Of a stretch of 64,000 nucleotides of DNA, positions 1-64,000 are shown in pieces. The notes below the pieces were generated by a model. It had not been told where the DNA came from, did not search any database, and saw only the letters and a list, made by a program, of their open reading frames with translations. Each line of letters opens with the position of its first letter. Within the stretch, counting starts at the first letter, position 1. Source of the stretch: Paracoccaceae bacterium (GTDB lineage Bacteria > Pseudomonadota > Alphaproteobacteria > Rhodobacterales > Rhodobacteraceae); NCBI GenBank assembly GCA_020832445.1, contig JAFIEO010000088.1:1-64000 (forward strand). Reading direction: 5' to 3'. The translations under genes and the position numbers were made by a program.

Positions 1-2
1 CC

Positions 3-1415
3 GAAGAATTTTCCATTGCCGGTGTTCCGGTCTTTCTGACCTATATCACGGGCTATGTGGGGGTCATGGCAGTGCCGGGCACAGCGCGCGGCGCCTTCCA
101 GCGCCGCGCGGAACAGATTGGGCTGGGACAGCACGAATATCGCGAAACTCCGGTCATTTTCTGGGATTTCTTTGGCGAGCATGGCCATCCTGTGCGTGCG
201 ACCATGGCCGAAGTCGGCCCGCTTTTGTTGTCGCGCATGCTGGATCTGACCGAAGCGCAGGAAGGGGTCATCAACGTGGCCTTCCGTATTTCCGATGATG
301 AAGGGTTGCCCATACTGGACCTGAAAGACCTGCGCGCGATCCTGAATTTTCTGGGCGAGAACCAGCGCGAAATATCACGGCAATACGGCAGCGTCACCAC
401 GGCCAGCATCGGGGCCATTCAGCGCAAGTTGTTGGTGCTGGAAAATCAGGGCGCTGTGCATTTCTTTTCCGAACCGGCGCTGGATTTGTCCGATTTCATG
501 CGCCTTGCGCCGGACGGGCGGGGCTATGTCAGCATTTTGCATGCCGAACGGATGATGCGCACACCGCAGCTTTATGCCACCTTCCTGCTGTGGTTGTTGT
601 CGCAACTGTTCGAGGAATTGCCAGAAGTCGGCAACCCCGACAAACCCAAGCTGGTCTTTTTCTTTGACGAGGCGCATTTGCTGTTCAATGGTGCGCCGCG
701 TGCGCTGATCGAAAAGATCGAACGTGTCGCGCGTCTGATCCGGTCCAAGGGGGTGGGGGTGTATTTTGTCACCCAGAACCCTGATGATGTGCCCGACAGT
801 GTTCTGGGGCAGCTTGGCAACCGTATCCAGCATGCGCTGCGCGCTTTTACCGCGCGCGACCAGCAGGCGCTGCGCCGCGCGGCGCAAACCTACCGGCCCA
901 ATCCGCGTTTCGATATTGCAGACACAATCCGTGATGTCGGCGTGGGCGAAGCGGTGACATCATTTCTGGAAGATAAGGGCAATCCCGGCATGGCTGAACG
1001 CACGCTGATCCGCCCGCCCGCATCGGCCATGGGCCCGATCGAGGATGGCGCGCGGCGCATGATCATGCTGCAATCGCCCGTGGCCGGAAAATATGAACAG
1101 ATGATCGACAGCGACAGCGCGCATGAAATGCTGGCGCGGCGCGCAGAATCCGCCGCACAAGAAGCCCAGCAGGCGCTGGACGCAGCAAACACCCCCGATG
1201 ATGCTGACAGCCCGCGCGAATTCAATGCCGCACGGCGCTATGACGGGGGGCGCTCGCGGGCCGCGCGGGCCATCAAGCCACCATCGCGCACACTCGCGCG
1301 CCGCGGCGACAGTCCGGTAGATGCCTTTGCCAAATCATTTGCGCGCCAGATCGGGTCGCGTTCGGGGCAGGCATTGATGCGCGGTGTGCTGGGCGGTTTG
1401 CTGAAAGGGCGCTGA
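3..1415 (+). CDS. HerA-like ATPase of the DUF853/YjgR family, 5' partial
   Basis: The gene runs in from the left edge, so the N-terminal Walker A region is missing. What remains matches the YjgR/DUF853 family closely along its length: the FGEHGHPVRAT segment, a TQEGV-like AQEGV stretch, the DLKDLRAIL block, and a Walker B strand KLVFFFDEAHLLF followed by the IRSKGVGVYFVTQNPDDVPD and GQLGNRIQHALRAFT blocks. The C-terminus IGSRSGQALMRGVLGG is also family-typical. These proteins are predicted cytoplasmic hexameric ATPases related to the HerA/FtsK group; their substrate is not established. One odd point: the segment after GVPVF reads LTYITGYVGV, where relatives have an ADxKGD-like sequence, so three normally charged positions are replaced. 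The next gene starts about 170 bases downstream. Confidence 0.9.
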   Translation, partial: EEFSIAGVPVFLTYITGYVGVMAVPGTARGAFQRRAEQIGLGQHEYRETPVIFWDFFGEHGHPVRATMAEVGPLLLSRMLDLTEAQEGVINVAFRISDDEGLPILDLKDLRAILNFLGENQREISRQYGSVTTASIGAIQRKLLVLENQGAVHFFSEPALDLSDFMRLAPDGRGYVSILHAERMMRTPQLYATFLLWLLSQLFEELPEVGNPDKPKLVFFFDEAHLLFNGAPRALIEKIERVARLIRSKGVGVYFVTQNPDDVPDSVLGQLGNRIQHALRAFTARDQQALRRAAQTYRPNPRFDIADTIRDVGVGEAVTSFLEDKGNPGMAERTLIRPPASAMGPIEDGARRMIMLQSPVAGKYEQMIDSDSAHEMLARRAESAAQEAQQALDAANTPDDADSPREFNAARRYDGGRSRAARAIKPPSRTLARRGDSPVDAFAKSFARQIGSRSGQALMRGVLGGLLKGR

Positions 1416-1533
1416 GTGCTTGAGGCCGCGCGCGATTCCCTGTAAGCGCTAAATCAAATCCGGTGATGCTGGGCCAAGGTCCGGGGCGGGATTGCATGAA
1501 ACAATATGCCAAAGCGTGCCTTGACTGTCCTGA

Positions 1534-3709
<2,176 letters not shown>

Positions 3710-3713
<4 letters not shown>

Positions 3714-4969
3714 GTTCTGAAATTTCACCTGAAATGCAGGAAATGGGCCGCCGCGCGCGTGCCGCCGCACAAGTACTGGCCATGGCACCGGCCGCAACCA
3801 AGGCGCTGGCGCTGACGGACGCGGCAGATGCCCTTTGGGCGCGGCGCGATGATGTGATTGCCGCCAATGCGCGCGACATGGCCGCCGCCACGCAAAAGGG
3901 GCTGTCGCCTGCAATGCTGGACCGTCTGATGCTGGACGAGGGGCGCATTTCCGGCGTGTGTGACGCGCTGCGCACCATTGCCGCGCAGGATGACCCTGTG
4001 GGCCAGATCATCACGGAATGGGACCAGCCCACGGGGTTGCATATCGCGCGGGTGCGCACGCCTTTGGGCGTGGTGGGTGTGATTTATGAATCGCGCCCCA
4101 ATGTGACCGCCGATGCAGGCGCGCTGTGCCTGAAAGCGGGCAATGCGGTCATTCTGCGCGGCGGGTCCGAAAGTTTCCATTCCTCGCGCGCTATACACGG
4201 CGCACTTGTGCAGGGCTTGCGCGCAGCAAACCTGCCGGAAGATGCCATTCAACTGGTCCAGACCACCGACCGCGCCGCAGTGGGCGATATGCTGCGCATG
4301 GTTGACTATATTGACGTGATTGTCCCGCGCGGTGGCAAGGGGCTGGTGGGGCTGGTGCAGCGTGAAGCGCGCGTGCCGGTCTTTGCCCATCTGGAAGGGA
4401 TTTGCCACATCTATGTCGATGCCAGCGCCGATCCGGCCAAGGCGCGCGCGGTTGTGCTGAACGCGAAAACGCGGCGCACCGGTATCTGTGGCGCGGCAGA
4501 ATGCCTGTTGTTGCACCGCGATATTGTCGACGGGCTTGGCGCACAGATTATCGCCGATCTGGTCGCCGCAGGGGTAGAAATGCGCGTGGGCGCAGGGTTG
4601 CAGCATTTGCCGGGCGTTTCGGCGGCGGCGGCTGATGATTTCGGACAGGAATATCTGGACAAGATCATGGCGGCGGCAGTGGTGGATGATGTGGATGCCG
4701 CGATGGTGCATATCCGCGACTATGGATCGCAGCATACGGATGCGATTCTGGCCGAAGATGACGCTGTGGCCGCGCGGTTCTTTGCCGGGCTGGACAGCGC
4801 GATCCTGATGCGCAACGCATCGACCCAGTTTGCCGATGGCGGCGAATTTGGCCTTGGGGCGGAAATCGGCATTGCCACAGGCAAGATGCATGCGCGCGGG
4901 CCGGTCGGGGCCGAGCAGTTGACCAGTTTCAAATATCTGGTCACGGGCGACGGAACTGTGCGCGCCTGA
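3710..4969 (+). CDS. proA: Gamma-glutamyl phosphate reductase
   Basis: Reduces glutamyl 5-phosphate to glutamate semialdehyde with NADPH, the second step of proline synthesis; cytoplasmic. The 419 residues show the ProA signatures: [40 protein letters not shown], and the catalytic cysteine in [14 protein letters not shown]. The length is normal. The ATGA overlap with proB indicates co-translation. proC is not in the window. A GC-rich inverted repeat 160 bases downstream may end the transcript. Confidence 0.97.
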
Positions 4970-5125
4970 CACGGCTTTGGCTTGCGGTATGTGGTTGCCG
5001 CTGTCTGGCCTGAGGGGGACATTCGCACTTGGACTAAGCCCGCGCTATCGGTGGGCCGGGGTCTGCCGATCCGACATTATAAGACTGCAGTTTATGCGGG
5101 CTGCATACTCCGGCATCAAAGGCTT

Positions 5126-5153
5126 GGCCTGCCATCAGCCAAATCGGCAGGCC
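5126..5153 (+). terminator. Inverted repeat downstream of proA
   Basis: Perfect 8-base arms GGCCTGCC / GGCAGGCC with a 12-base spacer, in the 249-base gap between proA and the convergent DUF6525 gene. There is no T-run on either strand, so it is at best a factor-dependent or weak terminator. I see no convincing gene, RNA or other element in the rest of this gap. Confidence 0.35.
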
Positions 5154-5218
5154 GCGGGACGGCCAGACCTATGGCGCGGCGGCCTGCGGCCTTGATTCCG
5201 CGCCTTTGGGTGTCCCCT

Positions 5219-5515
5219 TCAGGCCGCTTCGCGCAGCATCTGTGTCTGGTCGGGCATCAGCGGATACCCGTCCCCCCAGATCGCGGGAATGTCCCTGGCC
5301 AGACTGCGCGCTTCGGCGCGGGCCAGATGGGCCAGAATGGCCTGCCGGTCAGGCCCGTATTGGCGCGCGGCCCTGTGCCACAGCCGCAGCGCAGATCGCG
5401 CTGACCATGGCAGCGCTGCATGCGCCAGCCAATGGCGCAGCTCTGGCGGCAGGCGGTCGAATTCTGCCATCGGACTGGACCGCCTGCGTAAACTGGATTT
5501 CAGGTTTGCGCCCAT
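5219..5515 (-). CDS. DUF6525 family protein
   Basis: A 98-residue basic, Arg-rich protein recognised as DUF6525 from the pattern SLRRRSSPMAEFDRLPPELRHWLAHAALPWS followed by an RLWHRAARQYGPDRQAILAHLARAEARSLARD block. I associate the family with Rhodobacteraceae and know of no function. It has no signal peptide or membrane segment. It begins 3 bases after the stop of the upstream COG0523 GTPase gene, so it is almost certainly in the same transcript and, if the Zur-like box works, zinc-responsive. That context is the only functional hint. Confidence 0.8.
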   Translation of the reverse strand: MGANLKSSLRRRSSPMAEFDRLPPELRHWLAHAALPWSARSALRLWHRAARQYGPDRQAILAHLARAEARSLARDIPAIWGDGYPLMPDQTQMLREAA

Positions 5516-5518
5516 GGA

Positions 5519-6730
5519 TTACGCGGCCTTGCGCTGGCCCCATTTGGGGAACGGATCTTCCAGACCGGCCCAAAGTTCGGGGGCAAAACTGTCGCTGTCC
5601 ACCAAGCAGGAATCCAGCTTGGCAATAAGCGCCGCATGATCCATGCCCGCGCCGATAAACACCAGTTCCTGCCGCCGGTCGCCCCATGGATCAACCCAGT
5701 TCTGGCGCATCTTTTCCAGCGCTTCGGCGTGGTCTGGCCAGCGGTCGCGCGGCACAGCCGCCCACCAGCCGCCCAAGGGGGTGACGCTGGACATCGCACC
5801 GGCAAGCGAGAATTCAGCCACCCAGTTGGGCCGTGTCGCCAGCCAGAAATGCCCCTTGGCGCGGATGACACCGGGCAGGGGACCATTGAGAACCGCATGA
5901 ACCTTGGCCGGATCAAAGGGCTGGCGCGCGCGGTAGACAAAGGATGTCACGCCATATTCTTCGGTTTCAGGCACATGATCGGCAAAGCCATACAGTTCCT
6001 TTGCCCAAAGCGGGTGTTCATGCGCGGTGTCGAAATCAAACAGGCCGGTGTCAAAAATCTGGTCTGCGGCCACATGCGAATGATCGGTTTCGATCAGCCG
6101 CGCATCAGGGTTAAGGGCCTTGATGATCTTGCGCGCAGCATCGGTTTGCGCCGGCCCCGCATCGGTGACTTTGTTAAGGATGATGACATCGGCGAATTCA
6201 ATCTGGTCGGTCAGCAAATCAACCAGGTTGCGCTCATCTTCTTCGCCCAGAACCTCGCCCCGGTCAGACAGGAAATCATGACTGGAGAAATCGCGCAGCA
6301 GATTGACCGCATCCACCACCGTGACCATCGTGTCCAGCCGCGCCACATCCAGCAGGCTGTCGCCCTGTTCATCGCGGAATTCAAATGTTGCGGCCACGGG
6401 CAGCGGTTCGGAAATGCCGGTGGATTCGATCAGCAAGTAGTCAAAGCGCCCTTCCTGCGACAGGCGGCGCACTTCGGCCAGCAGATCGTCGCGCAGCGTA
6501 CAGCAGATGCAGCCATTTGACATTTCTACCAGTTTTTCCTCGCCGCGCTTCAGGTCGACACCGGCATCAATCAGGTCGGCGTCAATATTCACTTCGGACA
6601 TGTCATTTACGATAACTGCCACGCGGCGGCCTTCGCGGTTGTTCAGGACATGGTTCAGCAGCGTTGTTTTGCCTGCGCCAAGAAAACCCGACAATACAGT
6701 GACGGGCAGGCGGGGGTCGGTTGCGGACAT
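5519..6730 (-). CDS. CobW/COG0523 family GTPase, probable zinc metallochaperone
   Basis: A 403-residue G3E-family GTPase. It has Walker [16 protein letters not shown], the metal-binding NGCICC motif typical of COG0523 proteins, ESTGISEP, a degenerate NKVT in place of NKxD, and a CobW_C domain ending in [17 protein letters not shown]. Family members deliver Zn, Co or other metals to target enzymes. The start is MSATDPRLP, behind AAAGGTG; an upstream in-frame ATG would run through the Zur-like palindrome 31-47 bases ahead of the gene. That palindrome is why I favour the zinc-scarcity subgroup (ZigA/YciC-like). Co-transcribed with the DUF6525 gene. Confidence 0.88.
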
Positions 6731-6760
6731 GCGACACCTTTCGTTATGATGGGGATCGTT

Positions 6761-6777
6761 ATGATATAATATAACAT
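6761..6777 (-). promoter_or_regulatory. Zur-like operator
   Basis: Read on the minus strand the 17-mer is ATGTTATATTATATCAT, one position off a perfect ATGTTATATTATAACAT palindrome, which is close to the Zur box consensus of alphaproteobacteria. It lies 31-47 bases upstream of the COG0523 GTPase start, suited to repressing this gene when zinc is sufficient. The surrounding 60 bases are unusually AT-rich for the window. Confidence 0.7.
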
Positions 6778-6818
6778 TCATGAGAGTCATATAGTATCAT
6801 TTTCCGCCCGACAAGAGG

Positions 6819-8048
6819 TCAGGGCAAAAGCTGGCGCAGCAAATCGGCATTGACATAGCCGTCAGGGGCCAGCCCCTGCGACTTCTGCCATGCCTGCACA
6901 GCAGCAACTGTGGCGGGGCCAATGCGTCCGTCCACGCCGCCGGTGTCATGGCCCAATGTGTTCAGCCGTTGTTGCAATGCGCGCCGTTCATCAAGCGTCA
7001 GGGCGCGGTCGCCGCGCGGCCAGCTGCCGCGCAACCCGCCATCACCGCGCAGCCGGTCGGACAGGTGGCCCACGGCCAGCACATAGGCATCCGACAGGTT
7101 ATATTCTTTCAGCACATCATAATTGCCATAGGTCAGAAATGCAGGGCCGCGCGCGCCACCCGGCAGAACCAGCCGCGCCTGACCTGATTGCAATGGCACA
7201 CCTGCCGCCGCGCGCACGCCTGCGTTTGTCCACTCTGCCGCTGATTGTGCCTGTCCGGTCAGGCGCAGGTCGAACCCGCCGGGCAGGACAACCTCGCGCG
7301 CCCAGGGCTGTCCGCGTGTCCAGCCGCGCCGTGCCAGATAATTCGCCGCCGATGCCAGCGCGTCGCTTGGGTCATCCGTCCAGACATCGCGCCGCCCGTT
7401 GCCGGTGAAGTCCACGGCATAGGTCAGGAAACTGGACGGCATGAACTGCATATGGCCAAATGCGCCCGCCCATGATCCGATCATGGCCTGCGGGCTGATA
7501 TCGCCCGCCTGAATGATGCGCAGCGCATCCAGCAGCTGTTCTTCAAAGAATTCGCCGCGCCGCCCGTCCTTGGCCAGTGTTGCTAGGGTTGCCAATGTCT
7601 GGGTGCCGCCACGGTTTGCCCCGTAAGACGATTCAATGCCCCAGATCGCCACAAGGATTTCAGGCGGCACCCCGTAGCGCGACTCGATCCGGTTCAGAAC
7701 ATCTGCATGGCGGCGCAGTGCGGACTGCCCCTGCGAAATGCGTGTGGATGACACGGTGCTGTCCATATAGTCCCAGATGCGCGCGCCAAATTCGCTTTGG
7801 CGGCGGTCAAGGGCCACCGTTTCGGGCAAAAGCTGCATGACCGGAAGCGACCGGTCCAGTGTGTCCTGCGTGATGCCATTGGCGCGCGCGCGGGTCGCAA
7901 ACGCCGCCCGCCATGTGTCGAAATTGCCAGTTTGCGGCTGGGCCAGTGCGGCGGGCCGCGCGGTGGGGCGGGGTGATGTATCCACATTGGCCAGACCGCA
8001 GGCCGGCAGTGCAAAGGCCAAGGTCGCGGCCGGTATCCAACGTGACAT
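6819..8048 (-). CDS. Lytic murein transglycosylase (MltB type), lipoprotein
   Basis: A 409-residue enzyme that cleaves peptidoglycan between MurNAc and GlcNAc with 1,6-anhydro product formation. The N-terminus is a lipoprotein signal with lipobox LPAC at about residue 17. The SLT_2/MltB domain covers about residues 40-340, with the catalytic glutamate in AIWGIESSYG, the GSWAGAFGHMQFMPSSF block and YAVDFTGNGRRDVW. The C-terminal 60 residues are a peptidoglycan-binding domain (LDERRALQQRLNTLGHDTGGVDGRIGP). It is divergent from a second gene of the same architecture, 165 bases away. Confidence 0.93.
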   Translation of the reverse strand: MSRWIPAATLAFALPACGLANVDTSPRPTARPAALAQPQTGNFDTWRAAFATRARANGITQDTLDRSLPVMQLLPETVALDRRQSEFGARIWDYMDSTVSSTRISQGQSALRRHADVLNRIESRYGVPPEILVAIWGIESSYGANRGGTQTLATLATLAKDGRRGEFFEEQLLDALRIIQAGDISPQAMIGSWAGAFGHMQFMPSSFLTYAVDFTGNGRRDVWTDDPSDALASAANYLARRGWTRGQPWAREVVLPGGFDLRLTGQAQSAAEWTNAGVRAAAGVPLQSGQARLVLPGGARGPAFLTYGNYDVLKEYNLSDAYVLAVGHLSDRLRGDGGLRGSWPRGDRALTLDERRALQQRLNTLGHDTGGVDGRIGPATVAAVQAWQKSQGLAPDGYVNADLLRQLLP

Positions 8049-8213
8049 GGTGTTCCCCGAATTATGCTTATGACGGGGATGGTAGCGGTCCTGCGGCCGG
8101 GAACCAAGGTGGCTGTGTTCACAATATGCGGGTCTTCGCCGATGGCCGCTTTTATGCGCGCCGATGTTCGGCTACCCTTGCTACAAAAATGCACCAAAGG
8201 GGTGAGCAGTGCC

Positions 8214-9461
8214 ATGCAACTTTCAAGACGTTTCTGTATCGCGGGGATATCCGCAATGTCGCTTTCGGCCTGTATGGGCGGGGGGGTGCCGATGACAACA
8301 CCGCAAACAACAAGCCGCATGCGGCCACAGGCCAATGCCGAATTTGACGCGTGGCTGGCGCAATTTCGTACGCGCGCCGCATCGGCGGGCATAAACGCAA
8401 GCACGTTTGAGCCTGCGTTGCGCGGCGCGGGCTTCCTGCCCGATGTTATCGCGCGCGATCGCAGGCAGACCGAATTCACCCGCACGCTGGAAGATTACCT
8501 GTCAATCGCGGTGTCCGATGAACGGCTGTCGGGGGGGCGGGCGGCGTTGTCGCGCCACAGTTCCACCTTGCGCGCCATTGAGGGGCGCTACGGCGTCGAG
8601 GCAGAGGTCATCACTGCAATCTGGGGGCTGGAATCGCGTTATGGCACGGAACGCGGCGATATTCCGGTGATTTCGGCGCTGGCCACACTGGCCTTTGACG
8701 GGCGGCGGGGGGCGTTTTTCGAAAGCCAGTTGATTGCAGCACTGCGCATTTTGCAACGCGGGGACACCAGTGCCGCCAATATGCGTGGGTCCTGGGCGGG
8801 GGCCATGGGCCACACGCAGTTTATTCCAACCACCTATCAGGAATATGCGGTGGATTTCACCGGCAACGGGCGGCGCGACATATGGGCGGATGATCCGGCT
8901 GATGCACTGGCATCGGCTGCGAATTATTTGTCGCGCATGGGCTGGACGCGCGGCCAACCCTGGGGCGTGGAAGTGCAACTGCCTGACGGGTTCAACACGG
9001 GGCTGGCCGGGCGTGGCAGTTCGCGCGCGGTGTCGGACTGGACGGGCATGGGCGTGCGCGACATGAACGGGCGCGCGGTCGCAGACCATGGCGCATCATC
9101 GATCATTATTCCCGACGGGCCGCGCGGGCCTGCCTTCATGACCTTCCGCAACTTCACAGCGTTAACGCGATACAACAATTCCGAGTTTTATGTCATTGGA
9201 ATTGGGCATCTTTCTGACAGATTGCGGGGGGGTGGTCCCATTCGCGGCAATTTCCAGCCCGACCGCCACGGCCTGCGGCTGGGCGAGCGGCAGGAAATCC
9301 AGCGTCTGCTGACGCGCGCGGGGTTTGATACGCAAGGCGTGGACGGGGTCATCGGGCCGAATTCGCAATCTGCAATTAGCGAATATCAGCGCGCGCGGGG
9401 GATGACGGTGACGGGGGATCCGTCGCGTGAATTGCTGGAGCGTTTGCGGCGGGGGTCGTGA
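8214..9461 (+). CDS. Lytic murein transglycosylase (MltB type), lipoprotein, paralogue
   Basis: A 415-residue paralogue of the preceding divergent gene. I place the start at MQLSRRFCIAG, behind AAGGGGTGA, because it gives a lipoprotein signal with LSAC at about residue 20; the upstream in-frame extension has no signal character. The catalytic glutamate is in AIWGLESRYG, followed by GSWAGAMGHTQFIPTTY and YAVDFTGNGRRDIW, then a C-terminal peptidoglycan-binding domain (LGERQEIQRLLTRAGFDTQGVDGVIGP). The two proteins share order and motifs throughout but differ a good deal in between, so this is an old duplication. A strong terminator follows. Confidence 0.93.
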   Translation: MQLSRRFCIAGISAMSLSACMGGGVPMTTPQTTSRMRPQANAEFDAWLAQFRTRAASAGINASTFEPALRGAGFLPDVIARDRRQTEFTRTLEDYLSIAVSDERLSGGRAALSRHSSTLRAIEGRYGVEAEVITAIWGLESRYGTERGDIPVISALATLAFDGRRGAFFESQLIAALRILQRGDTSAANMRGSWAGAMGHTQFIPTTYQEYAVDFTGNGRRDIWADDPADALASAANYLSRMGWTRGQPWGVEVQLPDGFNTGLAGRGSSRAVSDWTGMGVRDMNGRAVADHGASSIIIPDGPRGPAFMTFRNFTALTRYNNSEFYVIGIGHLSDRLRGGGPIRGNFQPDRHGLRLGERQEIQRLLTRAGFDTQGVDGVIGPNSQSAISEYQRARGMTVTGDPSRELLERLRRGS

Positions 9462-9474
9462 AGCCGACAAAGGA

Positions 9475-9500
9475 AAAGGGGGCTTGCGCCCCCTTTATTA
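9475..9500 (+). terminator. Rho-independent terminator after the second MltB gene
   Basis: A perfect 9-bp stem AAAGGGGGC / GCCCCCTTT with a TTGC loop, followed by ATTATGTTT. It starts 14 bases after the stop codon. A copy of the 21-base intergenic repeat follows 35 bases later. Confidence 0.85.
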
Positions 9501-9534
9501 TGTTTGTGCCCTGCGCTGCGCTACGGGCGGTCTT

Positions 9535-9555
9535 GAGTATTTTTGGCAAGATGAA
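9535..9555 (+). repeat. 21-base intergenic repeat, copy 1
   Basis: Reads G followed by AGTATTTTTGGCAAGATGAA. The same 21-mer occurs exactly at two other places in the window and with one change at two more, always between genes. Here it lies between the convergent MltB and aldolase genes, downstream of a GC-rich hairpin. Confidence 0.9.
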
Positions 9556-9591
9556 ATCCCTGATCTGCATCCAGCCACGGTTTTGGGGTGC

Positions 9592-10521
9592 TCAGGCCTT
9601 GCCCTTGTAAATCTCGACCAGCTTGGCCAGCATTGCAAGCGCGTCTTCGCGCGACCGCTGGAAGCTGTTGCGCCCGATGATGGACCCGTTGCCGCCGCCG
9701 TCGCGGATGGCGCGGGCATCATCATAGACCGAATCCTCGCCCTTTTTGGCGCCGCCGGAAAACACCACGATGCGCCGGCCATGGAAGCTGGCCTCCATGC
9801 AGTGTTTGACGCGCGCGGCCTGGGTTGCAATCTCGATCTTCTTGTCTTCATAGACTTTCTTGGCTTCGGGCAGCATCAGATGATCGGTGGAAAGTTTGAT
9901 CTTGATGATATGCGCGCCCAGCAGGGCCGCGATCTGGGCTGCATAGGCCGCAACATCAATGGCGGTTTCGCCGTCTTTGGTGATGGCTTCGCCGCGCGGG
10001 TAGGACCAGATGACAGTGGCCACGCCCTTGGCGGCGGCTTCCTGTCGCATGGCGCTGATTTCTTCGAACATGCCCAGCGCACAATCTGAACCGGGGTAGA
10101 TTGTAAACCCGATCGCCGCGCACCCAAGGCGCAACGCATCATCGACACTGGCGGTGATGGCCTGATTTTTGCCCGCTGTGCCTGACATCAGGGAATTGGC
10201 GCTGTTGACCTTCAGGATGGTGGGGATCTGGCCTGCGAATGTGTCGGCACCTGCTTCGATCATGCCCAACGGGGCCGCATACGCGTTCATCCCGGCCTCA
10301 ATGGCCAGTTGATAATGATAATGCGGGTCATAGGCGGCAGGGTTGGGCGCAAAGCTGCGGGCAGGGCCATGTTCGAACCCCTGATCAACCGGCAAGATGA
10401 TCATCTTGCCCGTGCCGCCCAGTTTGCCCTGCATCAGCATGCGACACAGATTGGCCTTCACGCCAGGGGTTTCGCCTTCGTAGTTGCTAAGGATCTTCTG
10501 AACGACGCGGGTTGCACGCAT
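9592..10521 (-). CDS. fbaB: Class I fructose-bisphosphate aldolase (DhnA/FbaB type)
   Basis: A 309-residue cytoplasmic Schiff-base aldolase that interconverts fructose 1,6-bisphosphate with glyceraldehyde 3-phosphate and dihydroxyacetone phosphate. It belongs to the archaeal/DhnA-like class I group: MIILPVDQGFEHGP near the N-terminus, GFTIYPGSD, the lysine-containing strand IIKIKLSTDHL, RRIVVFSGGAKKGED, and the phosphate-binding GGGNGSIIGRNSFQR near the C-terminus. It is monocistronic and divergent from a GntR regulator. A class II enzyme elsewhere in the genome cannot be excluded, so its share of the glycolytic/gluconeogenic flux is unknown. Confidence 0.93.
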   Translation of the reverse strand: MRATRVVQKILSNYEGETPGVKANLCRMLMQGKLGGTGKMIILPVDQGFEHGPARSFAPNPAAYDPHYHYQLAIEAGMNAYAAPLGMIEAGADTFAGQIPTILKVNSANSLMSGTAGKNQAITASVDDALRLGCAAIGFTIYPGSDCALGMFEEISAMRQEAAAKGVATVIWSYPRGEAITKDGETAIDVAAYAAQIAALLGAHIIKIKLSTDHLMLPEAKKVYEDKKIEIATQAARVKHCMEASFHGRRIVVFSGGAKKGEDSVYDDARAIRDGGGNGSIIGRNSFQRSREDALAMLAKLVEIYKGKA

Positions 10522-10822
10522 GGGCTGCTCCTGTCCGGTTGGTTGTTTCGGGCAGGGTTAATCGCTGCTTTGTGTCGAAACAATGATGATAATGCACAGG
10601 GGAATGATGTTAGCGCAATCAAGTCCCGGTTCGGTGATCATGCAGGACATTTGGGCTGAATCGTGCGCAAAACGGCGCTTTGGTGGGATGGCGCGACAGC
10701 CCCGCACGCCTGCCCAAGCGCGCAAACATGCGGGGCAGGCAACGCACCAACGGGGGATTTCATGCTTGTCATTCGGGCAAAAGCGGGGTTTTGTGAGGCT
10801 CGCCCAGAAAAAGAGTGACTTG
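10522..10822. other. 301-base divergent intergenic region
   Basis: It lies between the divergent aldolase and GntR genes and must hold both promoters. In-frame ATG codons upstream of the GntR gene occur here but give no family-like sequence. I see no clear operator palindrome, RNA or small gene. Confidence 0.5.
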
Positions 10823-11476
10823 ATGCCTGATTTCAAACCGCCAAAAGACGCCTATACCTTGATTCTGGAGGCAATAGATCTTGGCGTATACAAGCCCGGT
10901 GACAGGCTTGTGGAATCCGAACTGGCGGATCGTTTCGGCGTGTCGCGCACGCCCATCCGCGAAGCGCTGCAACGTCTGGAAACGCAGTCACTGCTGACAC
11001 GGGACGGGCGGTCGCTGATCGTGGCCTCGCTGGATCATAACCAGCTGGCAGAGCTCTATGCCGTGCGCGCCGAGCTGGAAGGGTTTGCAGCCCATCTTGC
11101 CGCGCGCCATGCGACAGAGGAAGAAGTGCGCCTGCTGCGCAGCATGGTTGAGCAAGACCGCAAGCTGATAAACGAGCCAAAAGCCCTGAGCCGTGCCAAC
11201 AGGCGCTTTCACAAGCAGATTCATCTGGCATCCCATAACCGCTATCTGGTGCAACAGCTGGATCTGGTGCATCGGTCCATGGCGCTTCTGGCCACAACAT
11301 CGCTTAGTTTTGAAGGGCGCGGCACCCAGACCATCGACGAGCATTCCGCGATTGTCGAGGCGATTGCCGCCCATGACGGGCAGGGCGCGTATGAGGCGCT
11401 GAAAACGCATATTTCGACTGCCTTCCTGACACGCTTGCGTCAGGATGCGGACAGTGCGGACCGCTATTCGTTATAG
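10823..11476 (+). CDS. GntR family transcriptional regulator, FCD (FadR) subgroup
   Basis: A 217-residue DNA-binding regulator. The N-terminal winged helix covers about residues 8-72 (YTLILEAIDLGVYKPGDRLVESELADRFGVSRTPIREAL), and the C-terminal helical FCD domain covers about 80-205, with the metal/ligand-site histidine candidates in FHKQIHLASHN and the late IDEHSAIVEAIAAHD. Ligands of this subgroup are usually organic acids or acyl-CoAs. The start MPDFKPPKD is behind AAGAGTGA; a longer frame exists but is not family-like. No neighbouring operon obviously belongs to it, so the target is unknown. Confidence 0.88.
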   Translation: MPDFKPPKDAYTLILEAIDLGVYKPGDRLVESELADRFGVSRTPIREALQRLETQSLLTRDGRSLIVASLDHNQLAELYAVRAELEGFAAHLAARHATEEEVRLLRSMVEQDRKLINEPKALSRANRRFHKQIHLASHNRYLVQQLDLVHRSMALLATTSLSFEGRGTQTIDEHSAIVEAIAAHDGQGAYEALKTHISTAFLTRLRQDADSADRYSL

Positions 11477-11592
11477 TCGCGGCGTGATGCTTGCGTGACC
11501 GATGCAGCGCTTGCGCCCGCAAGGACTGTAGCTGTGATATATGTGGATCACAAACCAGCGCCATTGCGGGGATTTCAGGCGACAGGGGGCCT

Positions 11593-12051
11593 TCAGGCCA
11601 GCCGCGATTTGAGGATTGCGCCCGCTTTGCCGAAATCCATTTCACCGGCATGGCGGGACTTCAGCAGGCCCATCACCTTGCCAATATCGCGCACAGATGC
11701 CGCACCCGTTTCGGCAATGGCTGTGTCAATCGCTTGTGCGATTTCGTCGTCATTCAACTGGCGTGGCAAGAACGACTCGATCACGCCAATCTCGGCGATT
11801 TCCTTTTCCGCCAGATCAAGACGCGCGGCTTCTTCATAGGCGCGCGCAGAATCACGGCGTTGTTTGACCATGCGCGTCAGCACCGCGACCAGATCGCTGT
11901 CGCTTAACTCGCTGTTGGTGCCATCGCCGCGCGCGACAATTTCGCGGTCCTTGATGGCTGCATTGATCAGACGCAATGTTGCCAGTTTCTGGCTGTCTCT
12001 GGCCTTCATGGCTGTCTTCAGATCGCTTGATATCCTGTCGCGCAATGACAT
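11593..12051 (-). CDS. yqeY: GatB/YqeY domain protein
   Basis: A 152-residue protein consisting only of the YqeY domain, which is homologous to the C-terminal tRNA-binding tail of GatB. Hallmarks are MSLRDRISSDLKTAMKARD, LRLINAAIKDREI, VLTRMVKQRRDSA, the LPRQLNDDEI block and DIGKVMGLLKSRHAGEMDFGKAG. Free-standing YqeY proteins are thought to affect tRNA-dependent amidation or tRNA handling, but the function is not firmly established. It is divergent from carA, with a 190-base shared promoter region, a pairing common in this group. Confidence 0.92.
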   Translation of the reverse strand: MSLRDRISSDLKTAMKARDSQKLATLRLINAAIKDREIVARGDGTNSELSDSDLVAVLTRMVKQRRDSARAYEEAARLDLAEKEIAEIGVIESFLPRQLNDDEIAQAIDTAIAETGAASVRDIGKVMGLLKSRHAGEMDFGKAGAILKSRLA

Positions 12052-12243
12052 GGGGCCAGTCCTGTTCCAGAAAAAGGGTGTTGGGCGCCGACCCTAACGA
12101 AGGCGCCTGTTGCCTGCAAGGTTCAAAAACCTATGCGCGTTGCCGCGATCTTTCGTTCTTTTTTAAACCGGACCGGATTCGCTTGATTCTTGGTGCGCAT
12201 GGCCGTAGGTTCCGCCGAAATCCGAACATGACGGAGCGACAAG

Positions 12244-13401
12244 ATGTGTGCGCAGACACTCAAACCCACAGCATGCCTTGTTCTGGCTGATGGGACAATT
12301 TTTTATGGACGTGGCTTCGGGGCTGCGGGCAAAACGGTGGCAGAGCTGTGTTTCAACACGGCCATGACCGGCTATCAGGAAATCATGACCGACCCGTCCT
12401 ATGCGGGCCAGGTGGTCACATTTACCTTCCCGCATGTGGGGAATGTGGGTGTAAACCCCGATGATGATGAAACTGCCGACCCGGTCGCTGCCGGAATGGT
12501 GGTGAAATGGGACCCGACCCTGCCCAGCAACTGGCGCGCGACCGAAACACTGGTCGAGTGGCTGACAAAACGCGGGCGCATCTGTATCGGGGGCGTGGAT
12601 ACGCGCCGCCTGACGCGCGCGATTCGCCAGCAGGGCGCGCCGCATGTCGCGCTGGCCCATGACCCTGACGGCAATTTCGACGTGGAAGAACTGCTGGCCA
12701 TGGCGCGCGGCTTCAAGGGGCTGGTCGGGCTTGATCTGGCCCGCGATGTGACCTGCGCGCAAAGCTATCGCTGGGATGAAATGCGGTGGGCCTGGCCCGA
12801 CGGGTATGTGCGCCAGACAGCACCGGTCCATAAGGTGGTTGCGATTGATTATGGCGCGAAACGCAATATCCTGCGCTGTCTGGCCAGTGCGGGCTGCGAT
12901 GTGACCGTGCTGCCGGCCAGTGCGACCGCCGAACAGGTGCTGGCGCTGAACCCTGACGGGGTGTTTTTGTCCAACGGTCCGGGCGATCCGGCCGCCACGG
13001 GCGAATATGCCGTGCCCATGATTCAGGGCGTGCTGAAAGCGGATATTCCGGTGTTTGGCATTTGCCTTGGCCATCAGATGCTGGCGCTGGCGCTGGGGGC
13101 GCAGACGATCAAGATGAATCACGGCCATCACGGCGCGAACCATCCGGTCAAGGACCACGATACCGGCAAGGTTGAAATTACGTCGATGAACCACGGTTTC
13201 GCGGTGGACAGCCAGACCTTGCCTGATGCCGTTATCGAGACGCATACATCCTTGTTTGACGGATCGAATTGCGGCATCCGGATGAAGGACAAGCCGGTGT
13301 TTTCGGTGCAGCACCACCCCGAAGCCAGCCCCGGCCCGCAAGACAGCTTTTACCTGTTTGAACGCTTTGCGGCCCATATGGCCGACCGCAAGGCCAGCTA
13401 G
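12244..13401 (+). CDS. carA: Carbamoyl-phosphate synthase small subunit
   Basis: A 385-residue glutaminase subunit that hydrolyses glutamine and passes ammonia to CarB for carbamoyl phosphate (arginine and pyrimidine synthesis). The N-terminal CPSase small-chain domain has YGRGFGAAGKTVAELCFNTAMTGYQE. The class I amidotransferase domain has the nucleophile Cys at about residue 274 in VFGICLGHQM and the His/Glu pair in SVQHHPEASPGP near residue 358. carB is not adjacent, which is common. The start at MCAQTLKP follows a GGAGCG element. Confidence 0.97.
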   Translation: MCAQTLKPTACLVLADGTIFYGRGFGAAGKTVAELCFNTAMTGYQEIMTDPSYAGQVVTFTFPHVGNVGVNPDDDETADPVAAGMVVKWDPTLPSNWRATETLVEWLTKRGRICIGGVDTRRLTRAIRQQGAPHVALAHDPDGNFDVEELLAMARGFKGLVGLDLARDVTCAQSYRWDEMRWAWPDGYVRQTAPVHKVVAIDYGAKRNILRCLASAGCDVTVLPASATAEQVLALNPDGVFLSNGPGDPAATGEYAVPMIQGVLKADIPVFGICLGHQMLALALGAQTIKMNHGHHGANHPVKDHDTGKVEITSMNHGFAVDSQTLPDAVIETHTSLFDGSNCGIRMKDKPVFSVQHHPEASPGPQDSFYLFERFAAHMADRKAS

Positions 13402-13405
13402 GCGC

Positions 13406-13431
13406 GTGCCCTGCTGTATGCAGCGGGGCAC
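13406..13431 (+). terminator. Inverted repeat downstream of carA
   Basis: The arms GTGCCC-T-GCTG and CAGC-G-GGGCAC pair around a TATG loop, with a single internal mismatch, just after the carA stop. No T-run follows, so termination strength is uncertain. Confidence 0.4.
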
Positions 13432-13506
13432 ATACAAGGCGCGCGTGTCAAAAGATCCGTCAGTGGCACGGCATTTTTTGCGGCGCGCGCCTGACACACG
13501 GAATTC

Positions 13507-13521
13507 TTAATCAGTTGTTAA
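13507..13521 (+). promoter_or_regulatory. CtrA-type binding site
   Basis: TTAA-TCAGTTG-TTAA matches the full CtrA consensus TTAA-N7-TTAA, 44-58 bases upstream of the glycosyltransferase start. A further TTAACC half-site lies about 25 bases downstream. CtrA is known in Rhodobacterales to control motility, gene transfer agents and surface functions. Confidence 0.55.
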
Positions 13522-13564
13522 TCAAAATCATGTTCCCCTTTGTGTTAACCAAAGTGGGGCAACG

Positions 13565-15505
13565 ATGCGTCTGTTCAGACCTTCACACAAGTTCACGGCG
13601 CCGGATGTGCCCGTGGTGGCACCCGTTCGTCTGGCGGTTGTGCGCGACAACAGCCAGGCGCAGGACATGCTTGGTGCAATTCTGCGCGACATTGGGGCCA
13701 TTTCAGATGAAGCGCTGGTTCACGCCCTGCAAATACAGGCGCAGCAGGCCACCAGCCTTGGCGATTTGCTGATCGCCCAAGGGTTAATTGACGAAGATAC
13801 GCTGATGCGGGCGCTGTCGGTCCAGTTTGATACCCCGATACTTGATACAACCCGCCAGCAACCCGACCCCGCATTGACAGACCAGCTTGGTGCACAACAC
13901 TGTATTGCACTGCGCTGCATGCCATGGCGCAACGCCGGTGCTGTCACAGTGGTGGCCACCTCGCGCCCCGACCAGTTCGAGGCGAAGCGCGCACAGTTGC
14001 AAGCCATCTTTGGCCCCGTTGTTCCTGCATTGATACCCGAGAATGTTCTTCATGACAGCCTGTTGCGATTGCGGCGCAACCGGTTGAAGATTTGGGCAGA
14101 AACATGTGTGTCGCCTATGGAAAGCTGCCGCTCGATGCCGTTTTCGGGGGTGCGGCAGGGTTTGGCTGCGGGGCTGGGGGCGTTGGGTGTGCTGGGCGCG
14201 CTGTTTCCGCAGATGGTGTTTGTGGTCTTCACGCTTGCAGCCTGCGTATTTCTGGCCTTGTCTGCCATGCTGAAGCTGGCGGCGGCGGTTGCCGCATTCA
14301 CCACGCCCGCAGAAAAGCGCGCCCATGAAAACGGCGCGGTCGTCGAACTGGCACAGCGACGAAAACCCGTGGTGTCGATCCTTGTGCCGCTTTACAAGGA
14401 ACCCGAAACAGTGCCGCGCCTTATGACACGGTTGTCCCGCCTGACATGGCCGCGCAACCTGCTGGATGTGCTGCTGATTGTCGAAGAAAACGATCATGCA
14501 ACGCGACAGGCGCTGCATTGCGCAAGGTTGCCGCGCTGGATGCGGGTTGTGCCGGTGCCCGATGCGCGCCTGAAAACCAAACCACGCGCGTTGAACTATG
14601 CCATGTTGTTTGCCCGCGGCACGTTGATCGGTGTCTATGACGCCGAAGATGCCCCCGAACCCGACCAGATACACCGTGTGGTTGCGTGTTTTCAAAACGG
14701 GCCGTCCAATCTGGCCTGTGTTCAGGGGGTGCTGGATTTCTACAATCCGCGCAGCAACTGGATGGCGCGCTGTTTCACCATTGAATATGCAAGCTGGTTT
14801 CGCGTGATCCTGCCGGGCATGCAGCGGCTGGGTCTGGCTGTTCCGCTGGGGGGGACGACCTTGTTCTTTCGCCGCGACATTCTGGAACGGCTGGGGGGAT
14901 GGGATGCGCATAACGTGACAGAGGATGCTGATCTGGGCATCCGGCTGGCGCGGCGCGGCTTTTACACCCAATTGCTGGACACCGTCACCTATGAAGAGGC
15001 CAATTGCCGCGCCATTCCATGGGTCAAGCAGCGGTCACGCTGGCTGAAGGGATATGCCATCACATGGATGGTGCATATGCGCGACCCGCGCGCCTTGTGG
15101 CAACAACTGGGCGCATGGCGGTTTTTCGGGGTGCAGGTGCTGTTTCTGGGAACATTGGTGCAGTTCATGCTGGCCCCGCTTTTGTGGTCGTTCTGGCTGG
15201 TCATGCTGGGCTGGGACCACCCTTTTGTGGACATGTTTCCACGCGGGGTTCTGGTGGCCTTTATCAGCCTGTTTGTGATGAGCGAAGTGGTGAACCTGTC
15301 TGTCGGCATCCTTGCGACGCGCGCGCGCCACCACCGGCATTTGCGCCTGTGGCTGCCAACGTTGCACGGATATTTCCCGCTGGCGGTGCTGGCCGTCTAT
15401 AAGGCATTGTGGGAACTTGTTTCAGCGCCGTTTTACTGGGACAAGACTCAGCATGGAACGCATGGCGCGGCCCTTGACGCAGTCACGGTTCATGGTCAAA
15501 GCTGA
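13565..15505 (+). CDS. Membrane glycosyltransferase family 2 with N-terminal MshEN/GspE-N-like domain
   Basis: A 646-residue inner-membrane processive-type GT2. About residues 30-170 resemble the GspE/MshE N-terminal domain (EALVHALQIQAQQATSLGDLLIAQGLIDEDTLMRALSVQF), which in other proteins can bind cyclic di-GMP. A membrane hairpin follows near 195-240. The catalytic domain has VSILVPLYKEPE, YDAEDAPEP (DxD), the TEDADLGIRLARRGF acceptor-site block and KQRSRWLKG (QxxRW). Three or four membrane helices lie at the C-terminus (about 520-630). This layout is like cellulose/curdlan-type synthases, so it probably makes and exports a polysaccharide; the sugar is unknown. It sits behind a CtrA-like box and upstream of a sulfotransferase-like gene. 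Confidence 0.88.
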   Translation: MRLFRPSHKFTAPDVPVVAPVRLAVVRDNSQAQDMLGAILRDIGAISDEALVHALQIQAQQATSLGDLLIAQGLIDEDTLMRALSVQFDTPILDTTRQQPDPALTDQLGAQHCIALRCMPWRNAGAVTVVATSRPDQFEAKRAQLQAIFGPVVPALIPENVLHDSLLRLRRNRLKIWAETCVSPMESCRSMPFSGVRQGLAAGLGALGVLGALFPQMVFVVFTLAACVFLALSAMLKLAAAVAAFTTPAEKRAHENGAVVELAQRRKPVVSILVPLYKEPETVPRLMTRLSRLTWPRNLLDVLLIVEENDHATRQALHCARLPRWMRVVPVPDARLKTKPRALNYAMLFARGTLIGVYDAEDAPEPDQIHRVVACFQNGPSNLACVQGVLDFYNPRSNWMARCFTIEYASWFRVILPGMQRLGLAVPLGGTTLFFRRDILERLGGWDAHNVTEDADLGIRLARRGFYTQLLDTVTYEEANCRAIPWVKQRSRWLKGYAITWMVHMRDPRALWQQLGAWRFFGVQVLFLGTLVQFMLAPLLWSFWLVMLGWDHPFVDMFPRGVLVAFISLFVMSEVVNLSVGILATRARHHRHLRLWLPTLHGYFPLAVLAVYKALWELVSAPFYWDKTQHGTHGAALDAVTVHGQS

Positions 15506-15560
15506 CACAGCGTTGGATTCTTGCGCAACACCTGCCACGCAACATGAAGATCGGCCATCA

Positions 15561-16163
15561 ATGCTATATTTTGAAAAGCAAAATCTTGTTTTATTTGCGA
15601 CCCCGAAAACTGCAAGCACATCACTGGAAGCCGCACTTGCGCCCATGGCCGATATTGTGTTGCAGGGTGACCCGCAGATCAAGCATTGCACATTTCACCG
15701 CTACAAATGGCGGCTTGAGAAATTCCTTATGATTTTCAATGAGTCAACGCCCGAAACTGTCGCACTTATCCGCGAGCCGGAAGACTGGCTGAACAGCTGG
15801 TTCAGGTTTCGCCACGGAAGCTGGCTGAACGACACTTCGCGCAGCACGCGCGGAAAAAGTTTTGATGAGTTCGTGGATGCGTATCTGTCCGACCCCAAGC
15901 CCGAATTCGCTTCCGTCGGGTCGCAGGCGGCATTTCTGACCCATCCGGTGCTGAACGATCAGGTGCAGACGCTGTTTCGCTATGATGCGATGCCCGAATT
16001 CCTGTCATGGCTGGAAGCGCGGCTGGAGTGTTCGCTGGAACTGCCGCAAAAGAATGTATCCCCACAGATCGACACCTCCTTGTCTGAACAAATGCGCTTC
16101 AGGTTGCGAAACGGGTGTGCGCGCGATTATGCGCTTTATGACTGCGCGCGCAGCGCTGCATGA
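15561..16163 (+). CDS. Sulfotransferase-like protein
   Basis: A 200-residue protein with an N-terminal PAPS-loop-like motif, FATPKTASTSLEAAL (the 5'-phosphosulfate loop of sulfotransferases), and a later VALIREPEDWLNSWFRFRHG segment matching the 3'-phosphate binding strand and helix. Small proteins of this kind in Rhodobacteraceae are often misnamed gamma-glutamyl kinase in databases. The start MLYFEKQN gives a family-like N-terminus; an upstream in-frame extension overlaps the glycosyltransferase gene and looks spurious. It lies 55 bases after that gene, so it could sulfate the same glycan, but this is inference from position only. Confidence 0.7.
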   Translation: MLYFEKQNLVLFATPKTASTSLEAALAPMADIVLQGDPQIKHCTFHRYKWRLEKFLMIFNESTPETVALIREPEDWLNSWFRFRHGSWLNDTSRSTRGKSFDEFVDAYLSDPKPEFASVGSQAAFLTHPVLNDQVQTLFRYDAMPEFLSWLEARLECSLELPQKNVSPQIDTSLSEQMRFRLRNGCARDYALYDCARSAA

Positions 16164-16245
16164 ATTTTGCGGGTGAGTGGCTTGTCGCGCCTGTGTTTTC
16201 AGTGCAGCCTGCGGGCAAGCACCCCTGCCCGAAAGGACCCTGACG

Positions 16246-17934
16246 ATGACGCTAGAAACCCGCATTCAACAAGCGCGCGGCGATATGCCTGCGGACCTGG
16301 TTCTGCGCGGGGCCAAGGTGCTTTGTGTGGTGACCGGCGAGTATATTGCGGGCGATGTCGCCATATGTGACGATACAATCGTGGGCATCGGGGCGGAGTA
16401 TGACGGCGCACGGGTTATTGACCTGCACGGGCAAATCCTTGTGCCGGGGTTTATCGACACGCATCTGCATATTGAATCGTCGCTGGTGACGCCGTTTGAA
16501 TTTGACCGCTGCGTGGCGCCGCGCGGGGTGACAACTGCCATTTGCGACCCCCATGAAATTGCCAATGTCGCGGGCAGTGCGGGCATTCGCTACTTTCAGG
16601 ATGCAGCGACCCGCACGGTAATGGATATTCGCGTGAACCTGTCATCCTGTGTCCCTTCCACGCATATGGAAACTGCGGGCGCGGCGCTGGATGCGCAGGA
16701 CCTGCTGGCGCTTGGCGACCATCCCAGCGTGATCGGGCTGGCGGAATTCATGAATTTCCCCGGCGTCATTCACCGTGATCCCGGGTGTATGGCAAAGCTG
16801 CATGCCTTCGCGGGCCGCCATATTGACGGGCATGCGCCGCTGTTGTCGGGGCGTGACCTGAACGCCTATGTCAGTGCGGGCATTCGCACCGAGCACGAAT
16901 CCACCACCGCCGCAGAAGCGCGCGAGAAGCTGCAAAAGGGGCTGCGCTGCCTGATCCGCGAAGGGTCTGTCAGCAAGGATATGGTGGCGCTTGCACCGCT
17001 GCTGACGCCGGTGACGGCACCCTATATGTGCCTGTGCACCGATGACCGCAACCCGCTGGATATTGCCGAGCATGGCCATCTGGACCACATGATCCGCAGT
17101 CTGATTGCGATGGGCTGTGACACGCTGGCGGTGTATCGCGCCGCATCGCTTTCGGCGGCAGAGGCATTCGGGCTGAAAGATCGGGGGCAGATCGCACCGG
17201 GCAAACGCGCCGATATTGTTGCCGTGCCCGATCTGGCCGCGTGTCGCGCCGGTCTGGTGCTATGCGGGGGCAGGGTGGTCGATGACGCGGCTTTTGCCGC
17301 GCGCGATGTGATTGCGCCGGTTGCACGCGATTCCGTTCGCGCGCCGCAGGTCAGCGCGCACAATTTCCGCCATGCAGGAAACAGCCCCGAAACCCCCGTC
17401 ATTGGCATTCTGGAAGGCAAAATCATCACCGAACATCTGCGCAAGCAGATTGTCCCCGAAGATGGAGACAAACGCCCTGACCCTGCGCGCGATCTGGCAC
17501 GCGTTGCGGTGGTCGAACGCCACGGCAAAAACGGCAATATCGCCACAGGGTTTGTGCGCGGGTTCGGCATGACATCGGGCGCGATTGCGGCAACGGTTGC
17601 GCATGACCACCACAATATTGTGACGGTCGGGGTGGATTATGACGATCTGGCGGTGGCTGTGAACCGCCTGTCAGACATCGAAGGGGGGTTCGTCGTGGCG
17701 CAGGGCGGGCGGATTGTGGCGGAACTGCCCCTGCCGGTTGCAGGGCTTATGTCGCTGGACAGCTATGAGCAGGTTCACGCCCGCCTTGTTGACTTGCGCA
17801 GCGCCGCAAAATCGCTGGGCGTCACACTGGAAGAGCCGTTCTTGCAACTGGCTTTCATTGCGTTGCCGGTTATCCCGCACCTGAAGATCACCGATTTCGG
17901 CATGGTCGATGTGGACCGTTTCGAGGTGATCTGA
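16246..17934 (+). CDS. ade: Adenine deaminase
   Basis: A 562-residue amidohydrolase-superfamily enzyme converting adenine to hypoxanthine plus ammonia. The metal site has [23 protein letters not shown], the GHAPLLSG block and [10 protein letters not shown]. The C-terminal adenine deaminase domain includes [26 protein letters not shown]. The start [15 protein letters not shown] is behind GAAAGGACC; an earlier in-frame ATG adds a Cys-rich 23-residue stretch that is not family-like. Length is normal. The gene ends 6 bases from the convergent pccR gene. Purine salvage is also represented by deoD elsewhere in the window. Confidence 0.93.
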
Positions 17935-17940
17935 CATGCG

Positions 17941-19341
17941 CTATTCAATGGTATAGGGAAGCAACCTGCGGTGGTCGGGGTCAATGCGCAGATGCCGTTC
18001 CAGCGGGGGCACCGATCGCTGGTGGCAATTGTCGCGTTCGCAGATACGACAGGAAATCCCGATAGGGTCATAGCCCCCTTCGCGGCCCAGATCCATGCCG
18101 TCACCATAAACGAGTGCGCTTGCGTGGTTAATCTCGCAGCCCAGCCCGATGGCGTAGCGCCGCACGGGTGCATGAAACGCGCCGCCGCCCTTGGTCACGG
18201 CCAGTGCAAGGCAGAAATACCGCATACCGTCAGGCGTTTCGGCCAACTGGCGCAGGAACCGCCCCGGCGTTTCAAAGGCGCGATGCACATTCCATAACGG
18301 ACAGGCACCGCCGAAGCGCGCAAATTGCAACCGCGTGGCCGAATGGCGTTTCGTAATGGTACCGGCCTGATCCACGCGTACAAAGAAAAACGGCACGCCC
18401 TTGGCACCGGGGCGCTGCAAGGTCGAAAGCCTGTGGGCCACCTGTTCAATCGACGCGCCAAACCCTTCGGCCAGGGTTTCCAGATCATGGCGGGTGTCCT
18501 GTGCCGCCGACAGGAACCGCCGATACGGCATCAGCGCGGCACCGGCGAAATAATTGGCCAGCCCGATCTTGGCAATCGCGCGGGCCTCTGGCGATTGAAA
18601 CCGCGCAAGGTCCAGCGTGGCCTCCAGCAGGTCATGTTGTGTCAGCAATGCCACCTGATGGGCCAGCTGGAACGCCTGTGTTGCGCGCGACACTTTGGAT
18701 GACAGTTCCAGCACACCGCGCGCAGGATCAAAGCGGCGCAGATCGTCGCTTGCGCTCAGGTGAACGGTGATCTTGCGATCATTCAGCGCGGCCGCAGCAT
18801 GTGACATGAAATCAGCGCCGGGTTTGGCCCGCGACGCAAAATGTTCGGCGGCGCGGTCAACGGCATCGATATAATTGTCGCAATAATGGAAGAAATCGCG
18901 CACTTCTTCCCATGGTGACAGCCGCAGCGTGGTGTCTTCGCGCCCCAATGCCTCGTCCAATGACGCAAGCTGTTCCTGTGCCTGCCTGTAGGCGCGGTGC
19001 AGGTCCAGAAACGCGCGGGCAAATACCGGCGCATTGGCCCCCACCAGCCGCAGGTCGGGCAAGGCGGGGTTGGCGCTGGCGAAAAGCGGGTCTGCCAATG
19101 CCTCTCGCAAATCGGAAACCAGCCTTTCGCTGTCACCTGCCGAAAGTTCGGTCACATCCATGCCGAATTCGCGCGCCAAGGCCAGCACCACCGCCGTGGA
19201 CAGGGGGCGGTTGTTGTTTTCCATCTGGTTCAGATAGGGCAGGGACACGCCCAGCTTGGCTGCGAAATCTTTTTGTGTCAGTTGCAGTTGCAGGCGGGTT
19301 TCACGCAGCTTTGCACCGGCATAAAGTTTCTGTGGTGGCAT
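17941..19341 (-). CDS. pccR: Short-chain fatty acyl-CoA regulator, PccR-like
   Basis: A 466-residue regulator with an N-terminal XRE helix-turn-helix at about residues 8-63 (LRETRLQLQLTQKDFAAKLGVSLPYLNQMENNNRPLS), then an IrrE-like middle region and a C-terminal domain with conserved cysteines (CEINHASALVYGDG, ISCRICERDNCHQR). This is the ScfR layout of Rhodobacter sphaeroides PccR, which controls propionyl-CoA assimilation. The position beside pccB supports it. The start MPPQKLY follows a GGGGGAAAAC element; 15 upstream in-frame residues are unlikely, since they would overlap the TTTGCAAA operator. That operator suggests autoregulation. Confidence 0.88.
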   Translation of the reverse strand: MPPQKLYAGAKLRETRLQLQLTQKDFAAKLGVSLPYLNQMENNNRPLSTAVVLALAREFGMDVTELSAGDSERLVSDLREALADPLFASANPALPDLRLVGANAPVFARAFLDLHRAYRQAQEQLASLDEALGREDTTLRLSPWEEVRDFFHYCDNYIDAVDRAAEHFASRAKPGADFMSHAAAALNDRKITVHLSASDDLRRFDPARGVLELSSKVSRATQAFQLAHQVALLTQHDLLEATLDLARFQSPEARAIAKIGLANYFAGAALMPYRRFLSAAQDTRHDLETLAEGFGASIEQVAHRLSTLQRPGAKGVPFFFVRVDQAGTITKRHSATRLQFARFGGACPLWNVHRAFETPGRFLRQLAETPDGMRYFCLALAVTKGGGAFHAPVRRYAIGLGCEINHASALVYGDGMDLGREGGYDPIGISCRICERDNCHQRSVPPLERHLRIDPDHRRLLPYTIE

Positions 19342-19366
19342 GTTTTCCCCCGACCACTTTGCTAAG

Positions 19367-19387
19367 CTTGCATTTAAACTTTGCAAA
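19367..19387 (-). promoter_or_regulatory. PccR-box candidate upstream of pccR
   Basis: A perfect TTTGCAAA palindrome at 19380-19387 with a degenerate half CTTGCATT five bases away, 26-46 bases upstream of the pccR start. I recall the PccR motif as TTTGCAAA-N4-TTTGCAAA, so the spacing here is one base longer and one half is weak. Confidence 0.6.
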
Positions 19388-19401
19388 GCCCCGATTTAAC
19401 G

Positions 19402-20625
19402 TCAAGCGCCGATCTGGCGCGCCCGCCGCATGACATAAAGAACCGGAAGGATTGTGGCCCCGGTGGTGGCCAGCATCATCCATATCAGCGGGCCGGCCCC
19501 GCTGCCCGGTGTCAGCAACGCACCCGCCAGCGCCGACAGCGCAGCCCCGCCCCCGATCATGATTGCACCGCCCATGCCGCTGGCCGTGCCTGCCAGATGC
19601 GGGCGCACCGACATCATGCCCGATGTGGCCGATGGCAACAGCATCCCGTTGCCAAGCCCGATCATGATGAAGCAGCCGAAAAACACCGCCGCCGACAAGG
19701 CCCCTGCCAGATACAGCAGCGACAATATGATCATGCCCGAAAACCCGATCAGGCTGCCCACAAGAATCATGTAATTGATCCCGAAACGCGCCGCATACCG
19801 CCCCGACAGGAAATTGCCAAAGGCATAGCCAACCGCAGGCGCGCCGAAATACATTCCAAGCACCGATGGCGACAATTCGAACACGCGCGATCCGACAAAG
19901 GGTGCCCCGCCAAGATAGGCAAAAAACGCCCCCGACGCCAAAGTAGCAGACCCGCAATACCCCCAGAAACGCCGCGCGCGCATCAGTTCGGGCAGGGTGG
20001 CGAATTGCTGGCGCAGTGACCCGCTGCGGTTATGTTTCGTTTCACCCATATCCGCCCAGCTAAGCACCAGAACGGCGACGCCCGCCACCAGCATCAGGGT
20101 AAAGCTGCCGCGCCAGCCGAACGCCTCGTCCAGAAAGCCGCCGATGGCGGGGGCAATCATGGGAACCAGCGCCATGCCCATGGTGACATAGCCAATGCGC
20201 GATGCGGCCGCGTTTTCATCCAGAACATCGCGGATGGATGCACGGCTTAACACCATGGCCGACACGACCAGCGCCTGCATCATGCGAAAGACCAGAAACA
20301 CAGTGACATTGGCGGCAAGCAGTGTTCCCACTGTCGCGATGATGAAAACCACCAATGACGCCAGCAAGACCGGCCTGCGCCCGTATCTGTCGGAAATGGT
20401 GCCGATGAAGACCTGTAGCACCGCATTCATGGCCAGATACAACGATACCGAAAGCTGCATGACACTGTAGCTGGTGTCAAAATACACCACCATGGACGGA
20501 AGTGACGGCAAAAACACATTCATCGCCAGCGCGGCAACCGACGCTTGCGCCACCAGGGTTGCGACATGGGGCGGGGTGTTTCGGTTCAGAAATACAGATT
20601 GCGGCGGGATGAGTGGTATGGTCAC
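19402..20625 (-). CDS. MFS drug-resistance transporter, Bcr/CflA family
   Basis: A 407-residue inner-membrane protein with 12 predicted hydrophobic segments. The MFS motif A is GTISDRYGRRPVLLAS after TM2, and motif C-like AIGGFLDEAFGWRGSF lies near TM5, as in Bcr/CflA multidrug exporters. I favour the GTG start (VTIPLIPPQS) behind GAAGG; earlier in-frame ATGs would run into the TTTGCATT element of the shared promoter region. It sits between pccR and pccB, so it may be part of the propionate regulon, perhaps exporting a toxic acyl derivative, but no substrate can be deduced. Confidence 0.85.
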   Translation of the reverse strand: MTIPLIPPQSVFLNRNTPPHVATLVAQASVAALAMNVFLPSLPSMVVYFDTSYSVMQLSVSLYLAMNAVLQVFIGTISDRYGRRPVLLASLVVFIIATVGTLLAANVTVFLVFRMMQALVVSAMVLSRASIRDVLDENAAASRIGYVTMGMALVPMIAPAIGGFLDEAFGWRGSFTLMLVAGVAVLVLSWADMGETKHNRSGSLRQQFATLPELMRARRFWGYCGSATLASGAFFAYLGGAPFVGSRVFELSPSVLGMYFGAPAVGYAFGNFLSGRYAARFGINYMILVGSLIGFSGMIILSLLYLAGALSAAVFFGCFIMIGLGNGMLLPSATSGMMSVRPHLAGTASGMGGAIMIGGGAALSALAGALLTPGSGAGPLIWMMLATTGATILPVLYVMRRARQIGA

Positions 20626-20651
20626 TGCGCGATCGACCTTCAGCTTATATC

Positions 20652-20756
20652 TTTGCATTTGAACTGTTACACATGTGAAAAGAAGGCGCAATGTTGATTG
20701 CGAACAAGCGCCGCACTTTGCAAATTAGCCTGAATACTTGTAGACTGGTTTGCAAA
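20652..20756 (+). promoter_or_regulatory. PccR-box cluster upstream of pccB
   Basis: Two perfect TTTGCAAA palindromes at 20717-20724 and 20749-20756, 32 bases start to start (about three helical turns), plus TTTGCATT at 20652-20659 close to the divergent MFS gene. The right-hand copy also fits the N4 spacing with a degenerate left half (CTTGTAGA-CTGG-TTTGCAAA). Confidence 0.65.
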
Positions 20757-20848
20757 TTATCTTAATTTCGCTTTTCACAGGCAGAACGAAACATTATTGT
20801 CTGGCAGAATTGGCGGCAAACACCGTGTGCCGCGCGAAGGGGGACCGC

Positions 20849-22381
20849 ATGAAAGATATTCTTCAACAGTTGGAAAGCAACCGCGACGTCGCGCGTCTGG
20901 GTGGGGGGCAGCGCCGGATTGATGCGCAGCATGCAAAGGGCAAGCTGACCGCGCGCGAGCGCATCGAGCTGCTGCTGGATGAAGACAGCTTTGAAGAATT
21001 CGATATGTTCGTGGCCCATCGTTGCGTAGATTTCGGCATGCAGGATGACCGCCCCGCAGGCGATGGCGTTGTCACAGGATGGGGCACAATCAACGGGCGT
21101 CAGGTCTATGTGTTCAGTCAGGATTTCACCGTCATGGGCGGGTCCGTCAGCGAAACCCACGCGCAGAAGATCTGCAAGATCATGGATATGGCCATCCAGA
21201 ACGGCGCCCCTGTCATTGGCCTGAACGATTCCGGTGGCGCGCGTATTCAGGAAGGCGTCGCCAGCCTTGCCGCATATGGTGAAGTGTTCCAGCGCAATAT
21301 CATGGCATCAGGTGTGGTGCCGCAGATCAGCGTGATCATGGGCCCATGTGCGGGCGGCGCGGTCTACAGCCCCGCAATGACCGATTTCATTTTCATGGTC
21401 AAAGACACCAGCTACATGTTCGTGACCGGTCCCGATGTCGTCAAGACCGTGACAAATGAAATCGTCACCGCCGAAGAACTGGGCGGTGCCAGCACCCATA
21501 CGCGCAAATCATCGGTTGCCGATGGGGCGTTTGAAAATGATGTGGAGGCCCTGATCGAAGTGCGCCGCCTTGTCGATTTCCTGCCCAAGAACAACCGCGA
21601 AAAGCCGCCTGTGCGCCCCTTCTTCGATGACCCTGCACGGCTGGAGCACAGCCTGGACACCCTGATTCCGGACAATGCAAATACCCCCTATGATATGAAG
21701 GAACTTATCCGCAAAGTCGCGGATGAAGGCGATTTTTTCGAGATACAGGAAGATTTTGCAAAGAATATCCTGACCGGCTTCATCCGTCTGGAAGGGCGCA
21801 GTGTGGGCGTTGTTGCAAACCAGCCCATGGTGCTTGCAGGTTGTCTGGATATTGATTCCAGCCGCAAGGCCGCGCGTTTTGTGCGGTTTTGCGATGCGTT
21901 TGAAATTCCCATCCTGACCTTTGTGGACGTGCCCGGCTTCCTGCCCGGCATAGGGCAGGAATATGGCGGCATCATCAAGCATGGCGCGAAATTGCTGTTT
22001 GCCTATGGCGAGGCAACCGTGCCAAAAGTGACGGTCATCACCCGCAAGGCCTATGGTGGTGCGTATGATGTGATGGCGTCCAAACACCTGCGCGGTGATT
22101 TCAACTATGCATGGCCCACAGCCGAGATTGCGGTGATGGGCGCCAAGGGCGCGGTTGAAATCCTGTACCGGTCCGAACTGGGTGATTCTGACAAAATTGC
22201 CGAACGCACCAAAGATTATGAAACCCGCTTTGCCAATCCCTTCGTTGCCGCGGAAAAAGGGTTCATCGACGAGGTGATCATGCCACATTCAACGCGCAAA
22301 CGGGTGGCGCGGGCCTTTGCATCCCTGCGCAACAAATCCCTGCAAAACCCGTGGAAGAAGCACGACAATATTCCATTATAA
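20849..22381 (+). CDS. pccB: Propionyl-CoA carboxylase beta (carboxyltransferase) subunit
   Basis: A 510-residue carboxyltransferase that moves CO2 from biotin on PccA to propionyl-CoA, giving methylmalonyl-CoA. The acyl-CoA carboxylase domain shows [20 protein letters not shown] and [16 protein letters not shown] in the N-half, and the C-half oxyanion region has [26 protein letters not shown] with [16 protein letters not shown]. The start MKDILQQLE is behind AAGGGGG; the upstream in-frame ATG would cover the operator region. Genes between pccB and pccA encode small secreted or unknown proteins, in the same direction. Confidence 0.97.
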
Positions 22382-22387
22382 GGGGGC

Positions 22388-22834
22388 ATGGTGGACGCGC
22401 GTGGTATCATAATCTGTGCTGGGCTGACACTTGCAGCGCCGCTTTCGGCTGCGGGGCAGGGGATGCCTGATTCTGCGCCGTTACTGATGCCGTCGGGCGA
22501 AATGGCCTATCCGCTGGATGAAATATGGGACGAATCGCAATCGATGATCCGGCTGCGTTTTGTGGTCCCCAAACTTGCGGAACCGTCCAGCGTTTATGGC
22601 GGGGATCCGTTTCGCGTGTTTGAAGATATGATGTGGCTGTGCAGCACCCAGATGCGTGGCCTGACGGATATAGGAGAATTTCCACAAGATCAGGGCTGGC
22701 AGGGCGCAATTATCACCATGCTGGAACGCGATATTCCCTTTGGGACGCGGGACGCCGATGTGGTCCAGTTTTTTGAAGGATTCCTGTTTGGAATGGACGG
22801 GTGCGAGCTGGAAGATGATATGTATCATGACTGA
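22388..22834 (+). CDS. DUF6497 family secreted protein
   Basis: A 148-residue protein with an N-terminal signal peptide of about 23 residues (cleavage near LSAAGQG). The mature part has the pattern LRFVVPKLA...FEDMMWLCSTQ...ITMLERDIPFGTRDADVVQFFEGF, which I recognise as DUF6497, a family I know only from Rhodobacteraceae, often near pcc genes. Two Cys residues (WLCSTQ and DGCELED) could form a disulfide in the periplasm. The function is unknown. It starts 6 bases after pccB, so co-transcription is very likely. Confidence 0.75.
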   Translation: MVDARGIIICAGLTLAAPLSAAGQGMPDSAPLLMPSGEMAYPLDEIWDESQSMIRLRFVVPKLAEPSSVYGGDPFRVFEDMMWLCSTQMRGLTDIGEFPQDQGWQGAIITMLERDIPFGTRDADVVQFFEGFLFGMDGCELEDDMYHD

Positions 22835-23017
22835 AAACGCCGTGAAATCCCCCCGTGATGCAGAACCGCCACATCCGCGCGGGCATGTTGAATTTCGATG
22901 GTCAGGATTCAACAGGCGCTGTATTATGGACGAGCATGTGCATTTGCATGCACCCAGAGGCACCCCGGCGCGCAAAAACAAAACAACGCGCCTATCTTAC
23001 ATGAGCAGGAGAAATTC

Positions 23018-23158
23018 ATGTCTAAAGTTGCACTTCTTGCCGCAGTATCGGCAGTCTTCGTGCTTGGCGCTTGCGAAAAGCACAAGCGCGCACCGGTTCT
23101 GGAACCGGTCGCAGCCCCCATCTATGTCGAGCCGGTTTCGAGCAAGTCGAAATATTGA
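23018..23158 (+). CDS. Mini-lipoprotein A (46 residues)
   Basis: A very small lipoprotein: signal MSKVALLAAVSAVFVLGAC with lipobox LGAC, then a mature chain of only 28 residues, EKHKRAPVLEPVAAPIYVEP followed by VSSKSKY. It is Pro-rich and charged and has no recognisable domain. A GCAGGAG ribosome site precedes the ATG. A second, clearly related gene follows 240 bases downstream. Such pairs between pccB and pccA recur in Rhodobacteraceae as far as I recall. No function is known. Confidence 0.75.
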   Translation: MSKVALLAAVSAVFVLGACEKHKRAPVLEPVAAPIYVEPVSSKSKY

Positions 23159-23166
23159 TGAACGCC

Positions 23167-23192
23167 TGGGGCAGGCATTGCTGCCTGTCCCA
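23167..23192 (+). terminator. Hairpin after mini-lipoprotein A
   Basis: The arms TGGGGCAGGCA / TGCCTGTCCCA form 11 pairs (one G-U) around TTGC, 8 bases after the stop. No T-run follows, so it may stabilise the 3' end or attenuate rather than terminate. Confidence 0.5.
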
Positions 23193-23398
23193 TCCATGCG
23201 CGCCGGGTCGAATGTGACCTGGTGCAGGTTGGACGCAGTCCAATCCTGCCTGTTGTCATCGTTGCAAAACCAGTGGTCAAGTTCTTGTGCATGCGCTACG
23301 CTGAAGCGCAAGCGCAGGGGTTGTTCCTGCGTGGCCAGTATGCCTGAAGGACCAACCTTTACGCATGCTTTTGCGGAACGTGACAACAGGAGATATGT

Positions 23399-23527
23399 AT
23401 GTCCAAGTTTACCATTCTTGCAGCCTTCGGCGCAGTCCTCGCATTGGGGGCATGTGCGAAACACCAACCTGCACCCGAGCCGGCACCTGCACCAATCATG
23501 GTCGAGCCGGTTTCGACCAAAGGCTGA
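23399..23527 (+). CDS. Mini-lipoprotein B (42 residues)
   Basis: A paralogue of mini-lipoprotein A: signal MSKFTILAAFGAVLALGAC, then a 23-residue mature chain AKHQPAPEPAPAPIMVEPVS followed by TKG. The shared pattern is C-x-K-H, a Pro/Ala-rich stretch, then (I/M)-V-E-P-V-S-(S/T)-K. The ribosome site is AGGAG. The gene is shorter than most annotation cut-offs. Both are predicted to be anchored in the inner or outer membrane, with almost the whole mature chain being linker-like. Confidence 0.75.
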   Translation: MSKFTILAAFGAVLALGACAKHQPAPEPAPAPIMVEPVSTKG

Positions 23528-23541
23528 TCTTGCAATAGCCG

Positions 23542-23564
23542 GGCAGGCGCTGCCCGCGCCTGCC
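23542..23564 (+). terminator. Hairpin after mini-lipoprotein B
   Basis: A perfect 9-bp stem GGCAGGCGC / GCGCCTGCC with a TGCCC loop, 14 bases after the stop. It shares the GGCAGGC core with the hairpin after mini-lipoprotein A. No T-run. Confidence 0.5.
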
Positions 23565-23611
23565 TGTGCCGTGGTTTATGGCGCGGGCCTTCAACGATTT
23601 GGGGGACGGCC

Positions 23612-23992
23612 ATGTTAAAGCATCGCGGCTTTCCTGGGCGTTTGCCCAGCACTGATTTTCAATTTGTCATTCGCCGCGCAAACCCCAAAGGGGTAACACC
23701 GCTTGTTGCGCGCAAGCGGTTTGCGGACCGGCGCACACCCGACCGGCGCGCAGATGAAGCGTTCCTTGGCGGGCTGATTGCGCATTTCGGTGAAGACCCG
23801 TTCGCGCGCGGCAATCTGGATGCAGGGCGTCTGTCGTGGCTGTTCGGGCGCGAAGTCGTCCCCGCCGAGGATAATTTCGATCCCGCAAGCTATGATTCCA
23901 TGCTGCGTGTGGACATGCGCGCCGCCGAAGCCAGCTTTCCGCAGCTTTTCGACGGATCATCCGAGTTTGCCTTTGATACATGGGAAGAGTGA
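23612..23992 (+). CDS. Hypothetical protein in the pcc locus
   Basis: A 126-residue soluble protein with a basic N-terminal third (RANPKGVTPLVARKRFADRRTPDRRADE) and an acidic C-terminal part (AEDNFDPASYDSMLRVDMRAAEASFPQLF...FDTWEE). No signal peptide or membrane segment. I do not recognise a domain. It lies 67 bases before pccA in the same direction, behind a GGGGGAC site, so it is probably in the operon. A role with the carboxylase is only a guess from position. Confidence 0.6.
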   Translation: MLKHRGFPGRLPSTDFQFVIRRANPKGVTPLVARKRFADRRTPDRRADEAFLGGLIAHFGEDPFARGNLDAGRLSWLFGREVVPAEDNFDPASYDSMLRVDMRAAEASFPQLFDGSSEFAFDTWEE

Positions 23993-24059
23993 TGCCGCAA
24001 GGCACCGCCTTCATTAACCTTTTCCGCGCCATGGGTGCGCTTACCTTCAAGGAGTCCGC

Positions 24060-26057
24060 ATGTTTCGCAAGATCCTGATTGCCAACCGTGGTGAAATTGC
24101 CTGCCGCGTCATCAAGACCGCCCGCAAAATGGGGATCGCGACCGTGGCCGTCTATTCCGATGCAGACCGCAACGCGCTGCATGTGCGCATGGCGGATGAA
24201 GCCATCAATATCGGCCCTGCGCCCGCGAACCAGTCCTATATTGTCATCGACAAGATACTGGATGCGATTCGCCAGACAGGTGCGGAAGCGGTGCATCCGG
24301 GCTATGGCTTTCTGTCTGAAAACATGAAATTCGCCGAAGCACTGGCCGCAGAAGGGGTTGCTTTCATTGGCCCGCCCGTGAACGCGATTGAAGCGATGGG
24401 CGACAAGATCACGTCAAAGAAGCTTGCCGCCGAAGCGGGCGTCAGCACTGTGCCCGGCTATATGGGGCTGATCAGCGACGCCGAAGATGCGGTGAAAATC
24501 AGCAACCAGGTCGGCTATCCGGTGATGATCAAGGCCAGCGCAGGCGGCGGTGGCAAAGGCATGCGCATCGCATGGAATGATGCTGAAGCGCGCGAAGGGT
24601 TCCAGTCCTCCAAGAATGAAGCGGCATCCAGTTTCGGCGACGACCGGATTTTCATTGAGAAATTCGTGACCCAGCCCCGCCATATCGAAATTCAGGTTCT
24701 GGCCGACAGCCATGGCAACACTGTCTATCTGCATGAACGCGAATGCTCCATCCAGCGCCGCAATCAGAAAGTAATTGAAGAAGCACCATCCCCGTTTCTG
24801 GACGAATCCACCCGCCGCGCGATGGGTGAACAAGCCTGCGCACTTGCGGCAGCGGTGGGCTATACATCAGCAGGAACGGTAGAATTTATCGTCGATGGCG
24901 ACAAGAATTTCTATTTCCTTGAAATGAACACCCGCCTTCAGGTGGAACACCCTGTCACCGAACTGATTACGGGCGTCGATCTGGTTGAACAGATGATCCG
25001 TGTGGCCGCCGGTGAAAAACTGCCATTCGCGCAGTCCGACCTGAAGATCAACGGCTGGGCCATCGAATCGCGCTTGTATGCCGAAGACCCTTATCGCAAC
25101 TTCCTGCCCTCGATCGGGCGGTTAACGCGCTATCGCCCGCCCGCCGAAGTCACCGAGGCGGCGCGCGCCGTGCGCAATGATACCGGCGTTTTCGAAGGCG
25201 GTGAAATCAGCATGTATTACGACCCGATGATTGCGAAACTATGCACATGGGCACCAACGCGCGGACAGGCGATTGACGAAATGCGCCTTGCGCTGGATGA
25301 ATTCGAGTTGGAAGGGATCGGCCATAACCTGCCCTTCCTGTCGGCCGTGATGGACCACCCGCGCTTCATTTCCGGCGAGATTACGACCGCCTTCATCGCG
25401 GAAGAGTACCCCGACGGGTTCGAAGGGACGACACTGCCGCGCGATCTGTTGCACCACGTGGCCGCAAGTGCCTGTGCCATGAACCGCGTGGCCGAAATCC
25501 GGCGTGCGCGTATTTCAGGGCGCATGGACAATCATGAACGGGTTGTCGGCACGGACTGGGTGATCAATATTCAGGGCGAAAGCCTGAATGCCAGCATCGA
25601 CGCCGACCGTGAAGGCGCAACTGTTTCGCTGGCAGGGCAGTCTTATCGCATCACATCCGACTGGCTGCCCGGCCAACCGCTTGCGCGGTTGAATGTCGAT
25701 GGAACGCCCTTGGTTATGAAGATTGGCAAAATTCCGGGCGGATTTCGCGCACGCCTGCGCGGGGCGGACCTGAAGATACATGTCTTCTCGCCCAGGCAGG
25801 CAAAACTGGCCGAGCTGATGCCGGAAAAACTGCCGCCCGACACATCGAAACTGCTGCTATGTCCCATGCCCGGAATGGTCGTGTCCATTTCCGTCCAAGA
25901 AGGCGAAGAAGTCTATGAAGGCCAGACACTTGCAACAGTGGAAGCCATGAAAATGGAAAATATCCTGCGCGCCGAACGCAAGGGAATTGTGTCGCGCATC
26001 AGCGTTCAGGCAGGCGCGTCGTTGGCGGTGGATGATGTCATCATGGAGTTTGAATGA
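24060..26057 (+). CDS. pccA: Propionyl-CoA carboxylase alpha (biotin) subunit
   Basis: A 665-residue biotin carboxylase plus biotin carrier. Biotin carboxylase N-domain at 1-110 (MFRKILIANRGEIACRVI), ATP-grasp at about 115-320 with the KASAGGGGKGMRIAW ATP loop, ERECSIQRRNQKVIEE and EMNTRLQVEHPVTE, C-domain to about 445, then a BT-type linker and the biotinyl domain with the attachment lysine at about residue 631 in VEAMKMEN. It pairs with PccB to carboxylate propionyl-CoA in an alpha6beta6-type complex. The stop overlaps the start of a small membrane protein gene. An AAGGAG site precedes the ATG. Confidence 0.97.
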   Translation: MFRKILIANRGEIACRVIKTARKMGIATVAVYSDADRNALHVRMADEAINIGPAPANQSYIVIDKILDAIRQTGAEAVHPGYGFLSENMKFAEALAAEGVAFIGPPVNAIEAMGDKITSKKLAAEAGVSTVPGYMGLISDAEDAVKISNQVGYPVMIKASAGGGGKGMRIAWNDAEAREGFQSSKNEAASSFGDDRIFIEKFVTQPRHIEIQVLADSHGNTVYLHERECSIQRRNQKVIEEAPSPFLDESTRRAMGEQACALAAAVGYTSAGTVEFIVDGDKNFYFLEMNTRLQVEHPVTELITGVDLVEQMIRVAAGEKLPFAQSDLKINGWAIESRLYAEDPYRNFLPSIGRLTRYRPPAEVTEAARAVRNDTGVFEGGEISMYYDPMIAKLCTWAPTRGQAIDEMRLALDEFELEGIGHNLPFLSAVMDHPRFISGEITTAFIAEEYPDGFEGTTLPRDLLHHVAASACAMNRVAEIRRARISGRMDNHERVVGTDWVINIQGESLNASIDADREGATVSLAGQSYRITSDWLPGQPLARLNVDGTPLVMKIGKIPGGFRARLRGADLKIHVFSPRQAKLAELMPEKLPPDTSKLLLCPMPGMVVSISVQEGEEVYEGQTLATVEAMKMENILRAERKGIVSRISVQAGASLAVDDVIMEFE

Positions 26058-26437
26058 TGCAAAAGCGCACGCTCCTTCGCCTGTTTCTGGTCTATTTCGC
26101 CAGCTTCATAGCGGCGATGGTGCTGGCCTGGCTGATTTTGACCCGCGTGGCCGAAGGGGTGCGCGACGGCTATGCCGTGCTGCTGCTTTTGCCCCCCTTG
26201 GGGGGAATGGCGGTATTTCACGGGCTTTTCCCGCTGCTTAGCCGCATACGCCTTGGGCTGGAATTCATCGCAGTCGGCGGGGCGCTTGTGTATGGAACAG
26301 GCGCTGTAATGGGCGCACTTGTCTGGCTTGGCTTTCTGGACCCCGGCAGCGCGCTGGTGCTGTGGCTGGTTGGCGTCTTTGGTCCGGGCTGGTGGCTTAT
26401 GTCACAGCGTGCTGAAAAGATTGGCTATTTTGAATGA
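26054..26437 (+). CDS. Small polytopic membrane protein
   Basis: A 127-residue protein with four hydrophobic segments (about residues 8-30, 41-60, 70-94, 99-117) and short loops. The start ATG overlaps the pccA stop (ATGA), so it is translationally coupled to the carboxylase subunit. I do not recognise a family. The C-terminal RAEKIGYFE tail is polar and probably cytosolic. The function is unknown. Confidence 0.7.
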   Translation: MMQKRTLLRLFLVYFASFIAAMVLAWLILTRVAEGVRDGYAVLLLLPPLGGMAVFHGLFPLLSRIRLGLEFIAVGGALVYGTGAVMGALVWLGFLDPGSALVLWLVGVFGPGWWLMSQRAEKIGYFE

Positions 26438-26444
26438 TCACGTT

Positions 26445-26465
26445 TTCATCTTGCCAAAAATACTC
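26445..26465 (-). repeat. 21-base intergenic repeat, copy 2
   Basis: An exact copy on the minus strand of the 21-mer seen at 9535, 8 bases after the stop of the membrane protein gene. Unlike copies at 44.9 and 62.3 kb it has no pair of hairpins next to it. Confidence 0.9.
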
Positions 26466-26561
26466 ATCGGGGAAAATGGCGGGGACTATAGCACAGCCAC
26501 ATGCGGGTGCCCGCCCCACGAACCATAGGCATGGTGCAAGCCACCATAAGGTCACACCCGA

Positions 26562-27062
26562 TCAGCGCCCCGATGGCAGGCGTTCCAGCATCTCCTGTCT
26601 GCGTGACGGAAAGCGGTCAATGACGGCCATCATCTCGCGGCCTGTGCGCACTGCGGGACGCCGCGCTTTGACTTCGCCATCCTTGTCGATGATTGCAGTC
26701 ATAAAACCGCGCGGCCGCAGCACTTGCCGCAACGGGCTGCGGTCTTCGGGGTGGGCGTCGAAAATGACCACGGCATCGCGGGCAAAAAATTCGTCGGCGC
26801 GGTCGCGCAGCGCATCCAGCTGGCGTTCGAAGTTTGGGTCATTCGGTGTGTCTGCCATGACAACGATGATGCGGTTGACCCAGATGAAATCGCGCGCCTC
26901 GATTTCGCGGGCGTCCAGAAACAGCAGCGTTTCCTGCGCATCCTCGCCATTTTCCACCTCCGATGACACGCTGGACGTGACTTCGGTATTTTCGGGACCG
27001 TCTGTTGCAAGCGCCGCAAACGGGAAATGTAACGCAAAAACAAGCGTGAAGATCGGTTTCAT
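26562..27062 (-). CDS. DUF4174 family secreted protein
   Basis: A 166-residue protein with a signal peptide (MKPIFTLVFALHFPFAALA) and a DUF4174 domain: FIWVNRIIVVMADTPNDPNFERQLDALRDRADEF, VVIFDAHPEDRSPLRQVLRPRGF and TAIIDKDGEVKARRPAVRTGREMMAVIDRFPSRRQEM. The family has a thioredoxin-like look and is periplasmic; its function is unknown. The start is fixed by a perfect AGGAGG element. It is divergent from the mutase gene, which starts 96 bases away. Confidence 0.85.
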   Translation of the reverse strand: MKPIFTLVFALHFPFAALATDGPENTEVTSSVSSEVENGEDAQETLLFLDAREIEARDFIWVNRIIVVMADTPNDPNFERQLDALRDRADEFFARDAVVIFDAHPEDRSPLRQVLRPRGFMTAIIDKDGEVKARRPAVRTGREMMAVIDRFPSRRQEMLERLPSGR

Positions 27063-27158
27063 AATGCCTCCTGCATGCAATGCATATAGTCGTAATTGTC
27101 AGGAAAACACCATAGCCCATGCGTTTTTCCATGCGCGTGATGTCAGAAAGGAGCAGCC

Positions 27159-29294
27159 ATGAGCACGCCAAAGAGCCGTTGGGCCGAAATCGCCGCAAAG
27201 GAATTGAAGAACCGCCCCGTTGAAAGCCTGACCTGGAACACATTGGAAGGGATTCCCGTCCAACCGCTATATACGGCCGAAGATATTTCCGATCTTGACC
27301 ATCTGGGCACAATCCCGGGAGAGGCGCCTTACACCCGTGGGGTGCGCGCCACGATGTATACGGGCCGCGCATGGACCATCCGGCAATATGCCGGGTTTTC
27401 CACCGCAGAGGATTCGAACGCATTTTACCGCAAGGCCCTTGCGGCGGGGCAGCAAGGTGTGTCTGTCGCGTTCGATCTGGCAACCCATCGCGGGTATGAC
27501 AGCGACCATCCGCGTGTGACGGGCGATGTGGGCAAGGCCGGTGTGGCCATCGATTCGGTCGAGGATATGAAAATCCTGTTTGACGGAATCCCGCTGGAAA
27601 AAGTCAGCGTTTCCATGACAATGAACGGCGCAGTCATACCCATTCTGGCCAATTTCATTGTGACAGGCGAAGAACAGGGCGTGGACCGTAAGCTGCTGTC
27701 GGGCACCATTCAGAACGACATTCTGAAGGAATTCATGGTGCGCAACACCTATGTCTATCCGCCCGAACCCAGCATGCGCATCATTGCCGATATTATTGAA
27801 TACACCACCGCCGAAATGCCCAAATTCAACAGCATTTCGATTTCCGGCTATCATATGCAGGAAGCGGGCGCCAATCTGGTGCAGGAACTGGGCTTTACGC
27901 TGGCCGATGGCCGCGAATATGTGCGCGCGGCTATTCATCGTGGCATGGATGTTGACCAGTTTGCGGGGCGATTGTCGTTCTTTTTTGCCATAGGCACGAA
28001 TTTCTTTATGGAAATCGCAAAACTGCGTGCGGCACGGCTGCTGTGGTCGCGCGTGATGGCCGAATTTAACCCCAAAGACCCGAAATCCAGCATGTTGCGC
28101 ACGCATTGCCAGACATCTGGGGTCAGTTTGCAGGAACAAGACCCTTACAACAATGTCATCCGCACCGCCTATGAAGCGATGAGTGCGGTTCTGGGCGGCA
28201 CGCAATCCTTGCACACAAACGCGCTGGACGAAGCGATTGCGCTGCCGACCGAATTCAGCGCCCGCATTGCGCGCAACACACAGCTTGTGCTGCAAGAAGA
28301 AACCGGCGTGACCAAGGTGGTCGATCCGCTGGCGGGCAGTTACTATATTGAAAAGCTGACCCATGATCTGGCCGAGGCTGCCTGGACCCTGATGCAGGAA
28401 GTCGAGGAAATGGGCGGCATGACCAAAGCGGTTGCATCCGGCATGCCAAAACTGCGGATCGAGGAGACGGCAGCGAAGCGGCAGGCGATGATCGACCGCG
28501 GCGAGGAAGTGATCGTGGGCGTGAACAAATACCGCAAGGATTTTGAGGACCCGATTGATATTCTGGACATTGACAATGTGAAGGTGCGCGACAGTCAGAT
28601 TGTGCGCCTGGAAAAGATGCGGGCCACACGCGATCAGGCGGTTTGTGATGCTGCATTGAACGAATTGACCCGCCGCGCAAGCGAGGGGGGGAACCTTCTG
28701 GAAGCTGCCGTGGACGCCGCGCGCGCCCGCGCCTCTGTCGGGGAAATCAGCATGGCAATGGAAAAGATATTTGGCCGCCATCGTGCCGAGGTCAAAACAC
28801 TGGCAGGTGTTTACGGTGCCGCCTATGAGGGGGATCAGGGCTTTGCCGCCATTCAGGCCGATGTCGAGGCCTTCGCCGAGGTTGAGGGGCGCCGCCCGCG
28901 TATGCTAGTCGTCAAGATGGGGCAGGACGGCCATGATCGCGGCGCGAAGGTGATTGCCACGGCCTTCGCCGATATCGGGTTCGATGTCGATGTGGGACCG
29001 CTGTTTCAAACCCCGGCTGAAGCCGCACAGGATGCCATTGACAATGACGTGCATATCATTGGCATTTCCAGTCAGGCAGCAGGGCATAAGACCCTTGCAC
29101 CACAACTGGTGCAGGCACTGAATGACGCGGGCGCGGATGATATTCTTGTCATCTGTGGCGGTGTGATCCCGCAACAGGATTACGAATTTCTGTATAATGC
29201 GGGGGTAAAGGCCATCTTTGGCCCCGGAACCAATATACCAGACGCGGCAAAGAAAATTCTTGATCTGGTGCGCAAGGCGCGCGGCTTGTCATAA
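27159..29294 (+). CDS. mcm: Methylmalonyl-CoA mutase
   Basis: A 711-residue adenosylcobalamin-dependent mutase turning (R)-methylmalonyl-CoA into succinyl-CoA, the last step of propionyl-CoA assimilation. Catalytic barrel at about residues 1-540 ([78 protein letters not shown]). The cobalamin-binding domain at about 580-711 has the ligand His near residue 592 in [11 protein letters not shown], plus [10 protein letters not shown] and VICGGVIP. This is the single-chain homodimer type. The MeaB/ArgK chaperone and epimerase are not in the window. Confidence 0.97.
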
Positions 29295-29316
29295 CGCAGC
29301 AACATCTGAATGAAAT

Positions 29317-29351
29317 TGCAGGGCAGGGGGCCTGGCCCACCATGCCCTGCA
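29317..29351 (+). terminator. Inverted repeat between mcm and the DoxX gene
   Basis: Perfect 9-base arms TGCAGGGCA / TGCCCTGCA enclosing a further GGGCC/GGCCC pair, between two convergent genes, 22 bases after the mcm stop. Probably a bidirectional transcription end, although T-runs are absent. Confidence 0.5.
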
Positions 29352-29363
29352 TGTCGTGTATGG

Positions 29364-29765
29364 TCAGCTTGTGACTGCGCCGCCCCGATCATCAAGACGT
29401 GCGTCCACGGACAGGCGGCCTGCACCAGTGACAGACAGCGCCAGATAACCCCCGGCAAGTGCCAGATTTTTCAGCAATTGTGTCATTTGCATCTGATCTG
29501 CGGGGTCAAAATGATACAGCAACCCCGATACCACGCAAAACGCCGCCAGCGCATAAGCGGCAACCCGTGTCATCACGCCCACGATCAGTGCCGCTCCGGC
29601 AATGATTTCAAACAAGACCGCCGGCCATGCAAGCGCTGCCGGAATGCCGCCGGATGCCATATATTGACCAAAACCCGAAACATCGCCCAGTTTGCCAAGA
29701 CCGGAAACCAGAAATAGCGCGCCCAACAAAATGCGCGCAACAAGTAGAACTGTGGAGTGTGTCAT
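29364..29765 (-). CDS. DoxX family membrane protein
   Basis: A 133-residue protein with four predicted membrane helices. The N-terminal ARILLGALFLVSGLGKLGD and the AWPAVLFEIIAGAALIVGVMTRVAAYALAAF segment are typical of DoxX. Members have been linked to thiosulfate:quinone oxidation, redox balance or membrane complexes, but most are uncharacterised, as here. It is divergent from the kinase-PduL fusion gene across a 249-base region with two inverted repeats. Confidence 0.87.
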   Translation of the reverse strand: MTHSTVLLVARILLGALFLVSGLGKLGDVSGFGQYMASGGIPAALAWPAVLFEIIAGAALIVGVMTRVAAYALAAFCVVSGLLYHFDPADQMQMTQLLKNLALAGGYLALSVTGAGRLSVDARLDDRGGAVTS

Positions 29766-29880
29766 GTGAACCTCTGACGTGAATAAGTTATGAAGCGCAG
29801 ATATAGCGGTTTATGCGATGTGCAGAATTCACTGATACCCCACATGCCATGTGCGAAATTACACAGGCGCGTCCGTCAAT

Positions 29881-29954
29881 CTTGCAAAGATTGCGTTTGA
29901 TCAATGCAACATCACAGGGACAGGTTTAGGGTGTGCAGCAATAGCAAGCTGCAC
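29881..29954 (+). promoter_or_regulatory. Inverted repeats and PccR-like half-site upstream of the kinase-PduL gene
   Basis: Three elements lie in the divergent promoter: CTTGCAAA at 29881-29888 (7 of 8 bases of TTTGCAAA); a dyad at 29891-29909, TTGCGTTTGATCAATGCAA, with outer TTGC/GCAA and inner TT/AA symmetry; and a perfect 7-base inverted repeat GTGCAGC / GCTGCAC at 29933-29954. They end 60 bases before the ATG. Which strand or regulator uses them cannot be told from sequence. Confidence 0.45.
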
Positions 29955-30014
29955 TCTTTGCATGACAGATCGGGCAGGTTGCACGCCATAATGTGAACGA
30001 TAGGACCAATACCC

Positions 30015-31829
30015 ATGCGCATAATAATATTCAATGCAGGCAGTTCATCCCTGAAATTCGGGGTTTTCGATCTGAATGCGGGCGACAGATTGGACAAGGC
30101 GCAGCATGTGTTCAAAGGCAGTTTTGACAGGTTTGGCCCCGATGGCTGCGATTATCAGCATGGCACGCAGCAGCCAGTGGTCGAACGCGCGCCCTATACC
30201 AGCCTTGCTGCCGCCACGCGTGCAGTCCCCGACCTGCTGTCCGCTGCGGGCGTGGGCGCAATAGACGCCGTTGGCCACCGAATTGCGCATGGCGGTGAAA
30301 GTTTTGCTGCGGCCACCGTGCTGAATGACGCAACGCTGGCGCGGATTGACGCGCTGACCCCGCTGGCCCCCTTGCACAACCCCGCCAATCTGGAAGCTGT
30401 GCAGGTGGCGCGGCAGGTCTGGCCCGATCTGGCGCAATGGGCCGTTTTCGACACGGCCTTTCACCTGTCCAACCCGGCCCGCGCCAGCACCTATGCGGTG
30501 CCCAAGGACTGGCGCGACCGCGGGCTGCGCCGCTATGGGTTTCACGGCACATCGCATAAATATGTGGCCCATCGCGCGGCTGAAGAACTTGGGCAACGCT
30601 TGCGCGACCTGCGCCTGATAAGCCTGCATCTGGGCAATGGGGCAAGCGCCTGCGCGATCGCGGGCGGGGTCAGTATTGACAGCTCCATGGGGATGACACC
30701 CATGGAAGGGTTGGTCATGGGCACGCGTTCGGGCGATGTGGACCCCGGCCTGTTCGGGTATGTGCACCGCGAACTGGGGCTTGATATTGCGCAGATCGAA
30801 GATGCGCTGAACCGCCATAGCGGTTTGTTTGGGCTGACCGGATCATCGGATATGCGCGATGTCGAGGCGCGCGCCGCACAGGGCGACGCGGATGCGCAGC
30901 TTGCGATTCATATCTATGCCTACCGCGCGCGCAAGTATATCGGGGCCTATGCGGCGGCCATGGGCGGGCTGGATGCGTTGGTGTTTACCGGCGGCATTGG
31001 CGAAAACTCCCCCTCGATGCGCAGGCGTATCTGTGACGGGTTGGGGTTCATGGGCATCTTGCTGGACCATGACCGGAACATGCAGGTCGATCTGGGTGCA
31101 CGCGCAGCACCGCAAATTCAGGCTTATGGCGCAAGGGTTAATGTGCTGGTCACCGAAACGGCCGAGCAGTTGATGATTGCCCGTGAAGTGGTTGTGGCCG
31201 CCAACCGGCCCAGGGGGCAGGGCGCGCGCATTCCGGTTGCGGTATCGGCGCGGCATGTGCATTTGTGCCGCAAGGCCGTGGATGCGCTGTTCGGGCCGGG
31301 GTATGAGCTGACGCCCGACAAGCCCTTGCGCCAGCAAGGCCATTGGGCGGCAGCGGAACGTGTTGCACTGCATGGCCCGAAAGGCACAATTCGCAATGTG
31401 GCTATCCTTGGCCCGCTGCGCGAGCGCACCCAGATCGAAGTGTCGCGCACTGACAGTTTTGCGCTGGGTCTGGACGCGCCTGTTCGCCAAAGCGGCAAAC
31501 TTGACGGCACGCCCCAGATCCGGCTGTCAGGCCCTGTGGGCGAGATGGACAGCGACGGGCTTATCATTGCATCGCGCCATATCCATATGGCGCCTGAAGA
31601 TGCGGCCGGCATGGGGTTGGCCAATGGTGATATGGTTGATGTCAAGCTGGACGCAACAGGGCGTGACCTGACATTTACCCGCGTGCTTGTGCGTGTGTCT
31701 GACAATGCGTTCACGGAAATGCATATCGACACGGACGAGGCCAACGCCGCCGGAATTTCTGGCGAAGGTGACGGCCAAATTTCAGCCGCCGCCACATTGG
31801 AACCCGCATCGAGCAGCACCCAGGATTGA
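30015..31829 (+). CDS. Acetate/propionate kinase fused to PduL-type phosphotransacylase
   Basis: A 604-residue fusion. Residues 1 to about 395 are a complete acetate/propionate kinase: FNAGSSSLKFGVF, GHRIAHGG, RRYGFHGTSHKYV, SLHLGNGASACAI, GTRSGDVDPG and FTGGIGENSP. Residues from about 405 to 590 are a PduL phosphate acyltransferase with both half-barrels and the metal-binding histidines in VAVSARHVHLC and IIASRHIHMAPEDA. Together they would turn acyl-CoA plus Pi into acyl phosphate and then acid plus ATP, or the reverse (activation). The linker is short (RPRGQGAR). The frame is unbroken, so this is a true fusion. Position beside pcc/mcm suggests propionate as one substrate; acetate is equally possible. 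Confidence 0.93.
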   Translation: MRIIIFNAGSSSLKFGVFDLNAGDRLDKAQHVFKGSFDRFGPDGCDYQHGTQQPVVERAPYTSLAAATRAVPDLLSAAGVGAIDAVGHRIAHGGESFAAATVLNDATLARIDALTPLAPLHNPANLEAVQVARQVWPDLAQWAVFDTAFHLSNPARASTYAVPKDWRDRGLRRYGFHGTSHKYVAHRAAEELGQRLRDLRLISLHLGNGASACAIAGGVSIDSSMGMTPMEGLVMGTRSGDVDPGLFGYVHRELGLDIAQIEDALNRHSGLFGLTGSSDMRDVEARAAQGDADAQLAIHIYAYRARKYIGAYAAAMGGLDALVFTGGIGENSPSMRRRICDGLGFMGILLDHDRNMQVDLGARAAPQIQAYGARVNVLVTETAEQLMIAREVVVAANRPRGQGARIPVAVSARHVHLCRKAVDALFGPGYELTPDKPLRQQGHWAAAERVALHGPKGTIRNVAILGPLRERTQIEVSRTDSFALGLDAPVRQSGKLDGTPQIRLSGPVGEMDSDGLIIASRHIHMAPEDAAGMGLANGDMVDVKLDATGRDLTFTRVLVRVSDNAFTEMHIDTDEANAAGISGEGDGQISAAATLEPASSSTQD

Positions 31830-31885
31830 AGCAACTTCCGAAAACGTTGATCGGTTTTGCGGTTCGAGATTACGCAATCCCTTCT

Positions 31886-31929
31886 CTACAGTGTTTCCAA
31901 CGGTTCAACGGAAAGCCGAAACGCTGTAG
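31886..31929 (+). repeat. Long hairpin, repeat-like
   Basis: The 12-base arms CTACAGTGTTTC / GAAACGCTGTAG pair fully with one G-U and enclose 20 bases with an inner CGG/CCG pairing. It lies 57 bases after the kinase-PduL stop and has the look of an alphaproteobacterial palindromic repeat unit; no second copy is present in this window. It could also act as a transcript end. Confidence 0.5.
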
Positions 31930-31988
31930 GATGTCAGCGGTGGCCATCCGTTCCGGCAGCATCTGCACTGGCGCGGGCTGTGTCGCAT

Positions 31989-32094
31989 TAGAGCATATCA
32001 CGTTCATTCGCATTCACGAGATATGCCCTGACTTATTGATTTCGCATGTTCGAGAAGCTCAAAACCGGTACCCACTTTTGGGCAACATGCTCTA
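31989..32094. repeat. RIME-like 106-base interspersed element, copy A
   Basis: Bounded by TAGAGCAT and its inverse ATGCTCTA. It is about 90 percent identical (about 10 differences in 106) to the element at 39926-40031. The inside contains CATATCACGTTCATTCGCAT and an inverted pair built on GCTCAAA. It resembles the palindromic mosaic (RIME) elements common in alphaproteobacterial genomes. Confidence 0.85.
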
Positions 32095-32188
32095 TGCCCG
32101 TACGCAGCCGCCCTTTTTCTTTGGGTGTGTTTTGCCGAACGAATGTCTGTCCGACATGTCACATCCGGTCCGGTTGCAGGGGGTGGGG

Positions 32189-33322
32189 TTAAACGTCCTC
32201 CTCCTCAAGGGATTGAAGCGTGATGGTGCCTGCGTCAATCATGCCGCGGACGGACCCCATCACCCGTGCCATGATTTCATCTTTTTGTTTGGCCGTCGGA
32301 ACGGGTAGGGCGGTTGCATCCTCGCGCATGGTATCGGCAATGCGTTTGGACATGTTGGACAACAGAAATTCCAGTGTTGGCTGATCTTCCGGCGTGTTTG
32401 CCGCGATGATGAACATCATGTCATCAGATGGCACTTCACGCATCAGTGCCGGCACATCGCGCGGTGTAATTCGCGCCGGAATATCCTGAAACGTGAAGAT
32501 GGACTTGCGCACACCGGTCGCAAACCCCTGATCCAGATTGTCCAGCCCGGCAAGAAGCCTGTCGCGCAACGCGGTCGGGGAGGAATTGAGTATTTCACCG
32601 ACGCGCTTGGTCGATGGTTTGGCAAATGCGCGCAAGGGTTTGTCGGTGACCTGCTGTGCCAATGCGACGCCAATGCGGGCCACGGTATCGGGGGCGATAT
32701 CTTCGGTCTTTGCGACAGATATGGCCAATGCCTGTGCCAGATCAGGGGCCATCTGGGACAACAATCCCGCTGCCTTGTCGATGCTGAGTTTCGAAAGCAC
32801 GACCGCGCCCACGACGGTGCTTTCAGCCTCCAGCACAGGTAACAGGTCAGTGTCTGGTGCTGCTTCAAGATCGGCCCACGGGTCACGCCGGTTCGCACCG
32901 CGCGCCAGCATCCTTAGCTGCTGGGTGGCCATTGCATCCAGCCGCCCGTCCAGCAACGACAGCGCGCCATCCAGCCCGTCCGGAAAGGAAAGCCCGACCT
33001 GTTCCAGCATATCCACATATTCGGCCACAACGGCATTCATTGTGGTGCGATCAATCAGCCGCATTTCCCCCATTGTGCGGGTCAGGTTTTCCTGCATGCG
33101 CGCAGACAAGGCGGAAAGCTGCAAGTCGACCCCTTCGGCAACCAAAACCCGCACAATGATTGCAGCTTTTTGTATGCCGCTAAGATGGTCGGTTCCGGTG
33201 GGGGCCGCGCGATGCGCATCATCCATGCCCGAACCCGGAAAATTCATACTATTTGCCATTGTATTGAAGGGCATCATCGCGGCATCGCTCATTTCGCCAA
33301 ACCGTTTGCAGACATGGTCCAT
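32189..33322 (-). CDS. FliG-like flagellar motor switch domain protein
   Basis: A 377-residue protein with FliG-like organisation: GIQKAAIIVRVLVAEGVDLQLSAL near the N-terminus, a middle domain with PDTDLLPVLEAESTVVGAVVLSKLSIDKAAGLLSQM (the FliG middle motif region), and a C-terminal charged helix region with DIPALMREVPSDDMMFIIAANTPEDQPTLEFLLSNMSKRIADTMREDA-type spacing. FliG couples the rotor to MotA and to FliM. No flagellar gene is nearby. The exact start is uncertain: several ATGs occur in the first 32 codons and none has a strong ribosome site. It could be the sole rotor FliG or a diverged paralogue. Confidence 0.75.
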   Translation of the reverse strand: MDHVCKRFGEMSDAAMMPFNTMANSMNFPGSGMDDAHRAAPTGTDHLSGIQKAAIIVRVLVAEGVDLQLSALSARMQENLTRTMGEMRLIDRTTMNAVVAEYVDMLEQVGLSFPDGLDGALSLLDGRLDAMATQQLRMLARGANRRDPWADLEAAPDTDLLPVLEAESTVVGAVVLSKLSIDKAAGLLSQMAPDLAQALAISVAKTEDIAPDTVARIGVALAQQVTDKPLRAFAKPSTKRVGEILNSSPTALRDRLLAGLDNLDQGFATGVRKSIFTFQDIPARITPRDVPALMREVPSDDMMFIIAANTPEDQPTLEFLLSNMSKRIADTMREDATALPVPTAKQKDEIMARVMGSVRGMIDAGTITLQSLEEEDV

Positions 33323-33430
33323 TCCGGCAGCATGCGAACTCCAATCATTGCATTACATGAGTGCTGAGCCTGCCAGAAAATCGTCAATAAATTATTGATC
33401 CCAAATTGATTCACGGAATATTTTTCATGA

Positions 33431-33460
33431 AAAAGCCCCCGCCAAAAGGGGCAGGGGCTT
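33431..33460 (-). terminator. Rho-independent terminator after the small secreted protein gene
   Basis: On the minus strand AAGCCCC-T-GCC pairs with GGC-G-GGGGCTT (one mismatch), loop CCTTTT, followed by TTTTC. It lies 20 bases after the stop of the small secreted protein gene. Confidence 0.75.
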
Positions 33461-33479
33461 CTGAGGGCGGCGCGATGCC

Positions 33480-33644
33480 TTAGCTTGTCGCGGGGTCAAT
33501 GCAGGTTGCGGTATCCGCGTCCCAAACCTGCCCAGCCATACAGCTGGACGCGGTCGTTTCAGGCTTCATGCCCGAACACATTGCCGACGCCAAAGCGGGC
33601 GTCAATGAAAGTGCGATCGCGGCCAATGCAAGTTTAAGTTTCAT
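33480..33644 (-). CDS. Small secreted protein with two cysteine pairs
   Basis: A 54-residue precursor: signal peptide MKLKLALAAIALSLTPALASA, then a mature chain of about 33 residues, MCSGMKPETTASSCMAGQVW followed by DADTATCIDPATS. The three Cys and the pattern SCMAGQVWDADTATCID resemble the compact disulfide folds of chitin-binding-like modules, though it is too short to assign. The start is fixed by GGAGG. It follows purB on the same strand with a 68-base gap. The function is unknown. Confidence 0.7.
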   Translation of the reverse strand: MKLKLALAAIALSLTPALASAMCSGMKPETTASSCMAGQVWDADTATCIDPATS

Positions 33645-33712
33645 TTCATTGCCTCCATCTTGGGAACCTTGACGATAGCACGATTCTTGCCAGATCAAGG
33701 TCATTCCTGAAA

Positions 33713-35017
33713 TTAAATGTCAAAAACCCGCGAAAAAATCGTCTCTACATGCTTGGTGTGGTATTCAAGATCAAATTTTGCGCGGATTTCATCCTCGGAC
33801 AGGGCCGCGCGCACATCCTTGTCTCCAAGCAGTTCTTCCAGAAAATCACAGCCTTTTTCCCAGACTTTCATCGCGTTGCGCTGCACCAGCGTATAGGCAT
33901 CCTCGCGGCTGACACCGGCCTGCGTCAGCGCCAGCAAAACACGTTGAGAGTGGATTAAGCCGCGGAATTTGTTCATGTTTGTGATCATATTGTCGGGATA
34001 GACAACCAGCTTGTCGATCACACCGGTCAGACGGGCAAGGGCGAAATCCAGTGTCACAGTCGCATCCGGCCCGATCATGCGTTCCACGGACGAATGCGAA
34101 ATGTCGCGTTCATGCCAAAGTGCCACATTTTCCATCGCGGGAATGACCGCCATACGCACCAGCCGGGCAAGGCCGGTCAGGTTTTCTGTCAGAACGGGGT
34201 TGCGCTTATGTGGCATCGCGCTGGACCCTTTCTGGCCCTTGCTGAAAAACTCCTCTGCCTCCAGCACCTCGGTGCGTTGCATATGGCGGATTTCGGTGGC
34301 GATATTCTCGATGCTGCTGGCAATCACGCCCAGCGTGGCAAAGAACATGGCGTGGCGGTCGCGCGGAATGACCTGCGTGCTGATGGGTTCAGGCGCAAGA
34401 CCCAGTTGCGCGCAGACATGTTCTTCGACACTTGGGTCGATATTGGCGAATGTGCCGACTGCGCCCGAAATAGCGCCCGTGGCCACTTCGGCGCGCGCAG
34501 CCGCCAGCCGGTCGCGATTGCGTTTCATTTCCGCGTAAAAGCGCGCAAGGGTCAGGCCCATTGTGGTGGGTTCCGCGTGAATGCCGTGGCTGCGGCCCAT
34601 GCGGATGGTGAACTTGTGTTCCATGGCGCGGCGCTTCAGCGCATCCAGAAGGGCGTCCATGTCAGCAAGCAACAGATCACTTGCGCGCACCAGCTGCACA
34701 TTGAATGTGGTGTCCAGCACGTCAGAACTGGTCATACCCTGATGCACAAAGCGCGCTTCGTCATTGCCGATGATTTCGGCCAGATGCGTCAGAAAGGCGA
34801 TGACGTCATGTTTGGTAACTGCCTCGATCTCGTCTATGCGGGCAACATCGAATTCGACATCTTTCGCTTTCCACACGGCGGCTGCACTGGCTGCCGGTAT
34901 AACGCCCAGATTGGCCTGTGCATCGCAGGCATGTGCCTCGATCTCATACCAGATGCGGAATTTCGTTTCCGGTGACCAGATGGCAACCATTTCAGGGCGG
35001 GAATAACGCGGGATCAT
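33713..35017 (-). CDS. purB: Adenylosuccinate lyase
   Basis: A 434-residue enzyme releasing fumarate from SAICAR and from adenylosuccinate in purine synthesis. Signatures: MIPRYSRPEMVAIWSPETKFRIWYEIE at the start, HQGMTSSDVLDT, GRSHGIHAEPTTMGL (general acid His), and the fumarase-superfamily loop GQKGSSAMPHKRNPVLTEN with the catalytic Ser. The start is taken at MIPRYSRPE behind AAGAGG; the longer in-frame extension is not family-like. Normal length for the short bacterial PurB type. Confidence 0.96.
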   Translation of the reverse strand: MIPRYSRPEMVAIWSPETKFRIWYEIEAHACDAQANLGVIPAASAAAVWKAKDVEFDVARIDEIEAVTKHDVIAFLTHLAEIIGNDEARFVHQGMTSSDVLDTTFNVQLVRASDLLLADMDALLDALKRRAMEHKFTIRMGRSHGIHAEPTTMGLTLARFYAEMKRNRDRLAAARAEVATGAISGAVGTFANIDPSVEEHVCAQLGLAPEPISTQVIPRDRHAMFFATLGVIASSIENIATEIRHMQRTEVLEAEEFFSKGQKGSSAMPHKRNPVLTENLTGLARLVRMAVIPAMENVALWHERDISHSSVERMIGPDATVTLDFALARLTGVIDKLVVYPDNMITNMNKFRGLIHSQRVLLALTQAGVSREDAYTLVQRNAMKVWEKGCDFLEELLGDKDVRAALSEDEIRAKFDLEYHTKHVETIFSRVFDI

Positions 35018-35207
35018 TGGCGGGCCTCTTGCGGTTTGGTTTGGTTGCGTCATAGCGACTGGGGCTACAGGCCGCAAGTTCACCTTGGCATATCTATAAT
35101 TAACATAATACTGATTATGAGAGATTGCGGTATGAGCTGCAATATACCAAAATTTAGCTCTTTGCCTGTATCGGTTTCGAAGATTGTCACCTTTCCAAGG
35201 AATTCCT

Positions 35208-37220
35208 ATGCGTTTCTGGCGTTCTTCCTCGTTCAAGCCTTCAACGGATTTCAGTTTTCTGGAGCATATCGCCAAGCCAAGCGTCCTGATCGATGCGCAA
35301 GGCAGGGTCGTATATGCAAATGCCTACTTTTCTGAAATGTGCGGAAAATGGGGCACTGAACTGTGTGAAATTGCCCTTGAAGACATCCTGAACGCCACGC
35401 CGGCATCCGGCACCCTGCCCCTTTCATCCTACAAATCCATATCGCATGACATGCATCTGGGGGACACCGCGTTTCGGCTGCTATGTCTGGAGGTCCCGAA
35501 AGAACATCAAAATGATGCCATTCTTGAACAGGCTATAGACGCTGTCGTGTCGATCGACGCGAATAATGATGTGGTGTTCTTCAACAAAGCCGCAGAAGAA
35601 TTGTGGAAAGTATCGCGCGACGAAATTCTGGGGAAGAATGTCAAGCGTCTGGTTCCACAGGCAATGCGCAGCGGTCATGACGACATGGTCAATCATAACC
35701 GGCGCACTGGCGAAAACCGGATCGTCGGAACAATGCGGGAAGTGCAGATTGAACGTTTCGACGGGACGCAAGCGACCGTGGGGCTGACCTTGTCCAAGGT
35801 CCATACGGAAGAAGGAATATGCTATACAGCGTTTCTGAAGGACATTTCAGGGATCAAGATCGCGGAAAGGCGCCTGCGGGAAACCCTTGAACAGGCGCTT
35901 GATGCCGTGGTCGAAATCGATGCGCAAAACAACGTTGTATTTTTCAACCCGGCGGCCGAGCGGCTTTGGGGCTATTCCCGCGACGAAGTTATGGGCAGGA
36001 ATGTCGATATGCTTGTGCCGACAACCCACCGTGCGCAGCATGATGATCTGGTCAACCACAACCGCAGAACAGGTATAAATCGCATTGTCGGGACATCCCG
36101 CGAAGTGCTGCTTGTGCGCAAGGATGGTGAAAAACGTTGGGTAAATCTTTCCCTGTCGAAAGTTCCCCGAGAGGATGGGACAATCACCTACACGGCATTC
36201 CTGCGCGATGTCACCGAGGAGGTGGGACGCCGTGAACATATCCGCCTGCTGTCGCTGGTTGCTGATGAAACCGATAACGCCGTGCTTATCACTGGCGCGG
36301 ATCGCAAGCTCATCTATGTGAATTCGGGCTTCACACGCCTGACCGGCTATAAACCGGAAGAGGTTATGGGGCGTAAGCCGGGCGAGTTTCTTCAGGGGCC
36401 GGAAACCGACCCTGAAACGGTGAAACGCATCTCCAAGGCGCTTTCCAGCGGGAACCCGTTTTATGAGGAAATTTTGAACTATGACCGGTCCGGCAAACCC
36501 TACTGGATTTCACTGGCGGTCAATCCAGTGTTCGACAAGAATGGCAAGATCGAGAAATTCATCTCAATCCAGGCAAATATTTCGTCGATCAAGCTGACAT
36601 CGCTGGAATATACCCGCCAGTTGGAAGCGATTTCCCAAACTGCCGCCATGGCAGAATGGAATGCCGATGGCCGAAGCATTAAGGCAAACGCCTATCTTAC
36701 AACGCATCTTGATGGCCAGCCCCTGCCCGGCCTGCTTGAGTTGCTTGAAGCGGAAAAACTGGACAAGCTGAAGGAAACTGGCGAATGTCGACAGGATATT
36801 GTGTTCGCGCGCACTGACGGGACGCAATCCATTTTCGATGCCTATTTTCTGACCCTGACCGATATTTCGGGCGATGTGCAGAAATACCTTATGTATGGCC
36901 CGGACATCACCTCTCGCGCGCAGGCCGTCAAGGACACGAATGACGCTGTGCGCGATGTAACGGCCTCCAGTCAGGAGATTTCACAGGTGGTCGAAACGAT
37001 TGACAGCATTGCGATGCAAACAAATCTTCTGGCGCTGAACGCGTCTGTAGAAGCGGCGCGCGCCGGTGATGCCGGTCGCGGATTTGCAGTCGTCGCAGGA
37101 GAGGTTCGCGCGCTTGCAGTGCGCGCACGCGAAGCAGCAGAACAGGTGAATGCGAAAATCGCGGCGACACGCGATCGCGTGGGACGACTTGCAGAAACCA
37201 TCAACCGATTGAAGGAGTGA
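35208..37220 (+). CDS. Soluble multi-PAS chemoreceptor
   Basis: A 670-residue protein without membrane segments. A degenerate PAS lies at about 18-100, followed by two near-repeat PAS domains at about 110-225 and 235-350 ([19 protein letters not shown] and [19 protein letters not shown]). A LOV-like PAS at about 355-470 ([14 protein letters not shown], where LOV proteins have GRNCRFLQ, so no photoactive Cys), a diverged PAS, and a short MCP signalling domain at about 595-670 with the hairpin tip [37 protein letters not shown]. It probably senses redox or ligand state through PAS cofactors and signals to CheA/CheW. The methylation helices are nearly absent. The start follows AAGGAATTCCT. Confidence 0.85.
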
Positions 37221-37379
37221 GTGTATCGTTAACCCGCCATATTGTAGCAGGATACCCGAAGCAACTTTCGGGGCGTAACTTCAATATTCAAATCTTGCAA
37301 TATGTTTGTGCCGTAAGTATATGAGGGGTCCGCTGTCCTGGCATGCAGGCCGGCCCCCCTGACTGACAGGCTATGCACT

Positions 37380-39137
37380 ATGCAAACCCGATTTCTGCCC
37401 TTCCTGACCTGGGCCAGACAGTATTCGCGCGCGGATCTAAGCAATGATCTGATCGCGGCTTCGGTTGTAACGATCATGCTGATCCCGCAAGGTATGGCAT
37501 ATGCGATGCTGGCAGGTCTGCCACCGCAGGCCGGGCTGTATGGTGCGATGTTGCCACTGGTGCTGTATGCGGCATTCGGGACATCGCGCGCGCTGGCCGT
37601 GGGTCCGGTTGCCGTGGTTGCGCTGATGACAGCGGCCGCCGCGGGCGCGGTCGCGCAATCAGGCACGGAACACTATCACCTTGCCGCGTTGTGGCTGGCG
37701 CTTCTGTCTGGTGGTATGATGCTGGTTCTGGGGCTGTTCAGACTGGGCTTTATTGCCAGCTTTCTAAGCCATCCTGTCATCTCCGGATTCATTACTGCCG
37801 CAGGAATATTAATTGCTGCCAGCCAGTTACGCCACCTTCTTGGGGCTGATATTTCTGGCAAGACGCTGCCGCAGGTCGTACCGTCCGTATTTGCAAACAG
37901 CGCCGATATCTCTGTACTGACCGTTGTTTTCGCCGCAGTTATCCTTGCCTTCCTGATCTGGTCCCGCGCAGGGCTGGCACGCCTGTTGCAGCGCATTGGT
38001 ATAGCGCCACCTTTGGCGAAACTGTTGGGCAAGACAGCGCTGCTGATCGCGGTTGTCACATCAACACTGCTTGTCTGGGCATTGGGGCTGGATGAACGCG
38101 GCATTGCCATTTTGGGGGATGTGCCGCGCGGCTTGCCGGAATTTGGCCTGCCTGCGTTCGATTTTGGCTTGCTGCAACTGCTGATTGCACCGGCGGCAAT
38201 GATCGCCATTGTCGGCTATGTTGAAAGTATTTCCATCGCCCAGACCCTTGCCGCCAAAAAACGCCAATCCGTAGACCCCGACCGCGAGTTGGTGGCGCTT
38301 GGTCTGGCCAATCTGGGGGCTGGCGTCAGCAACGCCATGCCGGTCACTGGCGGGTTGTCGCGATCCATCGTGAACTATGACGCGGGCGCGGCCACACCTG
38401 CTGCTGGGGCCATCACGGCTGTGTTGATTGCCATGGCGCTTATGGTTCTGACCCCGCTTATGTATTTCCTGCCGCGCGTGACCCTGGCCGCCATTATTGT
38501 GGTTGCTGTCTTGTCGCTGCTGGATTTCCGCGCCCTGCCGCGCACATGGGCCTATTCGCGCGCGGATGGGGCTGCCATGGCTGCGACAATGGTGTTCACC
38601 TTGTTTGTGGGCGTTGAACAAGGGTTGATGGCGGGTGTCGGGCTGTCGCTGGTGCTGTTTCTATACCGGACATCACGCCCGCATATGGCCGTTGTGGGGC
38701 AAGTGCCGGGGACCGAGCATTTCCGCAATATCGAACGGCACAATGTTGTCACCGACGATCAGGTGTTTTCGATCCGTGTGGATGAATCGCTGTATTTTCC
38801 CAATGCCCGCGCGTTGGAAGACCGCGTGACCCAAGCCTTGTCCGACCGCCCTGCCCTGCGCCATGTTGTGCTGCAATGCACAGCGGTGAATTACATTGAC
38901 GCGTCCGCACTGGAAAGTCTGGAGGCGATCAACGAACGCTTGCAGACCGCAGACGTTAAGTTTCACCTGTCAGAGGTCAAAGGCCCCGTCATGGACCAAC
39001 TGACACGCAGTCACTTCCTTGATGCACTGACCGGTCAGGTTTTTCTGACACAGTTCGACGCTATGGTCGCGCTGTCGCCCGACCTGACGCGTGCGTGTCA
39101 ATTACAGGACCGCTGCGAAACGCTGCGCAATCATTAG
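37380..39137 (+). CDS. SulP family anion transporter
   Basis: A 585-residue inner-membrane transporter. The membrane domain (to about residue 420) has the N-terminal DLIAASVVTIMLIPQGMAYAMLAGLPPQAGLYGAMLP SulP signature, GFITAAGILIAASQLRHLLG and SISIAQTLAAKKRQSVDPDRELVALGLANLGAGVSNAMPVTGG. A C-terminal STAS domain spans about 455-570 (FPNARALEDRV, VVLQCTAVNYIDASALESLEAI). SulP members carry sulfate, bicarbonate or other anions; neighbours give no clue which. Sulfate is a plausible substrate. Confidence 0.92.
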   Translation: MQTRFLPFLTWARQYSRADLSNDLIAASVVTIMLIPQGMAYAMLAGLPPQAGLYGAMLPLVLYAAFGTSRALAVGPVAVVALMTAAAAGAVAQSGTEHYHLAALWLALLSGGMMLVLGLFRLGFIASFLSHPVISGFITAAGILIAASQLRHLLGADISGKTLPQVVPSVFANSADISVLTVVFAAVILAFLIWSRAGLARLLQRIGIAPPLAKLLGKTALLIAVVTSTLLVWALGLDERGIAILGDVPRGLPEFGLPAFDFGLLQLLIAPAAMIAIVGYVESISIAQTLAAKKRQSVDPDRELVALGLANLGAGVSNAMPVTGGLSRSIVNYDAGAATPAAGAITAVLIAMALMVLTPLMYFLPRVTLAAIIVVAVLSLLDFRALPRTWAYSRADGAAMAATMVFTLFVGVEQGLMAGVGLSLVLFLYRTSRPHMAVVGQVPGTEHFRNIERHNVVTDDQVFSIRVDESLYFPNARALEDRVTQALSDRPALRHVVLQCTAVNYIDASALESLEAINERLQTADVKFHLSEVKGPVMDQLTRSHFLDALTGQVFLTQFDAMVALSPDLTRACQLQDRCETLRNH

Positions 39138-39437
39138 CTGTGTGTTGACGCGACTGAGTCGCGCGCCTTGGCATTGCACCGAACAAGATGCCCCCTGCGT
39201 GAGGTCGTGTGATCAGCGGTGATCAGAAATCAGCGGTTTCCCGCACGGTTCCATCGCTGCCATGTGATAAGGTGCGTGCGGGGCAATAACTTGCCGTTAA
39301 ATACAAGGGTTTTGGCAAAGTGACGCCGACCTGCTGGCGTGAACTTGCCGGGCTTCTTGTATCCATGGGCCGGTTGCGCGCATCTTCACCCCAGATGCGG
39401 GACACCCTGCATCTGTCCCCAAAATAGGAGAGTGAAG
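39138..39437. other. 300-base intergenic region
   Basis: Between the SulP gene and the EF-hand gene. A short CGCGAC-TGA-GTCGCG hairpin (39149-39163) just after the SulP stop may be a transcript end. A direct repeat of GATCAGCGG-like units lies near 39210-39236. A promoter for the EF-hand gene should be here; I see no gene or RNA. Confidence 0.4.
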
Positions 39438-39713
39438 ATGTTCAAGAAAACCATGACCTCGATTGCGGCACTTGCATTCATGACCGGCATCGCCACTGCA
39501 CAGATGGGCGCGACCGACATCGCGTGGACGATGGAAGACTTCATGATTGCCTTCCCCGAAGCAACGCCGGAACTGTTCGACGAAGTCGATACCAACAATG
39601 ATGGTGTGATTGACAGTTTTGAATATGAAGCGGCTGTTGAAGCCGGGTTGATTGATCCTGTCGAAGGCGGCGAAACCGCACCGCTTGAGGAAGAACCCGC
39701 ACCGCTTGACTGA
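39438..39713 (+). CDS. Secreted EF-hand protein
   Basis: A 91-residue precursor with a signal peptide (MFKKTMTSIAALAFMTGIATA) and one canonical EF-hand loop, DTNNDGVIDSFEYEAAVEAG (Ca2+ ligands D, N, D, I-backbone, D, E). The C-terminal tail is strongly acidic and Pro-rich (EGGETAPLEEEPAPLD). It probably binds calcium in the periplasm or outside the cell; partner unknown. The start is set by AGGAGAG. A strong stem-loop follows. Confidence 0.85.
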   Translation: MFKKTMTSIAALAFMTGIATAQMGATDIAWTMEDFMIAFPEATPELFDEVDTNNDGVIDSFEYEAAVEAGLIDPVEGGETAPLEEEPAPLD

Positions 39714-39797
39714 TCGGCGCGTCATCTGAACGCGCGGGCGGCAATCATATGCTGCAACATATGACTGCCAGATTGCCCCGCATGTAACGCAAGCCAA

Positions 39798-39827
39798 AAG
39801 CGACGCCGATAAAAATCGGCGTCGCTT
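39798..39827 (+). terminator. Terminator after the EF-hand gene
   Basis: A perfect 13-bp stem AAGCGACGCCGAT / ATCGGCGTCGCTT with an AAAA loop, followed by CAGTATTTC. It is 85 bases after the EF-hand stop; the symmetrical stem could act on both strands. Confidence 0.8.
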
Positions 39828-39870
39828 CAGTATTTCAAACAAATGTTATTTTGTCGAGGATAGTACCACG

Positions 39871-39897
39871 AAAAAAGCGGCGCCCCGAAAGGGCACC
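39871..39897 (-). terminator. Terminator of the rpsB-tsf operon
   Basis: On the minus strand GGTGCCC / GGGCGCC (one G-U) with a TTTCG loop, then GC and six T. It lies 130 bases beyond the tsf stop because a 106-base repeat element sits between. Confidence 0.75.
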
Positions 39898-39925
39898 ACT
39901 TTATAATCAAGCTGACAGTCGCGAT

Positions 39926-40031
39926 TAGAGCATATCACGTTCATTCGCATTCACGAGACATGCTCTAACTTATTGATTTCGCATGTCCAGGAAGCTCAAA
40001 GCAGGTTCCCACTTTTGAGCAACATGCTCTA
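39926..40031. repeat. RIME-like 106-base interspersed element, copy B
   Basis: Bounded by TAGAGCAT and ATGCTCTA, with an extra internal ATGCTCTA at 39960-39967, so the left third alone forms a hairpin; a second hairpin is GCTCAAA / TTTGAGC in the right half. It is about 90 percent identical to copy A at 31989. Its right end overlaps the last three bases of tsf: the tsf stop codon TAG is the first three bases of the element read on the minus strand. Confidence 0.88.
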
Positions 40032-40901
40032 ACCCTGAAGTTTTGCAACTTCGGCAGCGAAATCTTCTTCTTTTTTCTCAATACCTTCGCCAACTTCCAT
40101 ACGGATGAAGGACAGCACTTCGACGCCTGCATCGGCGGCAACTTCGGCAACGGTCTTGTCCGGGTCCATGACGAATTTCTGTCCAAGAAGTGTGACTTCT
40201 TCAAAGAATTTCTTCATGCGGCCTTCGATCATCTTTTCGATGACTGCTTCTGGCTTGCCGGATTCGCGTGCCTGTTCGGTCAGAACAGATTTTTCACGCT
40301 CGATCAGCGCAGGGTCCAGATCGGCTTGGGACAGTGATGCGGGGTTGGTGGCGGCAATATGCATTGCGATTTGCTTGCCGATACCGCTGTCTGTGCCTTT
40401 CAGCGCGACCAGAACACCGATTTTGCCCATTCCATCGGTGGCGGCGTTGTGGACATAGGCCGCAACCGCATCCCCTTCGACCAGCGCCATGCGACGCAGT
40501 GTCATGTTCTCGCCGATTTTCGCGATGGCGTCGGTCAGCACGGTCGAAACCGGTTTGCCGTCCAGTTCGGCCGCATTCAGCGCGTCCACATCGGACACGC
40601 TCAGCGCAACAGTGGTGATGCCGGAAACCATGCCCTGAAATTCGGCATTCTTGGCAACAAAATCGGTTTCGGAATTGATCTCGACTGCGACACCCTTGGT
40701 GCCGTCAACGGCCACGCCAACCAGCCCTTCGGCCGCAACACGACCGGATTTTTTCGCGGCCTTGGCCAACCCTTTGGTGCGCAGCCAGTCCTGTGCCGCT
40801 TCCATGTCGCCGTTGTTTTCAGTCAGCGCTTTTTTCGCGTCCATCATGCCTGCGCCTGTGGTTTCGCGCAGTTCTTTCACCATTGCAGCGGTGATGGTCA
40901 T
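40029..40901 (-). CDS. tsf: Elongation factor Ts
   Basis: A 290-residue nucleotide exchange factor for EF-Tu. N-terminal UBA-like domain [22 protein letters not shown], the core [13 protein letters not shown] motif that inserts near the EF-Tu nucleotide site, and C-terminal dimerisation and coiled parts. The end AEVAKLQG is followed directly by a TAG belonging to the interspersed repeat. It is 78 bases downstream of rpsB, the usual order. Normal length. Confidence 0.97.
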
Positions 40902-40979
40902 TGTTCTTACTCCTGAAAAAGAAGGAAACAGAGGCGTTGAACCACGCCCCTGTCACAATTTCATGTCAAAAACTGGCGC

Positions 40980-41759
40980 TTACGCGTCCGAAGATTCAGC
41001 AACCGGTTCGGCCAGTGCTTCCTCTGTCGGGGTTTCTTCCAGTGCGCCGACATCGATACCGGCAGCGCCCATCTGCGCGCTCATCCCGTCAAGGGCGGCA
41101 CGGGCAACCAGATCGCAATACAGCGAAATCGCGCGCGATGCGTCGTCATTGCCGGGGATGATGTAATCAACACCATCGGGCGAGCAGTTTGTGTCAACCA
41201 CGGCCACAACGGGAATGCCCAGTTTGCGCGCTTCTGCGATGGCCAGATCTTCCTTGTTGACGTCGATGACGAACAGCAGGTTAGGGAGGCCACCCATATC
41301 GCGGATACCGCCAAGGCTGGCTTGCAGTTTCGCCTGCTCGCGTTCCATGCCAAGACGCTCTTTCTTGGTCAGGCCTTCGGCACCGCCATCAAGCTGCTCG
41401 TCAATGGATTTCAGCCGCGAAATCGACTGCGACACGGTTTTCCAGTTGGTCAGCGTGCCACCCAGCCAGCGGTGGTTCATGAAATATTGGGCAGAACGTT
41501 CAGCCGCATCGGCAATCGGTGCCTGTGCCTGACGTTTGGTGCCGACAAACAGCACACGCCCGCCTTTTGCAACGGTTTCGCGCACAACATTCAGTGCCGC
41601 GTCCAGCATGGGGACGGTTTGCGTCAGGTCCATGATGTGGATGCCGTTGCGTTCGCCATAAATATATGGCCCCATACGCGGGTTCCAGCGCTGTGTCTGG
41701 TGACCGAAGTGAACGCCAGCTTCCAAAAGCTGACGCAGTGTGAATTCAGGAAGCGCCAT
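40980..41759 (-). CDS. rpsB: 30S ribosomal protein S2
   Basis: A 259-residue protein of the small subunit, bound at the head-body junction. Signatures: [74 protein letters not shown], and [29 protein letters not shown]. The C-terminal tail is acidic ([20 protein letters not shown]). The start is MALPEF behind AAAGGAAAACGAT. The 245-base upstream gap is shared with a divergent methyltransferase gene and may hold an S2 leader, which I cannot delimit. Confidence 0.97.
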
Positions 41760-42004
41760 ATCGTTTTCCTTTCCGGTTTGCGCCTGGGTAGGGGATTTGA
41801 AGGCCATTGCCTCAACCGGTGGACCTTGGGGGATGTCTGTCCCTTGGCCCTGCCCCTACCTGTGAAGTGGCGCTGCATTAGCGGCTTTACGGTGTGCGCG
41901 CAAGGGCCTTTGATACGGCAAGGCCCGAATACCTTATGCCCGCTTGACCGGATTTGTTTCGCGCGCCACTGTAGGCACCGCAGTTGATAACCAGTGGAAT
42001 GAGT

Positions 42005-42802
42005 ATGGACCAGTTCAATGTTGCCCGCGCCATGGCGCAAATGTCAGAAGCTGCACAGTTTTATGACTTGCGCGAGCGCGAGGGGCGCAAAGTATCTGCG
42101 CGGCAGTTGCGGCAGCTTTTCTACGGGTTGCAGCGGGCATTGAAACCCGCCCAGTTTGTTGAGGCGGGCGCACATAACGCCGCCACATCATTGAAAATCC
42201 GCGATGTGTCGCCGGATACAACAGTGATCGCGTTTGAAGCAAACCCTTATAACTTCAACAAGTTCACCGCCAGAACGGATTTTGCCGCAGCGGGCGTCGA
42301 CTACCGGTTGACGGCCCTGACCGACGAGGACGGCCCTGTCACCTTTAATGTGCTGGTTGAAGAAGGCGGCGTTGCGCGCGCCCCCGCATCAGGGCGCAGT
42401 TCGCTGCTGATACGCACAGATGCAAGCGCGCGCCATGAAGAAGTGACCGTCGCAGGCACGACGCTGGACGCCTGCATCGGCGACCAGTCCGGCACCGTGG
42501 CGCTCTGGGTCGATGTCGAAGGGGCGGCGGGAAAACTGCTTGCGGGGGCTGCACGCACCCTGCCCCGCGTGCAATCCATGATGATCGAAGTTGAAACCCG
42601 CGCCTTCTGGTCCGGCCAGTGGCTGCACACCGATATTTGTGCGCATCTGATGGGGCTGGGGCTGATTCCCGTCGCGCGCGATTTCGAATTCCGCCACCAG
42701 TTCAACATTTTGTTTGTGCATCCGGCGGTTCTGGCCGACGCCCAGGCCTTGGCTGTGCTGGAGCAGTTTTTCAGCGCCCGCGCACATAAAAACGCAGGGT
42801 GA
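42005..42802 (+). CDS. FkbM family methyltransferase
   Basis: A 265-residue SAM-dependent methyltransferase-like protein: FVEAGAHNAATSLKI (motif I), VIAFEANPYNFNKF (motif II acid), YRLTALTDEDGPVTFNV, and VALWVDVEGAAGKLLAGAARTLPRVQSMMIEVE typical of FkbM. Members often O-methylate sugars or small molecules. The start could be this ATG or one two codons earlier; GGAATGAGT precedes. Neighbours are unrelated housekeeping genes, so the substrate is open. Confidence 0.8.
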   Translation: MDQFNVARAMAQMSEAAQFYDLREREGRKVSARQLRQLFYGLQRALKPAQFVEAGAHNAATSLKIRDVSPDTTVIAFEANPYNFNKFTARTDFAAAGVDYRLTALTDEDGPVTFNVLVEEGGVARAPASGRSSLLIRTDASARHEEVTVAGTTLDACIGDQSGTVALWVDVEGAAGKLLAGAARTLPRVQSMMIEVETRAFWSGQWLHTDICAHLMGLGLIPVARDFEFRHQFNILFVHPAVLADAQALAVLEQFFSARAHKNAG

Positions 42803-42815
42803 TGGCGAACTGCGG

Positions 42816-43523
42816 CTACTTGGCGAATGCGGCTGTCAGGGCCAGTTCGAACATGCCCTCAAACCCCTGTTCACGGTCCAGCGATGTCAGGTGCTCGCCC
42901 CGCAGCAAATGGTCCGACACTGTCATCACGGCCAGCGCGCGCGCGCCAAAACGGGCTGCAACCGCGTATAATTCCGCCGCTTCCATCTCGACCGCCAGAA
43001 CGCCGTGGCGGGTCATGATCGCGTTCAGGTCGGGGCGTTCGTCATAGAATGTGTCGGAGCTGTAGATATTGCCCACATGCACCGGCAACCCAAGGGCACA
43101 GGCCGCATCATGGGCCGCGCGCAACAGGCCGAAATCTGCACAAGGTGCGAACTGCACGTCCCTGAACAGCGGCTTGGAGGGGGTGGATATGGTTGTGCAG
43201 GTCTGGGCCAGCACGATGTCGCGCAAATTCATATGCTCTTGCATCGCGCCGGTGGACCCAACACGAATAAGCGTGCGCGCGCCATAATCGTGCAGCAGTT
43301 CATGCGCATAAATCGACATTGACGCCATGCCCATGCCGGAGGCGTGAATGCTGACACGGTGACCGCGCCATGTGCCGGTATAGCCCAGCATACCGCGCAC
43401 CTGATTGACACATTCAGCGCCCGTCAAAAACCGTTCCGCCGCCCATTTTGCGCGCATCGGATCGCCCGGCATCAGGACTGTTTGCGCAATTTCCCCCGGC
43501 TTCGCCCCGATATGAACTGTCAT
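42816..43523 (-). CDS. deoD: Purine nucleoside phosphorylase, DeoD type
   Basis: A 235-residue hexameric phosphorylase splitting (deoxy)purine nucleosides to base plus (deoxy)ribose 1-phosphate. Signatures: [47 protein letters not shown] (phosphate site), [32 protein letters not shown]. Normal length. Divergent from hisB. It complements adenine deaminase in purine salvage. Confidence 0.95.
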
Positions 43524-43608
43524 CTGCGCCCCTTTTCATATGTTGCGCCCAGATTGCCCCCTTCCCCCGACCCGCGCAAGCGCCTATACCACGCACGCAT
43601 GCCCAGAT

Positions 43609-43638
43609 AGACAGAATGAAGGCCAGACAGAATGAAGG
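43609..43638 (+). repeat. Tandem duplication in the hisB leader
   Basis: Two copies of AGACAGAATGAAGG with a 16-base period; the second supplies the hisB ribosome site, so the leader carries two equal Shine-Dalgarno-like elements. Each copy also has an ATG not in frame with hisB to any useful extent. Confidence 0.75.
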
Positions 43639-43645
43639 ATTGCCC

Positions 43646-44233
43646 ATGCGCGAGGCTTTGATCACCCGCAAAACCGCCGAGACCGAAATTTCGGCCCGCA
43701 TCAATCTGGACGGAAGCGGCGCTTATGACATTCAGACCGGCGTGGGGTTCTTCGATCACATGCTGGACCAGCTTGCGCGCCATTCGCTGATCGACATCAC
43801 GCTGAAAGCTGCGGGCGACCTGCATGTCGATGATCACCACACTGTCGAGGATTGCGGCATAGCGCTGGGTCAGGCGATTGCGCAGGCCTTGGGCGACAAG
43901 CGCGGTATCCGGCGCTATGGTGAATGCCATCTGCCCATGGATGATGCGCAGGTCCGCTGCGCGCTGGATCTGTCGGCGCGGCCCTATCTGGTGTGGAATG
44001 TGAATTTTCCGACCGCGAAAATCGGCGCATTCGACACCGAACTGGTGCGCGAGTTCTTTCAGGCGCTGGCCACGCATGGCGGGATTACCCTGCATATCGA
44101 CCAGTTGCACGGCATCAACAGCCACCACATTGCCGAGGCGGCCTTCAAGGCGGTTGCACGCGCGTTGCGCATGGCCGTGGAAACCGACCCGCGCAAAGGC
44201 GATGCGATCCCGTCCACCAAGGGGGCATTGTAG
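43646..44233 (+). CDS. hisB: Imidazoleglycerol-phosphate dehydratase
   Basis: A 195-residue manganese enzyme of histidine synthesis, dehydrating IGP to imidazole-acetol phosphate. Metal-site motifs [46 protein letters not shown]. Monofunctional type, normal length. It is 6 bases upstream of hisH, so co-transcribed. hisA and hisF are not downstream. Confidence 0.96.
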
Positions 44234-44239
44234 GCGCAT

Positions 44240-44878
44240 ATGCTGACAGTTCTGGTTGATTACGAAAGCGGCAATCTGCATTCCGCCGAAAAAGCGTTTC
44301 AGCGCATGTCGGCCGAGACAGGTGCAGGCAATGTGCTGGTCAGTGCGCGCGCCGAAGATGTGGCGCGCGCAACCCGCATCGTGCTGCCCGGCGATGGCGC
44401 CTATCCCGCCTGTCGTCGCGCGCTGGGGGCGGTAGACGGGCTGACCGAAGCGCTGGAAGAGGCCGTGCTGAAGCGCGCAGTGCCGTTTATGGGCATTTGC
44501 GTGGGCATGCAGATGCTGGCAAGTATGGGGCGCGAATATGAAGATGTGGCCGGTCTGGACTGGATCGGCGGCGAAGTCGTGCGCATTGCCCCCGATAACC
44601 CCGCGCTGAAAGTGCCGCATATGGGCTGGAATGATCTGGTGATCGACCGTGCCCATCCGGTGCTGGAAGGCGTCAGCAGCGGGGATCACGCCTATTTCGT
44701 GCACAGCTACCAGTTTCGCGTGGCCGACCCTGCGCATTTGCTGGCACATGTCGATTATGACGGGCCGGTGACCGCGATTGTGGCGCGCGACAATATTGTC
44801 GGCACGCAGTTTCACCCTGAAAAATCGCAGGCCACTGGCCTGCGGATGATTGCGAATTTCTTGCGCTGGACACCTTAA
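44240..44878 (+). CDS. hisH: Imidazole glycerol phosphate synthase subunit HisH
   Basis: A 212-residue glutaminase that supplies ammonia to HisF. Class I amidotransferase with the nucleophile Cys in PFMGICVGMQMLA, the PHMGWNDL block, YFVHSYQF, and the His/Glu pair in GTQFHPEKSQ. Normal length. Its partner HisF is not in the window: a repeat element and rluB follow instead of hisA-hisF. Confidence 0.96.
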   Translation: MLTVLVDYESGNLHSAEKAFQRMSAETGAGNVLVSARAEDVARATRIVLPGDGAYPACRRALGAVDGLTEALEEAVLKRAVPFMGICVGMQMLASMGREYEDVAGLDWIGGEVVRIAPDNPALKVPHMGWNDLVIDRAHPVLEGVSSGDHAYFVHSYQFRVADPAHLLAHVDYDGPVTAIVARDNIVGTQFHPEKSQATGLRMIANFLRWTP

Positions 44879-44888
44879 GGCGATGTGC

Positions 44889-44953
44889 GGGGGCGCTGCC
44901 CCCTCTTGGGCCTTTGGCCCAATTCACCCCCGGAGTATTTTTGGCAAGATGAA
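44889..44953 (+). repeat. Composite intergenic element with 21-base repeat, copy 3
   Basis: Two hairpins, GGGGGC-GCT-GCCCCC (44889-44903) and TTGGGCC-TTT-GGCCCAA (44906-44922), then TTCACCCC and the exact 21-mer at 44933-44953. The same order of parts occurs inverted at 62330-62393. The element sits between hisH and rluB; its GC hairpins may end hisH transcripts. Confidence 0.88.
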
Positions 44954-44969
44954 ACCTATGGAGGGGCAG

Positions 44970-46001
44970 ATGCCCGAGGACGGATCACGCATTGCCAAGG
45001 TTCTGGCCCGCGCAGGTGTCGCATCGCGCCGCGAGGCCGAGGTGATGATCACCGCAGGCCGCGTTGCGGTGAATGGCAAACGCATTGACAGCCCCGCGTT
45101 GAATGTCACCGCGCGCGACCGCATCAGCGTTGATGGCAAACCGCTTGCCGCGGCGGAACCCGCGCGACTGTGGATGTATCACAAGCCGCTGGGACTGGTG
45201 ACAACAACGCGGGACGAACAGGGCCGCCAGACGGTGTTTGACGCCCTGCCCGACGATATGCCCCGCGTTATGTCAATCGGGCGGCTGGACCTGAATTCTG
45301 AGGGGTTGTTGCTGCTGACCAATGACGGTGATCTGAAACGCCGTCTGGAACTGCCCAGCACCGGCTGGCTGCGCAAATATCGCGTTCGCGTGAATGGCAC
45401 CCCCACGGATGACATGCTGGCCCCCCTGCGCGACGGTGTGAAAATAGAAGGCGAGCGGTTCCAGCCCATGATCGTCAGCATTGACCGCCAGCAAGGCGCC
45501 AATGCGTGGCTGACCATCGGCATTCGCGAAGGCAGGAACCGCGAAATCCGCCGCGCCATGGATCATGTCGGTCTAAGCGTGAACCGCCTGATCCGTGTCA
45601 GCTATGGCCCGTTTCAACTGGGGCAGCTGGCCAAAGGTGCTGTGGCTGAAGTGAAATCGCGTGTCTTGCGCGAGCAGCTTGGTGAAGCGGCCCCGCACGA
45701 AGACGTGGTCGTCAAGGGCAAGAAGCCAAGGCCCGCAGGCTTGAAACCCGCAGGGCAGAAACCATCGGGACCAAAGCCGTTCGCGCAAAAGTCACAGGGC
45801 AAGCGGCCCACGAAACCCGACAGTAAGGCGCCAGACACAGGGCCGCGCAAAGGGCCGCGCACTGGGCCAGACAAAGCACCAGGCACGGGGCCACGCCCCC
45901 AGCGCGCCAACAGCGCGTCCCGCACCGCCACCACCCGCAGCGCAGGTCCGGCCAAGGAGATGGCCGGCAAACCCGCCCGCCCCCCGAAATCAAAGCGTTA
46001 G
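44970..46001 (+). CDS. rluB: 23S rRNA pseudouridine synthase, RluB type
   Basis: A 343-residue RsuA/RluB-family enzyme. S4 RNA-binding domain at about 7-55 (RIAKVLARAGVASRREAEVMITAGRVAVNG); catalytic domain with Asp at about 107 in SIGRLDLNSEGLLLLTND and GIREGRNREIRRAMDHVG. The last 100 residues are a low-complexity Lys/Pro/Gly/Arg tail (repeated KPAGxKPxGPKP and GPRKGPRTGPDKAPGTGP), likely disordered and RNA-binding. The start MPEDGSR follows GAGGGGCAG; earlier ATGs lie inside the repeat element. The family modifies U2605-region uridine in 23S rRNA. Confidence 0.92.
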   Translation: MPEDGSRIAKVLARAGVASRREAEVMITAGRVAVNGKRIDSPALNVTARDRISVDGKPLAAAEPARLWMYHKPLGLVTTTRDEQGRQTVFDALPDDMPRVMSIGRLDLNSEGLLLLTNDGDLKRRLELPSTGWLRKYRVRVNGTPTDDMLAPLRDGVKIEGERFQPMIVSIDRQQGANAWLTIGIREGRNREIRRAMDHVGLSVNRLIRVSYGPFQLGQLAKGAVAEVKSRVLREQLGEAAPHEDVVVKGKKPRPAGLKPAGQKPSGPKPFAQKSQGKRPTKPDSKAPDTGPRKGPRTGPDKAPGTGPRPQRANSASRTATTRSAGPAKEMAGKPARPPKSKR

Positions 46002-46115
46002 GCCACCAAAGTCAGAGATTCCGCTTATCTGCGGTGCGGCTGGTAATCCATCCTTTCAATCTGGTTCATCAGCTTTTATATTTTAGTCTTGTTCGGCCTA
46101 TATATCGGGGATCAG

Positions 46116-46193
46116 ATGACTACGGGATTGCAAAAGACATCCTACGCGCTTCTTCTGGCCTTGATCGTGTATGTAGCCATTATAGGGGGCTAG
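46116..46193 (+). CDS. 25-residue membrane micropeptide
   Basis: ATG-initiated frame MTTGLQKTSYALLLALIVYV followed by AIIGG, preceded by GGGGATCAG. The chain is one predicted membrane helix with a short polar N-terminus. Its TAG is separated from the XpaC start by only three bases (TAG-AAG-ATG), the spacing expected for translational coupling. No homologue can be checked here; the ribosome site, spacing and hydrophobic pattern are the whole case. Confidence 0.5.
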   Translation: MTTGLQKTSYALLLALIVYVAIIGG

Positions 46194-46196
46194 AAG

Positions 46197-47060
46197 ATGA
46201 CCCAGCGTTTTGGTGGACGTTTCAGCCCCAATGCTGACCAACGCCCCCTTGCATCTGCGCCAGTCCGCCCCCATCCGGTGGGCGCGCGGGTCAATCTGCT
46301 GTTTGTGGTGCCGTTTGCCTTTGCCATCCGCGCGTTTTTCAATGATCCGGTCGGGCTTGCGCTGAACCTTGGCGCGTTCGCGGTGCTGATGCTGGCGGCA
46401 TGGCTGACCCGCGAAGGGGTTCTTGCACAGGCGGCCTATGAGGCGCGCAAGATCGCACGCAGGCCCGCCATTCCGCGCAAAATATTTGCATCAGTCCTGA
46501 CAGGCGGCGGGCTGGCATTGGCAGGGTTGTCGGGCGGCCTGGGCGCTGCGCTTATATTCGGCATATTGGGCGCAGTTCTGCATTTCGGGGCTTTCGGGCC
46601 GGACCCGTTGAGCGATAAGGGCATGGAAGGTGTAGACACGTTCCAGACCGACCGCGTCACACGCGCGGTTGAGGAGGCGGAGACCCACCTGTCGGCCATG
46701 CAAGACGCCATCAAGCGCAGCGGGGACCGCGCGCTGGCCGGTCGGGTCGAAAGTTTTGGCGCGACACTCCGGCAATTGTTCCGTGCGGTCGAGCACGACC
46801 CCAGACGCCTGAGTGTGGCGCGGCGCTATCTTGGAATTTACCTGATTGGCGCGCGGGATGCGACGGTCAAGTTCGCCGATCTTTATGTGCGGAACCGCGA
46901 CCAGCAAGCGCGCGTTGAATATCTGGCACTTCTGGATGATCTTGAAAACCGCTTCGCGCTGCGCCGCGAAGCCTTGCTGGAAGATGACCGCACCGATCTG
47001 GAGATCGAGATAGAAGTCTTGCGCGAACGGCTGGAGCGTGAAGGTCTGCGCGCAGAGTAA
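46197..47060 (+). CDS. XpaC-like protein (5-bromo-4-chloroindolyl phosphate hydrolysis family)
   Basis: A 287-residue protein of the XpaC family. Two hydrophobic blocks lie at about 30-70 (LLFVVPFAFAIRAFF...LGAFAVLMLAAWL) and 98-128 (FASVLTGGGLALAGLSGGLGAALIFGILGAVLHF). A cytosolic helical domain follows (DRVTRAVEEAETHLSAMQDAIKRSGDRALAGRVESF, ARRYLGIYLIGARDATVKFADLYVRNRDQQARVEYLALLDDLENRFALRREALL). Despite the family name no phosphatase motif is visible. In Bacillus subtilis xpaC pairs with a telA homologue (yaaN); here telA is 49 bases downstream. Confidence 0.85.
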   Translation: MTQRFGGRFSPNADQRPLASAPVRPHPVGARVNLLFVVPFAFAIRAFFNDPVGLALNLGAFAVLMLAAWLTREGVLAQAAYEARKIARRPAIPRKIFASVLTGGGLALAGLSGGLGAALIFGILGAVLHFGAFGPDPLSDKGMEGVDTFQTDRVTRAVEEAETHLSAMQDAIKRSGDRALAGRVESFGATLRQLFRAVEHDPRRLSVARRYLGIYLIGARDATVKFADLYVRNRDQQARVEYLALLDDLENRFALRREALLEDDRTDLEIEIEVLRERLEREGLRAE

Positions 47061-47109
47061 AGTATGATTTATTTTTGTTTAGTTTACACAGTATGAGAGG
47101 AACACTGCA

Positions 47110-48303
47110 ATGTCAGACGCCATCCGCCAAGAGGCCGCGAGCCTTACCAAAGAGATAGACGCTGTGGTGGCGATGCCTCTGGCAGACCCTGCAACAGATA
47201 TGCCCAGTCTTGAAAGCGCGCCCGCAACGGATGCCGACGCCATTAAGGCGCGTATGGGTGAAATCGACATGGGATCGACCAGCACCATCATTGGCTTCGG
47301 GTCGCGTGCGCAGATGGATCTGCAACAGATATCGCAGGCGATGCTGGCAGATGTGAAGAACAAGGATCTGGGACCGGCAGGCGACGGTTTGCGCGAAATG
47401 GTGTCTACATTGCGCGGGTTTTCGGTTAGTGAACTGGACACCCGCCGCAAGCGCAGCTGGTGGGAACGCCTGACCGGTGCTGCGGCGCCCATGGTGAAAT
47501 TTCAGGAACGCTACAACACCGTTCAATCCCAGATCGACCGGATTACGGGAAGTTTGCTGAACCACGAAACCGCGCTGTTGAAGGACATCAAGGCGCTGGA
47601 CAAGCTGTATGAAAAAACGCTGGAATTCTATCATGAACTGGCGATCTATATTGCTGCGGGCGAAGCCAAGCTGAAGGAACTTGACGCAACAGATATTCCG
47701 GCAAAGGAAGCCGAAGTTGCCGCCGCGGATGAAAGCGACAAGGTGCTGAAAGCGCAGGAATTGCGCGATATTCGTGCCGCACGCGATGATCTGGAACGCC
47801 GCGTGCATGACCTGAAGCTGACACGTCAGGTGACGATGCAATCGCTGCCCTCCATCCGGCTGGTGCAGGAAAATGACAAAAGCCTTGTCACCAAGATCAA
47901 CTCCACACTGGTCAACACTGTGCCGCTTTGGGAAACGCAACTGGCGCAGGCACTGACAATCCAACGCTCGCGCGAAGCGGCACAGGCGGTGCGTGCGGCC
48001 AATGACCTGACCAATGAATTGCTGACCTCGAACGCCGAGAACCTGCGCGATGCCAACCGCGAAGTGCGCGAGGAAATCGAGCGCGGCGTGTTTGATATTG
48101 AAGCGGTCAGACAGGCGAATGAAACCCTTATCGCCACAATCGAGGACAGTTTGCAGATTGCCGATGAAGGGCGCACAAAGCGTGCTGCGGCAGAAGAAGA
48201 ACTGACCCGCATGGAAGCTGATCTGCGCAAATCCCTGTCATCTGCGCGGTCATCTGCCCGCGATGGTGACACTGTGGCGGATGCTGGTTCGCAAAAGGCA
48301 TGA
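47110..48303 (+). CDS. telA: TelA family toxic anion resistance protein
   Basis: A 397-residue soluble, largely alpha-helical protein. Family features: GFGSRAQMDLQQISQAMLADVKNKDLG, a WWERLTG block, YNTVQSQIDRITGSLLNHETALLKDIKALDKLYEKTLEFYHELAIYIAAGEAKL, and TRQVTMQSLPSIRLVQENDKSLVTKINSTLVNTVPLWETQLAQALTI. The C-terminus is coiled-coil-like. TelA members were named for tellurite resistance, but many act in general envelope stress. It is co-directional with XpaC and a DUF2927 gene, with short gaps. Confidence 0.93.
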   Translation: MSDAIRQEAASLTKEIDAVVAMPLADPATDMPSLESAPATDADAIKARMGEIDMGSTSTIIGFGSRAQMDLQQISQAMLADVKNKDLGPAGDGLREMVSTLRGFSVSELDTRRKRSWWERLTGAAAPMVKFQERYNTVQSQIDRITGSLLNHETALLKDIKALDKLYEKTLEFYHELAIYIAAGEAKLKELDATDIPAKEAEVAAADESDKVLKAQELRDIRAARDDLERRVHDLKLTRQVTMQSLPSIRLVQENDKSLVTKINSTLVNTVPLWETQLAQALTIQRSREAAQAVRAANDLTNELLTSNAENLRDANREVREEIERGVFDIEAVRQANETLIATIEDSLQIADEGRTKRAAAEEELTRMEADLRKSLSSARSSARDGDTVADAGSQKA

Positions 48304-48325
48304 TCTGATGGTTTGGGGGCGTGAC

Positions 48326-49297
48326 ATGAAAGCACCGCAAGGGCATTTGCCAGCATTTGCGCTGCTGTTTGCGTTGGGGGCTTGCACGCCATTTACGGGC
48401 ACGCAATCCCCGTCCGGCACTGTGGCGGCACCCGCTGCCGCCCCCGCGCCGCCCACTGCAGAAGCGCCCGCAACCGAAATCGAAACCCCTACGCCGCTGT
48501 CTTCGGCGGTTGCCGCGCATTTCAAGCGCGTCGAAAACCAGCGTCTGGCCGACGGGTTGTTGCGCACCGACCCCCGCCCCGCTGATGTGCCATTTGCCGC
48601 GCGCGATCTGGAGGATGTTTTTGTGCGGGTGGCGCTGCATGATGAATACACCTTTGTGGGCAACCGCCTTGTGGAACAGAAAACCCCTGCCCCGTTGCGG
48701 CGCTGGCGCGGCCCGGTTCGCATGCGGTTGCAGTTTGGCGATTCCGTCCCTGAACCGATGCAGCGCGCCGACACACGACTTGTAAGCCAGTTTGCCGCGC
48801 GTCTTGGTGCGCTGACAGGCCATCCTGTCAGCGTTACGCAAGGGTCTGCGAATTTCCATGTTCTTGTTCTGGATGAAACCGAACGCCGTGCCATTGGCCC
48901 GCAGTTGCGCCGGTTGATCCCCGGAATTGACCAGACCACGCAAGATGTGGTCACGAATTTGCCGCGCAGCGTGTCTTGTCTGGTGCTGGCTTTCTCGCGC
49001 AGCGGAACAGATATCTATACCGATGCCGTTGCCGTTATTCGTGCGGAATTGCCTGATCTGTCGCGCATGGCGTGCTATCACGAAGAGTTGGCACAAGGCA
49101 TGGGCCTGCCCAATGACAGCCCCCGTGCGCGCCCGTCGCTGTTCAATGATGCGGCGGAATTTGCGGTATTGACGGCAATGGACGAGTATTTGCTGCGTAT
49201 GCTGTATGACCCGCGCCTGCGCCCTGGAATGCGCGAACCCGAAGCCCGCCCCATAATCCGCCGCATCGCATCGGAAGTGATGGGCGGCGAAAGCTAG
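48326..49297 (+). CDS. DUF2927 lipoprotein
   Basis: A 323-residue lipoprotein: signal and lipobox (FALLFALGAC at about residue 20), an Ala/Pro-rich linker to about residue 60, then a DUF2927 domain (PADVPFAARDLEDVFVRVALHDEYT, LRRWRGPVRMRLQFGD, LTGHPVSVTQGSANFHVLVLDE, CLVLAFSRSGTDIYTDAVAVIRAELPDLSRMACYHEELAQGMGLPNDSPRARPSLFNDAAEFAVLTAMDEYLLRMLY). The HEELAQGMGL...DEYLLRMLYDPRLRPGM pattern is the family hallmark and looks metalloprotease-like. I use MKAPQG behind GGGGG; an ATG six codons earlier is possible. Confidence 0.87.
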   Translation: MKAPQGHLPAFALLFALGACTPFTGTQSPSGTVAAPAAAPAPPTAEAPATEIETPTPLSSAVAAHFKRVENQRLADGLLRTDPRPADVPFAARDLEDVFVRVALHDEYTFVGNRLVEQKTPAPLRRWRGPVRMRLQFGDSVPEPMQRADTRLVSQFAARLGALTGHPVSVTQGSANFHVLVLDETERRAIGPQLRRLIPGIDQTTQDVVTNLPRSVSCLVLAFSRSGTDIYTDAVAVIRAELPDLSRMACYHEELAQGMGLPNDSPRARPSLFNDAAEFAVLTAMDEYLLRMLYDPRLRPGMREPEARPIIRRIASEVMGGES

Positions 49298-49341
49298 ACA
49301 GATCTGTCCCCAAATCCACATCTAAACCCAGAGGTTCCGTC

Positions 49342-50469
49342 ATGGTGTTCAGTTTCCTTAAAGGTCAGTTTATCGACGTTATCGAATGGACCGACGACAC
49401 CCGAAATACGATGGTCTACCGCTTTGAACGCTATGGCAATTCCATCATGTACGGGGCCAAGCTGACAGTGCGCGAGGGGCAGCTGGCGGTATTTGTGCAT
49501 GAAGGCCAGCTTGCCGATGTGTTTGATCCCGGCATGTATCAGCTGGAAACCAACAACATGCCGCTGATGACAGCGTTGCAGCATTGGGACCACGGCTTCA
49601 ATTCGCCCTTCAAATCGGAAATCTATTTCATCAACACCCGCCGGTTTGCCGGCCTGAAATGGGGCACCCAGAACCCGATCATGCTGCGCGACCCGGAATT
49701 TGGGCCATTGCGGCTGCGCGCCTTCGGGTCCTATGCCATCCGTGTGGCCGACCCTGTTGCCTTCATGCGTGAAATCGTGGGCACAGATGGCGATTTTACG
49801 CAGGAAAAGATCGCAGGCCAGATCCGCAATATCGTAGTGCAAAAGGTCAGCCGCGTTCTGGCAGCAAGCGGCATTCCCGCGCTGGACATGGCCGCAAATA
49901 CCAAGGATTTGTCGGATATGGTGGGCAAGGCTATTGCCCCCACACTGGCCGAATACGGGTTGGAAATGCCCGAATTGTATATCGAGAATATCTCACTCCC
50001 GCCCGAGGTCGAGAAGGTGCTGGACCAGCGCACCAGCATGGGCATTGTGGGCGATCTGAACAAGTTCACGCAGTTTTCCGCAGCACAGGCCATGCAGAAC
50101 GCCGCCGAAGGTGGCGAAGGCGGCATGGGTGCCGGGCTTGGTGCAGGCATGGGGATGGGTATGGGCATGGGTATGGCCCAGTCCATGGGGCAGGCGATGT
50201 CCGGCCAGCCTGCTGCCGCCCCTTCCGGTGCGCCGTCTGCGGCAACCCCGCCCCCGCCACCACCCCCCGCGTCAGAGCCGATGTGGCATATTGCCGAAAA
50301 CGGGCAGACCCGCGGTCCTTTTGCACAATCGCAACTGGCAAGCCAGATCACACGCGACACATTGGTCTGGACCGAAGGGCAATCGGGCTGGAAAAAAGCA
50401 GGCGATATCCCTGCCCTGGCACAACTGTTTGCATCCATGCCCCCGCCACCCCCGCCGCCTGTTGGCTGA
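49342..50469 (+). CDS. SPFH (virion core-like) protein with C-terminal GYF_2 domain
   Basis: A 375-residue protein. The SPFH/YdjI-type domain is at about 1-245 (FLKGQFIDVIEWTDDTRNTMVYRF, GAKLTVREGQLAVFVHEGQLADVFDPGMYQLETNN, RLRAFGSYAIRVADP). A linker of repeated Gly-Met (MGAGLGAGMGMGMGMGMA) and poly-Pro follows. A GYF_2 domain at about 315-365 (MWHIAENGQTRGPFAQSQLASQITRDTLVWTEGQSGWKKAGDIPALAQLF) ends in PPPPPPPVG. SPFH proteins scaffold membrane microdomains and GYF domains bind proline-rich peptides, so the protein could self-associate or recruit Pro-rich partners. Confidence 0.88.
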   Translation: MVFSFLKGQFIDVIEWTDDTRNTMVYRFERYGNSIMYGAKLTVREGQLAVFVHEGQLADVFDPGMYQLETNNMPLMTALQHWDHGFNSPFKSEIYFINTRRFAGLKWGTQNPIMLRDPEFGPLRLRAFGSYAIRVADPVAFMREIVGTDGDFTQEKIAGQIRNIVVQKVSRVLAASGIPALDMAANTKDLSDMVGKAIAPTLAEYGLEMPELYIENISLPPEVEKVLDQRTSMGIVGDLNKFTQFSAAQAMQNAAEGGEGGMGAGLGAGMGMGMGMGMAQSMGQAMSGQPAAAPSGAPSAATPPPPPPPASEPMWHIAENGQTRGPFAQSQLASQITRDTLVWTEGQSGWKKAGDIPALAQLFASMPPPPPPPVG

Positions 50470-50479
50470 TACACGCAGG

Positions 50480-50507
50480 CACAGCGCGCCTGCGCGCCTG
50501 TGTTTTT
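50480..50507 (+). terminator. Terminator-like hairpin after the SPFH gene
   Basis: The arms CACAG-CGCGC and GCGCG-C-CTGTG pair with a one-base bulge, followed by TTTTT and directly by the 21-base repeat. Its position inside the cluster suggests partial termination between the SPFH and zinc-ribbon genes. Confidence 0.6.
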
Positions 50508-50528
50508 GAGTATTTTTTGCAAGATGAA
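50508..50528 (+). repeat. 21-base intergenic repeat, copy 4
   Basis: Differs from the exact copies by one base (TTTTTTGC in place of TTTTTGGC). It ends 45 bases upstream of the zinc-ribbon protein start. Confidence 0.85.
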
Positions 50529-50572
50529 GGTGCAGGGGTGCAGTGCCCCGAACCGCACGGCCGGAACATTTC

Positions 50573-51664
50573 ATGCCAAGCACACAGACCGAACACCGTT
50601 TTCCATGCGCGCAATGCGGGGCGTCGCTGCGTTTTTTGCCGGGCCAGCCCCGGCTGAGTTGCGAATATTGCGGGCATGAACAGGAAATCCCGCAAATTGA
50701 CGATGAAACCCGCGTAACAGCGCTGCAATCGCTGGATTACCACGAAGCGGTGGCGCAAGCCCTGCCCGCATCGGAACTGGAAGAAACGCGTGTCGTTCAT
50801 TGTGACACCTGCGGGGCAGATGTTCAGTTTGAAGAAAATGTGCATTCGGCGGAATGCCCGTTTTGCGCCAGTCCCATCGTTACGGATACGGGCACGAACC
50901 GGCATATCAAGCCGCATGCGATCCTGCCTTTCAAGTTATCGGAATCAGATGCACAGGCCAAGATGAAGGCATGGCTGGGGGGGCTTTGGTTTGCCCCGTC
51001 GGCGCTGGCCAAATACGCGCGCAGCACGGGCCGCCTGAACGGGCTGTATGTGCCCTACTGGGCTTTTGATGTGGCGACCCGCAGCCAGTATACCGGACAA
51101 CGCGGGACATATTACTATGTCACTGTCAGGGGGGCGAATGGCAAAACCCGGCGCGAACGGCGCACGCGCTGGCGTGCGGCCTCGGGGCGGGTGTCGCGGC
51201 AGTTTCTTGATCTGCTGGTCATGGCGTCCAATTCGCTGCCGCGCGCGAATATTCGCAGGCTGGAGCCGTGGACCATGGCAGATCTGCAACTTTATAGCGC
51301 CGATTATCTGTCGGGCTTTCGTGCAGAAGCCTATAGTGTGGAACTGCCCGAAGGGTTCGAGATTGCCAAGGAACGTATGGCCGAGCAGATTCACGCCGAT
51401 ATCTGCCGCGATATTGGCGGGGATGAACAGCGGGTATCGTCAGTTTCGACGGACTATGATGATGAACGTTTCAAGCATCTGTTATTGCCCATCTGGATGG
51501 CTGCCTATCGCTACCGCGACAAAAGCTACCGCTTTATCGTGAATGGCCAGACCGGACGCGTGCAGGGCGAGCGGCCATGGTCATGGCCAAAGATTGCAGG
51601 CGCAGTGCTGGCGGGGCTGGTGCTTCTGGCGGTTGCGTTTTACATCGCTGAAATGGGCGGATAA
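50573..51664 (+). CDS. Zinc-ribbon membrane-anchored protein (YdjG-like)
   Basis: A 363-residue protein with two zinc ribbons at the N-terminus (CAQCG...CEYCG at about 11-36; CDTCG...CPFC at about 79-100), a large domain without a name I can give (HAILPFKLSESDAQAKMKAWLGGLWFAPSALAKYAR, GLYVPYWAFDVATRSQYTGQRG, LLPIWMAAYRYRDKSYRFIVNGQTGRVQGERPWS), and a C-terminal membrane helix at about 338-360. This matches YdjG-type proteins that neighbour SPFH YdjI in Bacillus. The start is ATG behind CCGGAAC; a GTG ten codons earlier is possible. The sugar kinase follows by 9 bases. Confidence 0.85.
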   Translation: MPSTQTEHRFPCAQCGASLRFLPGQPRLSCEYCGHEQEIPQIDDETRVTALQSLDYHEAVAQALPASELEETRVVHCDTCGADVQFEENVHSAECPFCASPIVTDTGTNRHIKPHAILPFKLSESDAQAKMKAWLGGLWFAPSALAKYARSTGRLNGLYVPYWAFDVATRSQYTGQRGTYYYVTVRGANGKTRRERRTRWRAASGRVSRQFLDLLVMASNSLPRANIRRLEPWTMADLQLYSADYLSGFRAEAYSVELPEGFEIAKERMAEQIHADICRDIGGDEQRVSSVSTDYDDERFKHLLLPIWMAAYRYRDKSYRFIVNGQTGRVQGERPWSWPKIAGAVLAGLVLLAVAFYIAEMGG

Positions 51665-51673
51665 GGGAAGATC

Positions 51674-52591
51674 ATGATCTTGTGTTGTGGCGAAGCGCTG
51701 ATCGACATGTTGCCGCGTGAAACATCCGCGCAAGAGGCCGCGTTTGCCCCCTATGCGGGCGGCGCTGTCTTTAACACGGCTGTCGCGCTGGGGCGTCTTG
51801 GGGCACAGTCGGGCTTCTTTTGTCCGCTGTCTGATGACCTGTTCGGCGCGCAACTGCGCGCGGGGCTGGATGCGTCCGGCGTGGATCACAGCCTGTCACC
51901 TGCAGTTGACCGGCCCTGCACACTGGCTTTTGTTACATTGCGGGACGGTCAGGCGCGCTATGCGTTCTATGACCGCGGCACGGCGCTGCGCGACATGGAC
52001 ATGGCCGAGTTGCCCACCCTGCCTGACACGGTGGACGCGTTGTTTTTTGGCGGTATATCGCTTGCGGGTGATCCGTGCGGCGCGGGCTATGAAGCGCTTT
52101 GCGCGCGGGCGGGCGGGCGTGTTGTCATGCTGGACCCCAATATCCGCCCCGATTTCATTCGCGATGAAACCGCCTATCGGGCGCGGCTGGATGCCATGAT
52201 TGCGCAGGCAGATATTATCAAACTGTCAGATGAGGATCTGCACTGGTTGATGGGGGACGGGACGATTGAACCCTTGGCGCATGATCTGCGCGCGCGCGGT
52301 CCAAATATCGTGATCATCACCGAAGGGGCCAAAGGCGCGCGTGCCTTCTGGGCTGGCGGGGTTGCACAGGTTCATTCTCGCCCTGTTGCCGTGGTCGACA
52401 CTGTTGGCGCGGGGGATACGTTCAATGCAGGGGTGCTGGCAAGCCTTGCACAGGCAGGTGTGTTGAGCAAGGCAGGCATTGCCGCGATTGATGCCGCGAC
52501 CCTGACCGCCGCGCTGGAGATGGGGGCGAAAGCGGCGGCGGTGACCGTGTCGCGCGCCGGTGCAAACCCGCCATGGGCGCATGAAATCTGA
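51674..52591 (+). CDS. PfkB family carbohydrate kinase (fructokinase-like)
   Basis: A 305-residue sugar kinase: [14 protein letters not shown] at the start, the PfkB N-motif [17 protein letters not shown], and the C-terminal signature [17 protein letters not shown] with the catalytic Asp. It probably phosphorylates fructose or a related sugar with ATP. It ends in a TGATG overlap with dtd, so the two are co-translated. Substrate specificity cannot be judged from sequence alone. Confidence 0.88.
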
Positions 52592-53034
52592 TGCGCGCAC
52601 TTGTCCAGCGGGTTGCTCAGGCGCGGGTCGATGTCGCGGGTCAGACCATTGGCCAATGCGGCCCCGGCCTGCTGATCCTGATATGTGCGATGCAGGGTGA
52701 TACGGTCGCGCAGGCCGATGCACTGGCCGCAAAAATACACAAGCTGCGCATATTCTGCGACGATGCGGGCAAGATGAACCTTGCGCTGAAAGATACCGGT
52801 GGCGGGGCGCTGGTGGTCAGCCAGTTCACACTGGCGGCCGATACGCGCAGCGGCAACCGGCCGGGGTTTTCATCTGCCGCCCCGCCAGATGAAGGCGCGC
52901 GCCTGTATCTGCATTTCGCCGATGCGCTGCGCGGTCTGGGCGTGCCCGTTCAAACCGGCGAATTCGGCGCATCCATGGCGGTGCATCTGGTCAATGACGG
53001 CCCTGTGACCATCTGGCTGGACACTGCTGCGTGA
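52591..53034 (+). CDS. dtd: D-aminoacyl-tRNA deacylase
   Basis: A 147-residue homodimeric editing enzyme that removes D-amino acids (and Gly from tRNA-Ala) from tRNA. Signatures: [15 protein letters not shown], the [23 protein letters not shown] motif and the invariant cross-subunit GP dipeptide near the C-terminus ([12 protein letters not shown]). Normal length. Its start overlaps the sugar kinase stop. Confidence 0.95.
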
Positions 53035-53041
53035 CTGGCCC

Positions 53042-53737
53042 TTAGGCAATGATATCCGGCAAATGCCCGATATGGGGCAGCACGATATCGGCGAACGGGG
53101 CCAGATCATCCTTGCTGGCCATGCCTGTCAGAACACCGATTGTGCGCATGCCCGCCGCCTGCCCCGCGACCAGATCATGGGTGCTGTCGCCCACCATCAC
53201 CACTGCCTGTGGCGCGACGCCTGCCAGTTGCGCATAAGCCAGCAGCATGGCGGGGTCCGGTTTGGGTGTGAAGCCGCTGTCATAGCCCAGAATATGGCTG
53301 AACAGATGCAAAATGCCCGCCCGTGTCAGATGCGCGCGGGCGGGCATTTCACCGTCATTTGTTGCGACCCCCATCAAGACCCCCCGCTTTTGGAATCCCG
53401 ACAGTAGCGGCACCAAGGGCACGGGCGGAACCATTGGCGCCTCGGCAGATGTTTCGGCCAGATATGTGACAAGCGCCTTGTGCGACATCTGCGGCAGATG
53501 CACGCCCAGCAACTCCGCCGCATCGTCGATTGTGCCGGCGATCACGGGCGATGTCGGCGCAAACCGGCGCGCGCCCATGTCGAACTGTATTGCGGCGGCC
53601 ATGGCGTTGGCGTGGGCGGTATTGCCTTTGGACAGATCATCCAGAATCCGGCACACCCAGCCTGCCCAGCTTGTGCTGAAGTCAAACAAGGTGCCGTCCT
53701 TGTCGAACAAAATGGCCGAAACGCCGGTAAGTTTCAT
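53042..53737 (-). CDS. HAD hydrolase, phosphoglycolate phosphatase-like
   Basis: A 231-residue HAD superfamily phosphatase. Motif I FDKDGTLFDF (nucleophile and acid Asp), motif II GVATNDG, motif III Lys in GFTPKPDPAML, motif IV GDSTHDLVAGQAAGM. The helical cap lies between motifs I and II. Gph-like proteins remove phosphoglycolate; other small phosphates are possible. The gene converges on dtd with 7 bases between stops. Confidence 0.88.
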   Translation of the reverse strand: MKLTGVSAILFDKDGTLFDFSTSWAGWVCRILDDLSKGNTAHANAMAAAIQFDMGARRFAPTSPVIAGTIDDAAELLGVHLPQMSHKALVTYLAETSAEAPMVPPVPLVPLLSGFQKRGVLMGVATNDGEMPARAHLTRAGILHLFSHILGYDSGFTPKPDPAMLLAYAQLAGVAPQAVVMVGDSTHDLVAGQAAGMRTIGVLTGMASKDDLAPFADIVLPHIGHLPDIIA

Positions 53738-53818
53738 GTCCGTCCCATATAGTTAGCAATGCGCGTGCAGCATGGTATCACAGGCGTATGTGACGCCTTC
53801 ATGACAGCCTTGTTTGCA

Positions 53819-54859
53819 TCAAAACGGCAAGGGTATTGCCCTGTGCACCTTGTCGATGGCGGCGCGCACTTGTGGGTCCAGTGTCACATCAACACCGTTC
53901 AACAGATGCTCCAGCTGGTCTGCATTACGGGCGCCCACAATCGGGATGCACTGGAAAGGCCGCGTGCGCGTCCATTGATAGGCCATATGCACAGGGTCCA
54001 GCCCCGTTTCATTGGCAATGGCCAGATAGCCTGACACAGCTTCAAACACGCGCGGTGTAATACGCCCGCCCAGTTCGGGAGAGCGCGCGCGGCGCGTGTT
54101 TTCAGGGGTGACATTGCCTGCATATTTGCCCGTCAGCAGCCCTGCCCCCAACGCGGAATAGGCCAGAAGCGGGATGTCTTCATTGACGGACAGTTCTGCC
54201 AGATCAAGATCGAACATCCGGCACAGCATCGAATATTCATTCTGAATGCTCGCCACACGCGGCAGGCCCGCTTCTTCGGCCAGACGCAGCCATGTTGCGG
54301 TGCCCCACGCGGTTTCGTTCGACAGCGCGAAATGCCTGATCTTGCCTTCATCAATCAAAGTCTGCGCCATTTGCAGCACTTCGGTCATATGGGCAACTGT
54401 CTCAACTCGGTTCTGATGCGACGGGTCGAACCCCCAGCCTTTGCGAAAGTGGTAGGACCCGCGATTGGGCCAGTGCAACTGGAAGATATCGATGCAATCA
54501 CTTTGCATCCGCTTCAGCGATGCCTCGACCACGGTACGCAGGCGTGCGCCGCTTATCGCGGCCCCGTCCTGCACGGCGGCCGACCCTGCGCCGGTGATTT
54601 TGGTGGCCAGAATCGCATCAGCGGGTTTGCGGCTGGCCAGCCAGCGCCCGACGATTTCTTCGGTCAGGCCCGCAGTTTCGAATGCCACCGGATTGACCGG
54701 ATACATTTCCGCCGCATCCAGAAAATTGATTCCGCGTTCCCATGCCAGGTCAAGCTGGCGGTGGGCGTCGGCCTCGTCGGTTTCATTTCCGAATGTCATG
54801 GTTCCCAGACAATAGACCGAGACATTCAGACCTGTGCGGCCAAGCTGTTCTTTTTGCAT
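53819..54859 (-). CDS. Aldo/keto reductase, Tas-like
   Basis: A 346-residue NADPH-dependent oxidoreductase with the AKR barrel: GRTGLNVSVYCLGTMTFGNETDE, catalytic Asp/Tyr in FLDAAEMYP, Lys in ILATKI, IDIFQLHWPNR, and the cofactor-binding IPIVGARNADQLEHLL near the end. The length and the MYPVNP and LHWPNRGSYHFRKGWGFDP blocks fit the Tas subgroup. Start at the second of two adjacent ATGs behind AAGGCAGGA. The substrate is unknown. Confidence 0.9.
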   Translation of the reverse strand: MQKEQLGRTGLNVSVYCLGTMTFGNETDEADAHRQLDLAWERGINFLDAAEMYPVNPVAFETAGLTEEIVGRWLASRKPADAILATKITGAGSAAVQDGAAISGARLRTVVEASLKRMQSDCIDIFQLHWPNRGSYHFRKGWGFDPSHQNRVETVAHMTEVLQMAQTLIDEGKIRHFALSNETAWGTATWLRLAEEAGLPRVASIQNEYSMLCRMFDLDLAELSVNEDIPLLAYSALGAGLLTGKYAGNVTPENTRRARSPELGGRITPRVFEAVSGYLAIANETGLDPVHMAYQWTRTRPFQCIPIVGARNADQLEHLLNGVDVTLDPQVRAAIDKVHRAIPLPF

Positions 54860-54984
54860 CATTCCTGCCTTGCTGTTCGTTTCGGGCGGAACATAAACCA
54901 TATTTTACGGATTGGCAGGTGAAGAATTCACCAAAACTTGCAAGATGTTGCTGCGCGGCGGCAGATCACCGCGCAGCGCTTCAT

Positions 54985-55257
54985 TTATCCGCAATAGATG
55001 CGTGTAATGACAAGATCTTCATCATGCTCGACATTCAGGCGATCAGGCCGGTGATCCATGGTGACCGCCATGCCCGGTGCAATCACACGGGTGGCGTCCG
55101 CATCGGGGTGTCCCTGAAACTGCGCCAGCGGCTGGCCGGTCAGCGATTGCAGATCTTCAGCGCCACAGCTTGCAAACATATCAGGCGCGGGATCGGGCGT
55201 TTCGCTTTGGCACGCGGCCAGCAGGGCAAGTCCAAGGATCGGGGCAACAAGACGCAT
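54985..55257 (-). CDS. Peptidase inhibitor I78 family lipoprotein
   Basis: A 90-residue precursor: signal [18 protein letters not shown] with lipobox LAAC at about residue 15, then a domain [17 protein letters not shown]...[35 protein letters not shown], the elafin-like/I78 protease-inhibitor pattern with two cysteines (here CGAED and YCG). Family members inhibit serine proteases; the target is not known. The start is set by AAAGGCCCG; longer upstream in-frame ATGs do not have a signal peptide. Confidence 0.87.
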
Positions 55258-55418
55258 ATTCGGGCCTTTCTTCATGTTCATACGCTGCCACGCTATGGGA
55301 AATTTCACAGATATGCACCCCATCCGCCGCTGCATCGGAAGAAACCTGCCGAATGCGGCCAAGCGCTACGGTATATAAGGGCTTTCCGCATGGCACTGCA
55401 CAGGCTATATGCCGCGCC

Positions 55419-56813
55419 ATGAGTGATCGCACACAGCTTAATCCCCCCGACCTGCGCCCCGACCTTGCACCGCAAGCGCGGATTGGCCAGCATGCGCCCG
55501 CACGCAAAGGGCAGCCAACCATCGGCATGGTCAGCCTTGGCTGTCCAAAAGCGCTGGTGGATAGTGAACGCATTCTGACGCGGCTGCGCGCCGAAGGCTA
55601 TGCCATCAGCCCCGATTATGCCGGTGCGGATGCCGTGGTTGTCAACACATGCGGTTTTCTGGATTCGGCGCGCGCCGAAAGCCTTGATGCCATTGGCGAG
55701 GCGCTGTCTGAAAACGGCCGCGTCATCGTCACCGGCTGTCTGGGCGCGGAGCCTGAATTCATAACCGGCACCCATCCGCGCGTCATGGCCGTGACCGGCC
55801 CGCACCAGTATGAACAGGTGCTGGACGCGGTGCACCGCGCCGTGCCGCCATCGCCGGACCCGTTTATCGACCTGCTGCCCGCTTCAGGCGTCAGCCTGAC
55901 ACCGCGCCATTACAGCTATCTGAAAATATCCGAGGGGTGCAATCACAAGTGCAAATTCTGCATCATCCCCGATATGCGCGGCCGCCTTGTCAGCCGCCCG
56001 GCCCATGCCATTGTGCGAGAGGCTGAGAAGCTGGTCACCGCAGGCGTGCGCGAATTGCTGGTGATTTCGCAAGATACTTCTGCCTACGGGGTGGATGTCA
56101 AACATGCCACCGATCGCGGCCACCGCGCCCATATCACCGATCTTGCGCGCGATCTGGGGTCGCTGGGCGCATGGGTGCGGCTGCATTACGTCTATCCCTA
56201 CCCGCATGTGCGCGAAATTATCCCGCTGATGGCGGACGGGCTGGTGCTGCCTTACTTGGATATTCCGTTCCAGCATGCGCACCCTGACACGTTGAAACGC
56301 ATGGCGCGCCCTGCCCATGCCGAACGCACGCTGGACCGTATTGCCGAATGGCGCGGGATTTGCCCTGATATTACGCTGCGATCCACGTTCATCGTGGGCT
56401 ACCCCGGCGAGACAGAGGAAGAATTCCAGACCCTGCTGGACTGGCTGGACGAGGCGCAACTGGACCGTGTCGGCTGTTTTCAATATGAAAACGTCAAAGG
56501 GGCGCGGTCAAATGACCTGCCCGACCATGTCCCCGCCGAAGTGAAGGCAGAACGCTGGGATCGTTTCATGGAAAAAGCGCAGGCCATTTCCGCAGCCAAA
56601 CTGGCGGCCAAAGTGGGCCAGCGCATGGATGTCATTGTCGACGACATAGACACTGACGGAATCGCCACCTGCCGCACCAAGGCCGACGCCCCCGAAATTG
56701 ATGGCAACCTGTTCATTGACGAGCGGACAGACGCACTGTCGGTCGGCGATATTGTGACGGTTCAGGTTGACGAAGCCAGTGAATATGACCTGTGGGGGCA
56801 GATCACTGCTTAA
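55419..56813 (+). CDS. rimO: Ribosomal protein S12 methylthiotransferase
   Basis: A 464-residue radical SAM enzyme that methylthiolates an Asp of S12. UPF0004 domain with cysteines in [21 protein letters not shown] and VTGCLGAE; radical SAM cluster [18 protein letters not shown] (CxxxCxxC); TRAM domain at the C-terminus ([30 protein letters not shown]). The start MSDRTQL is 161 bases from the divergent I78 gene; longer in-frame extensions cross the promoter region. Normal length. Confidence 0.95.
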
Positions 56814-56856
56814 GTCTTTTCCTTGTCATTCGGGCATGCTATGCCCCGCCGGAACT

Positions 56857-56873
56857 GGACGGTGACGCCGTCC
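56857..56873 (+). other. Short hairpin in the rimO-ndk gap
   Basis: GGACGG-TGACG-CCGTCC, a perfect 6-bp stem, 31 bases upstream of ndk. It may be a weak rimO terminator or ndk leader structure. Confidence 0.35.
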
Positions 56874-56903
56874 GCCGCTTGATTTCTGAATTGGAGACTA
56901 CTC

Positions 56904-57326
56904 ATGGCACTGGAACGCACGTTTTCCATCATCAAACCCGATGCAACGACCCGCAACCTGACCGGCAAAATCAATGCCAAGTTCGAAGAAGCCGGTCTGC
57001 GCATCGTCGCGCAAAAGCGCATTCATATGACCAAGGCGCAGGCTGGCAAATTCTATGAAGTCCATGCTGAACGCCCCTTCTATGACGAATTGTGCGAATT
57101 CATGGCATCTGCCCCTGTTGTTGTTCAGGTTCTGGAAGGCGAAGGCGCCATTGCCAAGAACCGCGAAGTGATGGGCGCGACCAACCCCGCCGATGCAGCA
57201 CCCGGCACCATCCGCGCCGAATTTGCGCAATCGGTTGGTGAAAACTCGGTCCATGGATCGGATGCACCGGAAACCGCTGCGGTTGAGATCGCGTATTTCT
57301 TTTCCGGTCTGGAACTGGTCGGCTGA
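56904..57326 (+). CDS. ndk: Nucleoside diphosphate kinase
   Basis: A 140-residue enzyme that balances NTP pools by ping-pong phosphotransfer. N-terminal [17 protein letters not shown], the phosphorylated His in the [10 protein letters not shown] motif (active-site His at about residue 117), and NTP-binding [14 protein letters not shown]. Normal length. An ideal terminator follows. Confidence 0.97.
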
Positions 57327-57364
57327 TCGTCCGGCTGTCATTCGGACAAAGTGTCAGATGGCGT

Positions 57365-57393
57365 GGCCCCGGACCGTTTCCGGGGCCTTTTTT
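57365..57393 (+). terminator. Rho-independent terminator of ndk
   Basis: A perfect 8-bp stem GGCCCCGG / CCGGGGCC, loop ACCGTTT, followed by six T. It starts 38 bases after the ndk stop. Confidence 0.92.
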
Positions 57394-57443
57394 GCTACTT
57401 GATCAGCATTTACCAAGCGCGGCTTTCCTGACAGATTATTTTC

Positions 57444-58883
57444 ATGTTCCAAACGGTTGAAATTCCTTTCTGGGCGCTGATTCTTGTTCTTGCCTTTGCC
57501 GCGGTCACTTTCGCGTCGCATTTCCTGTTTCCGTCCGTGCGCTGGTTTTTTCGCAGGCGCATGGAACGGGCGGTGGCCAAGCTCAACACACGCCTTGCCC
57601 GCCCGATTGAACCGTTTCGTATTATGCGCAGGCAAGATCAGGTCACCCGTCTGATTTACGACCCCAAGGTGATGGAAGCCGTGCGCGATTACGCCCGCCA
57701 GATCGGCGTGCCCCCCAATGTGGCCTTTGAACGGGCCAGATCTTACGCGCGCGAAATTGTGCCCGGGTTTTCCACCGCGACATATTTCGGGTTCGCCATC
57801 AAGCTGGCCCAACGCCTGAGCCAGGGGCTATATGATGTCCGCCTTGGCGGGGGCGAGGCAAAAGCCCTTGAAAAGATCGACAGCAAAGCCTCGGTCGTGT
57901 TCGTCATGAACCACCGCTCCAACATGGATTATGTGTTGATTACATGGCTGGCCTCCAGCCATTCTGCGCTAAGCTATGCGGTGGGCGAATGGGCGCGTGT
58001 GTGGCCGCTGAAGGCGCTGATCCGCGCGATGGGGGCGTATTTCATTCGCAGGCGGTATTCAAATTCACTGTATCGCGCGATTCTGGCGCGCTATGTCCAG
58101 ATGTCGATCCAGCAAGGCACCACACAGGCCATTTTCCCCGAAGGCGGGCTAAGCCTGAACGGCAGTGTCGGAAAGGCCCAGAAAGGGCTGCTGCATTACA
58201 TTGTGCGCGGGTTCAATGTGCATGATTCGGCAGATGTGGTGTTTGTGCCGGTTGCCCTGAACTATGACCGTGTGCTGGAAGACCGTGTGCTGATTGCTGC
58301 CGGTATGCATGGCATTCGCCGCTTTCCGGTGCGCGCAAAGGTGGTGTTGGGGTTCATCCTGCGTGTTTTATGGCAAAAGGCGCGCGGGCGGTTTTCCCCC
58401 TTCGGGTATGCAGCAGTTTGCTATGGTGAACCACTGTCGCTGCGGGATTTTCTGACACAATCACCGGCCCCCAGCACCAGAACCCTGTCCGAAGCCCTGA
58501 TGCTGCGCATCCGCGCGGCAGTGCCGGTGCTACCCGTTCCGCTGGTCGCGGCGGCGCTGGTGCAAAGCGATCTGTCTTGCAGCAAGGACGCCCTTGTGCA
58601 GGCATGCCGGTCCATTCTTGACACGTTGTCCGACAAAAACGCGTGGATACACCTGCCAGATGGGCAGCTGGAACAGGCCGTAGAAACGGGATTGTCGGTG
58701 CTGAAGCAGCGCGGCGTCATCACGCAGGACGGCGGTCAGGTATCGCTGACCCCGTCCCAGTCAGATGTGCTGAGCTTTTATGCCGCGTCTGTATTGCAGC
58801 GGCTGGATGCGCCCGCCGGTATAGCGCCTTCCGCCAGCCTGCGCCTTGATCTGCCGCCAAGATCGAAAAAGCTAAAGTCATAA
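57444..58883 (+). CDS. Glycerol-3-phosphate acyltransferase-like protein (PlsB type)
   Basis: A 479-residue acyltransferase. The N-terminus has a membrane segment (about 8-30). The acyltransferase domain has HX4D in VFVMNHRSNMDYVLI, the GAYFIRRRYSNSLYRAIL substrate block, and FPEGGLSLNG, then VFVPVALNYDRV, as in glycerolipid 1-acyltransferases. The C-terminal third (about 330-470) is a helical region. It would acylate glycerol 3-phosphate at the membrane. It is too short for E. coli PlsB, so specificity is uncertain. Confidence 0.82.
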   Translation: MFQTVEIPFWALILVLAFAAVTFASHFLFPSVRWFFRRRMERAVAKLNTRLARPIEPFRIMRRQDQVTRLIYDPKVMEAVRDYARQIGVPPNVAFERARSYAREIVPGFSTATYFGFAIKLAQRLSQGLYDVRLGGGEAKALEKIDSKASVVFVMNHRSNMDYVLITWLASSHSALSYAVGEWARVWPLKALIRAMGAYFIRRRYSNSLYRAILARYVQMSIQQGTTQAIFPEGGLSLNGSVGKAQKGLLHYIVRGFNVHDSADVVFVPVALNYDRVLEDRVLIAAGMHGIRRFPVRAKVVLGFILRVLWQKARGRFSPFGYAAVCYGEPLSLRDFLTQSPAPSTRTLSEALMLRIRAAVPVLPVPLVAAALVQSDLSCSKDALVQACRSILDTLSDKNAWIHLPDGQLEQAVETGLSVLKQRGVITQDGGQVSLTPSQSDVLSFYAASVLQRLDAPAGIAPSASLRLDLPPRSKKLKS

Positions 58884-58932
58884 AATTACAAATTCGGCCA
58901 AAATAGGGTTGCATTGTTGCGCACGCGATTCT

Positions 58933-58958
58933 ATTCATGCTGCAAGTGCCGCATGAAT
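58933..58958 (+). promoter_or_regulatory. Perfect inverted repeat upstream of ccr
   Basis: ATTCATGC and GCATGAAT flank 10 bases, 57-82 bases before the ccr start. The placement suits an operator. Palindromic sites for TetR-type regulators precede ccr in some other alphaproteobacteria, but this sequence has no match I know. Confidence 0.5.
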
Positions 58959-59014
58959 TGCTGCGGCGCGGCACATTCAGCGGTTGCCCGCAATACATTT
59001 ACATGGAGGCACAC

Positions 59015-60307
59015 ATGGCTCTGGACCAGACTATCGGAATCGCGCCTTACGACGCACCGGAAAAAGACCTGTATGAAATCGGGGAAATGCCCCCTTTGGG
59101 ATATGTTCCCAAACAGATGTATGCGTGGGCGATCCGCCGCGAGCGTCATGGCGAACCCGAAACCGCGATGCAGATCGAAGTGATCGACATCCCCACGCTC
59201 GACAGTCACGAAGTTCTGGTTCTGGTCATGGCGGCGGGTGTCAATTACAATGGCATCTGGGCCGGTCTGGGCCAGCCTATTTCACCATTTGACGTGCATA
59301 AAGCACCGTTTCACATTGCCGGATCGGACGCATCCGGCATTGTCTGGGCTGTCGGTTCCGCAGTCAAGCGCTGGAAAGTCGGCGATGAGGTGGTGATTCA
59401 CTGCAATCAGGACGATGGTGATGACGAGCATTGCAATGGCGGCGATCCGATGTACTCGCCCAGCCAGCGCATCTGGGGGTATGAAACACCTGACGGGTCT
59501 TTTGCACAATTCACCAATGTTCAGGCCCAGCAGCTTATGCCCCGCCCCAAACACCTGACATGGGAAGAATCGGCCTGCTATACGCTGACACTGGCCACTG
59601 CATACCGCATGTTGTTCGGCCATGAACCGCATGATCTGAAACCCGGCCAAAACGTGCTGGTCTGGGGCGCATCGGGGGGCCTTGGGTCTTATGCGATCCA
59701 ATTGGCCAACACCGCCGGTGCAAATGCAATCGGTGTCATCTCGGACGAAAGTAAACGCCAGTTTGTGCTGGATCAGGGTGCAAAGGGCGTCATCAACCGC
59801 AAGGATTTCAACTGCTGGGGACAATTGCCCACCGTCAACACGCCTGAATATAACGACTGGCTGAAAGAAGCGCGCAAATTCGGCAAGGCCATCTGGGACA
59901 TTACCGGTAAGGGCGTGAATGTCGACATGGTGTTTGAACACCCGGGCGAAGCGACATTCCCAGTGTCCACGCTTGTGGTCAAAAAAGGTGGCATGGTTGT
60001 TATCTGCGCGGGTACCAGCGGGTTTAACTGCACGTTTGATGTGCGCTATATGTGGATGCACCAAAAGCGCCTTCAGGGGTCACATTTTGCCCATCTGAAA
60101 CAAGCATCCGCTGCCAACCAGTTGATGATCGAACGCCGCCTTGATCCGTGCATGTCCGAAGTGTTCCCCTGGGCCGAAATCCCGCAGGCGCATACGAAAA
60201 TGTATCGCAACGAACACAAGCCCGGGAATATGGCGGTTCTGGTTCAGGCACCGCGCACCGGCCTGCGCACATTCGAGGACGCATTGGCCGCAGGCCCCAA
60301 GACCTGA
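59015..60307 (+). CDS. ccr: Crotonyl-CoA carboxylase/reductase
   Basis: A 430-residue enzyme that reductively carboxylates crotonyl-CoA to ethylmalonyl-CoA with NADPH and CO2, the key step of the ethylmalonyl-CoA pathway. It is a medium-chain reductase (Zn-independent type): HIAGSDASGIVWAVGSAVKRWKVGDEVVIHCNQ, the NADPH Rossmann VLVWGASGGLGSYAIQLANTAGANAI, and the PGEATFPVSTLVVKKGGMVVICAGTSGFNCTFDVRYMWMHQKRLQGSHFAHL block with conserved residues around His/Asn of the CO2 site. The start MALDQT is set by GGAGG. A strong terminator follows. The PHB-cycle and other pathway genes are not adjacent. Confidence 0.96.
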   Translation: MALDQTIGIAPYDAPEKDLYEIGEMPPLGYVPKQMYAWAIRRERHGEPETAMQIEVIDIPTLDSHEVLVLVMAAGVNYNGIWAGLGQPISPFDVHKAPFHIAGSDASGIVWAVGSAVKRWKVGDEVVIHCNQDDGDDEHCNGGDPMYSPSQRIWGYETPDGSFAQFTNVQAQQLMPRPKHLTWEESACYTLTLATAYRMLFGHEPHDLKPGQNVLVWGASGGLGSYAIQLANTAGANAIGVISDESKRQFVLDQGAKGVINRKDFNCWGQLPTVNTPEYNDWLKEARKFGKAIWDITGKGVNVDMVFEHPGEATFPVSTLVVKKGGMVVICAGTSGFNCTFDVRYMWMHQKRLQGSHFAHLKQASAANQLMIERRLDPCMSEVFPWAEIPQAHTKMYRNEHKPGNMAVLVQAPRTGLRTFEDALAAGPKT

Positions 60308-60340
60308 CGCAACGCGTGATCACGGCATAAAGCTATAGAC

Positions 60341-60368
60341 CGCCGCCCCATTTCGGGGCGGCGTTTTT
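60341..60368 (+). terminator. Rho-independent terminator of ccr
   Basis: A perfect 9-bp stem CGCCGCCCC / GGGGCGGCG, loop ATTTC, followed by five T, 33 bases after the ccr stop. Confidence 0.92.
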
Positions 60369-60464
60369 CTGTGGTGTCCGTCAACGCTTTCGTAAGCCCC
60401 CGTCCCCTATCCTTGGTGCTCAACCGGTTCGGGCATGACCCTGCCGCAAAACGGAGGGATCAGG

Positions 60465-60632
60465 ATGCGCCATGACTGGCTGGTCGCACAGTTGGATGCC
60501 ATGAAACGCTATGCATTGCAAAACCACCTGTCGGAACTGGCTGACGCCTTGCAGACTGCGAAGCTGGTCGCTTTGGTCGAAATCGCATCGATCGAAGGAA
60601 AACCCCGCACGCCACCACAACACGACACCTGA
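60465..60632 (+). CDS. Small hypothetical protein (55 residues)
   Basis: A 55-residue soluble protein, predicted mostly helical (MRHDWLVAQLDAMKRYALQN followed by HLSELADALQTAKLVALVEIAS). Preceded by a GGAGGGATCAGG ribosome site. It lies 105 bases before the helicase gene. No family is recognised. A heptad-like pattern of hydrophobic residues could support dimerisation. Confidence 0.55.
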   Translation: MRHDWLVAQLDAMKRYALQNHLSELADALQTAKLVALVEIASIEGKPRTPPQHDT

Positions 60633-60736
60633 CCTGCATGCAGATTATGTGATGCCACTACAGACACTGCACTTTTTTGACCAATCCTTCTGAAAATGGT
60701 TCCCATTTCCGGCGGGGCATGCTGTAGACAGGCATC

Positions 60737-62260
60737 ATGTCCATCCCTGCCCTGCAATTCTCCGATGATCAGGCCGAAGCCTGGGATCAGATCGCCTCTA
60801 CGCTCCAGAAAGCGGGTGTCGATCTGACCGAAGGCCTATGCCTGCCTGCCCCCGATGCCGACAATACGGTTCTGGCCATCACCGGCAAGGCAGGGTCGGG
60901 CAAGACCATGCTGCTGGCCGGTCTGACCAAGGCGCTGACCGATGCAGGCGTCGAAATCGTCTCGGGCGATTATGAAAGCCGCAGGCGGGCAGAGCGGCGC
61001 AGTCTGGCCGTGCTCGCACCCACAAACAAGGCGGCATCGGTTCTGCGTGCGCGCGGTGTGCCCGCCACCACAATTCACCGCATTCTTTATACGCCGGTCT
61101 ATGACCCCGAGTATGAGAAAATCGCGGAATGGCTGGCGGGAAACCTGCCGCGCCCCGATGTCGAAGGGCTGACCGACACCGCGCTGGACCGCGCGCAGGC
61201 ATTTTATGAACAGGTCAAATCCATCCCCGGTGCATTGGCGGCGGCGGGTCTGCGCGGGTCGGATTTCATAACCGGGTGGAAACGGCGCGATGATCCGCTG
61301 GACATAGGCTTTGTCGATGAAAGCTCGATGCTGGATGCGCGCCAGCTTGATGACCTTAAGGAATTGTTTTCCACTCTGATTCTGTTCGGGGACCCTGCGC
61401 AGCTGGCCCCTGTCGGGCAATCGGGGGAAATGGTGTTTGACCGGCTGCCCGCGCCTGCGAAACTGCATCTGTCGCGCATTCACCGGCAGGCACAGGACAA
61501 CCCCATTCTGGACCTCGCCCATGCGCTGGCCGACCCCGATCTGGGGTTCGAGGCGTTTGAACGCCGGGTTGAGGCGGCGGCGGCACAAGACAGCCGCGTG
61601 CATCTGGCCGAACGCGTGAACAGTGATCTGATGGCGCGCTCGCCCGTGCTGGTCTGGCGCAATGCAACCCGCCTGCGCCTGATCAACGCGTTCCGCCGCG
61701 TCCATGATGCCCCCGACACCGAACTGCGCCCGGGCGAGCCGTTGATGTGTGACGGGCTGGAACTGCCATTGAAACACCGCAAGAAACGCATTGATCTGGA
61801 AGCGCGCGGTCTGATCAAGGGCGCGCAGGTCGTCTATCTTGGACCGGGGCGCAAACCCGGCTTCTCAAGGCTGCATATTTTCGGCGCGGAGGAGCCGCAG
61901 ATTTCTGTGGCCTCGATCATCAAGATCGAAACCGACATCGACGAAGAACCCTTCATTCCCTTTGCCGCAACAATGGGCGCGGCTTTCGTGCATGGCGCGG
62001 CGGTCACCATCCACAAGGCGCAGGGGTCACAATGGCCGGAAGTGCAGGTCTTTGCGCCCGATCTTTTTGCCGCAGCGCGCGCCGGTCGGGTGGAAGCGGG
62101 CATTCCCCTGTGGAAACGCCTTGCCTATGTCGCCATCACCCGCGCCGAACACCGGTTGCACTGGGTCATTCGCAACCGCCTTGCGCGACCGCAAACCCCC
62201 TTATCCACAGATGATCTGGCCAGTCCCGCAGCGCCGCTGGCCCTTGCCGCCGAAACCTGA
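60737..62260 (+). CDS. RecD-like ATP-dependent DNA helicase
   Basis: A 507-residue superfamily 1B helicase. Motif I ITGKAGSGKTMLLAGL, motif Ia VLAPTNKAASVL and the TIHRILY block, Walker B FVDESSMLD, motif III LILFGDPAQLAPVG, a UvrD/RecD C-terminal segment with motif VI FVHGAAVTIHKAQGSQWPEVQVFAPD and LAYVAITRAEHRLHW. The N-terminal RecD domain is absent. Such stand-alone proteins act in recombination or repair, but the function is not fixed. It is monocistronic. Confidence 0.9.
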   Translation: MSIPALQFSDDQAEAWDQIASTLQKAGVDLTEGLCLPAPDADNTVLAITGKAGSGKTMLLAGLTKALTDAGVEIVSGDYESRRRAERRSLAVLAPTNKAASVLRARGVPATTIHRILYTPVYDPEYEKIAEWLAGNLPRPDVEGLTDTALDRAQAFYEQVKSIPGALAAAGLRGSDFITGWKRRDDPLDIGFVDESSMLDARQLDDLKELFSTLILFGDPAQLAPVGQSGEMVFDRLPAPAKLHLSRIHRQAQDNPILDLAHALADPDLGFEAFERRVEAAAAQDSRVHLAERVNSDLMARSPVLVWRNATRLRLINAFRRVHDAPDTELRPGEPLMCDGLELPLKHRKKRIDLEARGLIKGAQVVYLGPGRKPGFSRLHIFGAEEPQISVASIIKIETDIDEEPFIPFAATMGAAFVHGAAVTIHKAQGSQWPEVQVFAPDLFAAARAGRVEAGIPLWKRLAYVAITRAEHRLHWVIRNRLARPQTPLSTDDLASPAAPLALAAET

Positions 62261-62329
62261 ACCACACGCCAATACCCGGTAACGGGCTTGCCAGTTTTCT
62301 GCGCCATGCCCTGAAAATCCACTTTCAAC

Positions 62330-62393
62330 TTCATCTTGCCACAAATACTCTGGGGTGAATGGGCGCATTCGCGCCCAGAGGGGCAACGCCCCT
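62330..62393 (-). repeat. Composite intergenic element with 21-base repeat, copy 5
   Basis: On the minus strand: hairpin AGGGGC-GTT-GCCCCT (62379-62393), hairpin TGGGCGC-GAAT-GCGCCCA (62360-62377), TTCACCCC, then the 21-mer at 62330-62350 with one change. The order of parts is the same as at 44889-44953 while the stem sequences differ, so base pairing is conserved rather than sequence. Confidence 0.88.
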
Positions 62394-62429
62394 GCCCGCC
62401 GACCCTGACCTTGCCCGGAAGGAATGCCC

Positions 62430-62666
62430 ATGCGCTGTGTCTTTGTCCAGTTTCGTTGCCAGCCCGGTAAAACCTACGAGGTTGCCGATGCGATTTATGA
62501 CCGCGAAATTGTGTCCGAACTGTATTCCACATCCGGCGAATATGACCTGATCGCCAAGATCTATATCCCTGACAATGAAGATGTGGGCCATTTCCTGAAT
62601 GAGCGCCTGTTTGATATTGCGGGCATCAACCGCACAATGACAACCATGACATTCAAGGCATTCTGA
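62430..62666 (+). CDS. Stand-alone Lrp/AsnC ligand-binding (RAM) domain protein
   Basis: A 78-residue protein equal to the Lrp C-terminal RAM domain without a DNA-binding part: VFVQFRCQPGKTYEVADAIYDREIVSELYSTSGEYDLIAKIYIPDNEDVGHFLNERLFDIAGINRTMTTMTFKAF. Such proteins bind amino acids or effectors and may regulate Lrp-type partners by mixed oligomers. The start is the second of two ATGs two codons apart, behind GGAAGGA. Confidence 0.85.
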   Translation: MRCVFVQFRCQPGKTYEVADAIYDREIVSELYSTSGEYDLIAKIYIPDNEDVGHFLNERLFDIAGINRTMTTMTFKAF

Positions 62667-62708
62667 CGCGCCCCAACCGTGCTTTGCAGGCGCGCGGGTT
62701 TGCGTCCC

Positions 62709-63470
62709 TCAGCTTCGGACAAAGCGGAATAACGCAGACGCCCCCCAGCCAAAAAAAACAGCCAGCGCCAGCGCCATCAGGCCGTAAAGCGCGGGACGGT
62801 CATAGGCCATGTTATACAACCAGCGTTCAAGCACCGCCTTCTGAACGTCGATAAACGTTTCTGCCTCGTTCAGAACCTCGCCATCGCGCAGCAGGAATAT
62901 GCGCGCGGTATAGGTGCCCTCGACGATGTTCTTGGGCAATGTCACGCGGGTGTTGAATAATGTGTCACGCTGCAAGGCAACCGTGCTGTCAAGTTCCTGA
63001 TAAAGCTGCTCGCCCTGCCTTATGCGAATAAGCGCCTCGGTGAAGGCGGCTGCGTCGCGCGGGTCCGGCCCGCGCGCTTCAAAAATTGCCAGCCGTGTTG
63101 AAATGCGGTGGGTCAGGTCCGCCTCTGCCGACAGGATATCGCTCAGCGGCGCGGTGCCCGCAACTGCATAGAAACTGGGCGCCGCGCGCACTTCCTGACT
63201 TTCGGTATTCACCCATATCCCCAAACGTCTGGCCTTGCGCCAGATCACCGCAGGCATCGGCGGCCCCTCGATCGTGACAATGATATCCAGATCACTGTCA
63301 TCGGGCAGCGGGGCTTCGCGGCGCACCGCCCCAAAAATCAGAATTTCGGACCCTTCATAATTCACGGTCAACGACACGCGGTTCTGACTAAGCCCGACGA
63401 TCACTTCCTCTGCGCGTGCGGGCAGAAGCGACAGCATGCCCAGCAGTATGAACAACACGACCCCCCGCAT
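62709..63470 (-). CDS. TIGR02186 family protein
   Basis: A 253-residue membrane-associated protein: signal peptide (MRGVVLFILLGMLSLLPARA), a beta-rich periplasmic domain (EEVIVGLSQNRVSLTVNYEGSEILIFGAVRREAP, PPMPAVIWRKARRLGIWVNTESQEV, FNTRVTLPKNIVEGTYTARIFLLRDGEVLNEAETFIDVQKAVLERWLY) and a C-terminal membrane helix (YGLMALALAVFFGWGASALF). TIGR02186 is a conserved family found next to TSUP permeases, as here: the genes overlap by an ATGA. No function is established. Confidence 0.87.
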   Translation of the reverse strand: MRGVVLFILLGMLSLLPARAEEVIVGLSQNRVSLTVNYEGSEILIFGAVRREAPLPDDSDLDIIVTIEGPPMPAVIWRKARRLGIWVNTESQEVRAAPSFYAVAGTAPLSDILSAEADLTHRISTRLAIFEARGPDPRDAAAFTEALIRIRQGEQLYQELDSTVALQRDTLFNTRVTLPKNIVEGTYTARIFLLRDGEVLNEAETFIDVQKAVLERWLYNMAYDRPALYGLMALALAVFFGWGASALFRFVRS

Positions 63471-64000
63471 CAGAACCGCCCCGGAATGCTGATCGAATAC
63501 ACCTCGGACGGGGTCAGCAACAAATCCAGCGCGATCTTGCCGCAGACAGCCAGCACCAGCAGCGCCAGCAATATCCGCAACTGTTCGGCCTTCAGCCGCA
63601 AACCTATGCGCGTGCCTATCTGCGCGCCGATGACGCCGCCCAAAATCAAAAAGATCGCCAGCATCACATCGACCGAATAATTGGTCAGCGCATGCATCAT
63701 GGTGGTGAAGGCCGCAACAAAAGTCACCTGAAACAAGGACGTGCCAATCACAACCTTGGTGGGCATGCCCAGCAAATAGATCATCGCAGGCACCAGAATG
63801 AACCCGCCGCCAACCCCCATGATCGCGGCCAGTATGCCCACGCCCACGCCGACCAGCAAAGGTGGAACCACTGAAATATACAGCCCCGAGGCGCGGAATT
63901 TCATTTTCCATGGCAGGTTATGCACCCAGTTATGGGTATGCAGCTTCCGGCGCGGCGCATGGGGGTTTTTGGACCGGCGCAAGGCCCGCAGGCTTTCTTG
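63470..64000 (-). CDS. TSUP (TauE/SafE) family permease, 5' partial
   Basis: The gene runs off the right edge. The visible 3' part has TSUP features: GVGVGILAAIMGVGGGFILVPAMIYLLGMPTKVVIGTSLFQVTFVAAFTTMMHALTNYSVDVMLAIFLILGGVIGAQIGTRIGLRLKAEQLRILLALLVLAVCGKIALDLL, i.e. several membrane helices with the GxGGG repeat. Family members export or import sulfite, sulfoacetate or related anions. The C-terminus overlaps the next gene. Confidence 0.87.
   Translation of the reverse strand, partial: QESLRALRRSKNPHAPRRKLHTHNWVHNLPWKMKFRASGLYISVVPPLLVGVGVGILAAIMGVGGGFILVPAMIYLLGMPTKVVIGTSLFQVTFVAAFTTMMHALTNYSVDVMLAIFLILGGVIGAQIGTRIGLRLKAEQLRILLALLVLAVCGKIALDLLLTPSEVYSISIPGRF

Follow-up and report, generated by a model that had tools for sequence, protein, structure and literature searches.

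A conserved, probably bifunctional fusion of acetate kinase and PduL phosphotransacylase in a Paracoccaceae genome

A single gene of the Paracoccaceae bacterium studied here (assembly GCA_020832445.1) joins a whole acetate/propionate kinase (AckA) to a whole PduL phosphotransacylase, and encodes a real, conserved, probably bifunctional AckA-PduL enzyme of a known and apparently uncharacterised architecture. What can be read from the sequence is the fusion itself, its conservation, the intact catalytic residues and the single copy, and we infer the in vivo direction and the preferred acid. It is very likely that this one protein carries the complete, reversible phosphotransacylase-acetate kinase route; its acids would be acetate and probably propionate, and the reactions are assigned from family knowledge. 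The zinc-dependent PduL half would interconvert acyl-CoA plus phosphate with acyl phosphate plus CoA, and the AckA half acyl phosphate plus ADP with carboxylate plus ATP, as expected of the two families.

The window, i.e., the whole stretch of DNA that was analyzed, comprises positions 1 to 64,000 (64,000 nucleotides, forward strand) of contig JAFIEO010000088.1. The features considered in it are:

29766–30014, no strand: intergenic region between the divergent doxX (− strand) and fusion (+ strand) genes, from the gene layout; presumed fusion promoter
30015–31829, + strand: ackA-pduL fusion gene, 604 amino acids in one frame, with Pfam and NCBIfam matches to both domains
30021–31184, + strand: acetate/propionate kinase (AckA) domain, residues 3–390, PF00871
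31194–31226, + strand: linker stretch, residues 394–404 (11 residues), borders set by us
31233–31757, + strand: PduL (PTAC) phosphotransacylase domain, residues 407–581, PF06130, 5CUO alignment
32189–33322, − strand: FliG-like protein with N, M and C domains, between the fusion gene and purB

The fusion gene starts with ATG and runs without interruption through 604 codons to its stop, at the coordinates and with the description given by the first-pass annotation, which had also called both domains complete. Both are indeed full-length and above curated cut-offs: Pfam placed Acetate_kinase (PF00871) at residues 3–390 with 415 bits (profile positions 2–392 of 392) and PTAC (PF06130) at residues 407–581 with 230.6 bits against a cut-off of 25 (profile positions 1–175 of 176), while the NCBIfam models TIGR00016 (ackA) and NF011652 (phosphate propanoyltransferase) scored 400.9 bits (curated cut-off 293.4) and 235.6 bits (cut-off 209). 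The best solved relative of the AckA half was 2IIR (E 1.5e−101), with 1TUU also matched, and that of the PduL half was PDB 5CUO (E 5.9e−52). The Pfam borders leave residues 391–406 between the domains, and over the columns of residues 394–404 the 74 aligned fusions hold 11–30 residues (median 13; 11 in the window protein). Sixteen residues separate the end of AckA from the PduL domain, which therefore has no free N-terminus, and an encapsulation peptide is absent as judged by position only. A search of the whole genome with the fusion protein returned the window's own locus as its single match, and GC by codon position was similar in both halves of the gene. The promoter was not located, a scan of 29250–32300 for sigma-70-type consensus sites giving 0 sites with 1.4 expected.

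Active-site residues of the PduL half were read off an alignment to 5CUO with the RHxH motif as its anchor, and their roles (zinc ligands, phosphate contacts R103 and S127, CoA contact R97) follow PMC4784909. The histidine metal motifs pointed out earlier align with known zinc ligands, as H48, H50, E109, H157, H159 and H204 correspond to H414, H416, E475, H522, H524 and H570 of the window protein; likewise, R103, S127, R194, Q107 and Q74 correspond to R469, S493, R560, Q473 and Q440. Conservation was assessed on 74 aligned fusions, namely the window protein and 73 of the 79 intact loci from the best 80 of at least 574 relatives (loci L006, L008, L010, L027, L041, and L075 stand outside this alignment). 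In all 74, seven PduL residues (the six zinc ligands and the phosphate contact R469) and the AckA residues R89, D146, H177, R238, and E384 were invariant. Two positions differ from rPduL in the window protein: Q77 is replaced by H443 (H in 15 of the 74) and the CoA contact R97 by A463 (A in 32 of the 74). The kinase half carries NAGSSSLK, HRIAHGG, FDTAFH, GFHGTSH, HLGNG, GTRSGD, GGIGEN, and TAEQL, which we take to be kinase motifs. When matched by motif, the catalytic arginines R91 and R241 and the metal-binding glutamate E384 of the Methanosarcina thermophila AckA fall on R89, R238, and E384 here, and R91, R241, and E384/E385 are described as essential in two other AckAs (PMC6461089). Neither domain looks inactive and a dead half seems very unlikely; as the active-site residues of both halves are preserved, the alignments support the proposal that enzymes of consecutive steps have been fused. 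An AlphaFold2 prediction based on the 74-fusion alignment (mean pLDDT 89.0, pTM 0.77) placed most of both domains above 85, fell below 50 in the loop 229–240, which holds R238, and in the tail 592–604, and predicted no helix or strand for residues 397–404 between the domains. The prediction is in keeping with a pair of folded domains and does not define their relative orientation.

The first-pass annotation had named a sequencing error joining two genes as one case that would undo its reading. In a scan of genome contigs, at least 574 relatives were confirmed and the best 80, ranked by likeness to the fused query, were taken (79 contigs, with L051 and L064 sharing one); counts on them refer to these 80 and are no estimate of how common fused AckAs are in nature. 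Judging by record titles, Rhodobacteraceae, Mesorhizobium, and Rhizobium are among them, as are a MAG of the Burkholderiaceae, several Gammaproteobacteria, Bacteroidota, and Myxococcota. The matched range, spanning both domains, was free of stops in 79 of these best 80 loci (starting inside AckA in L027, L041, and L075), and the frame was broken in L062 alone. Within the genus, a match was present in 35 of 37 genomes and the fusion in 34 of 37. Thirty-two matches ran nearly end to end; the one in G154 covered residues 85–599 and the one in G175 residues 285–593, the latter starting at base 1 of its contig, with a second short match elsewhere covering residues 1–80. Among the 24 genus genomes with ≥ 90% completeness and ≤ 5% contamination, 23 carried the fusion; the exception, G183, had only an AckA-like match with 40% identity and an internal stop. 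Because the frame is kept in 79 of the best 80 loci, the fusion is neither a chance event nor an assembly error, and the two counts (79 of 80, and 34 of 37 genus genomes) together exclude the suspected joining of two genes.

An internal TGA considered for G179, G153, and G178 proved to be the gene end, the frames being open for 595–599 residues through both domains. In some GC-rich loci, the simple ORF caller overlooked the fused gene or gave it a wrong label (it was lacking in 9 of 81 loci in one comparison, and L123 and L124 were affected in another), as it did with the stand-alone PduLs L088 and L133; the fusion counts are independent of its labels. One Myxococcales MAG carries two ackA-pduL fusion genes (L051 and L064) on contig JAEUJZ010000127.1, sisters in both of the domain trees described below.

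PduL domains are rare outside the genus. Four of 149 family genomes held one, fused in the window's genome, G037, and G040 and alone in the stretch read in G030, and the pathway is dispensable in the family because only these 4 of 149 hold the domain. The sampling at phylum level took in the window's own phylum and that of L049, with the phylum of L067 left out: PduL was present in 7 of 398 genomes in the former (4 fused, 3 without AckA in loci of 3.5 kb) and in 5 of 296 in the latter (2 fused, including the centre genome, and 3 with no AckA in the vicinity). Among 72,556 plasmid records, 409 gave some match and 4 covered ≥ 80% of the query. The fusion is in one piece in Paracoccus Arc7-R13 and Polaromonas pPNAP02, and its frame is broken within PduL in Sinorhizobium pSmeRU11d and S. 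medicae pSymA. These two Sinorhizobium copies (L139, 8001–9756; L142, 3001–4756) are broken at the same place and have an intact AckA part.

Separate trees were built for the AckA part (90 rows: 80 fused, picked by likeness to a fused query, and 10 stand-alone) and for the PduL part (87 rows: 80 fused, picked likewise, and 7 stand-alone), both with a midpoint root and several long branches. The same 33 fused sequences were set apart in the two trees (support 99/95 for AckA and 98/88 for PduL); they are mostly Bacteroidota and Myxococcota-like, with three named Gammaproteobacteria or Bdellovibrionales. Since the same deep split recurs in both domain trees, one old fusion before it, followed by joint inheritance of the halves and patchy lateral spread, would fit best. 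Taken as a clade, the AckA-PduL fusions carry both domains in one frame and have inherited them together. The stand-alone PduL L088 and the stand-alone plasmid AckA L143 nest inside fused clades, and their positions read as probable losses of one domain.

The genome, rated 99.99% complete, has a single match each to AckA and PduL, and its matches to the PTA_PTB profile revealed no free-standing Pta. Its two strong PTA_PTB matches are frames of 805 and 752 residues that fit NADP-malic enzyme best in NCBIfam (990.8 and 737.7 bits, below the cut-off of 1178) and were rejected as Pta; a weak third match is presumably PlsX, judging from its sequence and a FabH-like neighbour. Because no other AckA or PduL match and no free-standing Pta were found, the fusion protein is probably the whole Ack-Pta pathway of this genome, beside AMP-forming ligases. 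The latter are AcsA (1025 bits, over its cut-off) and a PrpE-like ligase, which scored 744.5 bits with one propionate-CoA ligase model (cut-off 955) and 715.6 bits with another (cut-off 827.4), in both cases below the cut-off. No ready source of acyl phosphate was found in the genome, since the phosphoketolase profile XFP_N gave 0 matches and none of the 3 matches to the Xsc model passed its cut-off; the best of these three passes as acetolactate synthase. As probably the only acetate kinase and only free phosphotransacylase of the bacterium, the enzyme would most likely serve acetate overflow with ATP formation and the activation of acetate at high concentration, alongside AcsA and the PrpE-like ligase.

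Ack-Pta is a textbook route, in which separate enzymes set free acetyl phosphate, a metabolite that acts as a signal and acetylates proteins. A fused enzyme may pass the acyl phosphate directly between its sites, and such putative channelling would guard it against hydrolysis, use in protein acetylation, and other kinases. We regard this as possible, though on the doubtful side. Two consecutive steps on one chain with a short linker (11–30 residues among the 74 fusions), as well as the retention of one apparently old fusion across distant groups, point towards it, and channelling has been proposed in print for Ack-fused PduLs (PMC4784909). However, the predicted model, with its pTM of 0.77 and a linker without helix or strand, lends it no structural support, the stand-alone L088 and L143 inside fused clades indicate that the link is not essential everywhere, and a fixed stoichiometry of the two activities would explain the fusion equally well.

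The gene order around the fusion bears on another reading, in which the enzyme takes up propionate and is tied to a neighbouring methylmalonyl-CoA pathway. Upstream lie, in this order, a ScfR-family regulator, an MFS-like gene, pccB, pccA, mcm, and, on the opposite strand, doxX, followed by the fusion; the FliG-like gene and purB lie downstream (MFS-like gene, pccA, and purB were named by eye). The regulator, pccB, pccA, and mcm lie 0.7–12 kb upstream of the fusion, and both enzyme families, PduL and AckA, can act on propionyl compounds. In the genus, 12 other loci have a readable upstream side (L119–L129 and L001; L027 lacks this side and stands outside the comparison). The upstream neighbour is mcm in 3 of them (G181, G149, and L001, with pccA and pccB too in G181 and G149, L001 being too short to show them), pgm in 6, and of the recG/trmFO/gluQ type without a called pgm in 3. 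Against a dedicated propionate enzyme, then, mcm is not the upstream neighbour in the 9 other readable genus loci and is not called at the fused loci L130 and L131 from other genera of the family, doxX on the other strand separates it from the fusion, and AcsA and the PrpE-like ligase offer other activation routes. As the FliG-like and/or purB flank is common to several genus members, the pcc/mcm block probably came to adjoin the fusion within a sub-clade.

The exact box TTTGCAAA, which we take to be the PccR box, is absent from 29766–30014 in front of the fusion and present at 19380 (start of the regulator) and at 20717 and 20749 (before pccB), which likewise counts, weakly, against the propionate reading, as far as the motif holds; the box also occurs at 21755 and 37890. 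These 5 matches compare with 2.46 expected, as many being found in 11 of 100 shuffles, a weak enrichment, and a pair of boxes set 4 bases apart matched at 2 places, each with 3 mismatches, against 0.56 expected, which is weak either way. The boxes at 19380, 20717, and 20749 by the ScfR-family regulator and pccB are as expected of PccR-type control, given this motif; the two on the pccB side recur in L119, and L120 ends inside pccB. The string TTTGC was not found in the available part of PMC10370305. Overall, we hold the propionate reading to be unlikely. The earlier suggestion that the fusion feeds propionate into the adjacent pcc/mcm pathway is weak, with mcm upstream in just 3 of the 12 other genus loci, doxX in between, and other ligases at hand, and the link is unsupported beyond gene order in a sub-clade.

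Loci of relatives suggest a further context. In 7 of the best 80 loci (of at least 574), a P-type cation ATPase gene lies directly ahead of the fusion in the same orientation, and its end overlaps the fusion start:

L018, 5233–8004: P-type cation ATPase gene
L029, 1748–4375: P-type cation ATPase gene
L032, 5377–8004: P-type cation ATPase gene
L036, 5281–8001: P-type cation ATPase gene
L038, 369–2951: P-type cation ATPase gene
L039, 5236–8004: P-type cation ATPase gene
L062, 5290–8004: P-type cation ATPase gene

The ATPase stop and the fusion start overlap by 4 bases in six of these loci and by 1 base in L036; independent cases number fewer than seven, as L029 and L032 are near-copies and the fusion in L062 is frame-broken. 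Four of the seven ATPases were scanned, with TIGR01522 as the best NCBIfam model, below its cut-off. Enough upstream sequence was available for 63 of the best 80 loci (of at least 574), 10 of which have a same-strand frame of ≥ 250 codons ending ≤ 30 bases from the fusion start, and 7 of these 10 frames are P-type ATPases. The overlap suggests that the translation of an ion pump may be coupled to that of an ATP-forming enzyme. A phosphoketolase gene, plausible as a source of acetyl phosphate, is present in 5 of the best 80 loci of at least 574 (L022, L025, L026, L037, and L039; ≤ 8 kb on either side). The genus relatives G182, G184, and G153 have a second, stand-alone AckA (40–42% identical; loci L170, L171, and L172) next to a frame of 591–613 aa, which resembles Xsc at the beginning of its sequence and perhaps belongs to a taurine/sulfoacetaldehyde route.

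On plasmids, Polaromonas pPNAP02 has the order fabI, fusion, DUF3141; on Sphingobium pSH1 an alpha/beta hydrolase gene precedes one gene for an enoyl-CoA hydratase/phosphate acetyltransferase and another for AckA, a pair found on Sphingomonas pNXO2 as well, and Acidovorax p1-T1 and Burkholderia pMSMB0266 have other arrangements. From these gene orders, the fusion may act in place of a Pta and AckA pair. Taken together, the relatives' loci fit acyl-phosphate chemistry. One could go further and view the fusions as self-contained, mobile ATP-generating modules, coupled in translation to a P-type cation ATPase in some proteobacteria, in which acyl-CoA, or acyl phosphate that phosphoketolase supplies at some loci, would regenerate ATP beside an ATP-driven ion pump and the covalent link would keep free acetyl phosphate low, the window copy being a chromosomal, pump-free relative; we consider this very unlikely. 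Least credible of all is that one half is catalytically dead or that the fusion is decaying, as the broken copies (the PduL part of the two Sinorhizobium plasmid copies, and L062) might suggest, but the window's copy keeps every catalytic and metal-binding residue that was checked, none of these varies among the 74 aligned fusions, and the like codon-position GC of both halves argues against decay.

Against our preferred reading, a bifunctional enzyme, weigh the two PduL positions that differ from rPduL, the low pLDDT of the loop with R238, the scarcity of PduL in the family, the lack of the fusion in G183, and the absence of a ready acyl-phosphate source among the genome's matches. Its architecture has a precedent in print. 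Erbilgin et al. (2016; PMC4784909) described multidomain proteins that carry the PduL signature and for the most part bear an Ack annotation, and suggested channelling, so that both the architecture and the idea are already published and the surprise is limited. The earlier statement that no characterized enzyme is known with this domain order stands as far as the openly licensed literature goes, in which no characterization of an AckA-PduL fusion was found, although Ack-fused PduLs themselves have been in print since 2016. A one-chain version of Ack-Pta that uses the unrelated zinc enzyme PduL and occurs in several phyla would be a clean system for testing channelling, and it suggests a role for PduL outside microcompartments.

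In comparison with known systems, the window protein resembles the Ack-fused PduLs of PMC4784909 in its PduL signature, multidomain build, and Ack annotation, those proteins being said to lack encapsulation peptides; the section on them gives no domain order, member list, or assay, and we infer that they are the same as the clade described here. With the microcompartment PduL (5CUO/5CUP; rPduL, PMC4784909), it shares PF06130, the zinc ligands, and the conserved R103 and S127, but it is fused to AckA and has H443 in place of Q77 and A463 in place of R97. Stand-alone acetate/propionate kinases (TIGR00016; 2IIR, 1TUU) have the same whole kinase domain and motifs, whereas the window protein adds a C-terminal PduL domain. 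The plasmid-borne enoyl-CoA hydratase/Pta and AckA pair of Sphingobium and Sphingomonas would catalyze the same pair of reactions, and in Sphingobium it adjoins an alpha/beta hydrolase gene, as DUF3141 adjoins the Polaromonas plasmid fusion; unlike the fusion, it consists of two genes and has an unrelated Pta in place of PduL.
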